Part shown: piece by piece, positions 1 to 64,000 of the stretch | Numbering within the stretch: the stretch's first letter is position 1 | How the letters are laid out: each line of letters opens with the position of its first letter | Source of the DNA: Pelagophyceae sp. CCMP2097 | Lineage: Eukaryota; Sar; Pelagophyceae | Direction: 5' to 3' | DNA length: 64,000 nt | NCBI GenBank assembly: GCA_026770575.1 | Contig: MU657276.1 | Span: 1-64,000, forward strand | Translations under genes and position numbers: made by a program | Notes under the pieces: generated by a model | The model's input: only the letters and a program-made list of their open reading frames with translations | Told to the model about the DNA's origin: nothing | Databases searched by the model: none

Positions 1-117
1 ACGAGGTCCGTTGAACGGAGAGATCACTGCAAGCTCTATATATCAACGGGCTTTAAACGGGGTTTTATTTGATAGGGTATCACTTTCGATAGGGTATCAC
101 TTTGAGCTGAAGCTCTC

Positions 118-197
118 TAATCCTTCAATCAAAGGACCCGAAGGGCCCTTGCCGTAAACTGACGTTGATTAAACGGCAAGGACCCTTCGGGTTCTCA
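118..197. repeat. Hairpin repeat, copy 1
   Basis: Positions 118-192 are identical to 901-975. The element contains near-perfect 25-bp inverted arms (131-155 and 173-197) around a 17-nt loop, like a very small MITE-type element. Confidence 0.85.
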
Positions 198-436
198 AAA
201 AGCGAATTATTTCGTTTGAGAAGTTAGCAATCAGAAAAAGGGTCGGTTCGCCACTTTTTGAAATCCGGAACTTCCCAGGGTTTGAATCGACGCGACGCCG
301 CCGCGCTGTCGTGCCCGCGTCTTGATGCTCTTCGCTTTCACAGCCAAAAATGTTTCGGAGAGACCCTTTCCTCCTATCTCGAGCGGGTTTTCTCGTAGGA
401 ATTCATCTATAGATTTATAGAAGCGTCTCGAAGATC

Positions 437-555
437 GTAACTCGTCGGCGCGGGCGACTAAGGTGTACACGTTATAAGCAGTTATGCTCGTTATGCTAAG
501 TGCTACCATCCTGGCCTAAACGTGTACACCTTAGTCGCCCGCGCTGACGAGTTAC
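437..555. repeat. Inverted repeat, 37-bp arms
   Basis: Arms 437-473 and 519-555 are reverse complements with one mismatch, separated by 45 nt of AT-richer DNA. No open frame lies inside. It is consistent with a non-autonomous inverted-repeat element or a foldback. Confidence 0.85.
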
Positions 556-796
556 GGTGCCAAAGGGTCGAAATTGGAGGCGTATCTCACCCAGGAGACG
601 TGTCCCTTTAAAACTTTTCCGACCAACCCCAAGCGATGCCTATGGACCCGCTCGATCGCACGAGCGACCTTCGAGTTGCCTTGGGTGGGGCGCGTGCTGC
701 AGCCGGGTAGTTGAGGACTTTTTCCGAACTTTTTTCGAGAATCGCCAAAAACGAAATTCGCTCTTGAAACAGCTGTGAGAAGGACAGACAGAAGGA

Positions 797-860
797 CATC
801 GGGTTTGACGGTTATTCCCCTTTGGGCCAGCCCCACCCAGGGTGGATCTTAAGCAAGCAA
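797..860 (+). repeat. Dispersed repeat copy A
   Basis: The segment 822-860 recurs exactly at 10806-10844. The wider segment 797-850 recurs in diverged form near 1293-1350. Function unknown. Confidence 0.75.
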
Positions 861-900
861 GGACAGACACAGACAGAAGGACAGACAAAATTGCCCCTGG

Positions 901-980
901 TAATCCTTCAATCAAAGGACCCGAAGGGCCCTTGCCGTAAACTGACGTTGATTAAACGGCAAGGACCCTTCGGGTCCTTA
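901..980. repeat. Hairpin repeat, copy 2
   Basis: Second copy of the 75-bp element. Inverted arms 914-938 and 956-980 surround a 17-nt loop. Confidence 0.85.
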
Positions 981-1292
981 ATTAAAACCCTCATGCCTCA
1001 TGCCCGGCTAATCGGTGGGGACTTCCTAGTCGCGTACGTAGGAATTCCTAAGGGGGTGGATCTTTTAAAAGCAAGCAAGGTACGCGGTACATCCTCATCC
1101 CGAATGAACTCGAAAAAGCCGCCGACGCCCCGCCCCCCAACCGGCTACCCCAACGAACCAGACCGAAGTGCCAAAGTGACTGGGCACCCATACCACCGCG
1201 AGGAGACGCCGCGCTATATGTGCTGACGCGCTCTCCGAGGCCATGGCTCCGGGCCTCTAGGCCTGGTTGCCATCCTTTGACAGTTTGACTCG

Positions 1293-1380
1293 GGTTTGGC
1301 GGTTATTCTCCTTCGGGGCAGCCCCACCAGGGTACTAGGGTGGATCTTTTAAAGGCCGCGGTAAGCAAGCGCAAGCAAGG
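1293..1380 (+). repeat. Dispersed repeat copy B (diverged)
   Basis: Similar to 797-860 but with small insertions. It ends just before the stop codon of the TBC gene on the opposite strand. Confidence 0.55.
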
Positions 1381-1391
1381 GGTTCAAGTTC

Positions 1392-2991
1392 TCAGACCAT
1401 AGCGCGCTCAAAGTCGGCAATGGTCGCGTCGTTCGTCGGCGCCGGCCATGCGTCGTTCGTCGGCGTCATCTCGACGTTGGTCCCCCGCGCGTGGGGCGTC
1501 GCCGCCAGGGGCGAGTAGCGGTACGGCCGCGAGGGATTGTAGCGGTACGGCTGCTCGCGGCCGCGCCACCTCGAATCGACGAAGCGCGGCGGCACCACCA
1601 AGCGGCGCAGCAGGTCAAAAGTTCGCGGGAACTGCTCCCTGCGCGGCGCCTCGGCCGCCGCCGGGGCGTCTTCCGGCAGGACATCGGCCGGGCTCGGCGG
1701 CGCGGCGTCGGCGCGGCCGTGCGCCGAAATGGCGTCGAGGACGTTTTCGACGCTGACCGGCGCGCGGCAAAGGCGCTCCCAGGACGGCGTCGAGGCGGCG
1801 GCGTCGAGCAAAACGTCCTGCAAGTCGACGAAGAAGGACGTCGGGTCGTCGCCGCGGCGGTCGTGGGCCAGAGCGAGCGCCGCCGGCGCCGCCGCGTGGC
1901 ACACGGCGAGGAGCGCCCAGAGGAGCACCGCCGACGCTGCGTCGCTGTGCACATCTCCCACCTCGCCGCAGCAGCTCGAGAGCAGCACGTCCCAGAGGCG
2001 CGCGTTCACCGCACCGGGCAGCGCGTTGAGGAATATGGGCATGAGGAAGCGCGGCGCGTAGGTGATCGCGTCGACGCCGCTCGCGAGGAGCGCCTCCGCG
2101 AGTTTGGGCTCGTGCTTTTCCAACAAAGCTTCGAAGACTGCGACGTCGCGCTTGAGCATGCAAAAGCCCGGTTCATAGTAGCCGCGCAGCAGCCGCGTCG
2201 CGCCGCGGAGCGTCGAAAACGCGCGGACTTGCGTCCGCCGCGGCGTTTCGACGACGTCGTTCTCCGCCGCGTGCGACAGGACAACGAGGATGAACGCGGC
2301 CACGTAGTTCATGCCTTGCACGTACCCCAACTCCGGTTCGGCCAGCGCCGCAGCCCCGAGCAGCCGCGTCAACACGCAAGCGCCGTCACCGCCCTTGAAG
2401 TACGCCATGTCGCCTAGCTTCCACCATATAGGACGAGGCAAGAGGCGCGGCGTGCGCACCGAGCGTGCGTTTGACGTCCTTGTCGAGCTGTTGGCGCAGG
2501 TCTTCCTGGTCCGGCGACCGCTCCAGAAACGCGGCGTCGAAGCCGGCGTCGTCGGCGCAGGCGCGCCGCGTCCAGGCGCGCCAGGCGGCGCCACGGAGCG
2601 CCACGGGCACGCCGCAGCGCCGCGCGAGCGGCGCGGCCGCGTCCCAGTCGACGGCGTTTGCGTCGCCGTCCCAGTCGACGGCGCCGGCGGCGTCGAGGAC
2701 GTCCTGCCACCCGAGGATGGCCCTCGTCGCCGACGACGCGGCGGACCACGAGTCGTCGCCGCCGCCGCTGGGCAGCGGCACGGGCGAGAAGAACGCCACG
2801 CCGCCGCGCCGCCGCGGCGTCGCGGCCCCGGCGTCGAGGTCCGCGTCGACGTCGGGCGTCGCGAAGAGCCGCTGCGACCTGCGCCGCTTCGCCTGGACCG
2901 ACGTCGGGGGCGTCTGCGCCGCGCTCGCCAGGCTCGCGTCGTCGTCCTCCAGCGACTGCCGCCGCTTCAGCGCGCTCCCGAAGACCGGCAT
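1392..2991 (-). CDS. TBC domain Rab GTPase-activating protein
   Basis: Stimulates GTP hydrolysis by a Rab GTPase in membrane traffic. There are two exons: 2991-2460 and 2413-1392. The 46-nt intron has GT..AG ends, and removing it rebuilds the TBC core, giving about 517 residues. Residues 1-140 are a low-complexity lead. The N-terminal TBC signature (GVP..LRG..W) is followed by the arginine-finger motif LDKDVKRT (D172, R175) and the glutamine-finger motif GYVQGMN (Q210). Both catalytic fingers are intact, so it should be an active dual-finger GAP. The C-terminal 130 residues are Pro/Arg-rich. The open frame extends upstream only through a TTG, so the first ATG at 2991 was chosen; an upstream exon is possible. 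The Rab target cannot be told. Confidence 0.88.
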
Positions 2992-3264
2992 AGGAGCGAA
3001 CCGCCCGAAGACCGACGCGGCGACGGCCGACGGCCGGTCGGAGAAGCCGAGGTCCGCGTCTTTCTCTCTCAACGGCTGTTGCAACGACGCGTTAGTAAGC
3101 CCCGGGTTTCAGCCCGCTCAGACGATGATTTCAGCGACTCGGAGGGTCCCCAGGCTCCACGGGTACCCCCGCGCCGTCGACACAAACCCGCACGTCCCGG
3201 CCAGGAGCTCGTGGGACCCCCTCTGAGCAAAATGTATGGATTCGCAGTACTTACGGTCGTCGCG

Positions 3265-4653
3265 TCATCGGGCGAGGAGGAGCGCTTTGCGCGCGAGGCG
3301 CGGCCCGCCTTTTGCGATGTGCGCCGCGGGCACGTCGCCGGGCCGGAGCGTATCGAGCTGCGCGTTGGACGCCTTGAGCGCTTCAAAGTCGACGACGAGC
3401 CTACGCATCGTCTCGGCATTTGACGAGGCGGTCTCAGTCGAGGGGGTCACTCGCGGCGTCCGCGTGATGCCGTGCAGGCCGACGAGGCGCGTCTTTTCGG
3501 GCGGGCCCGGGTGCGTTTCGACGCCGAGGAGCAAGAGGTAGTGCGCGCCCTTGCCGCCGGTGCAGACGGGTCTGTGGCCGTCGGACTTTGCGCGGTCGTA
3601 GGCCACGATGCAGACGCCGCCTTCTTGGAGCCAGGCGACGATGTCGTCGAGGTCCGCCGTGACGAAAACTCGCTCGTGGCCCGCGTGCTGCGCGAGCGCC
3701 ACCAGCGCGTGGATGTCGAAGACCTCGCCGTCGATGGAGCAGCCGAGCTCGACGGCAGCGCTGAGGAGGTCGCCCGCCTTTAACGCGCGGGCGTCCCACT
3801 GGAGCCGGCCGTCGACAAACGGCGGCGCCTCGAAGTGCCTCGGCGCGCCGAGGTGCGGCGCGGGCGGCATTCGCCGCAGCGCCGTGCCGGCGGAGCGGAG
3901 GGCGGCCAGACCGCAGCTCGGCCCGACCTGCCTCTCCCAGACCGCGCCGCCGGCGGCGACGTGGACCTGCCCGAGGGGCGCGTCCGCCCGCAGCGCGCTG
4001 ATCAGGGCGTCCCGCGAGACGTCGATTTGCGCGTCGGCGCAGCGCTCGCGCACGCGCTTCTTCATCCACATCGCGCCCTCTACGTCTTTCGGCGTTGCAG
4101 CGGTGACGTCCCCGGCGGACCGCTGCTGCAGCTTCAGGAAGCCCTCGAGCGCCGAGACGTTGCGGTTGGCGAGCGCGGGCCTACCGACGCGGTCGTCCAC
4201 AATGTTTGCAAGATACGCTCCCGAGAACCCGCACCGCTCGATGGCGACGCGGTCGCATTGGGCGTAGCCGGCCTTTGCGTAGAAGGCTTCGGCGTCCGTG
4301 GTCCAGAGCTGGACGTAGCCAAAGCCGCAGTCGGCGGCCGTGCGCTCCGCAAAGGCCACGAGCTTGCGGCCGAGGCCGCGTTTCCGCGATGACGCGGCGA
4401 CGACGACGGACGTCAGCACGGCGGCGCGGCCGTCCGCCGTCTCCGCCGACTTTTGGAGCCGCGCGTACGCCACCACGCCGCCGTCCACGAGGAGCACGAC
4501 GTGCGTCGGCACGGCCGCGGCGCAGCCGATTGCGGCGATCTGCGCGAGGTCGCGCCGCCGCGCACTGAGCGGGTTCGATGGCCACTGCGTCGATAGGAGG
4601 ACCGCCGCGGCTTCGACGTCGCAAGGCCGAAGAAACGATGCCTCGACCTCCAT
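3265..4653 (-). CDS. NAA80-ACTMAP: Fused actin N-acetyltransferase (NAA80-like) and actin maturation protease (ACTMAP-like)
   Basis: One uninterrupted frame, 462 residues. Residues 1-150 are a GNAT acetyltransferase. The acetyl-CoA loop RKRGLG lies at about 90-95, and QWP near 23-25 is followed by a basic stretch, as in NAA80, which acetylates processed actin N-termini. Residues 235-400 resemble ACTMAP (C19orf54/UPF0692), the cysteine protease that removes the blocked first residue of actin. Matching features are GPSCGL with the candidate nucleophile C247, a VAYD motif near 350 and GAHYLLLLGV with the candidate catalytic H371. Both active-site sets look intact. In animals these enzymes are separate proteins acting in sequence, protease then acetyltransferase. 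Here they share a chain in the order acetyltransferase-protease. An in-frame ATG at 4773 would add 40 residues that duplicate the N-terminus. The 4653 start fits the GNAT domain better. Family calls rest on motif memory. Confidence 0.8.
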   Translation of the reverse strand: MEVEASFLRPCDVEAAAVLLSTQWPSNPLSARRRDLAQIAAIGCAAAVPTHVVLLVDGGVVAYARLQKSAETADGRAAVLTSVVVAASSRKRGLGRKLVAFAERTAADCGFGYVQLWTTDAEAFYAKAGYAQCDRVAIERCGFSGAYLANIVDDRVGRPALANRNVSALEGFLKLQQRSAGDVTAATPKDVEGAMWMKKRVRERCADAQIDVSRDALISALRADAPLGQVHVAAGGAVWERQVGPSCGLAALRSAGTALRRMPPAPHLGAPRHFEAPPFVDGRLQWDARALKAGDLLSAAVELGCSIDGEVFDIHALVALAQHAGHERVFVTADLDDIVAWLQEGGVCIVAYDRAKSDGHRPVCTGGKGAHYLLLLGVETHPGPPEKTRLVGLHGITRTPRVTPSTETASSNAETMRRLVVDFEALKASNAQLDTLRPGDVPAAHIAKGGPRLARKALLLAR

Positions 4654-4860
4654 ACTCGACTGTGGCGCTTCAAACCCCTTGCAAAGGGAGAGGGGATGCG
4701 ATGGAGCGTATACGGGAGGCACCCAAGCTCGCTTGAGCTCGACGTCGCGGAGGAACGCGGCCTCGACCTCCATACCCGTCGACGGTGGCGCTTCAAATCC
4801 CGTTCAAAGGGAAAGGGGGTGCGAGGGAGCGTATGGCACCCAAGCCCGCTCGAGCTCAGC
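4606..4860. repeat. Tandem duplication, 120-bp unit
   Basis: Two imperfect copies of a 120-bp unit span the 5' end of the actin-processing gene. Equivalent ATGs sit at 4653 and 4773 on the minus strand, exactly 120 nt apart. The unit keeps the reading frame, so both copies encode the start peptide MEVEA(S/A)FLR. Confidence 0.8.
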
Positions 4861-5057
4861 TCTCGAGCTCGACGCGCGACGAGTCACTTTCGAAGTCACG
4901 GCCCGGGTTTCGAAAAGTTTCCACACCGTCGCCAAAAGGTGAAAACCCAGTCTATCGCCGTCGATGGCATTCGTGCCGTCGATGTGGTAGATTCGCGGTG
5001 GTGCTGCCAGCAGCCCGACGACCGGCGCGTGTCTCCTCCCAAGGCAGGTAGTCTTGC

Positions 5058-5243
5058 AAAGGCGACAACGCCGCGGCGTTAAAAAGATCAATTTAGATTC
5101 ATCACAAAAATTCGGTGCTTCAAAAGTGGCAGATTCCGCGCGCGGTGGCCGCGTACCGAGACGTGGAGCGCCTTCAAGATCTCCTCCACAGGCTTAGGAA
5201 AGCGACAACGCCGCGGCGTTAAAGATCTGATTAGATTCACACG
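5058..5243. repeat. Direct repeat pair, about 45 bp
   Basis: Segments 5058-5106 and 5199-5243 share an identical 22-bp core (5062-5083 and 5202-5223) followed by a diverged AT-rich tail. They lie between two divergently oriented genes, so a regulatory role is possible but not shown. Confidence 0.65.
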
Positions 5244-5437
5244 AAGTCGACGTCACAGCGGACTAGCCCCTTCCGAGTCACTGTTGCTAGTCAGAAAGGC
5301 GTCTTCGACCCGCACGCGCTCGAGTCGTCGCAACGCGGTTCGCGTTGGGCCGACCGAGCCGTCGCGCCGCAGCATCGCTCCGGGCCGTCGCGCCGCCGCT
5401 CCGGCCAAAGTCCAAGGTCGCACTAGAACAGGCGAGA

Positions 5438-6016
5438 ATGGAGCGGTCGACCGCGACGAACAAACTCATGTCCCGCACGACGACGCTGGACCTGAACTCG
5501 TCGCGCGCGGCGAAGAAGCCGCAGCAGCTGCGGCCGCTGAGCAGGGAGGTGGTAAAGCGGCTCCACCAGCATCACGCCGGCCCGCGCGCCAAGGCGCCGC
5601 CGTCGACGACGGCGCTCACCATCGCGTCGCACGCGCCCGACTTCGCCGACGCGAAGCGGCACGCGTTCTACCGCGGCGGCGGCCTCGAGGCGCCGCGGAC
5701 GCGCGTCGTATCGTACTCGACTTTGCCCGTGGTGCGCTTCGAGCGGCGCGCGCGGCCCGCCGAGGCTGCGACGGCCGAGGCGCCGCGCGCCGCGGCCAAG
5801 GCGCCGACGGCGAAGCAGCGCGACTTTGGGGGCGGCCTGCCGTCGTGGTCTCCATATTTTGTCGTTTCCGGCCAACCCAGTCTCGACACGCTCCATACCA
5901 CGTACGAAGAACTCGGCTCCTTCGAAAAGGTGCCCTTCCTCAAGGAGCTCCAGCTCTTCATGCAGAAGCAGGCGCGCCAGCAGACGCTCGAGACCAAGAG
6001 GCTGCTCAGTAAATGA
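5438..6016 (+). CDS. Hypothetical protein, 192 aa
   Basis: Not recognised. Single frame from the first ATG; the frame extends further upstream only from non-ATG codons. The protein is basic in the first 60 residues, has an Ala/Arg-rich middle around 100-135 and a hydrophilic, probably helical end rich in Gln, Lys and Leu (about 155-192). No signal peptide, membrane segment or known motif is visible. It is divergent from the actin-processing gene across about 660 bp that contains the direct repeat pair. Confidence 0.55.
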   Translation: MERSTATNKLMSRTTTLDLNSSRAAKKPQQLRPLSREVVKRLHQHHAGPRAKAPPSTTALTIASHAPDFADAKRHAFYRGGGLEAPRTRVVSYSTLPVVRFERRARPAEAATAEAPRAAAKAPTAKQRDFGGGLPSWSPYFVVSGQPSLDTLHTTYEELGSFEKVPFLKELQLFMQKQARQQTLETKRLLSK

Positions 6017-6267
6017 TGTGTTCCGTCTGCTCTTTTGTGTTTCAGACGAGGTCGCTCTCCAAAGCTCTCCAAAGCTTGGGGCAATCACGGAGTTTGTGTT
6101 AAGTAGAACGCCACCATCCGGCACTGAGAGTTTCGCGCTCGTCGGACTCTGACGACGCGGCGGGGGCTGCAACGATGCAGCGGGGGCTGAAGAAGTCCCT
6201 CGCATGGTTCCGAGGATGCCCGGCGGCGCCGCTCTCGCGCCGCCGCCGCGCGAGGTCGGCAGCCACG

Positions 6268-6345
6268 GGCATCAGCCGAGCGCGACGGCCGCGGGCATCA
6301 GCCGAGCGACGTCGAACACCATCATCCGAGCGCGACGTCGAGGGC
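6268..6345. repeat. Short tandem repeats at the ZIP11 3' end
   Basis: About 30-bp imperfect units built on a catcagccgagcg-like core occur two to three times, overlapping the stop codon of the ZIP11 gene. Confidence 0.5.
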
Positions 6346-7540
6346 CATCATGAGGCAGAACCCTCCCATAAAGCCGAGCGTCTGCTGCTTGTTCCCACCC
6401 GCGCGGTCCTTGGCGTCGCCGCGCGACTCGGGCAGCAGCTGGTCCACGACGACGTAGACCATGGCGCCCGCCGCAAAGGCCAACGCGTAGGGCAAAATGG
6501 GCGTCACGTAGAGCACGGCCCAGCACCCCAAAATGCCGCCCAACGGCTCGACGATGCCCGAGAGCTGCCCGAAGAAAAACGCGCGCATGGGCGAGAAACC
6601 GGACCGTCGCAACCTACGCCCGGCGTCGCGGCGGGTTTGCTGAAAGAGTCGGCTCACGGCATGGAGACGGCCAGGCCCTCCGGAAAGTTCTGCAGGCCGA
6701 TGCCAATGGCGAGGTTGCGCGCTCGCGCGCGCGACGCGCCCGGGACGCCCGCGGCGGCGCCGCCGAAGCCGACGCCGACGGCGAGGCCCTCTGGGAAGTT
6801 GTGCAGCGTGATGGCCAGCACGAGCAGCGCCACCGCGCGCCGCTGCGTCACGCGCTTCTTCGCCTGCGCGCGCCGCGTCGGTGACAAAGCACACATTGCT
6901 GCCTCATCGAAGCATCGAGCCTCCGGCCCATCGAATCTGCGGCTCAGGAGCGGCCTCGCTTCTAGCGGACGCCGCGTCGGACGGCCGAGTCGTCGTCGTC
7001 GTCGCGGCCAAAGGCCTCGTCGTCGCTCGCCGAGGCGCCGCGCTCGAGCTTGGACATGCGGCGGCGCTGGACGGCCGACGCCGGCGACGGCGCCTTCATC
7101 TTGGGAGGCGAGCCGCGCGCCCTGTGGTGCTTGGGCGCCGCGTGCACTGCAGACTGCATCAGCTCCAGCGGGTCCAAGTCGCCGTGCCGCTCCAGGATCG
7201 CGTCGCAGGCCAGCATGCCCGCGCCGCCTGCGCGCGGGCGTCGCGGCGGCGCAATGGCTCTTCAAAGGGACGCGGGAAGCGGACCGAGCGCGAATCCGAG
7301 CGTTACCGGTATCCATGCGTGGCTTTTCCCGTACTGCGCCTCTGCGAGCTCGAGGGCGGGCGCGAGGAGCGAGAAGAAGGCCGCCGACGTCATGACGCCG
7401 CCGGCGAAGCCGAGCATGGGTTGCAGCAGCCGCCGCTGCGTCGCCTCGTCCGACGGCAGCACGAAGACCAGCGCCGCCCCGAGCGCCGTCACGCCCCAGG
7501 TGAAGCACGTCGCGCCCAGCGCCTCGACAACCATCCACAT
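6322..7540 (-). CDS. SLC39A11: ZIP-family metal transporter, ZIP11 type
   Basis: Imports Zn2+ and similar divalent metals across a membrane. Four exons: 7540-7285, 7227-6983, 6863-6658 and 6613-6322, with introns of about 57, 119 and 44 nt; the second intron's ends are the least certain. The hallmark transport helices contain [14 protein letters not shown] and then [10 protein letters not shown], matching the paired HN.PEG/QN.PEG motifs of ZIP11. The GQLSG..EP segment and the C-terminal MMALDVALG end are also typical of that subfamily. A long polar loop (Lys/Asp-rich, about residues 100-165) separates the first three helices from the rest. Start chosen at the first ATG ([10 protein letters not shown]), directly at a hydrophobic helix. 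Confidence 0.9.
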
Positions 7541-7886
7541 GCCGCAAAAAGGAGCCGCAGGCCGTTTGAACGGCGGCGCAAGCGGGGCCCCGACTCGGAC
7601 TCGAGGGAGTTTCCGACGGCGAGGGCACGCGGGCCGCGCGGCGACCGACTGGTATTTTGTCCGCGCGGTCAGACGCCCGCCGCCGAGGTACTTCTGCGGC
7701 GGCGACCGACTGGTACTTTGTCCGCGGAGGCGCGAAACAAAACTGAGACCCTTTTTATCTCGGCGATAACGGTCTCCACGCAAGGGCGTGTTCCTTGAAC
7801 GAGTTCGACAAGAGGGCATCGATCCGAAGCGCGTCGGCGTGTCCCAAACAGTGGACTTTGTCGAAAAGTGCCACTTCCGAGTCAGG
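7541..7886. other. Intergenic, divergent promoter region
   Basis: About 345 bp between the divergent ZIP11 and fibrillin starts. A near-exact repeat (gcgaccgactggta with flanks) occurs at 7639 and 7698. No other structure seen. Confidence 0.5.
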
Positions 7887-8663
7887 ATGATCCTCCCGCT
7901 GTTCCTCCTGCTGGCGGGGAGCCGCGCGCTCCTGCCGGCGGGCGCGCCTCTCCGGCGATTGGGCCACAGACACGCGAGCCCGCCGATCATCGACGCTGAG
8001 ATTGTGGGAGTGCGCGGCGGCGCGGAGGCGCGGCCGGCGTCGGACACGGCGGCGTCGCAGCGCGAGGACGCGGCGCTGGCGGCGCTCTTCGAAGCAGTCA
8101 GCGGCACGGACCGCGGCTTCTCCACCGACGCGGAAGCAAAGCGAAACGTCGTCGCTGCGATTGCATTGTTGCTGGGAGCTGCGCAGCCGCGCGAGCAAAT
8201 CCAGCTCGGCGGCAACTGGACGCTGGCCTGGACCGACGCGCCCGACATCACCGGCCTGCAAGGCGGCCCGCTGGCGACGGTGGGCCGCATCGGCCAGGAG
8301 ATCGACGCGAAGAATATCGTCAACGTCATCGAGTGGCGGCCGAGCCGCCTGGCTACGGGCCTTGGCGCCGACGCGGCCGATGCAGTCGAGCAGCGCGTCC
8401 TCCTCGCCTACGAGCGCACGGGCGACGCCGTCGAGCTCAAGCTCCGCGGCGCCGGGCTGCGGCCGAGGCAGGTCCTTTCTCGGCGCTTCGGCGGGAAACC
8501 GCTGGACGTGACCGGCGCCATCGATCTCCCTTTTGGCCGCTTCGACATCCTCTACAACGATGGATCTGTGCGCATCGCCAAGACGGGCCAGGGCTTCTAC
8601 TCGATCAACGTCAAGCGCACCATCGGCAACGACGCCGACGACGCGAATGGCACGTGCCCATAA
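7887..8663 (+). CDS. Plastid lipid-associated protein (PAP/fibrillin)
   Basis: Fibrillins bind lipids or small hydrophobic molecules in plastoglobules and thylakoids. Single exon, 258 residues from the ATG at 7887; in-frame upstream codons lack a better start. Residues 1-16 form a hydrophobic signal peptide ending near SRALLPAG, then a basic stretch, the bipartite address for a complex plastid. The PAP domain begins at about residue 105 with GGNWTLAWTD. It shows the LATVGRIGQEID segment and the C-terminal FDILYNDGSVRIAKTGQG motif, all characteristic of the family. The specific fibrillin subgroup is not determined. Confidence 0.85.
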   Translation: MILPLFLLLAGSRALLPAGAPLRRLGHRHASPPIIDAEIVGVRGGAEARPASDTAASQREDAALAALFEAVSGTDRGFSTDAEAKRNVVAAIALLLGAAQPREQIQLGGNWTLAWTDAPDITGLQGGPLATVGRIGQEIDAKNIVNVIEWRPSRLATGLGADAADAVEQRVLLAYERTGDAVELKLRGAGLRPRQVLSRRFGGKPLDVTGAIDLPFGRFDILYNDGSVRIAKTGQGFYSINVKRTIGNDADDANGTCP

Positions 8664-8753
8664 AGGATCGTGTGCTTCGGACCGCCGGGGTCACCACCGG
8701 GGGAATCCCAGCGACGGCTCGACTGGGCGACGAGGGGCCTTCCGAGATCGCTC

Positions 8754-8850
8754 GCTCGCGGCCTCTTGGGCGGCCTCTTTGGAAGTGCGAGAAGATTCGT
8801 TAGCTCGCGGCCTCTTGGGCGGCTCTTCGGAAGGCTAGACGATTCGCGTA
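8754..8850. repeat. Imperfect tandem repeat, 49-bp spacing
   Basis: A roughly 31-bp core (8754-8785) recurs at 8803-8833, followed each time by a related gattcg(t/c) stretch. It lies between convergent genes. Confidence 0.6.
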
Positions 8851-8922
8851 GTTAAGCGGAAGCCCATTACAGCGGGCTGTGTCGTCGTGGACGGCACGGG
8901 GGAACAAGAAAGCGGCGGCTCC

Positions 8923-10119
8923 TCAGAGCGGCGCGAGGGCCACCTTGGGCACCGAGGCGGGAGCGCCGAAGCGTCGCGCGGTGAGGGGCGACGTGGTGTC
9001 GCCGAAGAGCGCGTCGTGCGCGTCGCCGACGGGCGGCGCGTTGCCCCAGGGCCGCGGCGCGGCCATTGGGTGCTTCAACACGAACAACTCGTCGAGCGTC
9101 AAAGCGGCGTCTCGGGCTTCGCGCGCGGCGCCGTCTAGGAGCGGCCGCAGGAAGTGGGACTGCGGCGGCGACGACTGCGCCTGCGGCCGCGGCGGCGAGT
9201 TGGAGTAGCGCCGGCCGCCGGCGCCGGGCCCGGCGCGCGACGCCGCGGTCGAAGGCAGCAGCGCCGACGGCAGCGACGAAAACAGCGACGCCAGGTGCCG
9301 CGGGCCGCTGTCGCCGAGGCCGAGCGTTGCTGCCGCCGGCGCCGGCGCCAGCCGCTGCGCCGCGTCGCTGCCGCGAGACGCCGGTCGGGTGCGTAGGCCA
9401 GAGCTCGACGGCCGGAGGCCAGAGCTCGTAGGTCGGCGAGCAGCTGACGCGTCTGCGCCCGACCGCGGCGTCTGGCGCCGGTGGTCGCCGCGCCGCTGCC
9501 GCCGCGCCGACGACGCGTCGTGCCAATCCGCCGACGAGCTAATGAGGCGCAGATTCGCCAACAATCGCGCGCAAAGAGATGAAAGGCCCAGACAAGGTCC
9601 CCCGAGTGCGTCCAAGGACGTCCGTTTCCGGGCCGGGATATCGCTCGTCCCGAGGCGAAAACCCAGATTCCCCGGCGTGTCCGCTTTTGCGTGTCCGCTT
9701 TTCTGGGATGGTGCCTTTTCGGGGTTTGGGGCGCACCTGGGTGTCCGCCGCTTGGCTTCGTCGCCGTCGAGCGCGTTTGCGTTTGCGCCGATGTCGGCGG
9801 AAACGTCGGCCGCGCGCGCGCCGGCAGATTCGGCGTCTTTGTCGTGCGCAGAGGTGAACATGGCCTGGGCCCCGGTCCGGCGCCCGGAGCAGAGGGGCAG
9901 CATACCGGCGGCCTCGCGGTCCGCCGGCGGCGTGCCCGACCGCGACGTGCGCGACGGCGGCCGCGAAGGTTGCGCGCCGCCGTCGCCGCGGTAACTGCTT
10001 CGCCGCGACTCCGGTCGCGCCCCACTGCTCTGCTGCATCAGCGCCGCGTCAGGCGCCTCCGCCGCATCCGATTCGATCGCCGGCGGCGAAGGCCGCGCCG
10101 AAACGCGCGCCTCGCCCAT
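8923..10119 (-). CDS. Hypothetical Ser/Arg-rich protein, 398 aa
   Basis: Not recognised. One open frame from an ATG at 10119. The protein is largely disordered, rich in Ser, Ala, Arg and Pro, with a short internal SSGLR repeat near residue 240. The last 60 residues (after about 335) look more ordered and include LTLDELFVLKHPM. The stretch encoded at about 9550-9770 has a different composition (Cys, Leu, Lys) and could be an unrecognised stop-free intron or a small insertion. The plus strand there carries a tandem cgtgtccgcttt repeat. No targeting signal is visible. Confidence 0.45.
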   Translation of the reverse strand: MGEARVSARPSPPAIESDAAEAPDAALMQQSSGARPESRRSSYRGDGGAQPSRPPSRTSRSGTPPADREAAGMLPLCSGRRTGAQAMFTSAHDKDAESAGARAADVSADIGANANALDGDEAKRRTPRCAPNPEKAPSQKSGHAKADTPGNLGFRLGTSDIPARKRTSLDALGGPCLGLSSLCARLLANLRLISSSADWHDASSARRQRRGDHRRQTPRSGADASAARRPTSSGLRPSSSGLRTRPASRGSDAAQRLAPAPAAATLGLGDSGPRHLASLFSSLPSALLPSTAASRAGPGAGGRRYSNSPPRPQAQSSPPQSHFLRPLLDGAAREARDAALTLDELFVLKHPMAAPRPWGNAPPVGDAHDALFGDTTSPLTARRFGAPASVPKVALAPL

Positions 10120-10527
10120 GGGTTGCGAGACCAGGGGACCCGTGCTGACGCGGCGAAAAGGCGGGTGACCCGCTTAGCGCCGCGGGAGCCGGGAGGCGTA
10201 TAGCCGGGCCCGCCGCGCGCTATATACGGCGCGCCGAGTCGGACGGCGCGAGCGGACGCGGCCCCGCGCACGAACGCGGCCGGCCGAGCTACGAGGTGGC
10301 AACTTGTAAAGCGTTGTCCGGAAGCTATTTTGGAGCTATTTCCGGAAGAATTTCCCCATGCTAGGGAATTGCAGAAACTTCCTCGGCCGAGTGTTGCACG
10401 TGCACTCCCCTTTGATAGGGCCCCTTTGTGTCGTGTTGGTCGGTTATCGAGGTCACTGAGAGAAGCGCAACCACTCGGCGCGTCGTTGCTAGGAATTCCT
10501 AACCCTCTTTCTCAGACTTTCGATCCT

Positions 10528-10642
10528 TCGATTTTCAACAGTAACTGTTCAACAGTACTTCGATTTTCAACAGTAACTGTTGGTTTTAGCAGCTTCATTG
10601 GAGTGCATAATTGAAGAAGAAGAAGTAACTGTTCAACAGTAC
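10528..10642. repeat. Stacked AACAGT/ACTGTT palindromes
   Basis: tcgattttcaacagtaactg occurs at 10528 and 10560, and agtaactgttcaacagtac at 10540 and 10624. Each unit contains the palindrome aacagt-a-actgtt or actgtt-c-aacagt, giving alternating hairpin potential. Confidence 0.8.
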
Positions 10643-10805
10643 GTAGGAATAATTCCTACTATCCGGATAGTGACTGTTCGTAAAATTCAAGTTAGGGATA
10701 ATTTTGATACAATTGTAGAATATTAAATGAAAGGCAATTTAAGAACAGTCCTTTGGGTCGGGAGCCAGCCTTTGGAACCGACTACTAGTAGTCAGGCATG
10801 CCCTC

Positions 10806-10844
10806 TTGGGCCAGCCCCACCCAGGGTGGATCTTAAGCAAGCAA
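10806..10844 (+). repeat. Dispersed repeat copy C
   Basis: 39 bp identical to 822-860, almost 10 kb away. Flanks do not match. Confidence 0.85.
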
Positions 10845-11017
10845 CAGATCAAGCGGGAAAAAAATCAGCGGTCGGACGGCGGCGACGATGGTGTTTTAAA
10901 TGGTGTCAGAGGGCGCGTATGGGTCCCCTCCAGCCACCTGCAAATCATGGGGTCCATTAAGGACCTCTATGAGGACTTGACAACTATGAGGACTTGACCA
11001 CAGGCGAAACGAAGTCG

Positions 11018-11240
11018 GGTCTGTAGCTCTGAAAACCCCCTCGGCAATATAAGAACCGGCCGCTTAAGGCGCCTCTGCGGCGTGTATACGTGCCATTACG
11101 CCAACCCAGCCTCTTAAATCGAAGCGCGGAGCGTTGGGTCGCGACAGAGGCGCCGAGAACGCTCTGAAAAACTAGTCTGTAGCCATTGCTGTAGCTCTGA
11201 AAAACCAGTCTGTAGCCGCTGAGGCTCTGAAAAAACAGTT
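11018..11240. repeat. Short tandem repeat array, ctctgaaaaa units
   Basis: Copies at 11161-11184, 11193-11216 and 11223-11240 alternate gctctgaaaaa with (c/t)agtctgtagcc. A fourth partial copy sits at 11018-11035. The array lies about 230 bp upstream of the CNNM-type gene. Confidence 0.7.
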
Positions 11241-11468
11241 CATCGCGAAGGCCCAAAAGCGCACGGACGCGCGCGTCGAAAATTTTCGCGAACGGTTCTT
11301 AAAAATTGCCATGTTTCTTATTGCAATTGAATTGCCTTTAATTCTATTTGCTACGAAAACCCGCGCCGGCGCTGCGTTATGAACTTTGCCGAAATTGCAC
11401 CGGCGTGACGCCGTGCGCGGAAAGGTCGATCGTATCGTCTCCTCGACCGTGACGGGCCGACGGCTCAG

Positions 11469-13193
11469 ATGCGGCGGGGCCTGCTGCTCGCGGCGCTGTG
11501 CGCCGCGTCCGCGGCCGCACTGGTCGCGCCGCGGGCGCTCCGCCCGCCGCAAAGACCCCGCAGCCGCGCGCGCGCCGGCCGCGATGGCGGCAGGCGCCAG
11601 GTGCGCATGATGGGCGGCGGCCTCAGCCTCGGCGCGGTGCCCGCCGCGGGCAACGTCGGCCGCCAGTGCGCCACGTTCGCCTTCTTCTTCCTCACGTCGG
11701 CGGCGCTCCACGCGGCAGAGGTGCGCCGCCGGGTTTTACGCGGCGACACTGCGCTTCGGGCGCGCGCGCCGCCAAGACGGCCCCGCGCGACTCGCGACGG
11801 TTATTTGTAGGTTGCGATTACGACGCTGTACCCTTGGAAGGTCAAGGAATTTGTCGAGGACGAGGGCCGGACGTCCGCGTTTGCCATGCTGGAAAAGGAC
11901 GTCACGCGCGTCCTGACGACCATCCTCGTCGCGACGACGTGCGCCAGCATCTGCTCCACGGCCATCTTCGCCTCGCTCGCCTCGCGCTACTGCTCTGGGT
12001 CGGCGCGGCGGCTGGCGTACGCGACGACGCTGCTGACGGCGCTCACGCTCTTCCTCGGCGAGCTCCTCCCAAAGGCGCTGGGCGTGAACAACGCGGAGAA
12101 GGTGGCGCGGTTCATGATCGTCCCCATCAACGCCCTGACGGTGGTGCTGGGGCCCGTGGGCACGCAATTCGCCGCGGCGTCGAAGCGTGTCTTGCGCCTT
12201 TTGGGCTTCAAGTCCGTCGACGCGGGCGCGGTGACGCAGGAGGAGCTGCGCCTGATCATCACGGGCGCGTCAATCTCCGGCGGCATCGAGTCGATGGAGG
12301 GGACGATGATCGAGGGCGTGCTGGACTTGCAGCAGACGCGCGTGGCCGAGGTCATGCAGCCGCGCGTCGATGTGCGCGCTTTGGAGCGGCGCGAGACGAT
12401 GCTGTCGCTGCTGCACCTCGTCGAGGCGACGGGGCACACGCGCATCCCCGTGTACGACGACGAGATTGACAACATTATCGGTGTCGTCAACGCGAAAAAA
12501 CTTTTAGAGCTCGTCAAGGACCCGGCGTCGCTCAACGCGTCGCGCGTCGAGTCTTGCTGCGAGCCGACGTACTTCGTCCCCGAGACGATGGTGGCGTGGA
12601 AGGTCTTGGAGGAGATGCGGCGGCGGCGGCTGCACATGGCTATTGTCGTGGACGAGTACGGCGGCACCGCCGGCGTCGTCACTTTGGAGGACATTTTGGA
12701 AGTCGTCGTCGGCGAGATTTACGACGAGGACGACGAAAAGCTGTCCATGAACATGAAGGACGACGACATCGTGCTCGAGGACGACGCGTCGTACACCATC
12801 AGAGGCACCGCGGCCCTCGACGACGTCGTCGAGCTCCTCTGTCTCGAGGGCGTCGACGTCGACGCCCTGCCCGACGTGACCACCGCCGCGGGATTCGTCT
12901 GCTACCATGCAGGTCCGTCGCTTTGGGCTCTTTGCGCCGTATCGACGCTCGACCTTGTAGGCGAGATCCCCGCCGCGGGCGACCACATCCTCATCGCGAA
13001 TTACGACTTTGAGATCACAAAGGCCGACGAGCGGCGCGTCTACGACATCAAGGCGCGGTCGCTCGACTTTGACGGCGTCCTCGCGATGCCGGAGCGCCCG
13101 GTGGAGATGATGGGCCGCGGCCGCCCGGGATTCGGCCGGAGACGACGGCCCTCGAAGGAGCGCGCCGCCGACGAGCTCGAAATCGTCGGATGA
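11469..13193 (+). CDS. CNNM/CorC-type magnesium transporter, probably plastid
   Basis: Member of the DUF21-CBS-CorC_HlyC family that moves or regulates Mg2+. Exons: 11469-11720, 11811-12912 and 12961-13193, giving 528 residues. The start gives a signal peptide (LLLAALCAASAAALVAPRA) then an Arg-rich stretch, consistent with import into a complex plastid. A DUF21 membrane domain spans about 60-215 and includes the LGELLPKALG motif. A CBS pair follows from about 260 to 390 (EVMQPRVDV, HTRIPVYD, VDEYGGTAGVVTLEDI). A CorC_HlyC domain ends the ordered part. The second intron is 48 nt, in frame and without a stop. Removing it restores the conserved GFVC..GEIP..GD segment. The C-terminal 30 residues are Arg/Gly-rich. 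Confidence 0.9.
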
Positions 13194-13596
13194 CGACCAA
13201 AGCCCCGGGGACACGCTCCAGGGCCTCGCAGAAAGAGCGGTAAATTTAGCAATGAAGGAGGGACTCTAGTGCGGTGCGCGGGATGGGCAGCGCCAATGGA
13301 AGTAGTTTCCGACTCCTGTGGCCTGTAGCCCGTGTCTGCATGGGGTCGTGCCCTGGGTGGTGTCTTCTTTGCTCGTGCGGTTCGTTTTCTGAACCATTCA
13401 AAAATTGCCTGTTTTCTTAAGGTAAAATACTATGAAATATATCCCGGAAATGCAAATGCATGCCGGTGCTTTGGTACCCACGAATTTTTGCACGCCTCCC
13501 TCTCGGCGGCGCGGCCACGTCCATATAGGGTTCCCCGGAGCGCATCGCCCGCCGTCTCCTTTTGCATCGGGCCGCGACTTTCGCGTTTCGGGTTGC

Positions 13597-15954
13597 ATGG
13601 GGGCCGTCTTTGGGACTGTGCTGGACGCCTTAGCGCCGGCCGACGCCGCGGCGCCGGAGGCAGCGGCCGCCGACCTGTGCAACCGCAGCCCGTGCGGCAG
13701 CTTCGCCGAGGAGGGCGACGACGTCGTCGAAGCGCCGGCGGAGGGCCTCGTCGCGACGCGGCTCTTCCCGCCCGCGCCCACGACGTCGTGGGCCCGCGCA
13801 TGTTTCGACGTCCTCGCCGCCGTCCTGCGCACGCTCGCGGCGTTGCTCTTCGGCGCCGTCTCGCCGCGCGACTGCGCCGCCAACGCCCTCGGCGCAATGC
13901 GCGCGCAGTTTGCTGCGCTCCGCGGCGCGCGGCCCGACTCTGCGCCGACACCGGCCGCCGCCGCCGCCGCGGCGGCCCCGGACGACGGCAGCCCGGACGG
14001 CGACGGCTTTGCCGCGGCGATCGACCTCGCGGACCCGTCGGAGGCCGAGTACACGCCGCTTTTGGCGTTTACGATCACTCCCAAAAAGGGCGACACGTCC
14101 CTCGACCTCTTCTGGGAGCGGCCCAACTTTTACGCCTACTTCCTGCGCGAGGTCTCGAACAACGTGGCGCCCAGCGTCGGCCCCTGGTCCAAGGCGGCCG
14201 ACGGCGCGGGCCGCACTCGCGTCGTGACGACGAAGCACCCTTTGGGCGTTGCGCCGCCGGCGTGGCTGCCAAACGTGGACATGACCATCCCAACCGTGAA
14301 GCACCAGCGCTGCGTCGTCTCACCGGCGCGCGGCGTCGCGTTTACGATCCACGAGGAGTCACGTTTCAAGAACATTCCTTTTTGCGACGAGATCGTCGTC
14401 CACACTCTATGGGTCTTCCGCCGCGACGGTGCAGTGCGCGTCCTCTACCGGTCGCAATTCGGTTCTTTACTGCCCTTTTGGCTCCACGGCTTCGTGCGCA
14501 AGAAGACGTTGGCCGAGCTCGTTGTCGTCTACACGGGATGGCAGGCCGAGGCCCAGAAACGCATCGACCAGGGCCCGTCGCACCCGTCCGAGGCCGAGCA
14601 GCCGTCCGAGGCCGACGACGCGGTGGAATCCGCGCCCGTGCGGTGCCCCGAGGACGTGTCCTTTTCGGATACGGATGACGATGGCGCGACGCTGGAAAAC
14701 GCAGAGGAGCGCCTCGCGCAGCCGCCCGCCGGCGAGGCGTCGACGTGGTTGTGGTGGTGGCCCAAGGCCTTGACGTTGGCCGCCGAGGCACCCGCGGAAG
14801 CAGCGACGCCGGCGGCCGAGGCATCGGCGGCCGCAGAGGAACCGGAGGCCGCAGAGGCACCGGGGGCCGCGTCGATACTGTCACTGTCGTGGTGGTTGTC
14901 GAGGGCCACAGCGGCACTAGCGAACGCATCGGCACCGGCGGAATTAACGGAACCGGCTGACGCGGTGGCACCGGCTGACCCGTCCGCCCCGGCTGATGAG
15001 GCCACCCCGGCGGACGCAGCTGCATCGGCGGACGTAGTGGCCCCGGTGGACGCAGCTATCCCGGCGGACGCAGCACCGGCGGACACCGCGGCAGCGGACG
15101 CAACCCTCCCGGCTGACGCAGTCCTCCCGGCGGACGCAGCGGACTCGGCGGAAGCCCCGCCGGACGCAGCCATCCCGGTGGACACAGCGGCGCCGGCGGC
15201 CGCGGCCGAAGATGAGCCCCCCCTCTTTGTCGAGGCGCCGGCCGCGGCTCCCGAGGCGAGCGCCGTCGAGGATGCGCCGCAGTCGGGCGATGCCGAGGGT
15301 GTGTGGCACGGTTTTTTGAACGACGTGTTCTACGAGGAAGCGGCGGCCGCCACCGCCGAGGATCCACTAGCGTCCGCGCCGGAAGCGGCTGCTGGGGCGA
15401 CCGAGGACCTGCAGGCGCTGCAGGCGGCCATTTCCGCCGCCGCCCCGCTCGCCGCCGCCACGGCGCTGCTGGCGGTCGTCGTCGCCGCCGCGCCGCAAGC
15501 GGTCGACGCCGCCGCCGCGCTGCTGGCGGTCATCGCCGAACCGATTACGCCGCAGGGCGCGGCAGACGATGAGGTCGACGACATGGCGGCGCAGAAGGAC
15601 GACGTCGCCGACGAGGCCGCCTCGGTCGCATTGCCGCTGCGCACGGCGGGAAACCCGTGCGCGGACCCCGCGGGCGCGACGTGGCTGTTTTGGTGGCGCC
15701 GCAGCGCAGGGGCCAAGGACTGCCCCAAGGACGACCCCGCCGGCGCGGACGCCCCCGCGCGCCTCAACGCCGCGAGCGAGCATGCACCGGCCAAGGAAGC
15801 CGTCGACGCGGCCTACGGCGGCCGGGCGAGCGCCGGCGAGCGCGCAAACGATTTTTTGGTCGTGGAGGATGTCCAGGCCCCGCTCGCCACAAACGTGGAG
15901 CCGGCCCCGGGCACACCCGCCGGCGACGCGGCGAACAAGGCCGCCTGGTGGTGA
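13597..15954 (+). CDS. VASt-domain-like protein with long PADA-repeat tail
   Basis: About 785 residues in one exon from the ATG at 13597; the frame opens earlier at 13432, but codon use there is unlike coding DNA. The chosen start, MGAVFG, exposes Gly2 and would allow N-myristoylation. Residues about 150-320 resemble a VASt (StAR-related lipid-transfer-like) domain. They include LFWERPNFYAYFL, a tri-Asn EVSNNV stretch, a beta-rich middle and IPFCDEIVVHTLWVF followed by a Lys-rich KKTLAELVVVYTGW. Residues 330-785 are acidic and Ala/Pro-rich. A degenerate (P)ADA repeat lies at about 15.0-15.2 kb and WLWWW/WLFWW patches occur three times. The domain call is a resemblance, not proof; a lipid-binding role is inferred. 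Confidence 0.6.
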   Translation: MGAVFGTVLDALAPADAAAPEAAAADLCNRSPCGSFAEEGDDVVEAPAEGLVATRLFPPAPTTSWARACFDVLAAVLRTLAALLFGAVSPRDCAANALGAMRAQFAALRGARPDSAPTPAAAAAAAAPDDGSPDGDGFAAAIDLADPSEAEYTPLLAFTITPKKGDTSLDLFWERPNFYAYFLREVSNNVAPSVGPWSKAADGAGRTRVVTTKHPLGVAPPAWLPNVDMTIPTVKHQRCVVSPARGVAFTIHEESRFKNIPFCDEIVVHTLWVFRRDGAVRVLYRSQFGSLLPFWLHGFVRKKTLAELVVVYTGWQAEAQKRIDQGPSHPSEAEQPSEADDAVESAPVRCPEDVSFSDTDDDGATLENAEERLAQPPAGEASTWLWWWPKALTLAAEAPAEAATPAAEASAAAEEPEAAEAPGAASILSLSWWLSRATAALANASAPAELTEPADAVAPADPSAPADEATPADAAASADVVAPVDAAIPADAAPADTAAADATLPADAVLPADAADSAEAPPDAAIPVDTAAPAAAAEDEPPLFVEAPAAAPEASAVEDAPQSGDAEGVWHGFLNDVFYEEAAAATAEDPLASAPEAAAGATEDLQALQAAISAAAPLAAATALLAVVVAAAPQAVDAAAALLAVIAEPITPQGAADDEVDDMAAQKDDVADEAASVALPLRTAGNPCADPAGATWLFWWRRSAGAKDCPKDDPAGADAPARLNAASEHAPAKEAVDAAYGGRASAGERANDFLVVEDVQAPLATNVEPAPGTPAGDAANKAAWW
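14935..15200 (+). repeat. Degenerate tandem repeat coding for (P)ADA units
   Basis: Roughly 12-21-bp units built on ccggcggacgca-like sequence, encoding repeated P-A-D-A inside the VASt-like protein. Typical of slippage-prone GC-rich coding DNA. Confidence 0.7.
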
Positions 15955-16487
15955 CCCAAACCGCCGCGAGGCCCGTCTAGTCGAGCCTAGGGTATGGTAA
16001 CAATTCAGTTGCCGCGACCCCGGTCGCCCCCCGCGCTGTTCCTATGAGATTCATGGGCTCCTGTCGAAGATAGATGACGTTGTGACTACCGACTTGGACT
16101 GCCCGCCGTAGAATGCCGCGATCATTGCCGCCGTCGGAGGTGAGTATGCCCACGGGTCGCGGCGCGTCGTCGCCGGGTATCTGACAGCACGGCGGCATCC
16201 TGTGGAACACTGCGTGACAGTCACGGAACACCGAAGGAACACTTCCGCGGAGACGCGGACCGCCCGCTTCGTCGTGAGTGTCAAAAGAACGCGCACGCCT
16301 CGACCTGCGTGGCATGCAGCTACCTCGACGTGCCTGAGTCGAGCTTCGCAGCCGTCGCATCCTGCGTAAAGACCAAGAAGGGACTTGGCACTTGGCTCAA
16401 AGTGCAAGGTCTAAAACCTGTAACCGCACGTCGCGCGCGGGGCCCGCGGCTCTCTCCACCGGCTGCCCCGCGGCCCGGCGCCTCGTC
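15955..16487. other. Intergenic region
   Basis: About 530 bp between two plus-strand genes. A minus-strand open frame (16360-15977) has no recognisable domain and uses mixed codons. I see no clear gene. Confidence 0.45.
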
Positions 16488-19117
16488 ATGCTCGCGCAAT
16501 CGACGTCGAGGGCGCCCGGCACGTGGGACCAGCTGCAGATCGGTGCCGTCGCCGAGTTGTCGACGCTGGAGCGCGTGCGCACGGCGCACGGCGTGCGCGC
16601 GCGGACGGCGTCGTCGCGGTCGGGGTTCGCGCTCGAGGCGGCGGCGCCGCGCGACGATTGCGCGGCGGATTCGGAGCTGGCGCCGGCCGTCGAGGCGGCG
16701 CTGGAAGCGCTCTGCGAGCGAGTCAACGTCGAGGCGCGCTTCGAGTACCACGACGACCGCAGCATCCGCGAGCAGCTCCACAAGTCGCTGCGCGCCCAGG
16801 TTTTCGATCTGGAGCGGCGGACGGCGCGCAGGCGAGACCGCGGCGCCTTCTCCGACGGCCTCCGCCACAGACTCGGAAAGGTAAACTTTGCAATCGAGCT
16901 CCGGCTCCTGCTCCGGCCAGAGGCCCTACAGCGCGGCGTCGCCCAAATCATCGAGGTCTGGGACCGCCGCCTCCTCCGCGACGCCGCAGAGGCGCGGAGG
17001 CTCAGCCGCGCGTTCGAGGAAAAAGTCGTCGTCGAAGGCGGCGCGCCGGCGCCGGCGCCGGACGCGGATGCCGACGACGGCGGCGACGGCCTCCACGGCG
17101 CGGCGTACATGCGGCCCTCTGCCGTGCGGCCGCTCGCGCTGCCGCGCTTCGACCACGACATCCGCGCGTTGGTGGCCTGTCGCCAGAAACGCCACGACGC
17201 CGCAGACGCGCTGGCGACGCCGGCGCCGGCCACCACCGCGCCCGACGGCGTCGCCGAGGCCCCCGCCCCGCGCCTCGCGCCGCCACGCGCGGGCGACGAC
17301 GACGACTTGTCCGACGGCGACAGCGACGACGGCGGCAGCGACAGCGACGTGAGCGATGGCGACGCCTTTCCCGGCGCGGGCACCGCGGCGCCGCCTCGGC
17401 GGACGACGCCGCGCGAGCGCTACCTGACGTCGATCTTTTCGTCGCTCGTCGTCCAACATCAGGCCGGCAACTCCATCCTCGACGACTACCCAGTGCCCGA
17501 GCGCTTCCAGGACGCGCTCGAGGCCTTCCCGGCGACGAAGCGGGTTGGTTCCATCCGCGAGCTCGGCTTTGACGTCGTCTCGCTGAAACCGACGGACGCG
17601 CCTTTGGGCAACGGCGCTCCTTCCCCAAACGGCGCGCCATCGGCGACGGCGCCGCCGGGCGTGCTTGTCTTCCGGCCGCGACCATTCATCAAGGTGGACT
17701 CCATGGACGACGGCGCGGAGGCGCTCTTTCGTTTGAGGCCGCCGACGTCGCAGGCGTGCCTTGGCGCGCTCAGCTGCGCGGCTACCGCCGGCGACGTCCG
17801 CGCCGTCGTCCACGACGTCCGCGCGGCGCTGCAGACGGGATCCAAGCACCGCCACGCAGCCGCGGCGGCGGACGCCGTGGCCGCGCTGCGCGGCGAACTC
17901 CGCGACAGACACCCGGAAGCAACCCTCGCGCGGCCCGTGGAGCACTGGACCGACGAACCGCTCGCCCGGCTCGCGATCACCGGCGCGCTCTCGCCGGGCG
18001 AATACGACGACGAGCGCCGTAGAGACTTTGTCCTCCTCCTGCCCGACGCGCCGCCGCCGACCGCGGGCGAAGCCTCGGCCGTAGGACGACGAAGGACCGA
18101 CTCTCGCGAGGCAGCGCCGCCCGCCGCCGAGACGGGCGCCGAGGACTTTTCGCAGCTGCCCGGGCACGCGCAGCTCCGTGCGGCGACGCGCCGGCTCCGG
18201 GAGAACGAAGAACTCGAAGAGGGTGCGTCTTCCATTGGAATGCCTCGCAGTGCGACGCATCGGACGTAGGCTGCGCCGCCATCAACGCGGTAGACTGGTC
18301 GCTCGCGGCGCGCATCGGCTCGAGGCCGCGGACGAGCGCGGCGGTCGACGCGGCGGAGGGCGACGCGGGCGACGCGGCTGACGCGGGCGCGGCGGCGGCC
18401 GCCGCGGAGCCGCCTTGGATGGTGGAGCGGGAGCCGCGGCCGCTCGCGGCGGTGACGCTGGCGCGGCTGGAGCGGATCTGGGAAACTTTGGGCGTGGATG
18501 AGCTGGACCGGCTGGACTTCATATGCAAGTTCAGCCACCGCGCCCACGCGCCGCACGCGCTCAAAGTCGCGGCGGTGCTCGAGCGTCTCGCCGCGCCGCT
18601 TGCCGTCGCCCACGCCGCCGCGGACTTCCTCGTGGCGGCGCTCCGCGCCGTCGCCGACGAATCGCAGCCCGCGGCGGCCGCGGAAGTCGCCGGCAAGATC
18701 CAAAAGTTCAACGACCACCTCCAACGAGTCTACGCCGACGTCGAAATCCTCCACCGCGACTTTGACGAGCGCGTCTACACGCGCGACGCACCTGTCGCCC
18801 ACCAGCTCGTCGCCCTGCGCCGAAGAGTCCTCGCCGCGGTGCCCCGGAGCTACTTTGACGACGACGCCGCCGCCGACGACGCGGCCGCCGCCGCTGAGTA
18901 CGCCGCCGAGTACGCCGCCACCGAGACCGACGGCGGGCCGCTGGCGCCAAAGGCGCTCAGCGCCGCCGCGGCTGCCGATGCGCTGCGCTCTGCCGTCCGG
19001 GGCGAGGGCGCCGCCGACGTCGACGACGCATCCAGCAACGTCGGCGACGACGACGAATCCACCGACGAGTCCGCATTCAACCCGGACGACGACGACAACA
19101 CCGCCGCCGCCGAGTAA
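16488..19117 (+). CDS. Hypothetical coiled-coil protein, about 860 aa
   Basis: Two exons, 16488-18222 and 18270-19117. The 47-nt intron has GT..AG ends and its removal keeps frame (..EEGCAAINAVDW). The frame runs upstream only to a TTG, so the first ATG was used. The protein alternates charged helical stretches with Ala/Asp-rich disorder. Residues 90-190 and 640-790 are strongly helical. The latter region contains RLERIWETLGVDELDRLDF and HALKVAAVLERL, reminiscent of long axonemal coiled-coil proteins such as the CCDC87 group. That link is weak. The C-terminus is very acidic. No catalytic motif or targeting signal seen. Confidence 0.6.
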
Positions 19118-19386
19118 CCCCCGAAGATGACGGCCTCCCTCCGATTGGACCGGTGCGAGCCCACCCGCAAGGTTCCCCCGATGTGGTGTCGCACACGGCC
19201 TCCCTCGCCAGCACGCAGACAGACCAGCACGAGTGCCTTCATTGAGGCGCGCGCAGTCAAAAGCGCCGCGCGCCGCAACGCGAAGATGGCCTTCGCCGAC
19301 TCGCCGAGCCGCCGAAAGTCGATTTCTGCCTGAGCTCGCGCGCGCGCGCGCCTCATCCGCGCGGCGGCGGACTCCGCCCAGGACCC

Positions 19387-19975
19387 ATGGGCGACGCGCT
19401 GCTGCTGCGCCGCCTGGCGCTCTGCGCTTCGCGCGGCTGGGCGCCGGCGGCGCTGCAGCACGCGAGACCACGCGTGCCCTTTGTCTCTGCGGCGTGGTCG
19501 CGGCCGGGCGGCGCCGCGCGCGGCTACATCGCGGCGCTGGACCGGCCCGAGTGGCACTGCTACTACCTTTTGGGCCTGGAGAAGGGCGCGACGCTGGACC
19601 AGGTCAAAAAGCGCTACCTCATCCTCGCAAAGGAACTCCACCCCGACTCGGCCGCGAACAAGGACGACCCCGCCGCCAAGCAGAAGTGAGAGGCTGCGGG
19701 TTGACTTGAACGGCCCGCCGACGCTTTGCTTCAGGTTCGCGGAGGCATCCGAGGCGTACGAGGTGCTGTGCCAGAGCATCGGGACTGTGCAGCCCAAGAA
19801 GTTGGACTGGAAGAAGAGCCGACGGAAGGGCGACTCGAACATGCGGCCCGCCACGGGCGGCGTGAAGGCGGCAGTGTCCAAGGTCGCGGCGAAGAAGGTC
19901 GCCGCAAAGAAGGCAAAGGCGCAGGTCACGCTCCTCATCACGTCGGGCATGTGGTGGAAGCAATCCTTCCCCTAG
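19387..19975 (+). CDS. DnaJ-domain (J) protein, probably mitochondrial
   Basis: Co-chaperone that stimulates an Hsp70 ATPase. Exons 19387-19685 and 19735-19975, separated by a 49-nt intron that splits the J domain; 179 residues. The first 45 residues are Arg/Ala-rich without acidic clusters, like a mitochondrial presequence. The J domain runs from about 57 to 115 (YYLLGLEKGATLDQVKKRY). The essential HPD is at 85-87 and the helix IV sequence FAEASEAYEVL follows the splice. There is no Gly/Phe or zinc-finger region, so it is a class III J-protein. The C-terminus is a Lys/Ala-rich basic tail. Its specific client is unknown. Confidence 0.85.
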
Positions 19976-20265
19976 GGCAAGACCGCTACCTAACACATCT
20001 TAAAGGCCGCCTTTTTAACTTTTTGAGCACCGCCGCAGTCCCTCTTTTTATGAGGGCTTGTCGACCCAGGCCGAGCGAGTGGAGAGCGCATACCGGTATA
20101 CTGAATGGATCGCAAGCGAGTGGAGAGCGCACGCCGGTATACTGAATGCGCGAGGTGTGCCAACTGTGCGAATTTGAATCGTGTTTTTTCGGCGACTACG
20201 ATTTTCTCCGTTCCGAGTCGAGTCGCGTGGGCCTCCGCCTCGGCGCACGGGCCTCCGCCTCGGCG

Positions 20266-23200
20266 ATGTCGACGATCCGCCGCATCGATGCGACGTCTGT
20301 TCGCCGGATCTGCTCGGGGCAGGTTGTGGTCGACCTCGCGACGGCGATCAAGGAGCTCGTCGAGAACGCCCTCGACGCCGGCGCCACGGGGTGCGTCTGC
20401 GATGGTGTGTGGGGTCGGCACGCCCAGTTGTGTCCACTAGCATCGACGTCCGTCTCGTCGAGCACGGCGCGGCGGAGATCGAGGTCAGCGACAACGGCTC
20501 GGGCATTCCGCTAGACGGTTTCGAGGATGTGGTGCGTCGCTGTGGCCCACGGGCGCCTCGACGGGTCGCCCACCGCCTCGACGGATTACGCGGTGATCCG
20601 AACAGGTGTTGCGCTACGCGACTTCCAAGCTGCGAGACTTTGAGGGCCTGCGAGACGTCTCTAGCTTTGGCTTCCGCGGCGAGGCGCTGAGCTCGCTCTG
20701 CGAGCTCTCGTCCGAGTTTGAAATCGCGACGCGCGACGCCTCGAGCGACGTCGGCGCGCGTCTGCGCTACGCGCGCGACGGCACACTCGCCTCGCGCGCC
20801 GCCTGCGCGCGCGCGTTGGGCACGACGGTGTCGGCGCGCAACATCTTCGAACCGCTGCCTGTGAGGCGCGCAGAGCTCGAGCGCAACGTCACCGACCGCG
20901 CCCGTGACTCTGAAACCGTCACTGTAACGACGGCAGAGTCGAAAGCAGCAGCAGAGGGTGCCGATCCTGGCCGTCGTTCGCGAAACGACGGTCGTTGCCA
21001 CCAGGTCAAGAAGCACTACGCGCGCGCGCTGCGGCTCCTCCACGCCTACGCCCTCGGCGCGCTCCACTGCCGTATCCGCGTCACGCTCTGCGTGCGTGCC
21101 GCGCCCTCGTCGTCTTTGAGGACCGCGCGCCATCAACCCTACCGACCATATACTTTCGACGGTGCCAGGTCGGCCCGAAGCGGTCGTGCGCCCTCGCGGT
21201 CCAGGCGGGCCGGAAGTGCGTCTGCGCTGCCCCCCATGCTCAGTCTTTTGCTATGACGGCGAAACACAGGCTTGGCGACGCCGTCGGCGCCGTGAGCACA
21301 ACTTCGGACGATGGCTCTGGAGAGCCCGCTTATGATGGTGGCGGACGAGGCTCTCCGAGTACGGTCAGTACCCTCGACGACTGTCGGACGCGTTAGGTGT
21401 TTGGGCCCAAGTTTGCGCAGACCCTCGAGCCCTTTGACGCCGAGCTGCAAGACGGCGAAAAATCGTGGCGCGTCAAGGGCCTCATCTCGCGCGTCGGCGA
21501 CGGCGTCGGCCGCACCGAGGCCGACCGACAGTTCGTCTTCGTGAGTCTTGCAAAGCGCGACTCAACCTCGCGACTTAACCGAAAGCGGCCCGCGTCACAA
21601 ACTTTCTTTGCAGGTCAACGGCCGCCCCATCGAGTGGCCGCGGCTGTCGCGTGGTGTCAACGAGGTGTGGCGGACGTTTGAGATGAAGCACAAGCCCGCG
21701 TTCGTCCTCGACGTGACCGTCGACCGCGACGACGTCGACGTCAACGTCGCGCCGGACAAGCGAGAGGTGCGCACTCCGTCGTGGGATAGGATGCCTCTGT
21801 ACCCTTCCTTTTAGAAGACGGCGCGTTTGCACGTTTACAGCCTGTGCGCAGGTCGTCATCGACGGCGAGTCGGCGCTCGTTTCGGCGCTCAAGGCCAAGC
21901 TGCAAGATCTCTGGGAGCCGTTCCGTGGGCGCTTCCGCGCCGACGACCTCCTGCGCCCGGCAAACGCCACGCAACGGCCCCTGACGCAGCAGACGCTCTC
22001 CGACACCTTCTCATCCGCCGCCTCGGACGACTTCTCCTCTGCGCGGCGCCCGTCTCTCGTCTATCGAGACGACGACGTGGACGGCGACGACCGAGGCGGC
22101 GACGCCGAGCCGGCCGCCGCTCTGGCGTCGAGCACGATCGTGACCGCCGGACTCGGCGGGGCCATCGACCTCTCGCAGTTTGCGGCGCACGCGTCCAGGG
22201 CCGCGAGGCCTTCGGATGGAACCGCTTCCTCGCACGGCGCCGCCTGCACCATCGACGAGGCCAGCGGCATCATCGACGAGGCCGGCGGCACGGCCGACGA
22301 GGCCGATAAGGGCGATAAAGCAGACGAGGTCGACGAGGTCGACGAGGCCGACGCACCGCAGGCAGCGCGACCCTCGGCCCCAGAGGCTGTGGCTCGGTTG
22401 TCGGTGCGCGACTCGCCGTGCGACGACGCCCGCCGCCGCTCGAGCGGCGGCGCGGCGCAGCGCGGCCCCTCGGAAGGGAGCGAAGAGGCGCCGCCGGACG
22501 CGCGCCGACGCTGCGGCGGCGGCGGCGACGATCGACGCGGGTCCGCCGCGCCGGCGGGTCCCGGACACGTCGCTCTTCTGAGCGACGACGAGGACGCGCG
22601 GCGCCAGTCGCGCGGGTCGCGCGGCGACGGCGACGACTCGCCGTTGGCGAAGCGGTCGCGGAGCGAGGCCGCATCGTCGGGGCGCGCCGTCTCGGAGGCG
22701 ACGGAGCCTCTGGAATCGGACGGCGAGACGCATCCTCGACGGCCGCAGGCTGGACCTCTACGATCGCAGCAGCAGTCCGACGCTCGGCTCGTCTCACTCT
22801 CGGTGCCGCCGGCCGCCGCGCCCGGCGCACCGCCGCAGCAGCCCCATGCTGCGGCCGCCTGCATCGACCTGAGCCTTGCCGACGAGGGCGCCGCTTCGGA
22901 GCCGAGCGACGACGACGAAAACGACTTTGGCGCATCGCCGCCGCCGCGCGCCTGGAAGCTCGACGTCGGCGCCGTTTTCCCAGAGCCGCGCCCCGCCGAC
23001 GCGAGCACGCCGGCCGCGGCGCGGGCGACGGCTGCGCCCGTGCTCCAGGCGACGCTCGAGCAGGACGACGCGAGCGCGCGCGCAGCACTCTCGAGGCGCG
23101 ACGCCCCATGCGCACGCGCCCTCGTCGCCGGCGCGCCGTATCCGTAGGTCGCTGTCCGTAGGTCGCTGTCCAAGTCGGACTTTCCGCTTCTTGAGGTCCT

Positions 23201-24114
23201 GGGCCAGTTCAACCTCGGCTTCATCGTCTGCCGCCTCGGCGCTTCGCTCTACATTGTGGACCAGCACGCCATCGATGAAAAGTACCGCTACGAGAAATTC
23301 TGGCGCGAATCGAAAATCTCGACGCAGCCCCTCATCGCGCCCCTCTCGCTCGACCTCTGCGCCGCCGCCGAGCTCTGCGTCATCGACCGCGCTGCGGCCT
23401 ACGAGGCCAACGGCTTTCGCTTCGAAATCGATGCCGACGCCCGCGCCGGCGACCGCGTCAAGCTCGTCGGTGAGTCCGCGGAAAGACGCTGCGGCACCTC
23501 GAGGCGCTTTCCGCTAGGCGTGCCCGCGGTCAAGGGCGCCAAGTTCGGGCCCTCGGACGTCCGCGAGCTCACGACCCTGTTGGAGGACGACCCCGAGGCC
23601 GCTGAGTTCCCAAAGTGAGCCACTCGCGAGAGCCCCTCCCGCGCCCGCGGGCGACCATCGCGCCTCGAGCGAGCCAACCGCCACGACCAGGCTGCCCAAG
23701 CTGCACGACGTCTACGCGTCCAAGGCGTGCCGGTCCGCCGTGATGATCGGGACGCACCTGTCCAAGCCGGAGATGGAGCGGCTGCTGCGGCAGATGGCCC
23801 ACCTCGACCAGCCCTGGAACTGCCCGCACGGCCGGCCGACGATGCGCTACCTCGCGCGGGCCCCCGATAGCGCCCCGAGCCAAGGCGCCGGCGACGACGG
23901 CGGCGGCCCCGCGGCCTCGCAGCGACCACCGTCGCCCGGCCGCGGGGCGCCGGCCGGAGGACGGTCGTCCGGCGGGCGGTCCGCGAGCGCTTCCCCTTCG
24001 GCCGCGCCGTCGCCGGTCGAGCCGCGCGCGAAGCGGCCGCGGCGCGCGGCAGCCGAGGCCGCGGACGCCAAGGTCGCGCGGACCACGCACGACGAAGACG
24101 AGTGGAGCGAGTAA
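20266..24114 (+). CDS. PMS2: DNA mismatch repair endonuclease, MutL/PMS2 type
   Basis: Nicks the mismatched strand in MutL-alpha with MLH1. At least ten exons. Introns are near 20391-20440, 20532-20605, 20888-21004, 21092-21168, 21292-21396, 21541-21613, 21767-21851, 23470-23517 and 23615-23690, plus one small intron ending near 23147. All four GHKL ATPase motifs are present: [24 protein letters not shown] and ALGTTV. The transducer domain ends in [10 protein letters not shown] disordered, Asp/Arg-rich linker of about 400 residues follows. The C-terminal endonuclease shows QFNLGFI, the metal-binding [22 protein letters not shown] and CPHGRP, so catalytic residues look intact. The whole arrangement matches PMS2 rather than MLH1, which lacks the endonuclease motif. 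The 21169-21291 exon is the least conserved part. Confidence 0.92.
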
Positions 24115-24240
24115 CCGCATTTTTCCGTGCACCCGAGGCGTCGCAGTATGCACAGAGTTGTTATGTATATACCGCGAGTCACAAGACCTGCGGTTCGCGG
24201 CGTGTCACGCGGGTAAAATTGCTTCGGCCCGTGGCCGTGT

Positions 24241-24483
24241 TCATTGCGCGTGCAGTTGTTGGGGCACGGCGCCGCCGCCGCTGAAGAACTGGATCACCGT
24301 GCCCGCGATGCCGTAGGAGATCATGACGACGACGAGTCTGAACATTTGCTTTTGCTCGTACGTAAACGTCCAGGGCGCCCCGAGGCGCGCCGTGTCCTCG
24401 TCGCGCTCCTCCTCCGTCGCCACGATGCGCTGCGGCGCCGCCTCGGTGGCCTTGGCGGCGTTCTTCCGGGCCGCCTTGACCAT
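24241..24483 (-). CDS. Small single-pass membrane protein, 80 aa
   Basis: Not recognised. Start at the ATG 24483 (MVKAARKNAA). Residues 1-45 are charged (Lys/Ala then Glu/Arg/Asp). One hydrophobic helix at about 50-68 (MFRLVVVMISYGIAGTVIQFF) is followed by a short polar end. The size and topology resemble small accessory subunits of membrane complexes. No family can be named. It lies convergent with PMS2, 126 bp away. A tandem TGACGTCA motif lies 77-94 bp upstream of its start. Confidence 0.6.
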   Translation of the reverse strand: MVKAARKNAAKATEAAPQRIVATEEERDEDTARLGAPWTFTYEQKQMFRLVVVMISYGIAGTVIQFFSGGGAVPQQLHAQ

Positions 24484-24559
24484 GCTGAGTGGCTGATGCT
24501 GCGGCGCGGCGCAACTTGAAACTTGAACACACACAGGTGTCGCTAAAGGGCTCGACGGG

Positions 24560-24577
24560 TGACGTCATGTGACGTCA
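24560..24577. promoter_or_regulatory. Two TGACGTCA boxes (bZIP/CRE-type site)
   Basis: Perfect palindromes TGACGTCA at 24560-24567 and 24570-24577, 10 bp apart centre to centre. This is the classical CRE. TGACGT is also the core bound by aureochromes, the stramenopile light-sensing bZIP factors. It lies just upstream of the small membrane-protein gene on the minus strand. Confidence 0.6.
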
Positions 24578-24989
24578 TAAGAAACCGAAACTAGTCAAAT
24601 CCGGATATTATCCCATCGATTCTTACAAGCGAGGCAGAACGGTCGAAGCCCTTCGGGGTGGATGACCAGTCGCTCCTGCGCAGGCCCCCTCGACTGCACG
24701 TGGCTCCACCGCGCCTGCCTCTCCCCGGGATATTAAATCAAACCCTCACGCCTCACAATAATTGTACCAGTGGGCAAAGTGACTTCTCGGGAATACCCTC
24801 CCCGCCGACTCTCGGAGGTTCGCCACGCATGCACGCCGCTCTGCGCCGACGGCCGCGAGGCTGCATCGTCGAGCAAACTCGGCGCATGTCTCCCAGCCGC
24901 TCCTCGGGGCGTGAACCGTCCATTGCTTCTGAAATTGCCCGTGCGCACGAGTGCGACCGGCGTGCGCCTGCGGTGACAGAGGTTTCGGG

Positions 24990-26687
24990 TTACGCTTCGG
25001 ACTCGCTCTGCTGTTTTTTTGCCTCTGCGCGCCAGGCTCGGCGCCGGTTGCCGAAGAATCGTGAATGGTAGTAGTCCTTTGCGAAGCACGACTGGACGCC
25101 GTACTTGCGCAGAATGCGGCCGCGCGCGTCGTTCTCCGGCAGCGCGTCCGTCCGCAGCACGTACTCGACGGCGTCGGCGTCGCTCGCGGCGGCCGCGCCG
25201 CGCGTGCGCCGGCCTTCCTGCTTGCCGGGAAGCTCGACGCCATACGCGCCGACCTTGAACGCCGGCTTCTGGCCGCGACCGGAAACGTGGCGGAAGCGCA
25301 GCGCCTTGCATTTGACGCCACGTAAGCCGCCGTCGGAAACCGTCGCCGCGTCGACGAGGGCCAGCGGCCGCGGCGCCTCGGAGTGGCAGTCGGCCGGTCC
25401 TGCAAACTCGGCGAGCGAGACCCACTCCTTGCACATGAGCGCCGAAACGTCAAAGCGGTCGCAAACCGACTCCGTGCCCTCGAGCGCCACGTGCTTGGAG
25501 GCTCGCGAGTGGCCATCGCCCTCGTCGCAGTCGACGGGGTACGAGTCGTGGGGCTTTCCCGAGACGGCCACGTGCGTCACAAACGCGTCTCGGCGAAAGT
25601 CGAGCTGCACGGCGCCGAGCGCGACGTGCCTCGCCGCCGCGCGCACGTCGCTGCACGAAGGGCCGGAGCCGTACGTGAAAGCCTTGGACGCGTCCGACTT
25701 CTTCCGCTGGCGCCGCTGAGTTACCGCGGCGCCGCCCTGCAGCGCGCCGCGCAAAGGCCCGACGCCCGGCGCGCGCCGCGCGCCCGCCGAGTCTGCGCAG
25801 GCCGCGCGCGCCGCGGCTATGACATCTGGGACGGCGCCCGGCGGCGGCAACTCATAAGCGACGGCGACGCGGCCGCGCTTGTCGAGTTTGTGCATGGTGC
25901 GGTGGAGCGCTTGTCGCTTGGCTCTTAGCATCGCGCGGTGGCTCGTCGAGGGCGCCACGTCGGCGTTGCCGTCGGCGAGGATGGAGTACGTCGTGAGCGT
26001 CAGCGGCCCGGCTTCGGGCGCGCCGCGCCGCGCGCGCACCGTCGACGTCACTTTCGCCTTGCCTTCGGAAACGAGGGCGTCGAGGAACGATTGCACGTCG
26101 TCCCATCTTTTCGACGTATCCAGAGACGCAAACCCGTGGCCGACGCCGCCGCCGCCGCACGTCTCGCGCACCAGCCCGGGCAGCAGCGCATCGAGGGGCG
26201 TCGTCGCAAACGCCTCGGGCCCGACGTCGACGAGGCGCGGTCTGCGCGTCGTCCACAGCGTCGTCGGCGCCGCGGCGGGCGGGCCGTCCGCGCGGCGCCG
26301 GAGCGTGTGGCCCACGCTCCGCTTGCCCGGGCCCCAGCGCGCTGGGAGTACCTTCCAGGGCGGCGCGCAGTCGCGCTCGAGCGGCGACGCGGTCCGGCGC
26401 CGAGCGCGCGCGTCCGAGCGGCTCCGTGCGTCCGAGCGGCTCCGCGCTTCCAAGCGGCTTCGCGCGTTGACGCGGAGGCTGCGCTTCGCGGATGCCGGGA
26501 ACGTGCCGCGGCGCGCGATGTCTGCAAAGGCGCGGCGGATGTCGAGCGTTTCGCCCGCCTCGAAGCACCACAGCCGCGATTCGTCCGCGGAGACGCCCGC
26601 CTCGCAGAGCCACGGCCGGGGCGCCTCTGAGGCGTCGACCCAGTCGGATGCGTCGTCGCAGACGTCGATCCAGTCGTCGTCCGACAT
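24990..26687 (-). CDS. Hypothetical protein, 565 aa
   Basis: Not recognised. Single exon from the ATG at 26687 (MSDDDWIDVC). The N-terminus is acidic and Trp-containing. A basic (R/L)EARSRSDAR repeat stretch lies at about 80-100. Residues about 200-260 contain a Gly-rich patch (CGGGGVGHGFASLD). The last 200 residues are mixed alpha/beta and Cys-containing (LMCKEWVSLAEFAG, KCKALRFRHVSG). No transmembrane segment or signal peptide. The end is Lys/Gln/Ser/Glu-rich. Stretches of the N-terminal half could hide a stop-free intron. Confidence 0.5.
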   Translation of the reverse strand: MSDDDWIDVCDDASDWVDASEAPRPWLCEAGVSADESRLWCFEAGETLDIRRAFADIARRGTFPASAKRSLRVNARSRLEARSRSDARSRSDARARRRTASPLERDCAPPWKVLPARWGPGKRSVGHTLRRRADGPPAAAPTTLWTTRRPRLVDVGPEAFATTPLDALLPGLVRETCGGGGVGHGFASLDTSKRWDDVQSFLDALVSEGKAKVTSTVRARRGAPEAGPLTLTTYSILADGNADVAPSTSHRAMLRAKRQALHRTMHKLDKRGRVAVAYELPPPGAVPDVIAAARAACADSAGARRAPGVGPLRGALQGGAAVTQRRQRKKSDASKAFTYGSGPSCSDVRAAARHVALGAVQLDFRRDAFVTHVAVSGKPHDSYPVDCDEGDGHSRASKHVALEGTESVCDRFDVSALMCKEWVSLAEFAGPADCHSEAPRPLALVDAATVSDGGLRGVKCKALRFRHVSGRGQKPAFKVGAYGVELPGKQEGRRTRGAAAASDADAVEYVLRTDALPENDARGRILRKYGVQSCFAKDYYHSRFFGNRRRAWRAEAKKQQSESEA

Positions 26688-27446
26688 CGTGGTGCACGCG
26701 CGCGAGAAGAGCCCGGCAACCGATAACTACAGCAAACGTTCGAACGTCTCCAGAAACTTCGCACCGATCTTCCGGAACAAATTCTGCAGAGAACGTTCTT
26801 CGCCCGCAACGTGCGCGGCTCCTCGGCGTCCGTCCGTGCAGGACGGCGGCGTACTGATCCTTGACGTGGCGCACGAATGCTCTGCGGCGGCTTTTCTCAA
26901 TCTTCCGGACGGCATCCACTCCAGTGGACTGGGCTAAAGTTTAAAGCTTTAGGGAATCCGTTAAGCTTCGAGTGCTCAATAAAATGGATTTATTTATGGT
27001 TCGACAGCCTCGGCTTGCTTTCCAGCTGTTTTCGTGTTTTTTTGTGCGCCCGCTGCTTCCAGCGCGACGCAGACCCCCCAAACCTGCGACCTGAGGGGCG
27101 ATAATGGCCAGGACTGAGGTGGACTCGGTTTATCGCCTCTCAGGTCGCAGGTTCGCCCACCAGAAGCCGGGCTCTGAAGAGCTTAAAAAAACGCAGACTC
27201 CCGCAGAGAGTCTCTCGCGACTCCGGGGCGCGCGCACCAAACATTTTGCTGCGGCGCATCGAGCCCGAGGTGGCCCATGAGCGCGCGCAGTGGCGCCTCG
27301 GCCGAGCGCCCGCAGCGCCCGCCAGGCGCGCCAAAGGGAATCCCAGGGGTCAACTGCCTTAAAGGCGGGAAATCTGTCTCCCTTTACTAGACCGGTGGAT
27401 ATCTCTCGATTTGAAAATGTTCCGACCGCCGACACGCAAGTCGTGT
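26688..27446. other. Intergenic region with a hairpin
   Basis: About 760 bp without a recognisable gene. It contains an AT-richer patch near 26930-27010 and the 23-bp inverted repeat at 27081-27153. Confidence 0.5.
27081..27153. repeat. Inverted repeat, 23-bp arms
   Basis: Arms 27081-27103 and 27131-27153 pair with one mismatch around a 27-nt loop. This is a stable hairpin outside any gene. Confidence 0.8.
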
Positions 27447-28298
27447 TTAAGTCTTGACGGCGCCGGCGTGGGAGAAGAGGCACTTTTCGCCTTTGCGGCA
27501 GCTGCCCTTCTTCTCCCAGTTGAAGCAGTTGCCCGAGCCCGTCTTGGGCTCCTTGGCCACCTTATCCTCCTTGAAGACGTGTTCGAACTCGCACTTGTCG
27601 CCGTTCTTGCACTTGCCGCGCGCGGAAAAGGCCAGGCACTTTGGTCGCTTCTTCGTCTCCGACTTGACGAGGCACGAACCTACGGCGCGGGTCACGGATC
27701 GCGCGGCAGCAAAAGCCTCTGCAGGGCCGGCGGAACGCAGGGCGTCCGGCAACGCACCTTGTCCCTCTGGGTGTTCGAACTTGCAGGCGTCGCCGTGCGG
27801 GCAGATGTTGCGCTGGTACAGGTGGCAGATGTTTTTGTTCTCGTCGCCGTCGTCGTCCTTGCTCGCCACCGCGGCAACGCGCACCGCGTACGTCCGCTTG
27901 CAGTTCGGGTCGCGCTTGTCGAACTTGCCCTCGATCTTGCCCTTGAGCGTCGCCTTTAGAAGCGCCGCGGCCCGCGATTCCTCGGTTGTAAAAGTGACAA
28001 AGCCGAACCCGAGCGAGGCTTCGTCGTCGTCCTTGGAAACGCAGACCAGAGCCTCCTGCACCCCGCCAAAGGCGGCCTCGAACGCGGCGTGCAGCTCGGC
28101 GTCGCGCCACGCCGGCGGCAGCCGAGAGACGTAGACGCGGTGGCCCAGCTCCGACCGGTGGCCGTCGGGGGCGTCCTCCTCGTCCTCTGGCGCCGTCGCC
28201 GCGGCGCGGCTCTTCTTCGGCGAATTTTCCGGAGACGCCTCTGCCGCCGCGGCCTTGCGCTTCAAGGCCTTGGCCGCTTCCTTGGCGTCCTTGGCCAT
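27447..28298 (-). CDS. RNA-binding protein with RRM and three CCCH zinc fingers
   Basis: Predicted RNA-binding factor. Single open frame, but 27757-27680 (78 nt) has splice-like ends (GTGCGT..TAG) and encodes Ala-rich sequence between fingers one and two. It is probably a stop-free intron, which would leave about 257 residues. A Lys/Ala-rich, nuclear-signal-like N-terminus (KKSR near 28) precedes an RRM at about 53-140, with VYVSRLPPAW and GFGFVTF as RNP2- and RNP1-like motifs. Three CCCH fingers follow: CHLYQRNICPHGDACKFEH, CLAFSARGKCKNGDKCEFEH and CFNWEKKGSCRKGEKCLFSH, each C-x7/8-C-x5-C-x3-H. The target RNA is unknown. Confidence 0.85.
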   Translation of the reverse strand: MAKDAKEAAKALKRKAAAAEASPENSPKKSRAAATAPEDEEDAPDGHRSELGHRVYVSRLPPAWRDAELHAAFEAAFGGVQEALVCVSKDDDEASLGFGFVTFTTEESRAAALLKATLKGKIEGKFDKRDPNCKRTYAVRVAAVASKDDDGDENKNICHLYQRNICPHGDACKFEHPEGQGALPDALRSAGPAEAFAAARSVTRAVGSCLVKSETKKRPKCLAFSARGKCKNGDKCEFEHVFKEDKVAKEPKTGSGNCFNWEKKGSCRKGEKCLFSHAGAVKT

Positions 28299-28439
28299 CG
28301 CGCGCGCCGCCTTCCGATTTATCGCCTGATTCGATCGGCGCGCCGGGCTCCGCGTTTCGTTCGGCGATGGGTTACGGCGTTCGCGAATTCGCGAAGCCGC
28401 CTCGCCCGGGCTCGAGGGCCGAGTCGATTACAGTCTCGT

Positions 28440-29372
28440 TTACATGGTCGCGTCGCGCGCACATTTCGGCGCGCCGCCACCGGTGCGCTCCACGTAGCGG
28501 TCGACGCGCGAGATGGTGGCGATGTCGCGCACCAGCTCGTAGTACGCGCCTGGGGCGAGGCGCGGCGTGGTCGGAGTCGACGTTGACGGCTCGTCATTCA
28601 AAGAGACCCCAGCTGGAGAAGAAGTGCCCGTCGACGCACCCTTGACGTCGGTCACGACGACGCCCGCGCCGCGCATCCGCTCGAGGCCCGCGGCGTGGTG
28701 CGGCGGCGCCGTGCCGCAGGCGTCCGCCGCGACGAAGACGCGGAAGCCGGCGGCCCTAGAGTCGTTGCATTCGACACGGCGAGCTCCGAGCTTTGAGACG
28801 CACCGCAGGCCGAGTGCGGTCTGGCCGACGCAAACGTCCGTCTCGAGGCCGACGAGAAGGAACGTGTCGCGGCCCGTCCCGTCGAGGGCGGCGCGCGTCT
28901 CGGAGCCGGGCGCGTAGGCGTTCCAGACCATCTTGTTCACCGGCGCGCCTACGCACGTTGATGCCAAGGGTCGACTACTCGCGCGTCCGCACCGCCGGGC
29001 AGCAGCGCGGCGAGCTTTGCGACCATGGGCGGGTTGGGCGCGGCGCCCGTGTACGCCGTGTCTTCGGCGTTGCCGCGCGGGAGGTAGTCTTCGGCCGTCG
29101 CGACGATGGGCATCTCAAGCGCCGCCGCAACGCGCATGAGGAAGGCCACGTGGTCGACGAGCGCTGCGCGCGTGTCCAGCGGCCTAGAGGGCGTCTACGG
29201 GGGTCTCGAGGTCTGCGGGGTCTTACAGCTTGTCGAGGAAGTTTTGCTGGACGTCGATGACGACCAGAGCCGTCCGGTTCGAATCCAGTAACCACGAGTC
29301 GGCGTCCGAACTGCAGCTGCCGCCGGAGGCCGGCGCCAGCGCCGAAACCAGCAGCAGCGCGAGGTAAAGCAT
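28440..29372 (-). CDS. Isochorismatase-like cysteine hydrolase, secretory
   Basis: Alpha/beta hydrolase of the isochorismatase/nicotinamidase superfamily; substrate unknown. Introns at 29226-29184, 28992-28949, 28803-28756 and 28639-28550. The last two are in frame and stop-free. A signal peptide covers residues 1-18 (MLYLALLLVSALAPASG). The conserved first strand RTALVVIDVQQNF carries the catalytic Asp (D40). The strand IVATAEDYLPRGN follows. The nucleophile Cys is in LETDVCVGQTALGL, and FRVFVAADACG follows once the 48-nt intron is removed. The catalytic Lys was not assigned with certainty. The signal peptide suggests the ER, the secretory route or a plastid. Confidence 0.8.
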
Positions 29373-29706
29373 GGCGGGCGCGGGGCCTTGAGCGGGCCTG
29401 AGCGGAGCTCGCGGGATTTGGGTGGCCCCCGAATGCAAGAATCGACGAAACGGACCGCTGAGTTTCATGAATTTTCATGCGCCGCTCGAAAAGATTGACT
29501 CAAATGTCGTCGGGAGCTTCTCAACGTTGCTCGTCGTGCGGCGCCGCTCGTGAAGACCGCGCGGCGGCGAGGTTGCATCCTCTCAGCAGTCTAAGACCAA
29601 TGGGATACCGCGTCTGAGACCGATGGGAGCAGGGATGCCCCGTCGGCCGATTCGTTGCGATGCCACCTTCGGCGCGCTTCCATGCTTATCAGGATACGTT
29701 CGCCCC

Positions 29707-31079
29707 CTAGAGCGGGAGGAGCTTGGCGCCGACGGAGCAGAGGACGAGGACGCCGAGCAAGTCGACGACGGTGGCGAGCGCGGGCGAGGCGCAGTTGCAC
29801 GGGTCGATGCCGACGCGGTCCAGTAAAAGCGGCGCGCCCGTGCCGACGAGGATGGCCGACAGCACAGTCACCGTCGTCGACAGGCCCACGACCAACGCCG
29901 TCTTCGCCACGTACTTCATTTGCATGCCCTATCAAAAACGTCAACGAGGCGACACCACGGGGCGCAAAGGCCCTGTCTGCGCAGAGGTGCAGTTGCGGAC
30001 AAAGGCGACTCGCCGAGAAGTAGACGCGCGCGAACGAGGCGACGCCGAGGAGCAGGGCGAGGGGCAAGCCTATGGGGCGCGCCTTTTCGATCCGACCTGA
30101 CTCGGCCAGGGCGCACCGAGCTTGGCTTCTCGGAACGCGACACGCCTGAGGTCGCGCCGGGGGTTGATCTCGCCCGTGGCAAGGCCGCGGATGACCATGG
30201 CCGAGCTCTGGTTGCCCGCGTTGCCCGCGGTGCCCGTGAGCATGGTGAGGAACAGCGCGAGCGCCAGGTGCTTCTCCAGCAGCGCGGCAAAGGAGCCGAG
30301 CGCCGCCGAGGAAAAGGACTGGAGCATCAGGAGCGAGAGGAGCCAGCTCGCACGGTTCCAGACGAGGGTCGCGGACCGCGCGCCAAAGTACGACTCGGAC
30401 GACCCGCTCGCGGCGTAGCGCGCCACGTCCTCGGTGTTGGCCATCTTGATTTCTCTCAGGATTTCGGCCGGCGACAGCGCCCCGACGAACGCGCCCATTT
30501 CGTCCACCACGGGCGCCACCGCGACGCCGGCCTGCGACAGCGCGACCATGGCCTCGTCGAGGTCGTCGCTCAGCTGGACGATGGGGTACGCGCGCCGCGT
30601 CAGCGACTTCAAAGTCGTCGACGGCTCGGAGAGCAGCAGCTCTGTCGCGCCGACGTACCCTCCAAACCGACCGTCCTCGTCGGCCACCCAGACGCGGCCC
30701 AGCTCCGAGATGCGCTGCGCGGACATGGAACCCGCGCGGCTCTCCGCGCGCACGCGCGTGATGCAGTCGCGTACCTGGGGGCGCGGTCGCCGCGGCAAGT
30801 GGCATCGATCGACCATGCGGCGCCGCAGAGACCACAAGGACACACCGAGCTGCGCGTGTCGCAGACGATCTCCTTGCTGTGGTAGAGCGCGTTTTCGGCG
30901 AGGTGCTCTTGCACGGTCTGCGCCAGTGGCCGGCAGCCTTGGCGTGTCTGCCCCCCGCGCCAGCTCGGCCGGAGAACCGGGGACTTGGCGTTCAGCAGGC
31001 CGTCGGTGCGCGCCGCGCTGAGCAGCGCTAAGACCGCCGCGCATCGCCAGCGCCGCATCGGGGCCGTCCTCTCAATCAT
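29707..31079 (-). CDS. MgtE-family Mg2+ transporter
   Basis: CBS-regulated Mg2+ channel/transporter (SLC41-like fold). Exons 31079-30846, 30774-30117, 30069-30014 and 29928-29707. Junctions one and two are GT-AG (71 and 47 nt). The third may use a GC donor (GCGAGT at 30013) or a weak GT slightly upstream. Residues 1-25 are a signal-like hydrophobic segment after basic residues (MRRWRCAAVLALLSAA). A CBS pair spans about 85-215 (YPIVQLSDDLDEAM, VAPVVDEMGAFVG). The pore-region hallmark GTAGNAGNQSSAMVIRGLA is present, as is the terminal helix motif RVGIDPCNCASPALATVVDLLG. The N-terminal MgtE_N domain is much reduced. The protein ends directly after the last helix. Confidence 0.85.
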
Positions 31080-31334
31080 GATGACCAAGGTTGACCGCGT
31101 GTCAGTGACCGCGAAGGAGCGCCGGTCGCCGAAAAAGTTTCCTAGAGCCAAGTCAAATTCAGTCTTCAGTCTTCCTTCTTCCGCGCGTGCATCGATGGCG
31201 AGTCAGCAGGCCGTAACTTGGAACTTTCCGCCGTTGGAACTTTCCGCCGCGGCGCGCGACGAGGGTAGGTCCACTAGACGAGAGCGCCGGCCGTGGAATC
31301 ACAATCACAACAAGTTTGAGGCCTCAGTTTGAAC

Positions 31335-31997
31335 TCAGTCCGCTGGCGGCGTCGGCGGGCTGGAGGCCGGGCTGTAAGGTGATGCGGCGTAGTTGAGCGC
31401 GTTCTTGTCCGCCGGCGCGCGCGACGCCGCGGCGGTCAGCGCCGGCGGCGAAACGCTCTTTAGCGCGACGTTCGGCTTTGGCGCGGCACTCGGCTTTGCC
31501 ACAGCACTCGGCTTGGGCGCGGCAGCGGGCACCTTCTTCGCCGCTCTTCGGGGCTCGATGAAGGCCTGCGAGACGACGAGGAGCTCGGTCTGCGTCGCCG
31601 CCGACGGCTGCGGCGGTTTGGGCTCGTTGGCGGGCGCGGCGGGGAGGCAGAAGCCGGCGTCGAGGAGGAGCGTGAGCTGGCGCTCGAGGTTGGCGACGCG
31701 GCCGTGGAGCTCGGCGTTCTCTGCCGCGACGGTTTCTACCGTCTTGCGCATGCGGCCGTTGACCACCTCAGAAGCGTGCACCGTCTTCGTCAGCGACTCC
31801 TTTTCCTGCTCGAGCAAAAACAGGCGCTTCGACGTCGTCTGCAAAGAGTCGCGCACGGCGCGCGACTCGCGGTCGTGCTTCGCCTGCGCCTCGCCCTGCC
31901 GCACGCGGATCTCGTCGGCCAGGACCTGGAACGTCATCGACGATGAGAGCATGTCCGTCCGCGCCTGGTCCAGCGCGGCCTTGTTCCTACGCGACAT
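31335..31997 (-). CDS. Coiled-coil protein with Ala/Pro/Lys tail
   Basis: Not recognised; about 220 residues. Start taken at ATG 31997 (MSRRNKAALDQARTD), which begins the helical part. A further in-frame extension to 32051 starts without an ATG. Residues 5-125 form a long coiled coil (heptads in LLEQEKESLTKTVHASEVV and NAELHGRVANLERQL). The rest is disordered, with repeats of APKPSAV/AKPSAAPKPN. The 5' end lies only 48 bp from the stop of the upstream gene on the same strand. A scaffold or cytoskeletal role is possible but not shown. Confidence 0.6.
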   Translation of the reverse strand: MSRRNKAALDQARTDMLSSSMTFQVLADEIRVRQGEAQAKHDRESRAVRDSLQTTSKRLFLLEQEKESLTKTVHASEVVNGRMRKTVETVAAENAELHGRVANLERQLTLLLDAGFCLPAAPANEPKPPQPSAATQTELLVVSQAFIEPRRAAKKVPAAAPKPSAVAKPSAAPKPNVALKSVSPPALTAAASRAPADKNALNYAASPYSPASSPPTPPAD

Positions 31998-32044
31998 TGC
32001 GTTGCGGCGTGGCACGACTGCGCTTGACTTTCCCCTGCGACATT

Positions 32045-32696
32045 TCACCATGGGTCGCTTCTCGCGCGGGACGCGGGACCTCGCTTGTTCGCGTAGACGC
32101 GCTCAATCTCGCGGAGCAGGCTGAGCAGGACGCGCTCGTCGGCCTCGTCGTCGGACGTGAGGCGGAAGACGGCCATGTCGGCGTCGCGCAGCTCCGCCGA
32201 GCCGCCAACAGGTTCGAACTTGAGCCCCGGCAGCGCCGACCCGACGGGCCTACATATTTGTTAGCCAGTGAGCGGGATCCGCAACGCGCACTGCCGCGGG
32301 CGCCGTCGAGGGGGGCAGCAGAAAGACTTCATCGCAGGAGGGGCTCACAGGCGCGACGCGAGGCCGCAGCGCAGCGCCTCTTGCGGGATGTCCTTCGCAG
32401 TCCGCCTGTCGAAGGCCGTCGATCGAGGCCGATGCGGGCGTTGAACCATCGATGGGGCGTCGGGGCGTGGAAGAGGCCCCTTTGAGCGCACAGGTCCCCG
32501 AGCACACGCACCATTCGGGAGAGAGCGCGATGGAGAAGGAGAGTTTGGGCGTGACGAGGCACGTCAACAGCTTTTTGTTCTCGACGGAGCCCCCCGGCGC
32601 GAGCGTGAGGCCGCTGCTGGTCGGGGCGCCTTTCGGGCTACCGGCCACTTCCGAGAGCCGCCTCCCGACGCCGGCCCGCTCGTTCAGCCGAGACAT
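32045..32696 (-). CDS. Small hypothetical protein, two exons
   Basis: Not recognised; about 129 residues. Exon 1 is 32696-32512 (MSRLNERAGVG..LSPEW) and exon 2 is 32249-32045 (PVGSALPGLKFEP..). A 262-nt GT-AG intron joins them in phase, so the pair forms one frame ending in TGA. Exon 1 has a compact beta-like stretch (LLTCLVTPKLSFSIALSPEW). Exon 2 ends in an amphipathic helix (ERVLLSLLREIERVYANK). The intron is long for this window and might hide another small exon. Confidence 0.45.
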
Positions 32697-32722
32697 GGCG
32701 GCGGGCCAAGCCTGGTCGCGGA

Positions 32723-32830
32723 CGAACACCCCGCGAACGCCCCGCGTTCAAAAAAAAGCCCCGCCGACCGAGCGCACCACTCCGAACGAACGCCCCGCGT
32801 TCAAAAAGAAGTCAACCGACCAAAGCGCGC
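32723..32830. repeat. Tandem repeat, gaacgccccgcgttc units
   Basis: A 20-bp unit at 32735-32754 recurs at 32788-32807, with a partial copy at 32724-32734. Both full copies are followed by ccgaccgagcgc-like sequence. Located just upstream of the small two-exon gene. Confidence 0.65.
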
Positions 32831-33225
32831 CGACCGAGCTCGGCCCCGCGCGCTTGATGAGCACTCTCGGATTTCCGAGATGAAGTTTGTTTTTCTCGAT
32901 TTCGCACACTCCTTGCGGCGACAACGAGGCTCGGGGAGCTGAGCTTCTACTGCTCGCACCGCAGCGACAGCGGCCTTTGACGGACCTCATTCCGAATGGG
33001 TCATGGATGGAGTTTGTATAACCTTGTGAGCCTTCGGAGGGCTTCTTCTTCTGTAATGCAATCCACAGAGGCTGCTCCAAGAGGCCTCCCACACGCCACA
33101 CGCAGCGATACTCATTAAAATTCCGCGCGCAGTTCTCCCTCGGTTCCGGTTCGGAGAAGGTGCGCGCCGGCATCAGAACTCGATTCTGGGGATCCTGCGG
33201 GCGCCGCATGCCCTCGGGTTCGATG

Positions 33226-34892
33226 ATGAGCGACGAGGCGGAGGGCAAGGAGGAGCCGCTGCTCGGCGAATTGCATTTGCGGCAGCAGACGGACAAGGTC
33301 CGTCCTCTGGGTCGAAGAAGCAACCTTGCACCGACGCCGCTCTGAATAGGACGACGAGGCTTGGTCGCCCCAGTCCATGTTCTACCGATGCTTCATCACC
33401 GTGCGTCGCGGCCCGCCGCGTGCCTCGCGCCCGTCTGCAGTCACCGAGCGCCGCGCTCAGGTCGCCGCGCTGTGCTTCGTGGGCACGACGGTGACGCTCG
33501 CCGTCGAGTACCCCGTGTCGAAGCACGCGTTCACGCGCGTAAACTGCGTGAGCCAGACGGAGCTGCTGCGCATCGGCGCCTCGTTGGTGGACTTTGCGCT
33601 GCCGCTGGGCTTCCCGCTCGTCTGCAAAGCCGGCGGCGCGGAGCTCGACTGCGCCACCGCGCGAGAATCGGCGTACGATGCCGTCGACGCGCACTGCAAC
33701 GACACCGAGAGCGCCGAGTCCGTCTGCGTGGGCCTCCGCGCGTTTGCCGAGCTCGGCGTGTCGCCAATGGAGATTGTGAGTACCCGCCGGGGCTTGTGAC
33801 GATGCTCACGGAACGACGCAGGTGTTGGCGACCCCCGACGTCGTGGACGATTTGGCGCTGGACGTTGCGTTTACAGTTTGGTGCGGCGCCAACGCCACGC
33901 GCTCTTCCCTCGCCGTGTGCTCCGGCCCGTCGGCGGTCTCCGTGGCGGCGGCGGCGTGCGGCGAGGCGGCGGCGTGCTCGGCGGCCAAGGACTTTTGGGA
34001 GGCGCCGCAGCAATTCTGCGCGTCGACGACGGACCAGCACGGCGCCGTCTGCAAGGCGACGGGTCATTTTGTCGAAGAGCTCGAGGTCGCGGCGCTCGAG
34101 GCGTGCGCCAAACAGGGCTTCGCCTTGAACAAGGCGTGCCACGTCCTCAACGTCTCGCTGCACGACCGCGGCCACTGGACGGCATACTGCACCTCCAATC
34201 TCTTCCGCAGGGCCGAGTGCGAGGCCGTGCGCGCGGCCGTCAATTTGGAAGTCGACGCAAAGGTCTGCTCAAAGTCTGACGAGTACAAGCAGTACTGCGC
34301 CTACGGCCGAGCCGTGGCCGCGCGCTACGGCAACGCGTCTGCGCCCATGCCGTTTTTGGAGGTGCTCCAGGACGCGACCAAACTGTTCTGCGCAAGCGGC
34401 TTTTGCTCCGACCGGCCGGGCTACGCCACGGGCCTTCAGCGCCTCGAGCAAGGCTTTGCGTCTGCGGTGCTGCGGAAGCTGGACGTGCCCTACCTCTGCG
34501 GCGCGTGGCCGAAGACGGCGGCAAAGTGCGCCGACGTCAAGGCGCAGCTCAAGGCCAAGTGCGCCGCGTCGCCGCAGGCAGGACTTGCCTGCGCCTGGGG
34601 CAGGCAGCTCAACCTCGTGCGCCTCAACGCGACGCTCAACGCGACTGCCGTGCACGCGCTCTTCGACGAAACGTTTTCCGCCGTCTCTGCCGCGTGCGCC
34701 GCGGCGGAGCCGGCGCCCTTTGCGGCCGCGGCGGATGCGCTGCACGCTCTGGGCGGCCCCGCGGCGCCGGACGCGGCGACGGTGCGGACTTATGCGTGCG
34801 ACGCCGTCGGCCTCGCGGGCGCCGCGGGGCGCCAGTGCCCGGACATGCTCCCGTTCCTCGCAGAGGCGGCGATACCCACGCCAAGCAGCTGA
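33226..34892 (+). CDS. Cysteine-rich type II membrane protein
   Basis: Not recognised as a named family. Three exons in phase: 33226-33297, 33461-33775 and 33822-34892; 485 residues. The short acidic cytosolic end contains EEPLLGE, a dileucine-type sorting signal. A hydrophobic segment at about 25-40 (VAALCFVGTTVTLAVEY) follows directly at the splice. The remainder is a lumenal or extracellular region with about 30 Cys, spaced in loosely repeating helical modules. Several N-x-S/T sites occur (for example NASAP, NATLNAT). No enzyme motif visible. The alternative start at 33377 would lose the cytosolic tail. Exon 1 is inferred from frame and splice signals only. Confidence 0.6.
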
Positions 34893-35071
34893 CCACACCC
34901 CGGCACTTGTTATTCCTCCCGGCACTTGCTATCCTCAGTAAGCTGCTCCTCTGTCTCACGCTCGCTCGAGAGGTGGACGCGAGCTAGGTTCGCGGCGAGA
35001 GAAAGCGGAGAGATCCCAGGTGTCGCTGAAAGACACTTGGCTCGAGTCGGCGAGCTGCAGGTAGTAGCTTC

Positions 35072-35323
35072 ATGGCCGCGGCGTACGAGGGCTCCATCGT
35101 CGTGGAGTTTGCTTCATCGCGCGAGGCGACCATCGCGCTGAATAGTTTGGTTGTGGACGGCGAGTTGCAGCCGCAGCAGGTGACGCGCACGCTGCGCACC
35201 GAAGAGTCCAAGCTCATCATCGACTTTACCGCCCGCGAGGCAAAAATGCTCCGCGTCTCCATGGGATCCTTCTTCGACTTCCTCGCCGTCGTCGCAAAGA
35301 CCATCGACGCCTTCCGCGAGTGA
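35072..35323 (+). CDS. PCC1: KEOPS/EKC complex subunit Pcc1 (LAGE3)
   Basis: Dimerisation subunit of the KEOPS complex, which makes t6A37 on ANN-decoding tRNAs. Single exon of 83 residues, the family's usual length. It shows the beta-alpha-beta-beta-beta-alpha pattern: VEFASSREATIALNSLVVDGE, then LIIDFTAREAKMLRVSMGSFFDFL and the closing helix with KTIDAFRE. The LR.S..SF.D.L..V..TI..F pattern is the Pcc1 signature. It lies 6 bp upstream of the next plus-strand gene. The pair may share a promoter region but each has its own ATG. Confidence 0.85.
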   Translation: MAAAYEGSIVVEFASSREATIALNSLVVDGELQPQQVTRTLRTEESKLIIDFTAREAKMLRVSMGSFFDFLAVVAKTIDAFRE

Positions 35324-35329
35324 AGACAC

Positions 35330-36651
35330 ATGACCGCGCCGCTCCGAGGCTCCGCGCCGGCGCGCCGCTTCGCGCCGGCGCGCCTCGACTTCCACGCGCG
35401 CGTCGTCGAAGGCGGCATCAGCCAGGCCGTGCGGCGTGCGCTCCGCGACGTGCTCCGCGCCAAACTACGCAGCGAAGACGTCGTCCTCGACATTGAATTC
35501 GACACCGAGTTTGACGACGTCTTCCAAATCGCTATCCAAACAACCGATCCGCTCTGCGCCGACGCGTGCCGCAGCCTTCACGGCGTGACGATAATCGCCG
35601 CCGGCGCCGTCTGCCGCCTCCGCCTATTACGCCGACACGAAGACGACGTCGCGCTCGTCGCCGAGGACTTACAGCAGTACGGCCCGGTGCGGCCCACGCA
35701 CTCGAAAGTGGACCGCCGCCGGCTCCACCGCGACTTTGCGCGCCACGCCGGGGCAGCGCAGCCCGACGCGCGGGGCGTCTGGTGCCGCGCCATCTTCGAC
35801 GCGGCCGCCGCGCACGCGCGCGAGCATGACCTGCACCGCGAGCTGCACGCCGGCGCGCCCTGCAAGGACGAGTCTCGCCGCGCCGGAGGAGGCATGTTGC
35901 GCGCCATAACGCGCGACTCCAAGTCGGACGCTGAAGGCGCCGCGGCCAAAGGCGCCACCCCGTCGCACCTCCAAGCCGAGCGGCTCCGCCGGCTCTGGTC
36001 GCGTGACGAGTGGCCCCTCGACCTCTCCGCGCAGCCCAAGGACCGATCCGCGCGCGCGCCCAAGGAACGGCCGGCTGAGGGACGGCCGCCGGCCGAGCCG
36101 CTGCAGGCCGCGACGTTCATCTCCGCCGTGGTGCGAGCCTCATTTGTTAGACGAAAGATTCGACAATCGTCCCCTTGACTCTTCGACGCATGCTTTCGTT
36201 CAAGAGGACGACGCCTGTAGGGCGCCGTCAAGGTGGTGCGGCCGCGCGACAACGGCCGCGGCGGACCGTCGCAGGTGGACTGCGCGTCGTTTGCGCGTGT
36301 CGTCGAGCAGCTGCGGCCGTGCCCGAGCAAGTCGCGCCACGAGGCGGCGTCGCGCCGCTGCGTCGCGCTCCTCGCGGTGCCAGCGGCGTTCAAACCCGCG
36401 CCGAGCGGCGGCCGCTGCTGGGGGGAGGACGGCGTCGCCGCCAGGACGGGCAAACAACTCCGCCGTGCGCGCTGGGCCGCGCTCTGCCAGAGGGTGCGTC
36501 TGAACAAGTGCATCGGTCATCATCGGGACGCGCATCCCTTTAGGCCATCGCTGCGCAGGTGCCCGTCTTCACCTTTGCAGAGATCGTCACGGCCGCGGAA
36601 ATCTTCTCCGGCAATCGCCTCGACGGCCCGCCGGCGCGGCGGCAGTGCTAA
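35330..36651 (+). CDS. Hypothetical protein, 388 aa
   Basis: Not recognised. Three exons, all in phase 0: 35330-36130, 36221-36493 and 36559-36651, with 90- and 65-nt GT-AG introns. The N-terminal 110 residues look folded (amphipathic helix SQAVRRALRDVLRAKL, then VVLDIEFDTEFDDVFQIAI). The middle is very basic with many His. A Pro/Arg/Glu-rich linker (about 225-260) leads to a second ordered part (VDCASFARVVEQLRPC, GKQLRRARWAALCQR, VFTFAEIVTAAEIF). It is convergent with the JmjC gene. Confidence 0.6.
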
Positions 36652-36704
36652 CTTGCGTAAGGAGTTATTACCCCAAAGTTCAGAGTCCGACGCGGCGCAC
36701 GGCC

Positions 36705-38058
36705 TCACAGACGAGGGCGGCGTCGTTGAGGAGCCGCATGCCCCAGAGCTCGAGGAGATGCGCGGCGGCGATTTCGACGACGCCGCGGCCCGCCTGCCTT
36801 TCGAGCGCATCCAAGAGCGCGCGCCGTCGGTCCCCGACCCGCGCGTTGTCGTCGACGCCTAGCAGGGCCCATCTGGACGGCACGCATTACGTAGAAAGAC
36901 TCGCTCAGGATTGCGTCGGGGTTCGGTGCGACGGCGTCGAGGAGCGTCTCGGGCGCGATGGCCGCGTACGCTTCGGCGAGCGGCGCGTAGCGCGACTCGA
37001 AGACCCTGCGCGAATGTAGAAGGCTCGCCTCCGGGGCGTCGGACGCACGCTCGCGCGAACGCGGCGGTCCCGTCGCCGAGCGGCGCGGCGTCGAGGTACG
37101 CCGACCGGAGCACGCCGGTCCTGCGACCACGGGATGGTGTGCGACCGAAAGGCGACTGAGGGGCGCACCTCGACTCGATCCAGTCGGCAGAGGTCTTTGG
37201 CGCCGGCGCGCTTTGGAGCGCGACGTCGACGGCTCTCGGCATCGGCAGCATCAAGAGCTCCCTGAGATGCGTGTCCGGCGGTCGACGAAGTCACGGGTCT
37301 TACTGTGCGAGCTGCGCGACGGGCGACGGCATGAGGCAGTTGAGCGAGACGGACCGCTCGGCAGCCTCGACGTGGTGGAAGCAAAACGCCGGGATGCGCA
37401 CCGCGTCGCCGGGCTGTAGCGTCACGTCGATGAGCGGCGCGCCGCGCGGGCCGGCCGCCTCGGCGTCGCCGATTTCAGCCTGGGCCTTTCGGCCGCGTGG
37501 GTGCGCGTCGGGGAACGGGCACATGGCCAAGTGCCTGCGGGTCCATGTGATCACCGGTTCCTAGTCTCCGCGTCCCACGTACGTCTCTGCGGCCCAGCAG
37601 CGCACGCGCTTGGTGCCGACGAGTTGGGCCAGGACGTTGTCGGCAACGTCGTAGTGGGCCTGCGTCGTCGACCCGCGGCCGCCGACCCAGAGCGCGAGGC
37701 GCGCCTGATTTGGAGCCACACCAAAAGCGCGCGCCAGCTTGCCCGCGTCGGCGCGGAGCGGCGTCTCGGCGACGTCGACGGTGTAGTAGTGCTTGGTGTC
37801 GCTTTGCGAAAAGCAGTTCTTGTAGAGCTCGGCGCCGGCCATGGGTCGCAATTCTACGCGGAACCGCTCGGCGCCGACGTCGTGCCGGTCAAAAGACGTT
37901 TCGTTTCGGCCGGCGTACATGAAGAGGCCCGACTCCGAGGCCTTTGCCACCACTTCTGCTGGGAGCCACGCCCCAACGTCAGAGGCCGGCCCGCGGAACC
38001 AGGCGCACCTGCCGAGCAAATCCTGCAGCGCAAGGCCGCACACCAGACCGGGTGGCAT
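36705..38058 (-). CDS. JmjC/cupin-type 2-oxoglutarate Fe(II) oxygenase
   Basis: Predicted protein hydroxylase or demethylase. Exons 38058-37583, 37534-37304, 37261-37049 and 37005 to about 36890, joined by introns of 48, 42 and 43 nt. A likely terminal exon ends near 36707; its junction is unresolved. The jelly-roll core shows LWVGGRGSTTQAHYDVADN with the iron ligands H135 and D137. QLVGTKRVRCW follows, then LQPGDAVRIPAFCFHHVEA with the distal His (H212 or H213). The K in GTKR is where many members bind 2-oxoglutarate. The layout resembles the HIF1AN/JMJD5-type small JmjC hydroxylases rather than multidomain histone demethylases. The C-terminal helical part (LLDALERQAGRGVVEIAAAHL) lacks a known domain. 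No targeting signal. Confidence 0.8.
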
Positions 38059-38394
38059 CGGCAGCGTCGAGGCACGGAGATCCGCGCAGACGTCGTCGGA
38101 AATTCCGGAAATGTTCCGATGATGCGATCGCTATAAGAAGATCGCACGACACTCAGCAGGGACCTGCTCCTGAGACTGTCAGGCTATAGTTGCTCCGACG
38201 GTGCGTCGGCTACCACGGTGGATACACGCAGTGGTGCCATAAGGCCAGGGGTAAACCCAAAACTGGAAAGGAGAAGGCGGCGTTTCGTGTCACTTGATTA
38301 AATACACTACGACGCCGACGCCTCGACGCAACTCCTCGGCCTTTGGCCGGGGCATCTTCCGAAACGGGCGCGCGGTGGCCTTTTGGTGGCGTGC
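38059..38394. other. Intergenic region
   Basis: About 335 bp between two minus-strand genes, presumably the promoter of the JmjC gene and the 3' flank of L24. No repeat or RNA gene recognised. Confidence 0.4.
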
Positions 38395-38858
38395 TTAAGC
38401 CTTAACGTCCTCGACGGCCTTGACATTGCTGATGTGGATCGGCGACTCGAGCTGCTTGATCTCGCCGACCTTGTCCCGTGTTGTCGGCTTGACGTGCTTC
38501 GTCTTCACGTTGACGCCCTCGACGAGCACGAACGGGCCCTCCATGACCTGCGCGGGGGGCGTCGCGGCGAAACGACGATAAAGCGCTCCGAGTCGGCACC
38601 GCGATTTGAATCGCTCGAGAGGGCAAAGAGACGGCAGGTGAGGCCCCCGGCCTCGAACGCACCTTGAGCACGTGCTTCTTGCGGATCTCGCGTCGCCGGC
38701 GGTCGATCTGCGTCACCTTGCCCGTGAGGCCCTTGTCGTCGCCGGCCATGATCTTGACCATCGAGCCGACCTTGATCTCCGTCGACTTCATCGTCATGCG
38801 CGACGGCGTCAGCGCCGAAGCGCACAGCGCGAAGGCCGCCAGGAGGATGGCGCGCAAC
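38395..38858 (-). CDS. rpl24: Plastid ribosomal protein L24, 5' end incomplete
   Basis: Large-subunit protein that starts 50S assembly. Two clear exons: 38858-38663 and 38547-38395, with a 115-nt intron. The KOW core ([19 protein letters not shown]) is followed by [12 protein letters not shown] and ends ESPIHISNV, the L24 pattern. The exon opens with [20 protein letters not shown], a hydrophobic signal peptide with an ASA-type cleavage site, pointing to a complex plastid. No ATG precedes it in this exon. The exon starts at a good acceptor (ctag), so the initiator ATG must lie in an unidentified short upstream exon. Nuclear location of a plastid L24 gene is normal for many algae. Confidence 0.85.
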
Positions 38859-39291
38859 CTAGCCAAACCGATCCGGGCACAGCGCCGGGAAACCGAGTCG
38901 AAGAGATCAAGCCGACAGCAACGCCCCGCGCCGGCGCGGATACGTGCGCCCCTTGGGTGCGAGGGTCCACGCCAAGACTCGAACACCTGAGCCCGTGGCT
39001 CCTCGGCCACTGGTCTCTCGACGAGTTCGAGGTCTCGCCGGCGCCCGTCTAGCGCCCTCGGAGGCGGGCGACGGGGGGTCGCCGCCGCACGCAAAACACA
39101 GAGAGCGACGCCGCGGCGCACATCTTCAGGAGGAAACACGAGGTTGGCTTGAAGTAACTTTTCGCCAATAGAGAGAGAGACAAGTTTTGAAAACAGTTTC
39201 GTAAAGTGAGTCAGTCCCAAAGTGCGAGGTCCATTTTAGCGATACTATTTTAGCGATAGTATTGAAGTCGGAATTCCGGCCTCGAGCGAGG

Positions 39292-39859
39292 ATGCCCTTC
39301 TCCGTGAGCGTGCGCGAGCGGTGCATGTATTCCCACAGTGCGTTCGTGCATGCCCTCGCATCATCTCGTGCCACCGTGTGTTGCAGCGCTGCGCTTCGGC
39401 TCCGGTGCGCCGTTCCGCACGGGCTGCACCGCCGTCGTCGACGCCATCTTCACGGGAGACGCCCTCGGTGCCGACGGCATCCTCATCGACATCACCGCCG
39501 CGCAGCGCGTACCGGTGTTTTAAAGGGGCGCGGTAGACGCCGCAGACCTAAAACGCAGGATCGTGCTGAAGCGCGTTTTGGAGCGCTACGACCACCAGGA
39601 CCTCGACGCGTTGACCGAGTTTGCGCGCGTGAACACGACGGTGGAGCAGGTCGCGTTCTCTGTCTTTGAGCAGATGGTCGCCTCGTTCCTGGAACGCGAG
39701 GTCGCCTCGGCTGCGGATGCGGGCATCGGCGGCCACATCACAAAGTTGGAGATCAAAGTCGCAGAGTCCGACGTCGCCTCGGCGTCGTACTACGAGTCCG
39801 ACGACCGCGGCATCCTCCAGGGCAAGGCCGCCGACGGCTGGAAGCCCTCGCGGCGATAG
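39292..39859 (+). CDS. 6-pyruvoyl-tetrahydropterin synthase-like protein with degenerate zinc site
   Basis: T-fold protein of the PTPS/QueD superfamily. Exon 1 is 39292-39337 (MPFSVSVRERCMYSH), exon 2 is 39387-39508 and exon 3 starts at about 39560. The first intron (49 nt, GT-AG) joins in phase. The second does not fit any canonical GT-AG pair in frame, so its ends are open. The order of elements matches the F.VSVR..F..AHS, FG.A..LHGAT, G...DI and L..YDHQ.LD / NTTVEQ pattern of the family. The first His is kept, but the HGA(T) zinc-binding motif reads TGCT. Zinc binding and classical activity are therefore doubtful. The frame closes with SASYYE, like the Glu region of PTPS. A non-catalytic or altered role is inferred. 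Confidence 0.6.
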
Positions 39860-39942
39860 GCCCTCCGTGGCGCCACTCTGTATTCTAAATGATTTACCGG
39901 CAGTGGCCGCTCGCAGCCATCGCCTCCTCAAAGGAGTGGGAC

Positions 39943-40857
39943 TCATGCCATGGTGGCCTCGAGGGGCCGGAGGTCCATTTCGAAGGTGCAGCAGCGCAGG
40001 TCCTGCTGGCTGAGCATCCAGTAGACGTCCGCGGCCATGTCCGTGTCGATGAGGCGGCCCTTGCTGGCGCCGGGCAGGAACGTCTCGATGAAGGGCATGT
40101 CGACTAGGGCGTCGACGATGACGTGCGCGACGTGGACGCCCTTTGGTAAAACCTCCTTGGCCAACGACTGCGCCAGCGCGCGGAGGCCACACTTTTGTAC
40201 GGCAAAGCCACCAAAGTTCGCCGAGCCGCGCAGCGACGCCGACGCACCCGTGAAGATGATGGCGCCTTTCTGCGATTCGAGCATCGCCGGCAGCACGGCT
40301 TGCGCGCAGAGGAGGCCGCCGTAGGCGCCCGCGCGCATGTCGGCCTCGAGCACCGCCGGCGCCAGGTCGGCGATTGCCGCCGGCGCCGGCCGCGTCGCCA
40401 GGTTGTAGACCAACACCTCTGGCCGGCCCTGCTGTTCCGCGAGCTCGGCGAAGCCCGAGGCGCACTGGGCCGCGTCCGTGGCGTCCGCGACGACGTACTT
40501 GACGTCGCTCCCCGCCACGTCGGCGTGGATCGCCTCGCAGATGGCGGAAAGGCGCGACTCGGTACGGCCTGCGGCGACGAAAACGGTAAGAACGGCGAAG
40601 ACGGTGCAACGGTGAGCACTTTGGAAGCAAAAGGTTTCCAAGAGGAGCTTTCTCCGGCCTGTCACTGCGTATTCCACTGGCATGTATCGAGGCTCGACGA
40701 TGCCGCTCACAACTGCATGACTGTGATTTCCACGACGCGGGGCCCAGCCTATGATCCCGACCTTGTAGCCGCCCGCGGCGAAGCGGCGCGCGATGGCGTA
40801 GCCCAGGCCCGGCTTGTGCGAGACGCCGCAGACGACGATCGTCTTCGAGAGCTGCAT
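39943..40857 (-). CDS. Short-chain dehydrogenase/reductase (SDR) family protein
   Basis: Rossmann-fold NAD(P)-dependent oxidoreductase family. The frame is open throughout. About 168 nt between 40736 and 40569 encode a non-conserved insert after KVGIIGW and are probably an in-frame, stop-free intron. Beta-1 and the cofactor loop read IVVCGVSHKPGLGYAIARRF. VLVYNLATR replaces the usual NNAG. The catalytic Ser lies in IIFTGASAS. The Tyr of the YxxxK motif is replaced by Phe (FAVQK), with Lys kept. The same change is seen in some bacterial SDRs whose following helix resembles LRALAQSLAKE. Substrate unknown. It is convergent with the PTPS-like gene. Confidence 0.75.
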   Translation of the reverse strand: MQLSKTIVVCGVSHKPGLGYAIARRFAAGGYKVGIIGWAPRRGNHSHAVVSGIVEPRYMPVEYAVTGRRKLLLETFCFQSAHRCTVFAVLTVFVAAGRTESRLSAICEAIHADVAGSDVKYVVADATDAAQCASGFAELAEQQGRPEVLVYNLATRPAPAAIADLAPAVLEADMRAGAYGGLLCAQAVLPAMLESQKGAIIFTGASASLRGSANFGGFAVQKCGLRALAQSLAKEVLPKGVHVAHVIVDALVDMPFIETFLPGASKGRLIDTDMAADVYWMLSQQDLRCCTFEMDLRPLEATMA

Positions 40858-41079
40858 CGTGCCGTCGGGGCGTTAGAGGGCGTCAAAGGCTGGCGTCGCG
40901 TCGGGCCCGCGGCAAGAATTTTCCGAAAGTTTCGCTGAAACTACCCTCGCACTTTGGACGTGGGCTCTCGCAGTTCAGTGGCACTTCCCTCCCGATGGCT
41001 CGGGCCGCGCCTCGCGGGCATCTAGGCTGACGTTATAACTTATGTGGGGGTGGACATGATGGCGCTGTCCGCACAGGGC

Positions 41080-42268
41080 CTACTTGCACTTTTGAGAGAG
41101 GACGACGATGGCCTTTTTGATGTCGGCCCGGTTCGTCACCGCCTCGTCGAACGGCACGCGGAGCACGCCCTTGGACCCCGTCGCCTCGTCGACGACGCGC
41201 ACGTCGAAGCCGAAGGTGTCGAGGCGCTTCATCTGCGCGGACTTTACGGGCATCGCGCCGACGAGGCTCGTGATGTAGCCCTTGATCGACTCCTCGTGGT
41301 CGTCGTTCATGTGCGTCAGGACGGCGCGCGAAAAGGCCGCGAGGCAATCGATCTTCGCGGCGGAGTACTCTGCGGGGGTGATGGAACCCGCGCGCGCGAA
41401 CCCGCCGACAAAGGAAATGTCGAGGATGTCGTCCATGCGATACATGTGGAAGTCACCGAACTGGGCCCAGAAGGCGCCCGGATGCGAAACGAGGTACGCC
41501 GCGCGCGCGGCGGCGTCTTCGTCCTTGTCAGAGATGCGCTTCACCTCGCCCGTGAGCACGGCGCGCGCGTCCGCCGCGCCCTCGAAAGCCTCCTCCGTCA
41601 CCGTCAGCGCCGCCCGCGCGTCCACTTGGATGTTCTTCGTGTGGCCTAGAGCGCAGATGGGGCTTTGGATTCAATCGCGTCGGGGCGGGACTCGCCGGAC
41701 ATGCCCGAAAAGCAAAAGATGGGGCGGCCGACGTCGTCGACGGCGAAGCCCACGACGGAACCCGACCTAAAGTATTGCAGTCGGCCTCGTGCCGCCTTGA
41801 AGCGTCGGACGCACGGGAATCCCTCGATGGGCCCCGAGGCCGCGAACGTGCTGAGCGTGGCAAAGCCGTCGTTTTGCGCGACCATGGTGCGGATCTCATC
41901 GGCCCAGGAGAGGCGCGGGCAGCCCTCCTGGTGCGCGCGGACCTTTGCCATTCTCTCCGCCGTGACCGGGTCCATCTCGGCCATGCCCTTGACGACGTGA
42001 CCGCCGCGCTTCTCCGGGTTCTTCTTCTCATCTTCCTCCTCAAACTTCGTCCCCGTCACAGAGTCCGTCACCTGCGACGAGAGCTGCGCCAGGCGACCTA
42101 AGAAGAGCGTCGCGCCGAAAGCGGCTTAAAGCGCCGAAAAACAAAAGGGCGGTTCAAAGAATGTTGTTGCGAGTGGCCGAACTGGGGCGTGCGGTGCGGG
42201 GCCGCCGCGGGCTTCACGTGCGGCCGGAGCGCGCCGACGAGCGTCAGGCACGCCAAGTAGCCCTTCAT
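41080..42268 (-). CDS. PNPOx-like FMN/heme-binding fold protein, plastid-targeted
   Basis: Split-barrel protein resembling HugZ and the plant glutamyl-tRNA-reductase-binding/PNPOx family, which act around heme and tetrapyrroles. Exon 1 begins at ATG 42268 with a signal-peptide-like MKGYLACLTLVGALRPH and basic tail. Its donor is unresolved. Exon 2 runs from about 42092 to 41696, and within it 41814-41767 is a 48-nt in-frame intron. Removing that intron restores GFPSGSVVGFAVDD..GRPIF. The next junction (41695-41646) is best explained by a GC-AG intron, giving FSGMSGHTKNIQVDARAALTV. The C-terminal domain (FHMYRMDDILDISFVGGFARA, HMNDDHEESI) is DUF2470-like, as in HugZ. The chemistry is not known. 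Confidence 0.75.
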
Positions 42269-42429
42269 CCTCCTATCGTCGGTGTCTTCTCGATCTCTGA
42301 CCTGGTCGGAGTGTATGTTCGTAATAAAGGTGGTTTCGGCGACTCGACTCGAAGCGCCGTCCGCCCTGCACGGGTTTAAACGGGTCCCGAGCCGATCGCC
42401 GATGAGGCATGAGGTCGCCGAAAGAGAAA

Positions 42430-43700
42430 TTAACCGTATTCGGAGCCTTCGTCGTCGTCGTCGTCGTCGTATTGCCGTCGCTCGTCGCCGTCGTCGTCGC
42501 TGGCGTCGTCGATGAGGTCGTCGAGGATTGCATCGAGGGCGCCTCGGCCGACGGGCCGGTTGGTGAGCGCCATGAGGCGCTTGCGCACATTCGCGTCGAC
42601 GCGCCGCAGCGGCTTTGCGAGGATGGCCGCGAGGTGCCTCCGGATCGGGTGGTGGTGCGCGTGCGTGGTTTCGGCCAACTCCACATACCGCCGCGCCAGC
42701 GCCAGAGGCCCGCTGCGCCCGCCGAGCGAGAACAGTTGCGGATCCCGCAGCAACGCGCGCGCGCTCATCACGCCGTCGCACCGCGTGTACGCGAGGCCTA
42801 CGCCCGCGGTCCTTGGACGGTGCTTCTATAGCCTGGGCCGGGGCGGCGGCGCGAGCGGCGGTCGACGCGCGAGGGGCCGACTCGCAGGCAGGGACGGTCC
42901 AAGGCTCACAGGCTCGAACGTCTGCAAAGTCGCAAATGTTCCCGTTGGCGACGACGAGGCACGCAGCGCGGCGCTCCGCGACCGCGATCTTTATGAGCCT
43001 GCGTGCGCGGGTTCTGGGGCCTTGCCAACAGAAGAAGCGACGTACCGGATGACCTCCCAGTCGGCGAGTCTACCGCCGGGCCCCTTGTGCCACGAGCCTG
43101 GGCGTCCGCGTGACGCGAGTCCTCTGGCGCCGCGTGCGCACCTCGAAGCGGCCGGCCGTGGACGGTGATGACGTCGGCGCCGGCGTCGGCGAGCGCCACC
43201 GCAAAGGCGACGCTCGCGCGGCGGTCGTCGAGGACGCGCGTCTTGGCGAGGACGGCGACTTCCGCGGGGAGCGCGGCGCGCAGCGCGGCGACGAGGTCGA
43301 ATGCGGCGCGCGGCGCCTTGGGCCCTGGGCCTGGGAGGAGGTAGGCGCCGTAGCCGCCGCGCTTCGCGCAGCGCTGCGGACAGCCCATGTTCACTTCAAC
43401 ACCGCGCACGCCCGGCATGCCGGCGAGGAGCTTCGCCGCTGCTGCCAGGTCGCCGGGTGTGGCGCCGCAGAGCTGCGCGACGCAGGGCGAGTCGCGCTCG
43501 GCGAACGGAAACTCTGCGCGGTACTTTTCACTCCGTGCGTAGCCCGCGGCCTCGATCATCGGCGACCACGTCGTGTTCGCGCCGCGCTCGCGCACCAGCA
43601 GCCGGAAGGCGCACTCGGACGCGCCCACCATGGGCGCGCAGCCGAGGATCGGCACCGTCCAGCCGCTTAAAGGCTCTTTCATCAAGACCCTTGGCCGCAT
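42430..43700 (-). CDS. DUS1: tRNA-dihydrouridine synthase, Dus1 type
   Basis: FMN enzyme reducing uridines 16/17 in the tRNA D-loop. Exons: 43700-43142, 43097-43046, 42998-42910 and 42797-42430, with introns of 44, 47 and 112 nt, all GT-AG and in phase. The core shows APMVGASECAFRLL, then VEVNMGCPQRCAKRGGYGA with the catalytic Cys; the GCPQR.AKRG.YGA form marks Dus1. VITVHGR, LADWEVIR, VVANGNICDFADVRAC and YTRCDGVMSARALL follow in order across the spliced exons. A helical domain and an acidic Asp-rich tail close the protein. An in-frame ATG at 43832 would add 44 residues. 43700 was chosen because the fold begins just after it. The last exon could be mistaken for a separate 113-residue gene. 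Confidence 0.9.
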
Positions 43701-43860
43701 CGGCGCGGACGCCGCGACTCGGAATCGGCACTCGTCGCTCCGCGTGAGCAGCGGCCGCAACCAGCTGCGGCTCAGCGTCAGCGCGTGGAAGAGCTCGGCG
43801 AGGGGGACCCGCGCGTCGTCCGTGCGCGCCATATAGCGCGCCACAACCGAGCGACCGGCG

Positions 43861-44471
43861 ATGCCGCAGAGGCTCTGCGTCGCCCGCTGGCTCGCCCTGC
43901 TTGCAGGGTGGAACACAGTGTGGATCTCTCACAGTAGTATCTTGTCGCCGAATTTCAGCGACGACAATTCAGCGACGCGCTCGCGCTTTCTCACCATGGC
44001 GGAGCAGGTCTCGGCGGCGCACCCGATGGACGCGCTGTTCGCGACGGTCGAGTCGCGGCGCGGCGCGGACCCGAGCTCGTCCTGGACGGCCAAGCTCCTC
44101 TCAAAGGGCGTCAACAAGGTGGGCCCCGGTGCACTCTGCGGAGCCGCTGCGCCCGTGCGAGGCGTCTCGTAGGTGGCTCAAAAGGTCGGCGAGGAGGCGA
44201 CGGAGGTGGTCATCGAGGCGGTGACTGGCAACAAGGAAGGCGTCGTCTCCGAGTCTGCGGACCTGCTTTACCATCTGGCAGTGCTCTGGGCCGTCTCAGG
44301 CGTCGAGCCGGCAGACGTCTACGCCGAGCTCGTGCGTCGAAACGCCGGGGCGCAATCCGCACGTCCGAAGAGCCCCTTCGTACAGCGTCCACGGCCTGTC
44401 ACCCGACTTGCGAACAGGCTCGTCGAGAAGGCGTCTCTGGCATCACGGAAAAGGCCGCGCGCCCCAAGTGA
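43861..44471 (+). CDS. hisE: Phosphoribosyl-ATP pyrophosphohydrolase (stand-alone HisE)
   Basis: Second step of histidine synthesis: cleaves PR-ATP to PR-AMP and pyrophosphate. Exons 43861-44118, 44173-44331 and 44418-44471; introns 54 and 86 nt; stop TGA at 44469. The catalytic helices read [24 protein letters not shown] and [12 protein letters not shown], with the Glu/Asp metal ligands of the MazG-like fold intact. The end, [17 protein letters not shown], matches HisE. From 43861 the protein has about 45 extra N-terminal residues beginning like a signal peptide ([16 protein letters not shown]), fitting plastid import. ATG 43996 is an alternative. In plants and fungi this activity is usually fused to HisI; here no HisI part is present. 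Confidence 0.9.
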
Positions 44472-44640
44472 CCACGCCGCCGCGAGATCCCGCAGAGGGA
44501 CCACTTAAGATCAGCCATTTCTTATATGTAACCGTCGCCTCGGGGGTTTAAAAGCACGGCGCCGGTCCGCGGCGCCCTCGGGGTCGTGGTTAGACGGCCT
44601 CGGGCTTTGCGGATGGCGCTGCGCACTTGGGATGGTCGCT

Positions 44641-46884
44641 TTAACAGTCTTGGTTGACGCCGCCGTAGCCGCCGCCGGCGCCGCGCACCTTTGCCGTGTT
44701 GCGGCGCTCGAGGGCGATGCCGACGGCGACGCCCGCGGCGAGCGCAGCGCCAAAGCCCACGAGGACGGCCGGGATGGCCAACCAGGGGAGCATGTAGACC
44801 ACGCGGACCGCGGGCGCCGCGGCGGGCGCCGCGGGCGCGGACGCGGGCGCAGGCGCGGGCGCGGGCGCGGGCGCGGGCTTTGTGGGCGCGGCGACGGGCT
44901 CGGCGGACGGTGCGGGCGAGGCGGCCCCGTCGAGGTCTGCGTAGTAGGCCACGTCCGCGGCGTCGGTGTACTGGACCTTTGGCTTGTAGTACGTGGTGCT
45001 GCGGAGCCACTCCTCGGAGTAAAAGTAGCCGAGGATATCGATTTCTTGCACCTTTGCCGCGGAGACGCGGTAGCCGTCGCGATACTTTGTCACAAGCTTG
45101 TCGAAGAGCTTGGTCCAGGCGTCGAGCGACTTGTCCGCGGCGGCGGCGTTGAACGCGTCGTCGCCGCGCTTGCCCTTGCTGCGGCTCTTGAGGGCGGTTT
45201 CGGCGTCGACTTCCATTTGGTGCTGCGCGCCGCGGACGTCGCGGATGGCGAATTTGAACGTGTTGGCGCGGAGCCAGTTCGCGATGAGGGTGGTGGACCA
45301 AAATAAAGAGTCGGGCGTCTTCTGAAAAAGCGACCCTCGCGCGACGGGCGACGATGCCGAAATGGCGCCGCGCGCGACGACCGGCGTGTAGACGGCGGCG
45401 TGGGGCGCTCCTTGGGCAAACCACACGACCGCGCTCTGGTGCTTCGCGCTCGAGGCGACGGCCGTCGAGTACGACGTGCGGAACATGGAGATGGCGCGCT
45501 CGAAGCGGCCCTCGAACAGGAGCGCGTGCATCGTCGGCTCCTCGGGCCACGCCTCCGAGGCAGTCGTGCGGCAGTTCATGCACGCGCCGTCGAAGCGGTT
45601 CGGGTCGCCCCACGGCCCGGCCGCGAGACCCGTCGTCAAGTCGAAGCGCGAGCCTTCGTAGTAGTCTCGGTTGATGGCCAAGATGTCGTGGATCGTGAGC
45701 GTCCGCTCCACCTCGATGGACCACGGCAGCTCCGAGCCCATCAGAGTGACGAAGCCGCCGTTCTTCTCAGTTAAAGCCGCCGTCGCCACGGGCGCGAGGA
45801 GGGAGAAGACGCGCCAGATGCGCCTCGTCGAGTACAGAAACATGTTGTTCTCGCGGTTCTCCTTCTCAGACGGCCCAAACGTCGCGGTAAAGTCGACAAG
45901 GCCATCGGCGTCTTCCACGAGGAGGCCCGTCTTCTCCGCGACGGCGCGGACGTTGGTCGACGCCAAAAAGTCGCATGTCGCGCCTTGCTCCTCCCAGAGG
46001 CAGGCGTCGTGCTTTGCGGCGTCCGTCGAAGCGTCGGGAACGCCGCGGAGGACGAACGCGTTTGCGACGGCGGAGACGTGCTTCGGGGGCACCTTTGCGG
46101 CGACCCAGACGGCGGAGAGGCCCGTGTCGTCTGGCATGATGTGGAACATCCAAGTTTCCTCGCCGTCGCCGATCGTCAACGCCTCGCCCGCCTCGCCCGG
46201 CGTCAGCTCCGCGGCGTAGTAGCCGTGGCGTTCGCCGAGGAGGCCCATCAAGCGCATGGCGCACCGCGCCGTCGCGCAGGACCGTAAAGCGATGCGCGTC
46301 AGTTGGGTAATGTCCACCAACGGCCCGTCGCAGGTCGGGCAAGAACGCGGCGCCTTGCCGAGCAGCTTCGCTTCGCACGTCGACTCGCCCATGGCCAGGC
46401 CGACGTCGTTGGCGATGCCATACGAAGCCTCGACGTTGCCGTACGACGCGGCCGTGCCCGATAAAGCGCGGAGCTCGGAGACGTCGATGTAGCCTAACAC
46501 CGTCGCCGCCGCCCAGGCCCCAGACCCCCACGACGCCTGCTGCTTCACCGCCAGCGATTCGTCCTCAAAGGGGAAGCCCTCGAAGCCGTCGATGGCCATG
46601 GTGGAGTACTCCAAAGAGGAGGCTTGCCAGGTGTTGGACCGATTCGAGACTTCCATCGGGTACGACGGCCGGTAGTTGCGGACGACCACCGGGTCCTCGA
46701 GCTGGTCCGGCTCGACGCGCGCTAAGCGGAAGTCGCAGTTCGAGCAGTCGCTCGTGTGCGAGACGACGCTGACGTCGTCGGCCATGGCGCGGCGGTCCAA
46801 AGCCATCGCCGTGCAAGCATCCGGCGTCGCCCGCGCCAAACGCACAACGGCAAAGGCCGCAACCTTGGCCCAATTCGGGGACAT
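44641..46884 (-). CDS. Peptidase C69 family dipeptidase with C-terminal membrane anchor
   Basis: Ntn-hydrolase peptidase of the dipeptidase A family. Single exon, 747 residues. The first 23 residues form a hydrophobic, Ala-rich leader. Cys24, right after PDA, is the predicted N-terminal nucleophile exposed by processing (ACTAMALD). VVSHTSDCSNCDFRLARV follows, as in protist C69 members. Further family hallmarks are GYYAAELTPGEAGEAL, ETWMFHIMPDD, RDYYEGSRFDLTTGLAAGPWGDPNRFDG and HQSAVVWFAQGAPH. A Pro/Ala-rich linker (about 665-700) leads to one membrane helix (MLPWLAIPAVLVGFGAALAAG) and a short basic tail, giving a type I topology. The anchor is unlike the soluble bacterial enzymes. Confidence 0.88.
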   Translation of the reverse strand: MSPNWAKVAAFAVVRLARATPDACTAMALDRRAMADDVSVVSHTSDCSNCDFRLARVEPDQLEDPVVVRNYRPSYPMEVSNRSNTWQASSLEYSTMAIDGFEGFPFEDESLAVKQQASWGSGAWAAATVLGYIDVSELRALSGTAASYGNVEASYGIANDVGLAMGESTCEAKLLGKAPRSCPTCDGPLVDITQLTRIALRSCATARCAMRLMGLLGERHGYYAAELTPGEAGEALTIGDGEETWMFHIMPDDTGLSAVWVAAKVPPKHVSAVANAFVLRGVPDASTDAAKHDACLWEEQGATCDFLASTNVRAVAEKTGLLVEDADGLVDFTATFGPSEKENRENNMFLYSTRRIWRVFSLLAPVATAALTEKNGGFVTLMGSELPWSIEVERTLTIHDILAINRDYYEGSRFDLTTGLAAGPWGDPNRFDGACMNCRTTASEAWPEEPTMHALLFEGRFERAISMFRTSYSTAVASSAKHQSAVVWFAQGAPHAAVYTPVVARGAISASSPVARGSLFQKTPDSLFWSTTLIANWLRANTFKFAIRDVRGAQHQMEVDAETALKSRSKGKRGDDAFNAAAADKSLDAWTKLFDKLVTKYRDGYRVSAAKVQEIDILGYFYSEEWLRSTTYYKPKVQYTDAADVAYYADLDGAASPAPSAEPVAAPTKPAPAPAPAPAPASAPAAPAAAPAVRVVYMLPWLAIPAVLVGFGAALAAGVAVGIALERRNTAKVRGAGGGYGGVNQDC

Positions 46885-47162
46885 TGTCGACCGCGGTCGC
46901 GTCCGTATACGTCCGCGCGGCTTGGGAATTGACCTGGAACCGAAGGGTGGCTGAAATAGTCCACAACAACAATCGATCTTTCCCTTGCCTTGCCCTCGGA
47001 GAGAGTGACTTTACCTTGAATTACCTTGAAATTCTTCGCCAAATGTCGCGGAATTGCGCGGACATAGGAATAATGAGTGGCCACGGAGCGTCGCACGTCG
47101 GGCCTCGCGGACTCTCGTGGAATGTCTCCACGCGGAAGGCCTGCGAGGCTGGCCTTGGAATG

Positions 47163-48274
47163 TTATCTATACGGCCACGACGGCGTCTTGCAGCGCCGGG
47201 CCGCCGCGGGGAGGAAAGCCTCTGTGACTTTTTCCAGGCTCGATGCGATTTTCGCCTCGTACGCGCGCCCGGGCCGCCGCGCAAAATGCGCGCGCCACGG
47301 CGCCGAGTCGCCGGGCCAGACGAGGCGGCACGTTTCGTCGTCGCAGCGCGCGACCTCCCACCGAACAAAGTTCGCGACGACCCAAGCCTCAGAGTTCGGC
47401 TCCGGCGGCGTTTCGCCAAACGCGGTTCCGAGCGCCTCGACGTCGATGGGCGCGTCCGAGGCGAAGAGGACGATGTTCGTCGCGCCCTCGTCCGCGGGCG
47501 GCGAGTCGCGAAAGGCGCGGACCTGCGCCGCTTTTCGGGACGCGCCCGTCGCAGCGCCGGACTCACGTGGCGCCATCTGCGTCCGAGGCGCGAGGCGGCG
47601 GCCCTGGCCCACTCAAAGTCGCTGTCGTCCTCGGCCCAGAGATCGAGGCCGTTAAAGACAAGAAGCGCGTCCTTCCCAAGCGTTTTCACATCGACGAGGG
47701 CGCTTCGCTTGAGGAAGCGCCACGCCGCGTCGAGCGATTCCGGGTCGACGACGTCGATGACGACGACGTCGTATTCGCGATTATTGTCCCGCAACTTGAA
47801 CGCTCGCAGGCCGTCGCCGCGTTTCACCCTCGACGCGTCGACGCCAAAGTGTTTCACCGCGAGATCGATGACGTCCTGGCTCAGCTCGACGGCGTGTGCG
47901 TCATATCCCCCGCGGACGAGGTGGTTGAGGACAGCGCCGCCGCCGAGCCCGACGACGAGCGCCGTCGGCGACCGCCGCCCCGCGATTTTCACCAGTTGGA
48001 GCGCCGCGCGCTGCACGGCCCAGCCGCGGAACGCCGCGGCCTCTGGCGCTTCGACGAACGCGGCGCCGATGAGGCTGCGGCCGCGGAGCAGGAATCGCAC
48101 GCCGTTCGAGACGACGACGTGATGGCCGCACGCCCGGTGGAGCCAAAGGCACGCGGCGCCCAGCGCCGCCACGGCCGGCCACATCGCCAAACGGCGCGGC
48201 GGCCGAACGGAGGCGGCGCGGGCCGGCGGAGCCTTGGACCCCGGTTTCTTAGAAGAAGTCTTCTTCGTTGTCAT
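47163..48274 (-). CDS. Spermidine-synthase-like methyltransferase-fold protein, membrane-anchored
   Basis: Class I SAM-fold protein of the spermidine synthase/METTL13-C group. Exons 48274-47567 and 47522-47163; the 44-nt intron is GT-AG in phase 0. Start at ATG 48274; upstream in-frame codons lack an ATG. The N-terminus is Lys/Arg-rich, then one hydrophobic segment at about 33-45 (WPAVAALGAACLWL). The nucleotide-binding loop reads VVGLGGGAVLNHLV and the acidic residue after strand 2 lies in AHAVELSQDVIDLAVKHFG. RVKRGDGLRAF and YDVVVIDVV complete the SAM/dcSAM site. The domain order fits spermidine synthase homologs that methylate proteins, but the polyamine-specific loop is not evident. Substrate undetermined. 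Confidence 0.75.
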
Positions 48275-48515
48275 GGGGACCTCCAAGTGCCGCCCCGGCG
48301 TGGCGGGAGAGATTCCGCCCGGCGTGGCGGGAGGGAGGCGTTCCCTGCTTCGTTCAAAGTCGATCTCACGGAGGCGTTCCCTGCTTCTCTCCCATGGGTT
48401 CGATCTTACTCCGAGTCACGTGACGGTTCTTTCGCCAAAAACTCCGGCTGCCCAGGGGGCAAGCCGACGCCCGTCGACGGGAGGCGTGGGCGTGCGCGGC
48501 GCCGCGTCGGGCGGG

Positions 48516-51051
48516 ATGGCGCCGCACAACCTCGTCTCGATGGTCCTAGAGATCGAGGCGCCGTCGCTGACGCCGACGATGATCGACTTTCTCGTGAGCG
48601 AGCCCTTTTGCCTCGCGCTCGTCGCCTACGTTACCGAAGTCTTCCCAGCCGCAGACGACGCCGCCGGACTGCAAACCCAGCCGCGGCCGCCGTCCGATGC
48701 GTCGTCCGACGACGGCGCCGACGCCGCGGCCGCCGTCGCTGGGGCCGACGCCGCCGCCACCGACGCGCCCGACGCGCCCGACGCGGACGTCGCCGACGCG
48801 GTCGACGGCGCCAACGCGCGGGACCACGCGGGGGTCATCGGCGAGCGGGCGGTGACGCTGCTCGTCGGCGGCGACGACGACGGCGACGCGCTACTCCCGT
48901 TTTTGCGCGACTCTGCGGCGGCGATGACGGCCCCGCTCTTCCAAGTCTTCTTCGAGCACCCCGTCGTTTCGCGGCGCGGCGACGACGATGGCCGCGTCGA
49001 CCGCGCCTGCCGCGTCCTCCAGCGCCTCTTTCGGGCCTTTCCCGACGAGGTCTACGAGGCTGTCCTCCGAAACGACCTCGACGAGGCCGTCCCCAACGAA
49101 GACGCGCCGCCCGCCGACTGCGCGGAAGACGACGAAAACGCCGAAGCGCCGGCCGCCGTCGCGCCCAGACTCCTCGCCGCGATGCTGGCGCACACGGGCC
49201 GGCATGACGTCGTGGCCCGCACGTTCCTGGAAATCGTCGCCGGCGCCGGGGACGTCGCCAGGCCGTCCGCGGCCGCGCGCTGGGCATTTGTGCGCGCGCT
49301 CGCGCGATGGCGCCTCGTCCTCTACAGCGTCCCACTCTGGAGACGTCTGCCTCGCGACGTTCTCCGACGCAGACTCTTAGGTGGCGGTGCTGGCCGCGCG
49401 CATCGGCGCCGCGGACGACGGTTCGGCGCCGGCCGGTGCGTCCGACGGCGGCGCCGCGGTGTCGCTCTTCGCCGACGTGCTCGATGCCCTCTGCCGAGAC
49501 GCCAACGGCGAGGTCCCGCCCCGCGTTTGTTGCGTGGCAATCAGGTAGAGCGGCAGAGCCCGGCGCCGCAGAAGCTCGATGACCGTTCGTGGAAACGCTT
49601 GTAACGCGGGCGCCTAGGTGCTGCTGCAGCCCCTGGCGCATTGCGGCATCGAGGTGGGCCTGGCGCGTCTTGCGTGCGACGGGGGCGCGGCGTACCAGCG
49701 GCGCCTCGAGGCGGCGCGCGCGCTCACGTGCGCCCTGCGCGTGGGCATGGCAGTTGAAGCCGACAACGCGCTATTTCAAGCCGGCGGCGACTCCTCGGAT
49801 GACGACGACGACGAGGCCCCCGGCGGCGACGCGCGCTACGGCACCCTCTCCGACGGCGAAGACGACGGCCCAGCGCGGCGCGCGACGCTCTGGGCCTGCC
49901 AGGCGCCCAGCGGCGGCGGCCCGACGCGCGTCGGCGCGCTACGGAGGCTCCTGCGACATCGCGTGCGGCCGCTCCTCGCGCCGCTCTGCGCCGCGGCGAG
50001 CGCGGTGAACGTGGCGACGCGGCGCACGGCGGCGGTGCCGCACCCTGGGCGTTATGCGTCGGTGCCGTTTACGCAGCTGCGCCTCGAGCTTGTGGGCATC
50101 ATCGTCGGCCTCTCGGCGCAGGCCGACCCCGAGGGAGACGCCGCCCTCGATGAGATCCCGGGGTACTTTTGGTACGACGCCGCCGACTGGTTCTTCGAGA
50201 CGTTTCCGGAGACGACTCTTTACCACCGCCTCTTCTTCGAGCTCGTCCGAGCGGCGCTGCTCTCGAAATCAGAAACGACGCATGCCCTCCTCCTCGCGCC
50301 CGCGCTCAGGCTGCCGCAGCGCCTCGTCGCCGCCGTCCTCGGCGCCGACGCCGCAGAGGATCTGGAGAGGCGACCCGCGGCGCAAGAAACCGACGCGGCG
50401 GACGGTGAAACCGCCGAGCTGGAGGTCCGCAAGCCTCGGCCGCCGACTTCGAACAGGCCGCACGCGCTGGCGCTGTGCGACATCCTCCGCCTCATCGTCG
50501 CCACCGACGACGCGGAGCGGGCGGCGACCGCCGCGGCGGACGCGGCGGACGCCACGGAAGCGGCGGACGCCACGACGGCCACCGACTGGGAGGCCGCCGC
50601 CGACGAGGCGGCCGACGAGAAGGCGGCCGACGAGGCGGCCACCGCGCCGGCGCCGCCGGTTGCCCTCGCGCCGCCGTGCGCCATTGCCGCGCTCCTGGAT
50701 CGGCACGCCATCTGGGCCGCGGCGCAGTCGGAACTTGTTTCCGCGGCGCGCGGCAACGCGCGACTCGCGCCGCCGCCGCCACCCGAGCCGCTGTACGGCG
50801 AGCAGGGCGAGCCGCTGACGTGCGACGCCGAGCCCGACGTCGGGCCCGGGTCGGCGTACGCGCGCGCGCTCGGCTTTTCCGACGGCGCGTGCGGCGACGC
50901 GCGGCGCGAAGCGTGCGACGACGACGACTCCGTCGACTTCGAGTCGGACGACGACGAGTCGGCGGACACCGCCGTCGAGTGCGACGACGATGACGACGAC
51001 GACTGGCCCAACGACGCCAATCTCGCAGGGCTCATGATCAAGACCACGTGA
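48516..51051 (+). CDS. SAPS-domain-like protein (PP6/Sit4 phosphatase-associated)
   Basis: Likely regulatory subunit of a PP6/Sit4-type phosphatase. Exons 48516-49289, 49381-49512 and 49618-51051. Introns are 91 and 105 nt; the second donor (gtcccg) is weak and could be elsewhere. The N-terminus (MVLEIEAPSLTPTMIDFLVSEPFCLALVAYV) resembles the SAPS opening. Helical repeats follow: VYEAVLRNDLDEAV, LAAMLAHTGRHDVVARTFLEIV, VPFTQLRLELVGIIVGL, and WFFETFPETTLYHRLFFELVRAAL, which recalls the family's F..FPWNN.LH motif. Disordered Asp/Ala stretches are inserted at about 60-100 and after residue 560. The C-terminus is highly acidic. The call is by pattern only. Confidence 0.55.
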
Positions 51052-51394
51052 TCAAGACTTTGCGAGCCGACGACCGGCGACGCGGTCCTTCTTTGTCGAC
51101 GCGCGCGCTCCGTCGACCCGGCGTGGAGAGCACCGCCTCGTTCGACGGCGAAAGGAAGCGCCGCGCTCCCGCGTTGACGAGAGTACATATTAAGATGTCG
51201 CGCCAGAGCAGACCGGGTCGTTGCGCTTTGGGGTCACGAATGCCTACAGAGCTCGGAAGCCAGACGCCGCCGCGCCACAGGACGGCCGCGCGTAAGAATG
51301 AGTGTGTATGTCGATGGAAAGGGTTGATTTTGGAGAAGGGCGCCGCTGCGTCGCACTGGCAACTCCGGGGGCCTTGGCCTCGTGCGACGGGGCC
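51052..51394. other. Intergenic region
   Basis: About 340 bp between two plus-strand genes. Nothing beyond mixed-composition DNA was seen. Confidence 0.4.
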
Positions 51395-54300
51395 ATGGGT
51401 GGGAAGAAGCCGCCCGCCGGGGAGAAGAAGCAGGCTCCGCTCGAGGTCCTGAACGACGCGCTCATCTATGCCGCAGAGTGCGAAATCGCTTCGAACGGTT
51501 GCGATCCCGGGACGCACGCAGACGGGGCGGGACGCGTCGACTTTCAGGCACGGCGACATGCAGTTCGTGCTCCAGACGATCATGTCCGGCGAAGCGAACT
51601 CGTGAGGCCCGCCCCGGCACGGCCCGGCGCTCAACGTTTCCTCGCAGGCTGCACTGCCAGTCGACGCTGCTGCACCACTGCCTCAAGTTCCGCAACATTC
51701 GCGAGCCTTCATTTTTGGCGGTGCTGCGCGCGTACCCTGCTGCGGCGGCGGTGGCCGACAGCAAGGGCTACTATCCTCTGCATCTCGTCTGTCTGCAGAC
51801 GGCGCGGCCGACGGTGACCATGCTGCGCGCTCTCCTCGCCGAGTTCCCGCAGGCGGCGGCGGCGCCGAGCCACACGGGCTGGCTGCCGCTGCATCTGCTC
51901 GCCAAGCACGCCGCGATACGCGGCGCCTCTGAGCGGCCGATGCGCGCGTCGCCGGAGATGCTCGGCTGCGTCCGCGCCGCGTTCCCAGAGGCCGCCGACC
52001 TGAACGCGCCGGGCAACGCCTCGCAGGCGGCCGAGGACCGGCGGCCGCACGTCTTGCTGCCGGACAAGATTCCTGCCTTCAAGAGAGACCGGTTGGAGTG
52101 CCTGCGAGTCCTCTCCAAGCTCCCGACGTTGGAATGTGTCTCGGCGGAGAAGGAGGCGCGCGAGGCGACGGCGCAGCGCGCTTTGAGCGCGCGCCATATC
52201 TGCGAGGAAGCACTGAACGAAGGCGATTTTGATACGATGCGAAAAACACTCGGCGAGACGCGCGGCGAGTTTGCGGGCGTCACCGACTACGTCGACCCGG
52301 AGAACGCGCGCATGATGCTTCACCAGTGCCTCGAGCGCTGCGCCGACGTCGACGCGCTCTCGTTTGAATTTTTGTTCTACGCGTCCCCGGTGGCCCCCTT
52401 CCACGCCGACCACCAGGGCATGATCCCTTTGCACGTCGCCCTCGCCAACGTCGGCGCCGATTCGCTGCGGCCCGACATGCTCAAGCAACTTATTACGGCG
52501 CACCCCGAGTCGCTAGCCGCGGTCGGGCCGCACGGCTGGCTGCCGCTGCACTTTTGGGCGCACAGGGGGGCAATGCCTCGCGGCGCCTTCCACGCCGGCA
52601 ACGTGCCATGTCTCGCCGAGTTGCTCAGGTCCGCAGTCGGCAAAAAGGCCGCTGCGCAGGTCGACGAAGCCGGTGACCTACCGCTCCATCACCTCTGCCG
52701 CGCATGCGTCGGGGCCAGACTCGACGCCCTCGATATTCTGCCCATCCCAGAGGAATCCGCCGGCAGAAACGACGGCGTTATCGCGACGGACCACCTCAAG
52801 CGGACGCGGCGCAAATCGCGCGCGTCGGCGGGCGACCGCGACGCGCCGCGCGACTGGGACGCCGAGATCGCAATCGACCTCGTGGAGATGCTCCTCGCGG
52901 CGTTTCCGGCGGCGTGGGACGCCGTCAGCGGTACCGACGGCAAGACGCCGACGCTCCTCGCGCCGCCCGAGCTGCGCGAGGTCATTGTGGGCTACAGCGG
53001 GAAACAGTCGTACACGGCGCTCCAGGCTCGGAGGGCGTCGGTCAAGCAGGCCTTGCTGCTCGAGGCGGACCTGGACCCACGGGCGCGGCTCTGCCTCGGC
53101 GCGGACCGCGAGACGAGCTTAAACAAGATGGAGGCGCTCATGAATGCTGCACAAGGCGACTGGGCCTGGGACGGCGACGCGGGCCGCGGCTCGCTGCTGC
53201 ACCGCCTCCTGCGCCGCAAGGCCGAATTGCCAATCTCGCAGGACGTGCTCCGCGCCTTCCTTCATTTCGAAAAGGGTGCCTGCGAAAAGGTGGACGACGG
53301 CGACTGGCGCCCGCTCCACCTCTTTGCGCGGCGCGCCATCGCGGACGCGCAGTGCGGCACAGCCCAAAACGCGCGCCGCCTCGTTTCCGCAGACCGGACG
53401 CAGCTCGTATTTCAGGGCGGCGCTTCAAAACACAAAGCGGCCCCGCTCCACGTCCTCGTCACCATGCTTCTCCGAAGGCCGCAGCCCGGGCCCGCGGCCG
53501 AGGACGACGGCGCCTTCGAGGTCCGAGTCCTCGGCGTGCTGCGCGTCCTCGCCGACGCCGGCGCGCGCAGTCTCCGCAACGCCGCGGGGAAGACGGCTCT
53601 CGAGGTGCTGCCCAACAATACGAGCTACGACATCTTCCGCGAAGCGTGCCAGCCCACGGCCGAGGGCCCGAAGCCAGAGGCATGGCAGCGCAAGTTTTCC
53701 TTCGACGCCGCCGCCGCCTTTGAAAACGCGTCGAGCCTCAGCGGCGACGCGCCCGCCGTCGGCCTGCCGCCGCTCGTCTGCGCGTCGCCGCAGACCACGA
53801 CGCCCGCGGCGATGGGCTTCCTGCCGCTCGCGCGCTTCCCGACGGCGCTCACGACGTGGAGCCCGCCGTCGACGCCACCTCAAGGCGTCGACTTGGACGT
53901 GCAAAGAATCCGCCGCAGATCATCATCCGCGCCGGACCAGCTCCGCGCCGCGCGCGCGGAGCGGCTCCGGAGGGCGGTAAGCGCCGCGCGACCGGAGAGC
54001 CGGTCTCAGCCAAAGGGGACGGCCTTTGGAGCGTCCGCCAAACCCGCGCGGCGCGTCGAGCGACCCTTGCGCCTGCCTGATAGCCTGCCTGATAGGCCCA
54101 GGCCGAGGCGAGCATCGCCGGCATCGTCGCGCAGCAGGCGGCGCAGGATATTTCGGCGACTATCGAGAGGAAGAAGACGGACATCCTCGCGCGCAAAAAG
54201 GGCCGCCAGACGGAGCGCAAGCAGCGCCGCTCGACGGTACGTCCGAGACCGCCACGTCCGCCCAATTGAGACGTCGCCGATCCGCGTTGAAATCGGCGGG

Positions 54301-54434
54301 TGTCCGCACGAACCCTCGTCGGGAAGGGATGCATCTAGGTCGCGGCGAGGCGCTTCAACGGGCCGCCCCACGAGTTGGAAGTGCCGGCGGAGAGCCTCAC
54401 CGGCTCCCTCAGCTCGTTGGAAGTGTGCGCGTAG
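51395..54434 (+). CDS. Ankyrin-like repeat protein
   Basis: About 900 residues. Exons 51395-51477, 51548-51601, 51648-53976, 54096-54236 and 54339-54434; introns 70, 46, 119 and 102 nt, all in phase. Splicing creates ALIYAAEHGDMQFVLQTIM, a classical ankyrin helix pair. At least three larger modules repeat the order GD..(F/V)...(L), then LLH.CL, then PLHL: near residues 25-100, 255-360 and 555-640. Several W.PLH(L/F) motifs mark extra ankyrin-like units. The last 150 residues are basic, with a charged helix (IAGIVAQQAAQDISATIERKK). Following the big frame without the two 3' introns would give a wrong Arg/Ser-rich end. Binding partner unknown. Confidence 0.75.
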
Positions 54435-55251
54435 CGCGGCATCGTGCCAGTAATGAAATGTGTATTGTGTCCCTAGGAATCCCTTTCGTGTGCGTCTTCG
54501 ATCGGCGTCTTGTCCAAAGGTCCTCTTCGCGACACAGGACAGCCGGCGAGGTTGAGAGACAAGGGAAGTTTAAGGAGGTTAGACAAGGGAGGGGAGGTTC
54601 GGAAGGGACGTCGTGCCGGCCACGGGGGAGGACGCGCAGCTCGCATCGACGCCCGCCGGCGGCGGGGCGGCGGCGCCGGGGCGACGCTCATTCGTCCTTT
54701 GAGGGCAGCTCGCCGACGGCCTCCTTGGAGTACCTACGTCGCCATAGGGATTCCTCTGTAGGATACCCATATGGCATTCCATGGGACCGCAGACGCCCCC
54801 TGCATCATGGGGTCCCATATGGGAATCCACGGTCCCCGCGGGATCGGCTGCATCCCGTGATCAAATATTCACGGCGACTCGGCGGAGTACGTCATCGTCG
54901 GGATGTTCGCGTAATGAACACCCCACAAGACCTCCTCGCCCTTGGCCTTGCGCCGGAGCCTAGCCAAAACCGTGGCGGGACCGAGACCTTTTGACCACGG
55001 GCGACATTCGATCCAAGGCGCAGGCCGCACCGCGCCAGGGCCTCGACGCGCGCCCAGTTGTGGATGGAAGTGTCCGGCTTGTAGACTGCGCGGCCAGAGG
55101 TGCGCGACGGTGCGCAGGCCCGCTGCGGCGGTCCGAGCGGGACTCACAGACTCCGACCATGCCGAGGAGAAGGACCGCAATGTAAGTCGGATACCTACCG
55201 TGAGGCATAGGTGGCCCTCTGAGACCTCGCAATGAACAGGTCAGGGCCCGC
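54435..55251. other. Intergenic region with palindromes
   Basis: About 800 bp without a recognised gene. Around 54766-54832 there are repeated catatgg and ccatgggacc/ggtcccatatggg segments that can pair. Function unknown. Confidence 0.45.
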
Positions 55252-55431
55252 TCACACGATGTACTCCCAGCCCTCCCAGGGCGTGTCGGGCTGTTCGCCG
55301 AAGAGCGTGGGGGCCTTGCGATGGTGCACGTTGTCGCCAGCCATGCGCCGCACCGCGCCGCCGGGCCGAGCCGCGCGGGCCGCGGCGGGCCGCGCCGCGC
55401 GCGAGGCCAGCGTCGATGCACGCGAGAACAT
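55252..55431 (-). CDS. Small probable mitochondrial protein, 59 aa
   Basis: Tentative. ATG at 55431 gives [25 protein letters not shown], a textbook Arg/Ala/Ser presequence without acidic residues. A short, conserved-looking end follows: NVHHRKAPTLFGEQPDTPWEGWEYIV, Trp- and Pro-rich like small supernumerary subunits of respiratory complex I or related complexes. The frame stays open upstream to 56004, but that part is low-complexity Arg/Ser. The exact identity is not established. Confidence 0.5.
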   Translation of the reverse strand: MFSRASTLASRAARPAAARAARPGGAVRRMAGDNVHHRKAPTLFGEQPDTPWEGWEYIV

Positions 55432-55912
55432 CTCGGATCCTTCGAAGGGCCCCCTTCCCAGAACGATTCTCCCAGAACAATCCATGGTTCCGAGAAGGGT
55501 CCTCCCCGGCAGAGGCCCGAGAGCCTCGCGACGTCGAGCTTCGCACGGAGCTCTCGCTCCGACTTTGCCGCCGCCAGGCAGCGCCCGCCCTTCCCCCATG
55601 GGTGCGGAGGCGCCTGGGAGGAATGCAACGCATCGTGGAGGTCCCGAAACCTTCGAAAGGGTTTTCAAATTTGGTGTCGAACGGGATTTTCGTTCGTTGA
55701 TCGAAATTAGAAAAAAGCTCGGCCGCTCTCTGTTCCGAGAGAGGCAAGTGAAACGAAACTCGCGAGAGCGGCCGGAGGAGCGGGCCTTTGCCTTTGTAAG
55801 GGGCCCGGCTCGTGCGGCGGAGTTGGGTCGAGGGCTCTCGGCCAAGACGGCACGGAAGCGCTCGCGGCTCCATAGCGCCCGGCCGCGAGGCAAGAGGCGC
55901 GGGCTCGCGATC
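55432..55912. other. Divergent intergenic region
   Basis: About 480 bp between two possible genes on opposite strands. No repeat or RNA gene recognised. Confidence 0.35.
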
Positions 55913-56430
55913 ATGGCCGACGACGAGCCTGGCCTGGCCAACCTGTATCGCCCCGCGCCCGGCGCCGCCCCGATACCGTCGGAGCTCCCCACGGCGCGGA
56001 CCACGGGCAGAGGGCGCTAAAATTTTCGAGGCGCAGAATATTCTCTTCCAGAGCCTTTGTTCGCTCGAGCCTCGCGCGGTCACGCCGGCGCGCAGGTCCG
56101 ACCCGAGCACCGACGCGCTGACGGGCGCGACAGTGAGTTCTTGGAAGGAGCAGCCAATAAATCCGAGCCGACTCTTGCGTATGGTGCGTCGAGTCGCGTG
56201 CGGTCCCATGCGTCGTCGTGTCGTAGGTCGCCGCGCAAGAAGAGGACCACTTCCTGCTGCGGACTCGCACGTCGCGGCGCCCGTACCGATTCGAAAATGC
56301 CGTCGGTTGGATCATTTGTGACTCTGACCCTGTTCAAATTCACGTTCTGTTACAGAAAATCGAAATTGGTCGTCGATTGTTCTCAATCATGCCGTCAAAA
56401 TCAACGCCGGAGGGTAGTGTCCAGTTGCGT
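55913..56430 (+). CDS. Possible small multi-exon protein
   Basis: Tentative. Exon 1 starts MADDEPGLANLYRPAPGAAP. A GT at about 55978 joins in phase to an exon at 56098 (SDPSTDALTGAT). That exon ends at a good donor (gtgagt, 56132) and joins in phase to an exon from 56228 (VAAQEEDHFLLRTRTSRRPY..). The spliced chain would be about 120 residues, acidic then basic, with the compact stretch FENAVGWIICDSDPVQIHVLL. No family recognised. The case rests on splice signals and frame. Confidence 0.35.
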
Positions 56431-56466
56431 CCAGTCGCGTGAAGAAAATGGACACGAGCATGAAGT

Positions 56467-59400
56467 GTGGGGCGTACCTCGTTGGCGTTACGACTTTTGC
56501 GGTCGGCATTGCGCGAGGGCGCGCGGGACGTGATCGTTTCGCCACCCGTAGGCGAGCAGTGGGAAGCGGACGGCGTGTGGACGCTCCGCTTGCACGTGCT
56601 CTGCGGCGGGCGGCGGGACTGGTCCTCTACGGCGGCGCGGCGCGACGGCGGCGCGGAGTGGATCGCGCCGTGGCTCGGCCCGGCGCCCGACGCGGCCATG
56701 GCGCGCGCGCTCCTCGGCGAGGGCGCGCCGCCGGCGTCGCCGGGACCGTGCGCTGTGGGGTCGCCGGCGGGGAGCGCGTCTGACGACGACGAGGCGGAAT
56801 CGTGCGACACGATCATGGCCGAGTCCGGGTCGTCGCTCGACGACGAGCCGCGCGCGCGGCCGCCGCCGCGCACGCCGACGCGGCGCGCCTCCGGCGGCGG
56901 CGCGAGCCCGCGGCCCGAGCCGCCGTCGCCGGCGACGCCGCACACGCGCGCCATGTCGGCGCCGCTCGGGCCGTGTGTGCGGACGCACGACTACCCGTCC
57001 GACTTTTTGGCAAAGTGGGCCGAGGCGGCCGTCTCGGGCGCCGTGGCGGACAAGCTGCCGCCGCACGCCATGCCCGTGGGGGCGCAGCAGGTGCTGGCCG
57101 CGCTGGCGTTTGTGGCGGGGCTGCCGCCGCGGCTCCGCCAGGTCACGGCCGTGCCCGCGTGGGACGGCCGCCGCATCATCGGCTACGCGCTGCTCCACGC
57201 CGCGCCCACGTCGGCGCTCTTCCGGCGCGCCGCCGACGCCGACGCCGCCGAGGGCCCGCGGCCGCCGCCGCTGACGCTGCCGCCGACGGCCGTCGCCGAG
57301 CACGGCGACGACTCGCCAAAGACGGGGCGTGCCTGGCGCAGCCGCGGCGGCGCGGCCCTCGTCGCCGCGGCGCCGGCGACGCCGCCGCGCGGCGCGGCGC
57401 CGGGGTCGTCGCTGCGGCGCCAGTCAGTGGACCCGCTGGATTGCGTCGCGGCGTCGCTGACGCTGGCCCTCGCCGACGCCGGCGCGTCGCGGGCGGCCAT
57501 CGACGCCGCGCTCCCCGACTACGCCGCGCAGCTGCCCGCCGAATTGGCCGAGGCGGCGCGGCCGGCCGAGGCGGGCCGCTCAGAACGCGTTCAGGCGAGC
57601 CGCGCGCGGCGCGTTTTGGCGCGGCGGCGCGCGGCCACGGCGGCGGCGCGGCGCGCCGTGTCGCCGGCGGAGCTGGCGCTCTTCGACGCGGGCCTGCGCG
57701 CGCCGCTCGAGGCGCTGGTGTCGACGCTGTACCTGGCGTCCGTCAAGGACCAAAACCCGCTGCACGCAATCGAGCTCCTCGCATCGGCGGCGTGCCAGGG
57801 CAGGCGCACGCTGCTGCCCTGGTCCGGCGAGTGGGCCGACCCCGATGTGGTGGGCAACGGCGGCGAGGACGACCCCTGCGAGAAGCTCGCCGAAGAGGTC
57901 GGCCTCGACATCCTCGAAGTCGCCGCAGCAGTGCACCGCGGCCGAGAGTTCGTCGAGCCTGTCCTCGAGCTCGGCCTCGGCTCGGCGGGTGCGCTTTCCA
58001 TGAGTGGTTGAGTCGCTCTCGACTGGCGCAAACTAGGCAACACGCTCTTCCGCACGCTGTCGCTTTTCGGTGCCGAGCTGGTGACGCAGTGCTCGTCGGC
58101 GGCGGAGCGCGTCGACGCGTCCTCGGCGCTGCGCGCGCACGGCGGCCACGCGGCGGTGCGCAAGCTGTCGAAGCTGCTGGCGGCGGCGCGCGGCGCCGAC
58201 GGCCGCCTCGCGGGGGTGCTCCCGTGGTCGCCCGGCCGCGGCGGCCGCCACGGCGGCCCGCGCGCAACGCCGGCGTCGGCGGCGGCGGCGGCGCGCGCGG
58301 CGGCGGCGGCGGACGACGCGGCGCGCGATCACGACGGCGATGAAGACGAAGACGACGAGCTCGACGACGACGAGCTGCCGCGCCCCGACGACGGGCGCGC
58401 AGACGACGACGAGCGCTACGCCGACGACGACGACGGCCGCTACGCCGACGACAGGTGCTACGCCGAGGGCCGCGCCGCCGCCGACGACGCGGCGTGCCTG
58501 CGCGACGCGTACGTCCTCCGCCGCGGCGCGGGCCGCGCGCGCGTGCGCGCCGCCGACGCGCCGCCGCTCGAGGCGCCGTGCCCCGAGGCGCCGTGCGCCG
58601 ACGACGAGGCGCGATGCGCCTACGACGAGGCGCGCGACATGGAGCACAGCGACGGCGGCCCTGGCGCTGTGCCGCGCGACGACGGCGGCGAGGCGCGCGG
58701 CCACCACCAGCGCCACCGCCAGCGCTGGAGGGACGGCGCGTCGGCTATGCCGATGATGGACGACGGCGAAGACGACGACGACGAAGAGGCCGCCGCGGCG
58801 CGGCACGACGAAGAGGCCGCCGCAAGGGCACACCGGCACCACCATCTGCTGCACGGCCACGACGACGACGACTTTGGGGCCCTGCGCGACGAGGAGGAGG
58901 AGGACGAGGACGACGACGACTCGTTTGCCGCGCTGGCGGAGACGCTGCTGGCCCGGGCGCTCCTTGGCCGCGACAAGTACGCGCCTAAGGCGCTGATGCG
59001 CGCGGCGGCGCTAGCCGCCGAGGTGATGCGCGCCTCTGGCCTGCCGCTGCCCCCGGAGCCGCTGCTGGCGGGCTACGCGGCGCGGCTCGCTTCCGCATCG
59101 GCGCAGCGCGACGTCGAGGGCGTCGAGCGCGCCCTGGCGCGTGGCGGCGCGGCGCCGCCGGCGCGCGCGGCCGGCGGCGGTTCGCGGCGCGTGCTACCCG
59201 TGGTGCTCGTGCTTGCCTTTGAGGAGTCAGTGTACGTCGTGCTCGAGGCGCACTACGATTCGCTCTTGAAGCTCTGCGCGCCGCGCAAGGCGAGCGTCGA
59301 CGGCGACGACGAGGCGCCGCGCGATTCTGGCGAGCGCGTCGTCATCGCTGGCGAGTGTTGGACGGGGGGTGGCTTTGGACACGTGGAGGTCATGATGCAA

Positions 59401-61044
59401 CTCCCCCAGCCGCTGCGCCTCGCCTGCGACCGCTCGCTGCTGCACCACGCGCTCCTCGCGCTGCCGCCGCCGCCGCAGCAACAGCCGCCCGTGCCGGGCG
59501 GCGCCGCGCCGCGAGCGGCGTCTTCGTCGCCGTCGTCGTCCTCAACGTCGTCGGGCGCCGGGCCGCAGTCCAAGGCGTCCGAGGCGTCCGAGGCTTTGCC
59601 GCGGCGCGACGCGCCGGTGACGCCGTGGCTGACGCTGGCGCTCCTACCGGGAGCCGACGACCTTGTCGCCGTGCCGCTCGCCGGATTGTACATCCGAACT
59701 GCTGCTTCAGCCATGGGCCTCGGCGACGACGCCGGCGCGCCGCCACCCTTCGCCGCCGCACTCCTCGGCGACGGCCTCGGCGCGCCCCTCGGCGCCGCGG
59801 CGCCGCCCGCGCGACCAGCCGCCGCGCCCGACGCCGCCGCGGCCGGCGGCGACTCGACGGACGACGACGACGACGACGAGCCGCACCTCGACGACGCAGA
59901 GGGCGCCGAGGAGGACGACGACGCGGAGCTACCGCGGAACGTCACCGAGGCGCGCGGCGCGTACGTTGACGCGCAGTCGCGCGTCGGCGACCGGCACGTC
60001 GACCTCCAAGCCACCGAGGGCGCGTCGGGCTCGAGCCAAGCGGCGTCGAGCGGGGCGGCTCCCGCGGCGGCGCCCGCGGCGGCACGATCCTGCGGCGCGG
60101 ACGACGACACGGGGGCGGTTCTGGAGCCGGCGCAGTTGGCGCTGCCCGGCTACGCTGCGGCGCTGCCCGGCTACAGCGCAGCAATGTCGGCGAGGCGCTC
60201 GGCCGCCGGCGCGCCCGCCACGTCCGCGCCCGCGTCCCTTTTTCAAAGCCCACACGGCCCTGGAAATCCGATGGCGCCCCTTGCACTCGGCGCGTCTTTT
60301 CGTGTGCCCTTAGATCGCCTCGCGCAGGCCGGCGGTGCTGCTGCTGTCGTCGTACTTTGGGTTCCGCGACGGCCTCCGGTTCAACGGCCCGCCGCTCCAC
60401 GGCGGCGGCGGCGGCGGCACGCGCCTCCCGAAGCCACGGCCGGCGACGGAACTCTTGCGCGCGCTCGCGAGGTGCCCGCTGCCGCAAATCAAACTCTGCG
60501 GCCGAGTCCTCTCCATGTCCAGCACGCGCTCCGTACGCGGCCTGCGTCTTCGCGCCGCGCCAGTCCGACGCGCGACCGCGCCGGGGCCTTGACGCGACGC
60601 ACGCAGGCCCTCGAGGACGCGGCGCGGCTCGGCAACGGCGCGGCGCACTTTTGCGCGGTGCGGTGCCCGCGCAAGGCGCTCGAGTCGCCGGTGGCCGGCC
60701 GCGCTGCGCGTGCGTCTACGTATGTGCCGCACGTGTCGACGCTCGTGGCGACGCGGCGCAAGCTCGTCGTCGTCGCATCCGAGGCGCCGCTCCTCGCCTC
60801 GCCCATCGGCGCCGCGTCGACGAAGAAGCTCTTCAAGCCCGCGGGCGCGCTCGCCGCGGCCAACGCCGAGCCGCGCGGTGCGCCTCGCCCGAAGGGTCGC
60901 CAGGGGGGGACCGCCCTTTGCGTCGGTGCCGAGTTGATGCGCCCAGGGCCTTGTACCTTCACCGCGCCGGCCGCAGCTACGCCGTCGCCGCCGTCGTCCA
61001 AGAAGCGCAAGCCCGCGGCCGACTCGGAGCCGCCCGTCGTGTGA
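56467..61044 (+). CDS. Very large acidic hypothetical protein
   Basis: Not recognised; at least 1,300 residues. The open frame 56467-57988 joins via a 48-nt GT-AG intron (57989-58036) to 58037 onward. Further introns near 60.2-60.6 kb are likely, because the frame there becomes Arg/Pro-rich while another frame reads a protein-like PAVLLLSSYFGFRDGLRFNG. Folded-looking parts: LAALAFVAGLPPRLRQV, GRRIIGYALLHAAP, LVSTLYLASVKDQNPLHAIELLASAA, RRVLPVVLVLAFEESVYVVLEAHYDSLL and YVPHVSTLVATRRKLVVVASEAPLL. Between them lie long Asp/Ala/Glu tracts, including YADDDDGRYADD repeats and His-rich patches at 58.3-58.95 kb. The first codon of the frame is not an ATG, so the start is unknown; the first in-frame ATG is downstream. 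Confidence 0.5.
58290..58950 (+). repeat. Low-complexity acidic coding repeats (gacgac/gccgac)
   Basis: Runs of GAC/GAG/GCC codons encode Asp/Glu/Ala tracts, with short repeats of tacgccgacgacgac type at about 58418-58460. These are trinucleotide-slippage sequences inside the large acidic protein. Confidence 0.7.
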
Positions 61045-61418
61045 CTTCCGGACGCGCACTCAAGAGTCCGGACCGCACAAAGCCGCCGACACTGCCGTTG
61101 CCCCTACACACCATGAACGATGCCGTGGCCACATCATGCTCATATCAACCAGACCCTAAGTCGTCCTTCGTCCCTCGAGGAGCGCAGGCTGTGGCCGCTT
61201 GTGCGCATGCGCATATGCTGCCACGACCTTTCTCCGCCGAACACAAGTCTAATTTGGCGAGCGCGCAATCGATGCCGTCAGACCCCGAGCCGCGCCCGTA
61301 AGCCGCCGACGCGGTCCGCGGCGCCCTATAGCGCTTGCAACGCCGCGCGCCTCTGTTGCATCCGGGCCCGGCGAAACGGGCTCGGGCGTCGCGCGGCGGG
61401 TCGCGGCGCCGCGCGGGT
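61045..61418. other. Intergenic region
   Basis: About 370 bp between two plus-strand genes. No clear element recognised. Confidence 0.4.
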
Positions 61419-63530
61419 ATGCTGCGCCGCGCGGCCGCGGCGCCCCGGGGCGGGTCGCGGCGGTGCGCGGCGGCGCGCAGCGGGGGGTACAATCGGGGTC
61501 GCGCGGCGGCGGCGACGCTCAACGACGTCCTCGGCCGCTGCCGCACGGCGGACGAGCTGCTCCACGTCGTCTCCCTGAGCGGCGACCTCTTTGATGCCGT
61601 TAACGTCTGCACATGCGTCCACAGGCTCGCCAAGCTGCCCGGCCCGCGGAACTTTGGACGCGCGGACGTGCACTTGGAGCGCCTCGCCGAGCTGGCGCTG
61701 GCCAAAGCGCAGGAGCTTAAAGCGCCGCAGCTGGCGAGCTTGGCCTGGGGCGTGGCGAAGATCGGAAATATTCTCTCGGCGCCGCAGTTGCTGCGCGCCG
61801 TCTCGCAAGAGGCGCGACGAAAAATTGAAGACTTTAAACCGCACGAGTTGTCCATGACCGTCGGCGCGTTTGCACGCGAGCGCGTGCCGGCGCCAAAGCT
61901 CTTCGAGGCCGTCGCAGCGGCCGCCGAAGCCAACGTCGCACTCTTCAACGCCCAGGAGCTGGCCAACGTCTCCTGGGCCTACGCGCACGCGGGTTTTGCA
62001 GCGCCCTTCCTCTTCGAGGCCATTGAAAAGGAGGCCGTCCTCAACGTCTGCAACTTCAAGGCCCAAGAGCTCTCCAACATCGTCTGGGCCTTTGCAAAGG
62101 CCGGCGCCCAGGCCCCAGAACTCTTCGAGGCTGTGGCGTGGGAAGCGCCGAAGATGATTGGTACGTTTACGTCGCAGGGTCTGGCCAACACGGCGTGGGC
62201 GTTTGCGACTGCGGGTTTTGAAGCACCGGAGTTATTCGAGGCCGTCGCATTGGCGGCTTCGATGCAGATGAAGCTCTTCAAGGCCCAGGAGCTGGCGAAC
62301 ACGGCTTGGGCGTACGCGACGGCGGGCGTCGAGGCGCCAGACTTATTTGTCGCGATTGCAAAGGAAGCTTCAAGGAAGATGACGACGTTTACTGCGCAGA
62401 ACCTGGCCAACGTCGCCTGGGCCTACGCCTCTGCGGAATTCGAGGCGCCGTTGCTGTTTGCGGCCGTGGGTTTGGAGTCGTCGAAGAAACTTGCAACGTT
62501 CAACGCGCAGGAACTAGCAAACGTAGCCTGGGCCTTTGCCACCGCGCGCGTGGCAGCGCCGGCGCTCTTCGACAAAGTCGCTGAGCTGGCGCCGAATCTG
62601 ATGCACCTCTTCCGGCCGCAGGAGCTCTCGATCCTCGCCCTCGCATTTTCGCGCGCGGGCGTGGCCGCGCCCGAGCTCTTCGAGGCCGTCGCGAAGGAGA
62701 CGTCGAAGAAGCTGGCGGCGTTTAAACCGCAGGCGCTGGGCAACACCGTCTGGGCCTTTGCCAAAGCGGGCATCGCGGCGCCGAAGCTCTTCAATGCCGT
62801 GGCGGCGCGCGTGCCCATCTACGTCTCGCTTTTCAAGCCGCAGGAACTTTCAAACGTCGTTTGGGCCTTCGCGACGGCAAAAGCTGAGGCGCCCTTGCTT
62901 TTCGAGGCCGTTTGCGCAGAAGCGGCGGGTCGCATCGCGACGTTCAACGCGCACGACGTTTCAAACACCGTCTGGGCCTACGCCAAAGCGGGCTTCCCGG
63001 CGCCATTGTTATTCGACGCCGTCGCGGTAGACGCGCCCGCCAAGATTTCGCGGTTCCCGGCGCAGGCTTTATCAAACACCGTCTGGGCCTACGCCCGATC
63101 CGGTCACGCGTCGCCGCACCTCTTCGAATCCGTCGCGGCGGAAGCGTTGAAGAAGATGGATTCGTTCAACGCGCAGGCTTTGGCGAACACGGCATGGGCC
63201 TTTGCAAAGGCCGGCGTCGCTGCACCGGCTCTATTTGAAGCAATCGCGTTAGAGGCGGTGGATGCGGTGGAGAAGCTGGCCCGCTTCGAAGCAAGGGAGC
63301 TCGCCATGACGGCGTGGGCCTACTCAAAGGCGGGCGTTTCAGCGCCGGCGCTGTACAGCGCGCTGGCGCTCGAGGCGCTGCGGAAGCTGGAAACGTTCAA
63401 CGCCCTCGAACTCGCACATTTAGAATGGGCCTTCTTCAGCGCCGGCGTCGAACACCCGCAGCTCTTCAAGGCCATCGACGAGGCCAGGGCCGAGCTGCTG
63501 CGCCGGGCGCGGCTCGAAGGCGGCGGGTGA
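61419..63530 (+). CDS. Organellar helical-repeat protein, about 36-residue repeats
   Basis: About 703 residues, single exon, from ATG 61419 (upstream in-frame start is TTG). The first 50 residues are Arg/Ala/Gly-rich like an organelle presequence. From about residue 95 to the end there are roughly 15-16 tandem units of about 36 residues. The consensus is F.(A/P)QEL(A/S)N(T/V)(A/V)WA(F/Y)A.AG..AP.LF(E/D)A(V/I)A.EA. This is the OPR/Tbc2-like class of helical repeats that bind organelle transcripts in algae. No C-terminal RAP or nuclease domain is visible. The repeats are quite regular, pointing to recent unit gain. Substrate RNA unknown. Confidence 0.8.
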   Translation: MLRRAAAAPRGGSRRCAAARSGGYNRGRAAAATLNDVLGRCRTADELLHVVSLSGDLFDAVNVCTCVHRLAKLPGPRNFGRADVHLERLAELALAKAQELKAPQLASLAWGVAKIGNILSAPQLLRAVSQEARRKIEDFKPHELSMTVGAFARERVPAPKLFEAVAAAAEANVALFNAQELANVSWAYAHAGFAAPFLFEAIEKEAVLNVCNFKAQELSNIVWAFAKAGAQAPELFEAVAWEAPKMIGTFTSQGLANTAWAFATAGFEAPELFEAVALAASMQMKLFKAQELANTAWAYATAGVEAPDLFVAIAKEASRKMTTFTAQNLANVAWAYASAEFEAPLLFAAVGLESSKKLATFNAQELANVAWAFATARVAAPALFDKVAELAPNLMHLFRPQELSILALAFSRAGVAAPELFEAVAKETSKKLAAFKPQALGNTVWAFAKAGIAAPKLFNAVAARVPIYVSLFKPQELSNVVWAFATAKAEAPLLFEAVCAEAAGRIATFNAHDVSNTVWAYAKAGFPAPLLFDAVAVDAPAKISRFPAQALSNTVWAYARSGHASPHLFESVAAEALKKMDSFNAQALANTAWAFAKAGVAAPALFEAIALEAVDAVEKLARFEARELAMTAWAYSKAGVSAPALYSALALEALRKLETFNALELAHLEWAFFSAGVEHPQLFKAIDEARAELLRRARLEGGG

Positions 63531-63721
63531 CGCTAAGTGTGCTTTTGTTGTTCATCAAACCGGCCACACTTTGGGGGTACTCATGCCCACTGGCAGCAGC
63601 TCCCGCTTTGGCTCTCGGCCCCGACCGGGGGCTCTTTCAAGAGTTTCTGTTCGGACGGTGTTGGGTTTGAGCCCCAGTGCCCCCTGCCCGCAGTCGCCTG
63701 CGGTTCGCGTTCCCGCCTCTG

Positions 63722-64000
63722 TTAGTTTATGGCGCAGGCGGCGGGCGAGTCTGCGTCGAGGAACCCGGTGTCCTTTTCGATCTCCTTGATGAGCGTCGTG
63801 AAGACTTGGGAGACGTTGATGTTCTCCTTGGCCGAGCACTCGACAAAGGGAAGCCGCCAGCGGTCGGCTAAGGCCTGGCCCTCGTCGAAGGAGACTTGCC
63901 TCTGCTCGCGCACGTCGATCATCGTGGCCACGAGGACTCTGACGACGCCCGGCGACTGGCCCTGGACGCGGAGCAGCGCAGCGTTGACGAAAAGGATCTT
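63722..64000 (-). CDS. Ras-superfamily small GTPase, C-terminal part
   Basis: The gene runs off the window edge; only the last third is seen. The G5 motif ECSAKEN is intact, followed by the closing helix VFTTLIKEIEKD. The end CAIN is a CaaX-type prenylation box, placing it in the Ras/Rap-like group rather than Rab. Where NKxD (G4) is expected after a VLV strand, the sequence reads VLVATMID: the Asn and Lys that contact guanine are Thr and Met. A splice acceptor could lie just before this strand (tcag at about 63950), but the altered motif is downstream of it. It may be a divergent or altered-specificity GTPase. Confidence 0.75.
   Translation of the reverse strand, partial: KILFVNAALLRVQGQSPGVVRVLVATMIDVREQRQVSFDEGQALADRWRLPFVECSAKENINVSQVFTTLIKEIEKDTGFLDADSPAACAIN

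Follow-up and report, generated by a model that had tools for sequence, protein, structure and literature searches.

The window analysed here is a 64,000-nt stretch (contig MU657276.1, positions 1 to 64,000) of the genome of Pelagophyceae sp. CCMP2097. On its minus strand a frame of 462 codons, read from an ATG at 4653 to a stop codon at 3265, encodes a single protein of 462 aa in which a GNAT acetyltransferase domain (PF00583, residues 47-130, E 3.3e-11) is followed by an ACTMAP-like protease domain (PF21646, E 3e-12). The coordinates are those given by the initial annotation, which had described an actin acetyltransferase fused to an actin maturation protease at this place; as a correction to it, the strand is the minus strand. 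All of the motifs that it named occur in the protein: QWP at residue 23, RKRGLG at 90, GPSCGL at 244, VAYD at 350 and GAHYL at 369. The host is an ochrophyte stramenopile; its genome has at least 60 light-harvesting-family matches, and the top one among them has algal light-harvesting proteins as its nearest matches.

The gene had also been called intron-free, which does not agree with the deposited gene model. When 54 nt are removed from the window, the translation equals a deposited protein of this organism, hypothetical protein M885DRAFT_570419 (444 aa), letter for letter. The removed segment has GT-AG boundaries (GTGCGG...GGTAG), is divisible by three and contains no stop codon, and the initial annotation therefore saw one unbroken frame; the GNAT and ACTMAP-like fusion is kept in both the spliced form (444 aa) and the form read through (462 aa). 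P0004 and P0005, two further fusion proteins described below, likewise lack the 18 residues that the intron would encode, and the intron is thus probably real. With strand and intron corrected, the original observation holds and is in this sense partly confirmed. Features of the gene are given in Table 1; residue numbers throughout refer to the 462-aa form unless stated otherwise.

Table 1. Features of the fused gene, with positions in the window and the basis of each assignment.
Feature	Position	Strand	Basis
Whole fused gene	3265..4653	minus	open frame; deposited protein equals the spliced window
Exon 1, NAA80-like GNAT domain	4235..4653	minus	PF00583, residues 47-130; phmmer to NAA80
QWP stretch, NAA80 alpha1-alpha2 loop, residues 23-25	4579..4587	minus	W24 aligns with human W105
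RKRGLG, R-x-x-G-x-G loop, residues 90-95	4369..4386	minus	sequence
54-nt GT-AG intron (probable)	4181..4234	minus	its removal gives the deposited protein exactly
Exon 2: linker, ACTMAP-like protease domain, stop codon	3265..4180	minus	homology; splice match
Linker motif DV...MKKRVRE, residues 190-203	4045..4086	minus	alignment of four distinct proteins
PF21646 ACTMAP-like_C match, residues 291-378	3520..3783	minus	Pfam; genome search matches here as well
C247 (C229 spliced), predicted catalytic nucleophile, in RQVGPSCGLAALR	3913..3915	minus	falls on C132 of human ACTMAP
H371 (H353 spliced), predicted catalytic histidine, in AHY	3541..3543	minus	falls on human H234 (KAHW)
C-terminal SNAQL motif, residues 429-433	3355..3369	minus	also in the three remaining proteins and, as SNLQL, in human ACTMAP

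The 5' end of the gene lies in a tandem duplication with a spacing of about 120 nt, made up of two segments (4628-4658 / 4748-4778, 84%; 4656-4711 / 4779-4834, 88%). The duplication (4628-4834) doubles the start codon and the region upstream of it, so that the frame can open at an ATG at 4773, giving 502 aa, or at 4653, where the deposited protein starts. Further direct repeats are found upstream (5050-5083 / 5190-5223, 85%; 5083-5101 / 5221-5239, 84%). The G+C content of the window is 68%, and the longest stop-free runs in 30 Markov-1 simulations of it reached 403-701 codons; frame length was therefore rejected as evidence, and the gene is called from homology and from the recurrence of the architecture. 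The G+C content at the three codon positions of the frame (0.73/0.52/0.88) supports the call. Neighbouring frames match RabGAP-TBC (1392-2408, 6.8e-24), possibly a fragment of a ZIP transporter (6654-7316, 3.5e-7, which is under the model's cut-off) and PAP/fibrillin (7887-8663, 4e-12).

In the whole protein the match to PF21646 (ACTMAP-like_C, residues 291-378) scores 47.4 bits against a cut-off of 27; the protease half alone gives 49.6 bits (E 6.5e-13). The initial annotation had named assignment of this half to another peptidase family as the outcome that would speak against it, and no other peptidase model in Pfam matched at E up to 10. As the human reference we used a sequence that we take to be ACTMAP (351 aa, with the cysteine of GPQCGL at residue 132). 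It matches PF21646 at 6.7e-47 and aligns with residues 242-460 of the algal protein (E 3e-10, 28% identity), with a local score of 122 compared to a mean of 35.0 and a maximum of 57 in 1000 shuffles; the homology extends to the C-terminal SNxQL motif. In this alignment C247 falls on human C132 and H371 on human H234, in agreement with the active-site pair that had been proposed for the algal protein. The four distinct family proteins score 102-149 against human ACTMAP (shuffle maxima 53-58, 300 shuffles each), and 4/4 have Cys at the position of C132 and His at that of H234; both positions are also invariant when the four are aligned with each other. The available text of PMC13367750 identifies C132 as the catalytic nucleophile of human ACTMAP, and the cysteine numbering of our reference agrees with it.

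Structure prediction was of little use for locating this pair. AlphaFold models had a mean pLDDT of 35.7 without relatives and 43.2 with four sequences, too poor to place C247 and H371, and a fold search on that low-confidence model, which we do not count as evidence, returned generic GNATs, with neither NAA80 nor a protease among the best 50 matches listed. In the predicted secondary structure a helix begins at the Cys and a strand at the His, as would fit a papain-like fold, at a confidence too low to count.

The GNAT half resembles NAA80 more than any other acetyltransferase of solved structure. Human NAA80 is matched over residues 6-132 and fly NAA80 over residues 17-137 (phmmer), and these two enzymes rank first and second among solved structures (4.7e-8 and 4.3e-7), followed by a bacterial acetyltransferase at 0.005. 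A profile built from the four family proteins raises the lead of NAA80 over the next structure from about four orders of magnitude to six (6.8e-15 and 3.4e-13, next 3.3e-7), and the complete relative P0004 behaves in the same way (8.1e-10 and 3e-6, next 0.016). The R-x-x-G-x-G loop, which binds acetyl-CoA in GNATs, is present as RKRGLG. According to the available text of PMC10318143, the substrate-contacting residues of NAA80 include W105, R107 and R112 (human numbering). Placed on the algal protein by spacing from the Trp in the phmmer alignment, W105 is equivalent to W24 and R112 to R32, the latter after a one-residue insertion; the position of R107 is S26, and this arginine is missing. It is kept in P0004, which has WPR as in NAA80. 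The conserved polyproline loop described for NAA80, which serves profilin (PMC11465159, available text), has no counterpart in the sequences inspected, as a run of three prolines is absent from the algal fusion, P0004 and P0005. A profilin search of the genome gave no match, and the controls of that search likewise gave none.

The N-terminal lobe is not diagnostic: the first 75 residues alone have no match among solved structures at E up to 10, and the same lobe of P0004 matches NAA80 only, and weakly (E 0.37), so that the assignment to NAA80 depends in part on the core common to GNATs. The top NCBIfam model for the GNAT domain is ArsN2, at 44.8 bits far below its cut-off of 125. Given S26 at the R107 position, the lack of a polyproline run, the undiagnostic lobe and the ArsN2 ranking, we call the domain NAA80-like rather than NAA80; of these, the absence of the R107 equivalent and of a polyproline run speaks most strongly against an NAA80-like specificity. 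On sequence grounds, the assignment of the two halves to the NAA80 and ACTMAP families in the initial annotation is supported.

A genome profile search with PF21646 matched one place only in the 66-Mb genome, and the GNAT half matched itself and one weak place (25.6 bits). These matches leave the fusion as the apparent sole candidate in the genome for either step; the searches, which intron-split genes can escape, gave no second copy comparable to either half. The actin family occupies 16 places on six contigs. The conventional actin gene lies on contig C131, matches a solved ‘Major actin’ at 1e-209 (exons joined by eye) and starts MADEEAQAVVIDNGSG (MADEEAQ), with an in-frame stop shortly upstream; its N-terminus is Met-Ala-Asp-Glu-Glu. 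The remaining actin-family loci are 23-62% identical to it by segment. One of them, a divergent actin-like gene (C13:290400-293500, 35-54% identity by segment), has a predicted open frame starting Met-Glu-Gly-Gly-Asp (MEGGDCIVIDAGSASVKAGYSGEDTPRSVFPSI), a start of the class I type, which makes its product a possible further substrate.

In the published pathway, as given in the available text of PMC11465159, class I actins lose Ac-Met through ACTMAP and NAA80 then acetylates the exposed acidic residue. For class II actins the same source describes removal of Met by MetAP, the action of NatA, removal of Ac-Cys by ACTMAP and acetylation of the acidic residue by NAA80. The portions of the searched literature available to us hold no record of ACTMAP acting on Ac-Ala. 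We consider it reasonably probable that the algal protein, with its NAA80-like GNAT domain and its ACTMAP-like protease domain, finishes the N-terminus of actin in two consecutive steps. Removal of Met by the general methionine aminopeptidase and acetylation of Ala2 by NatA are standard eukaryotic processing, and would come first on an actin that begins Met-Ala-Asp-Glu-Glu. The protease domain, with C247 as the predicted nucleophile and H371 as the histidine, would then cut off Ac-Ala, and the GNAT domain would acetylate the exposed Asp. Overall this would be the class II (muscle) actin route, with Ala replacing Cys. We infer both activities, their order and the Ac-Ala specificity, as well as a benefit from joining the enzymes: the substrate might be channelled between the two domains, as the initial annotation had suggested, and, more speculatively, the fused protease could replace the docking that profilin gives human NAA80.

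The details of the GNAT half bear on another target. The domain could have drifted from NAA80 specificity, with the protease half removing a different acetylated residue or serving another substrate, as S26 in place of R107, the lack of a polyproline run and the ArsN2-like core would allow. The equivalents of W105 and R112 are nevertheless retained, P0004 retains WPR, NAA80 ranks first and well ahead of the next match, and pairing with an ACTMAP domain would then be an odd coincidence; we regard this explanation as unlikely. It is also quite unlikely that the fusion processes actin-family N-termini with something other than conventional actin as its main client, for example the divergent actin-like protein on C13, from which Ac-Met would be removed and whose Glu would be acetylated while conventional actin stays Ac-Ala. 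Removal of Ac-Met ahead of acidic residues is a known activity of ACTMAP (PMC13367750, PMC11465159; available text) and would suit the start of the C13 frame; removal of Ac-Ala has no such record in the text consulted. The C13 gene is divergent, however, and its start codon is a prediction, and the actins on which NAA80 and ACTMAP are known to act are abundant ones.

The fusion occurs elsewhere. A protein search gave 4 matches among 7250 candidates, one of them the window's own protein; it covered proteins of about 144-458 residues that share short exact words, a scope that excludes ordinary animal ACTMAP as well as fusions of greater length or divergence. P0004 (446 aa) has GNAT and PF21646 domains that are both complete, and in P0005 (342 aa) both occur, the GNAT domain lacking its start. 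P0003 (271 aa, on a 1715-nt contig) has PF21646 and the linker motif with no GNAT domain, and was left out of the fusion count. Identity to the window protein is 30-33% for P0003-P0005 and 31-33% for the two proteins with both domains. In the alignment of the four distinct proteins, linker residues D190, V191, K199, R200 and E203 are invariant. This recurrence weighs against an annotation or assembly artefact in which two adjacent genes would have been taken for a single frame: the two domains do have an internal ATG (residue 195) between them, and a frame of this length means little at this G+C, but P0004 and P0005 come from other sources and share the architecture and the conserved linker motif, and the deposited gene model is a single protein. 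Since two more GNAT and ACTMAP proteins exist, one of them complete, we consider an artefact very improbable.

No relatives were found among the bacterial and archaeal genome contigs, viral contigs or phages searched, and a viral or bacterial origin was rejected. That the alga acquired a GNAT/papain-like fusion of the bacterial DUF3335 (PF11814, peptidase C39-like) kind, unrelated to actin, is hardly credible and was likewise rejected: such proteins are often joined to GNAT domains (review PMC10318531, available text) and share general domain types with the algal protein, but a Pfam search with the protease half (E up to 10) gave no match to PF11814, this model has none in the genome either while a control genome gave a match, and the matches go to PF21646 and NAA80 instead.

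Actin finishing by the fused protein also has a bearing on how old the pathway is. The actin N-terminal trimming and re-acetylation pathway is called animal-specific in the available text of PMC10318143 and PMC11465159. The broader proposition is that a photosynthetic stramenopile has a complete bifunctional enzyme that removes Ac-Ala from actin and acetylates the acidic end so exposed, and that trimming and re-acetylation would be an older eukaryotic pathway, not an animal invention, run from a single polypeptide in some lineages; in our judgement it is evenly poised. If so, the fusion would extend the actin-finishing pathway beyond animals. The two enzyme families are known; as far as our searches reach, their joining in one chain in an alga is new within the literature searched, with Haahr et al. 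2022 (Science), reportedly the original ACTMAP paper, lying outside it. That literature yielded no pairing of NAA80 with a stramenopile, and the available text of PMC11465159 and PMC13367750 holds no mention of an ACTMAP-NAA80 gene fusion. Two actin-finishing enzymes that were discovered separately are now tied together by an algal gene fusion through sequence alone, in a protein, M885DRAFT_570419, that still carries the name ‘hypothetical protein’. The predicted Ac-Ala cleavage would be a new specificity, directly testable on the alga's actin, and the fusion may offer a natural single-chain enzyme for making mature actin in the laboratory.

The algal protein can thus be set beside four known systems. 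With DUF3335 GNAT-peptidase fusions it has in common a GNAT and a papain-like peptidase in one chain (PMC10318531, available text), and differs from them in having no match to PF11814. P0004 and P0005, which are metagenome/sequence archive proteins, share its GNAT and PF21646 architecture, linker motif and predicted catalytic residues; they differ in sequence to the extent given above, P0004 in having NAA80's WPR and P0005 in beginning inside the GNAT domain. NAA80/NatH (human 6nas, fly 5wjd) comprises its closest solved relatives, with QWP in the alpha1-alpha2 loop, the R112 equivalent and the RxxGxG loop as common features; the algal domain has Ser at the R107 position and no polyproline run, carries its own protease domain and belongs to a photosynthetic stramenopile. 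With human ACTMAP/C19orf54, in the sequence that we take to be the human one, it shares PF21646, GPxCGL with the catalytic Cys, YD, AH(W/Y) and the C-terminal SNxQL. The algal protease domain, unlike the human, sits behind a GNAT domain, has no proline-rich N-terminus and has about 26 residues inserted after the Cys helix, and the actin of its host has Ala, not Met or Cys, ahead of the acidic run.
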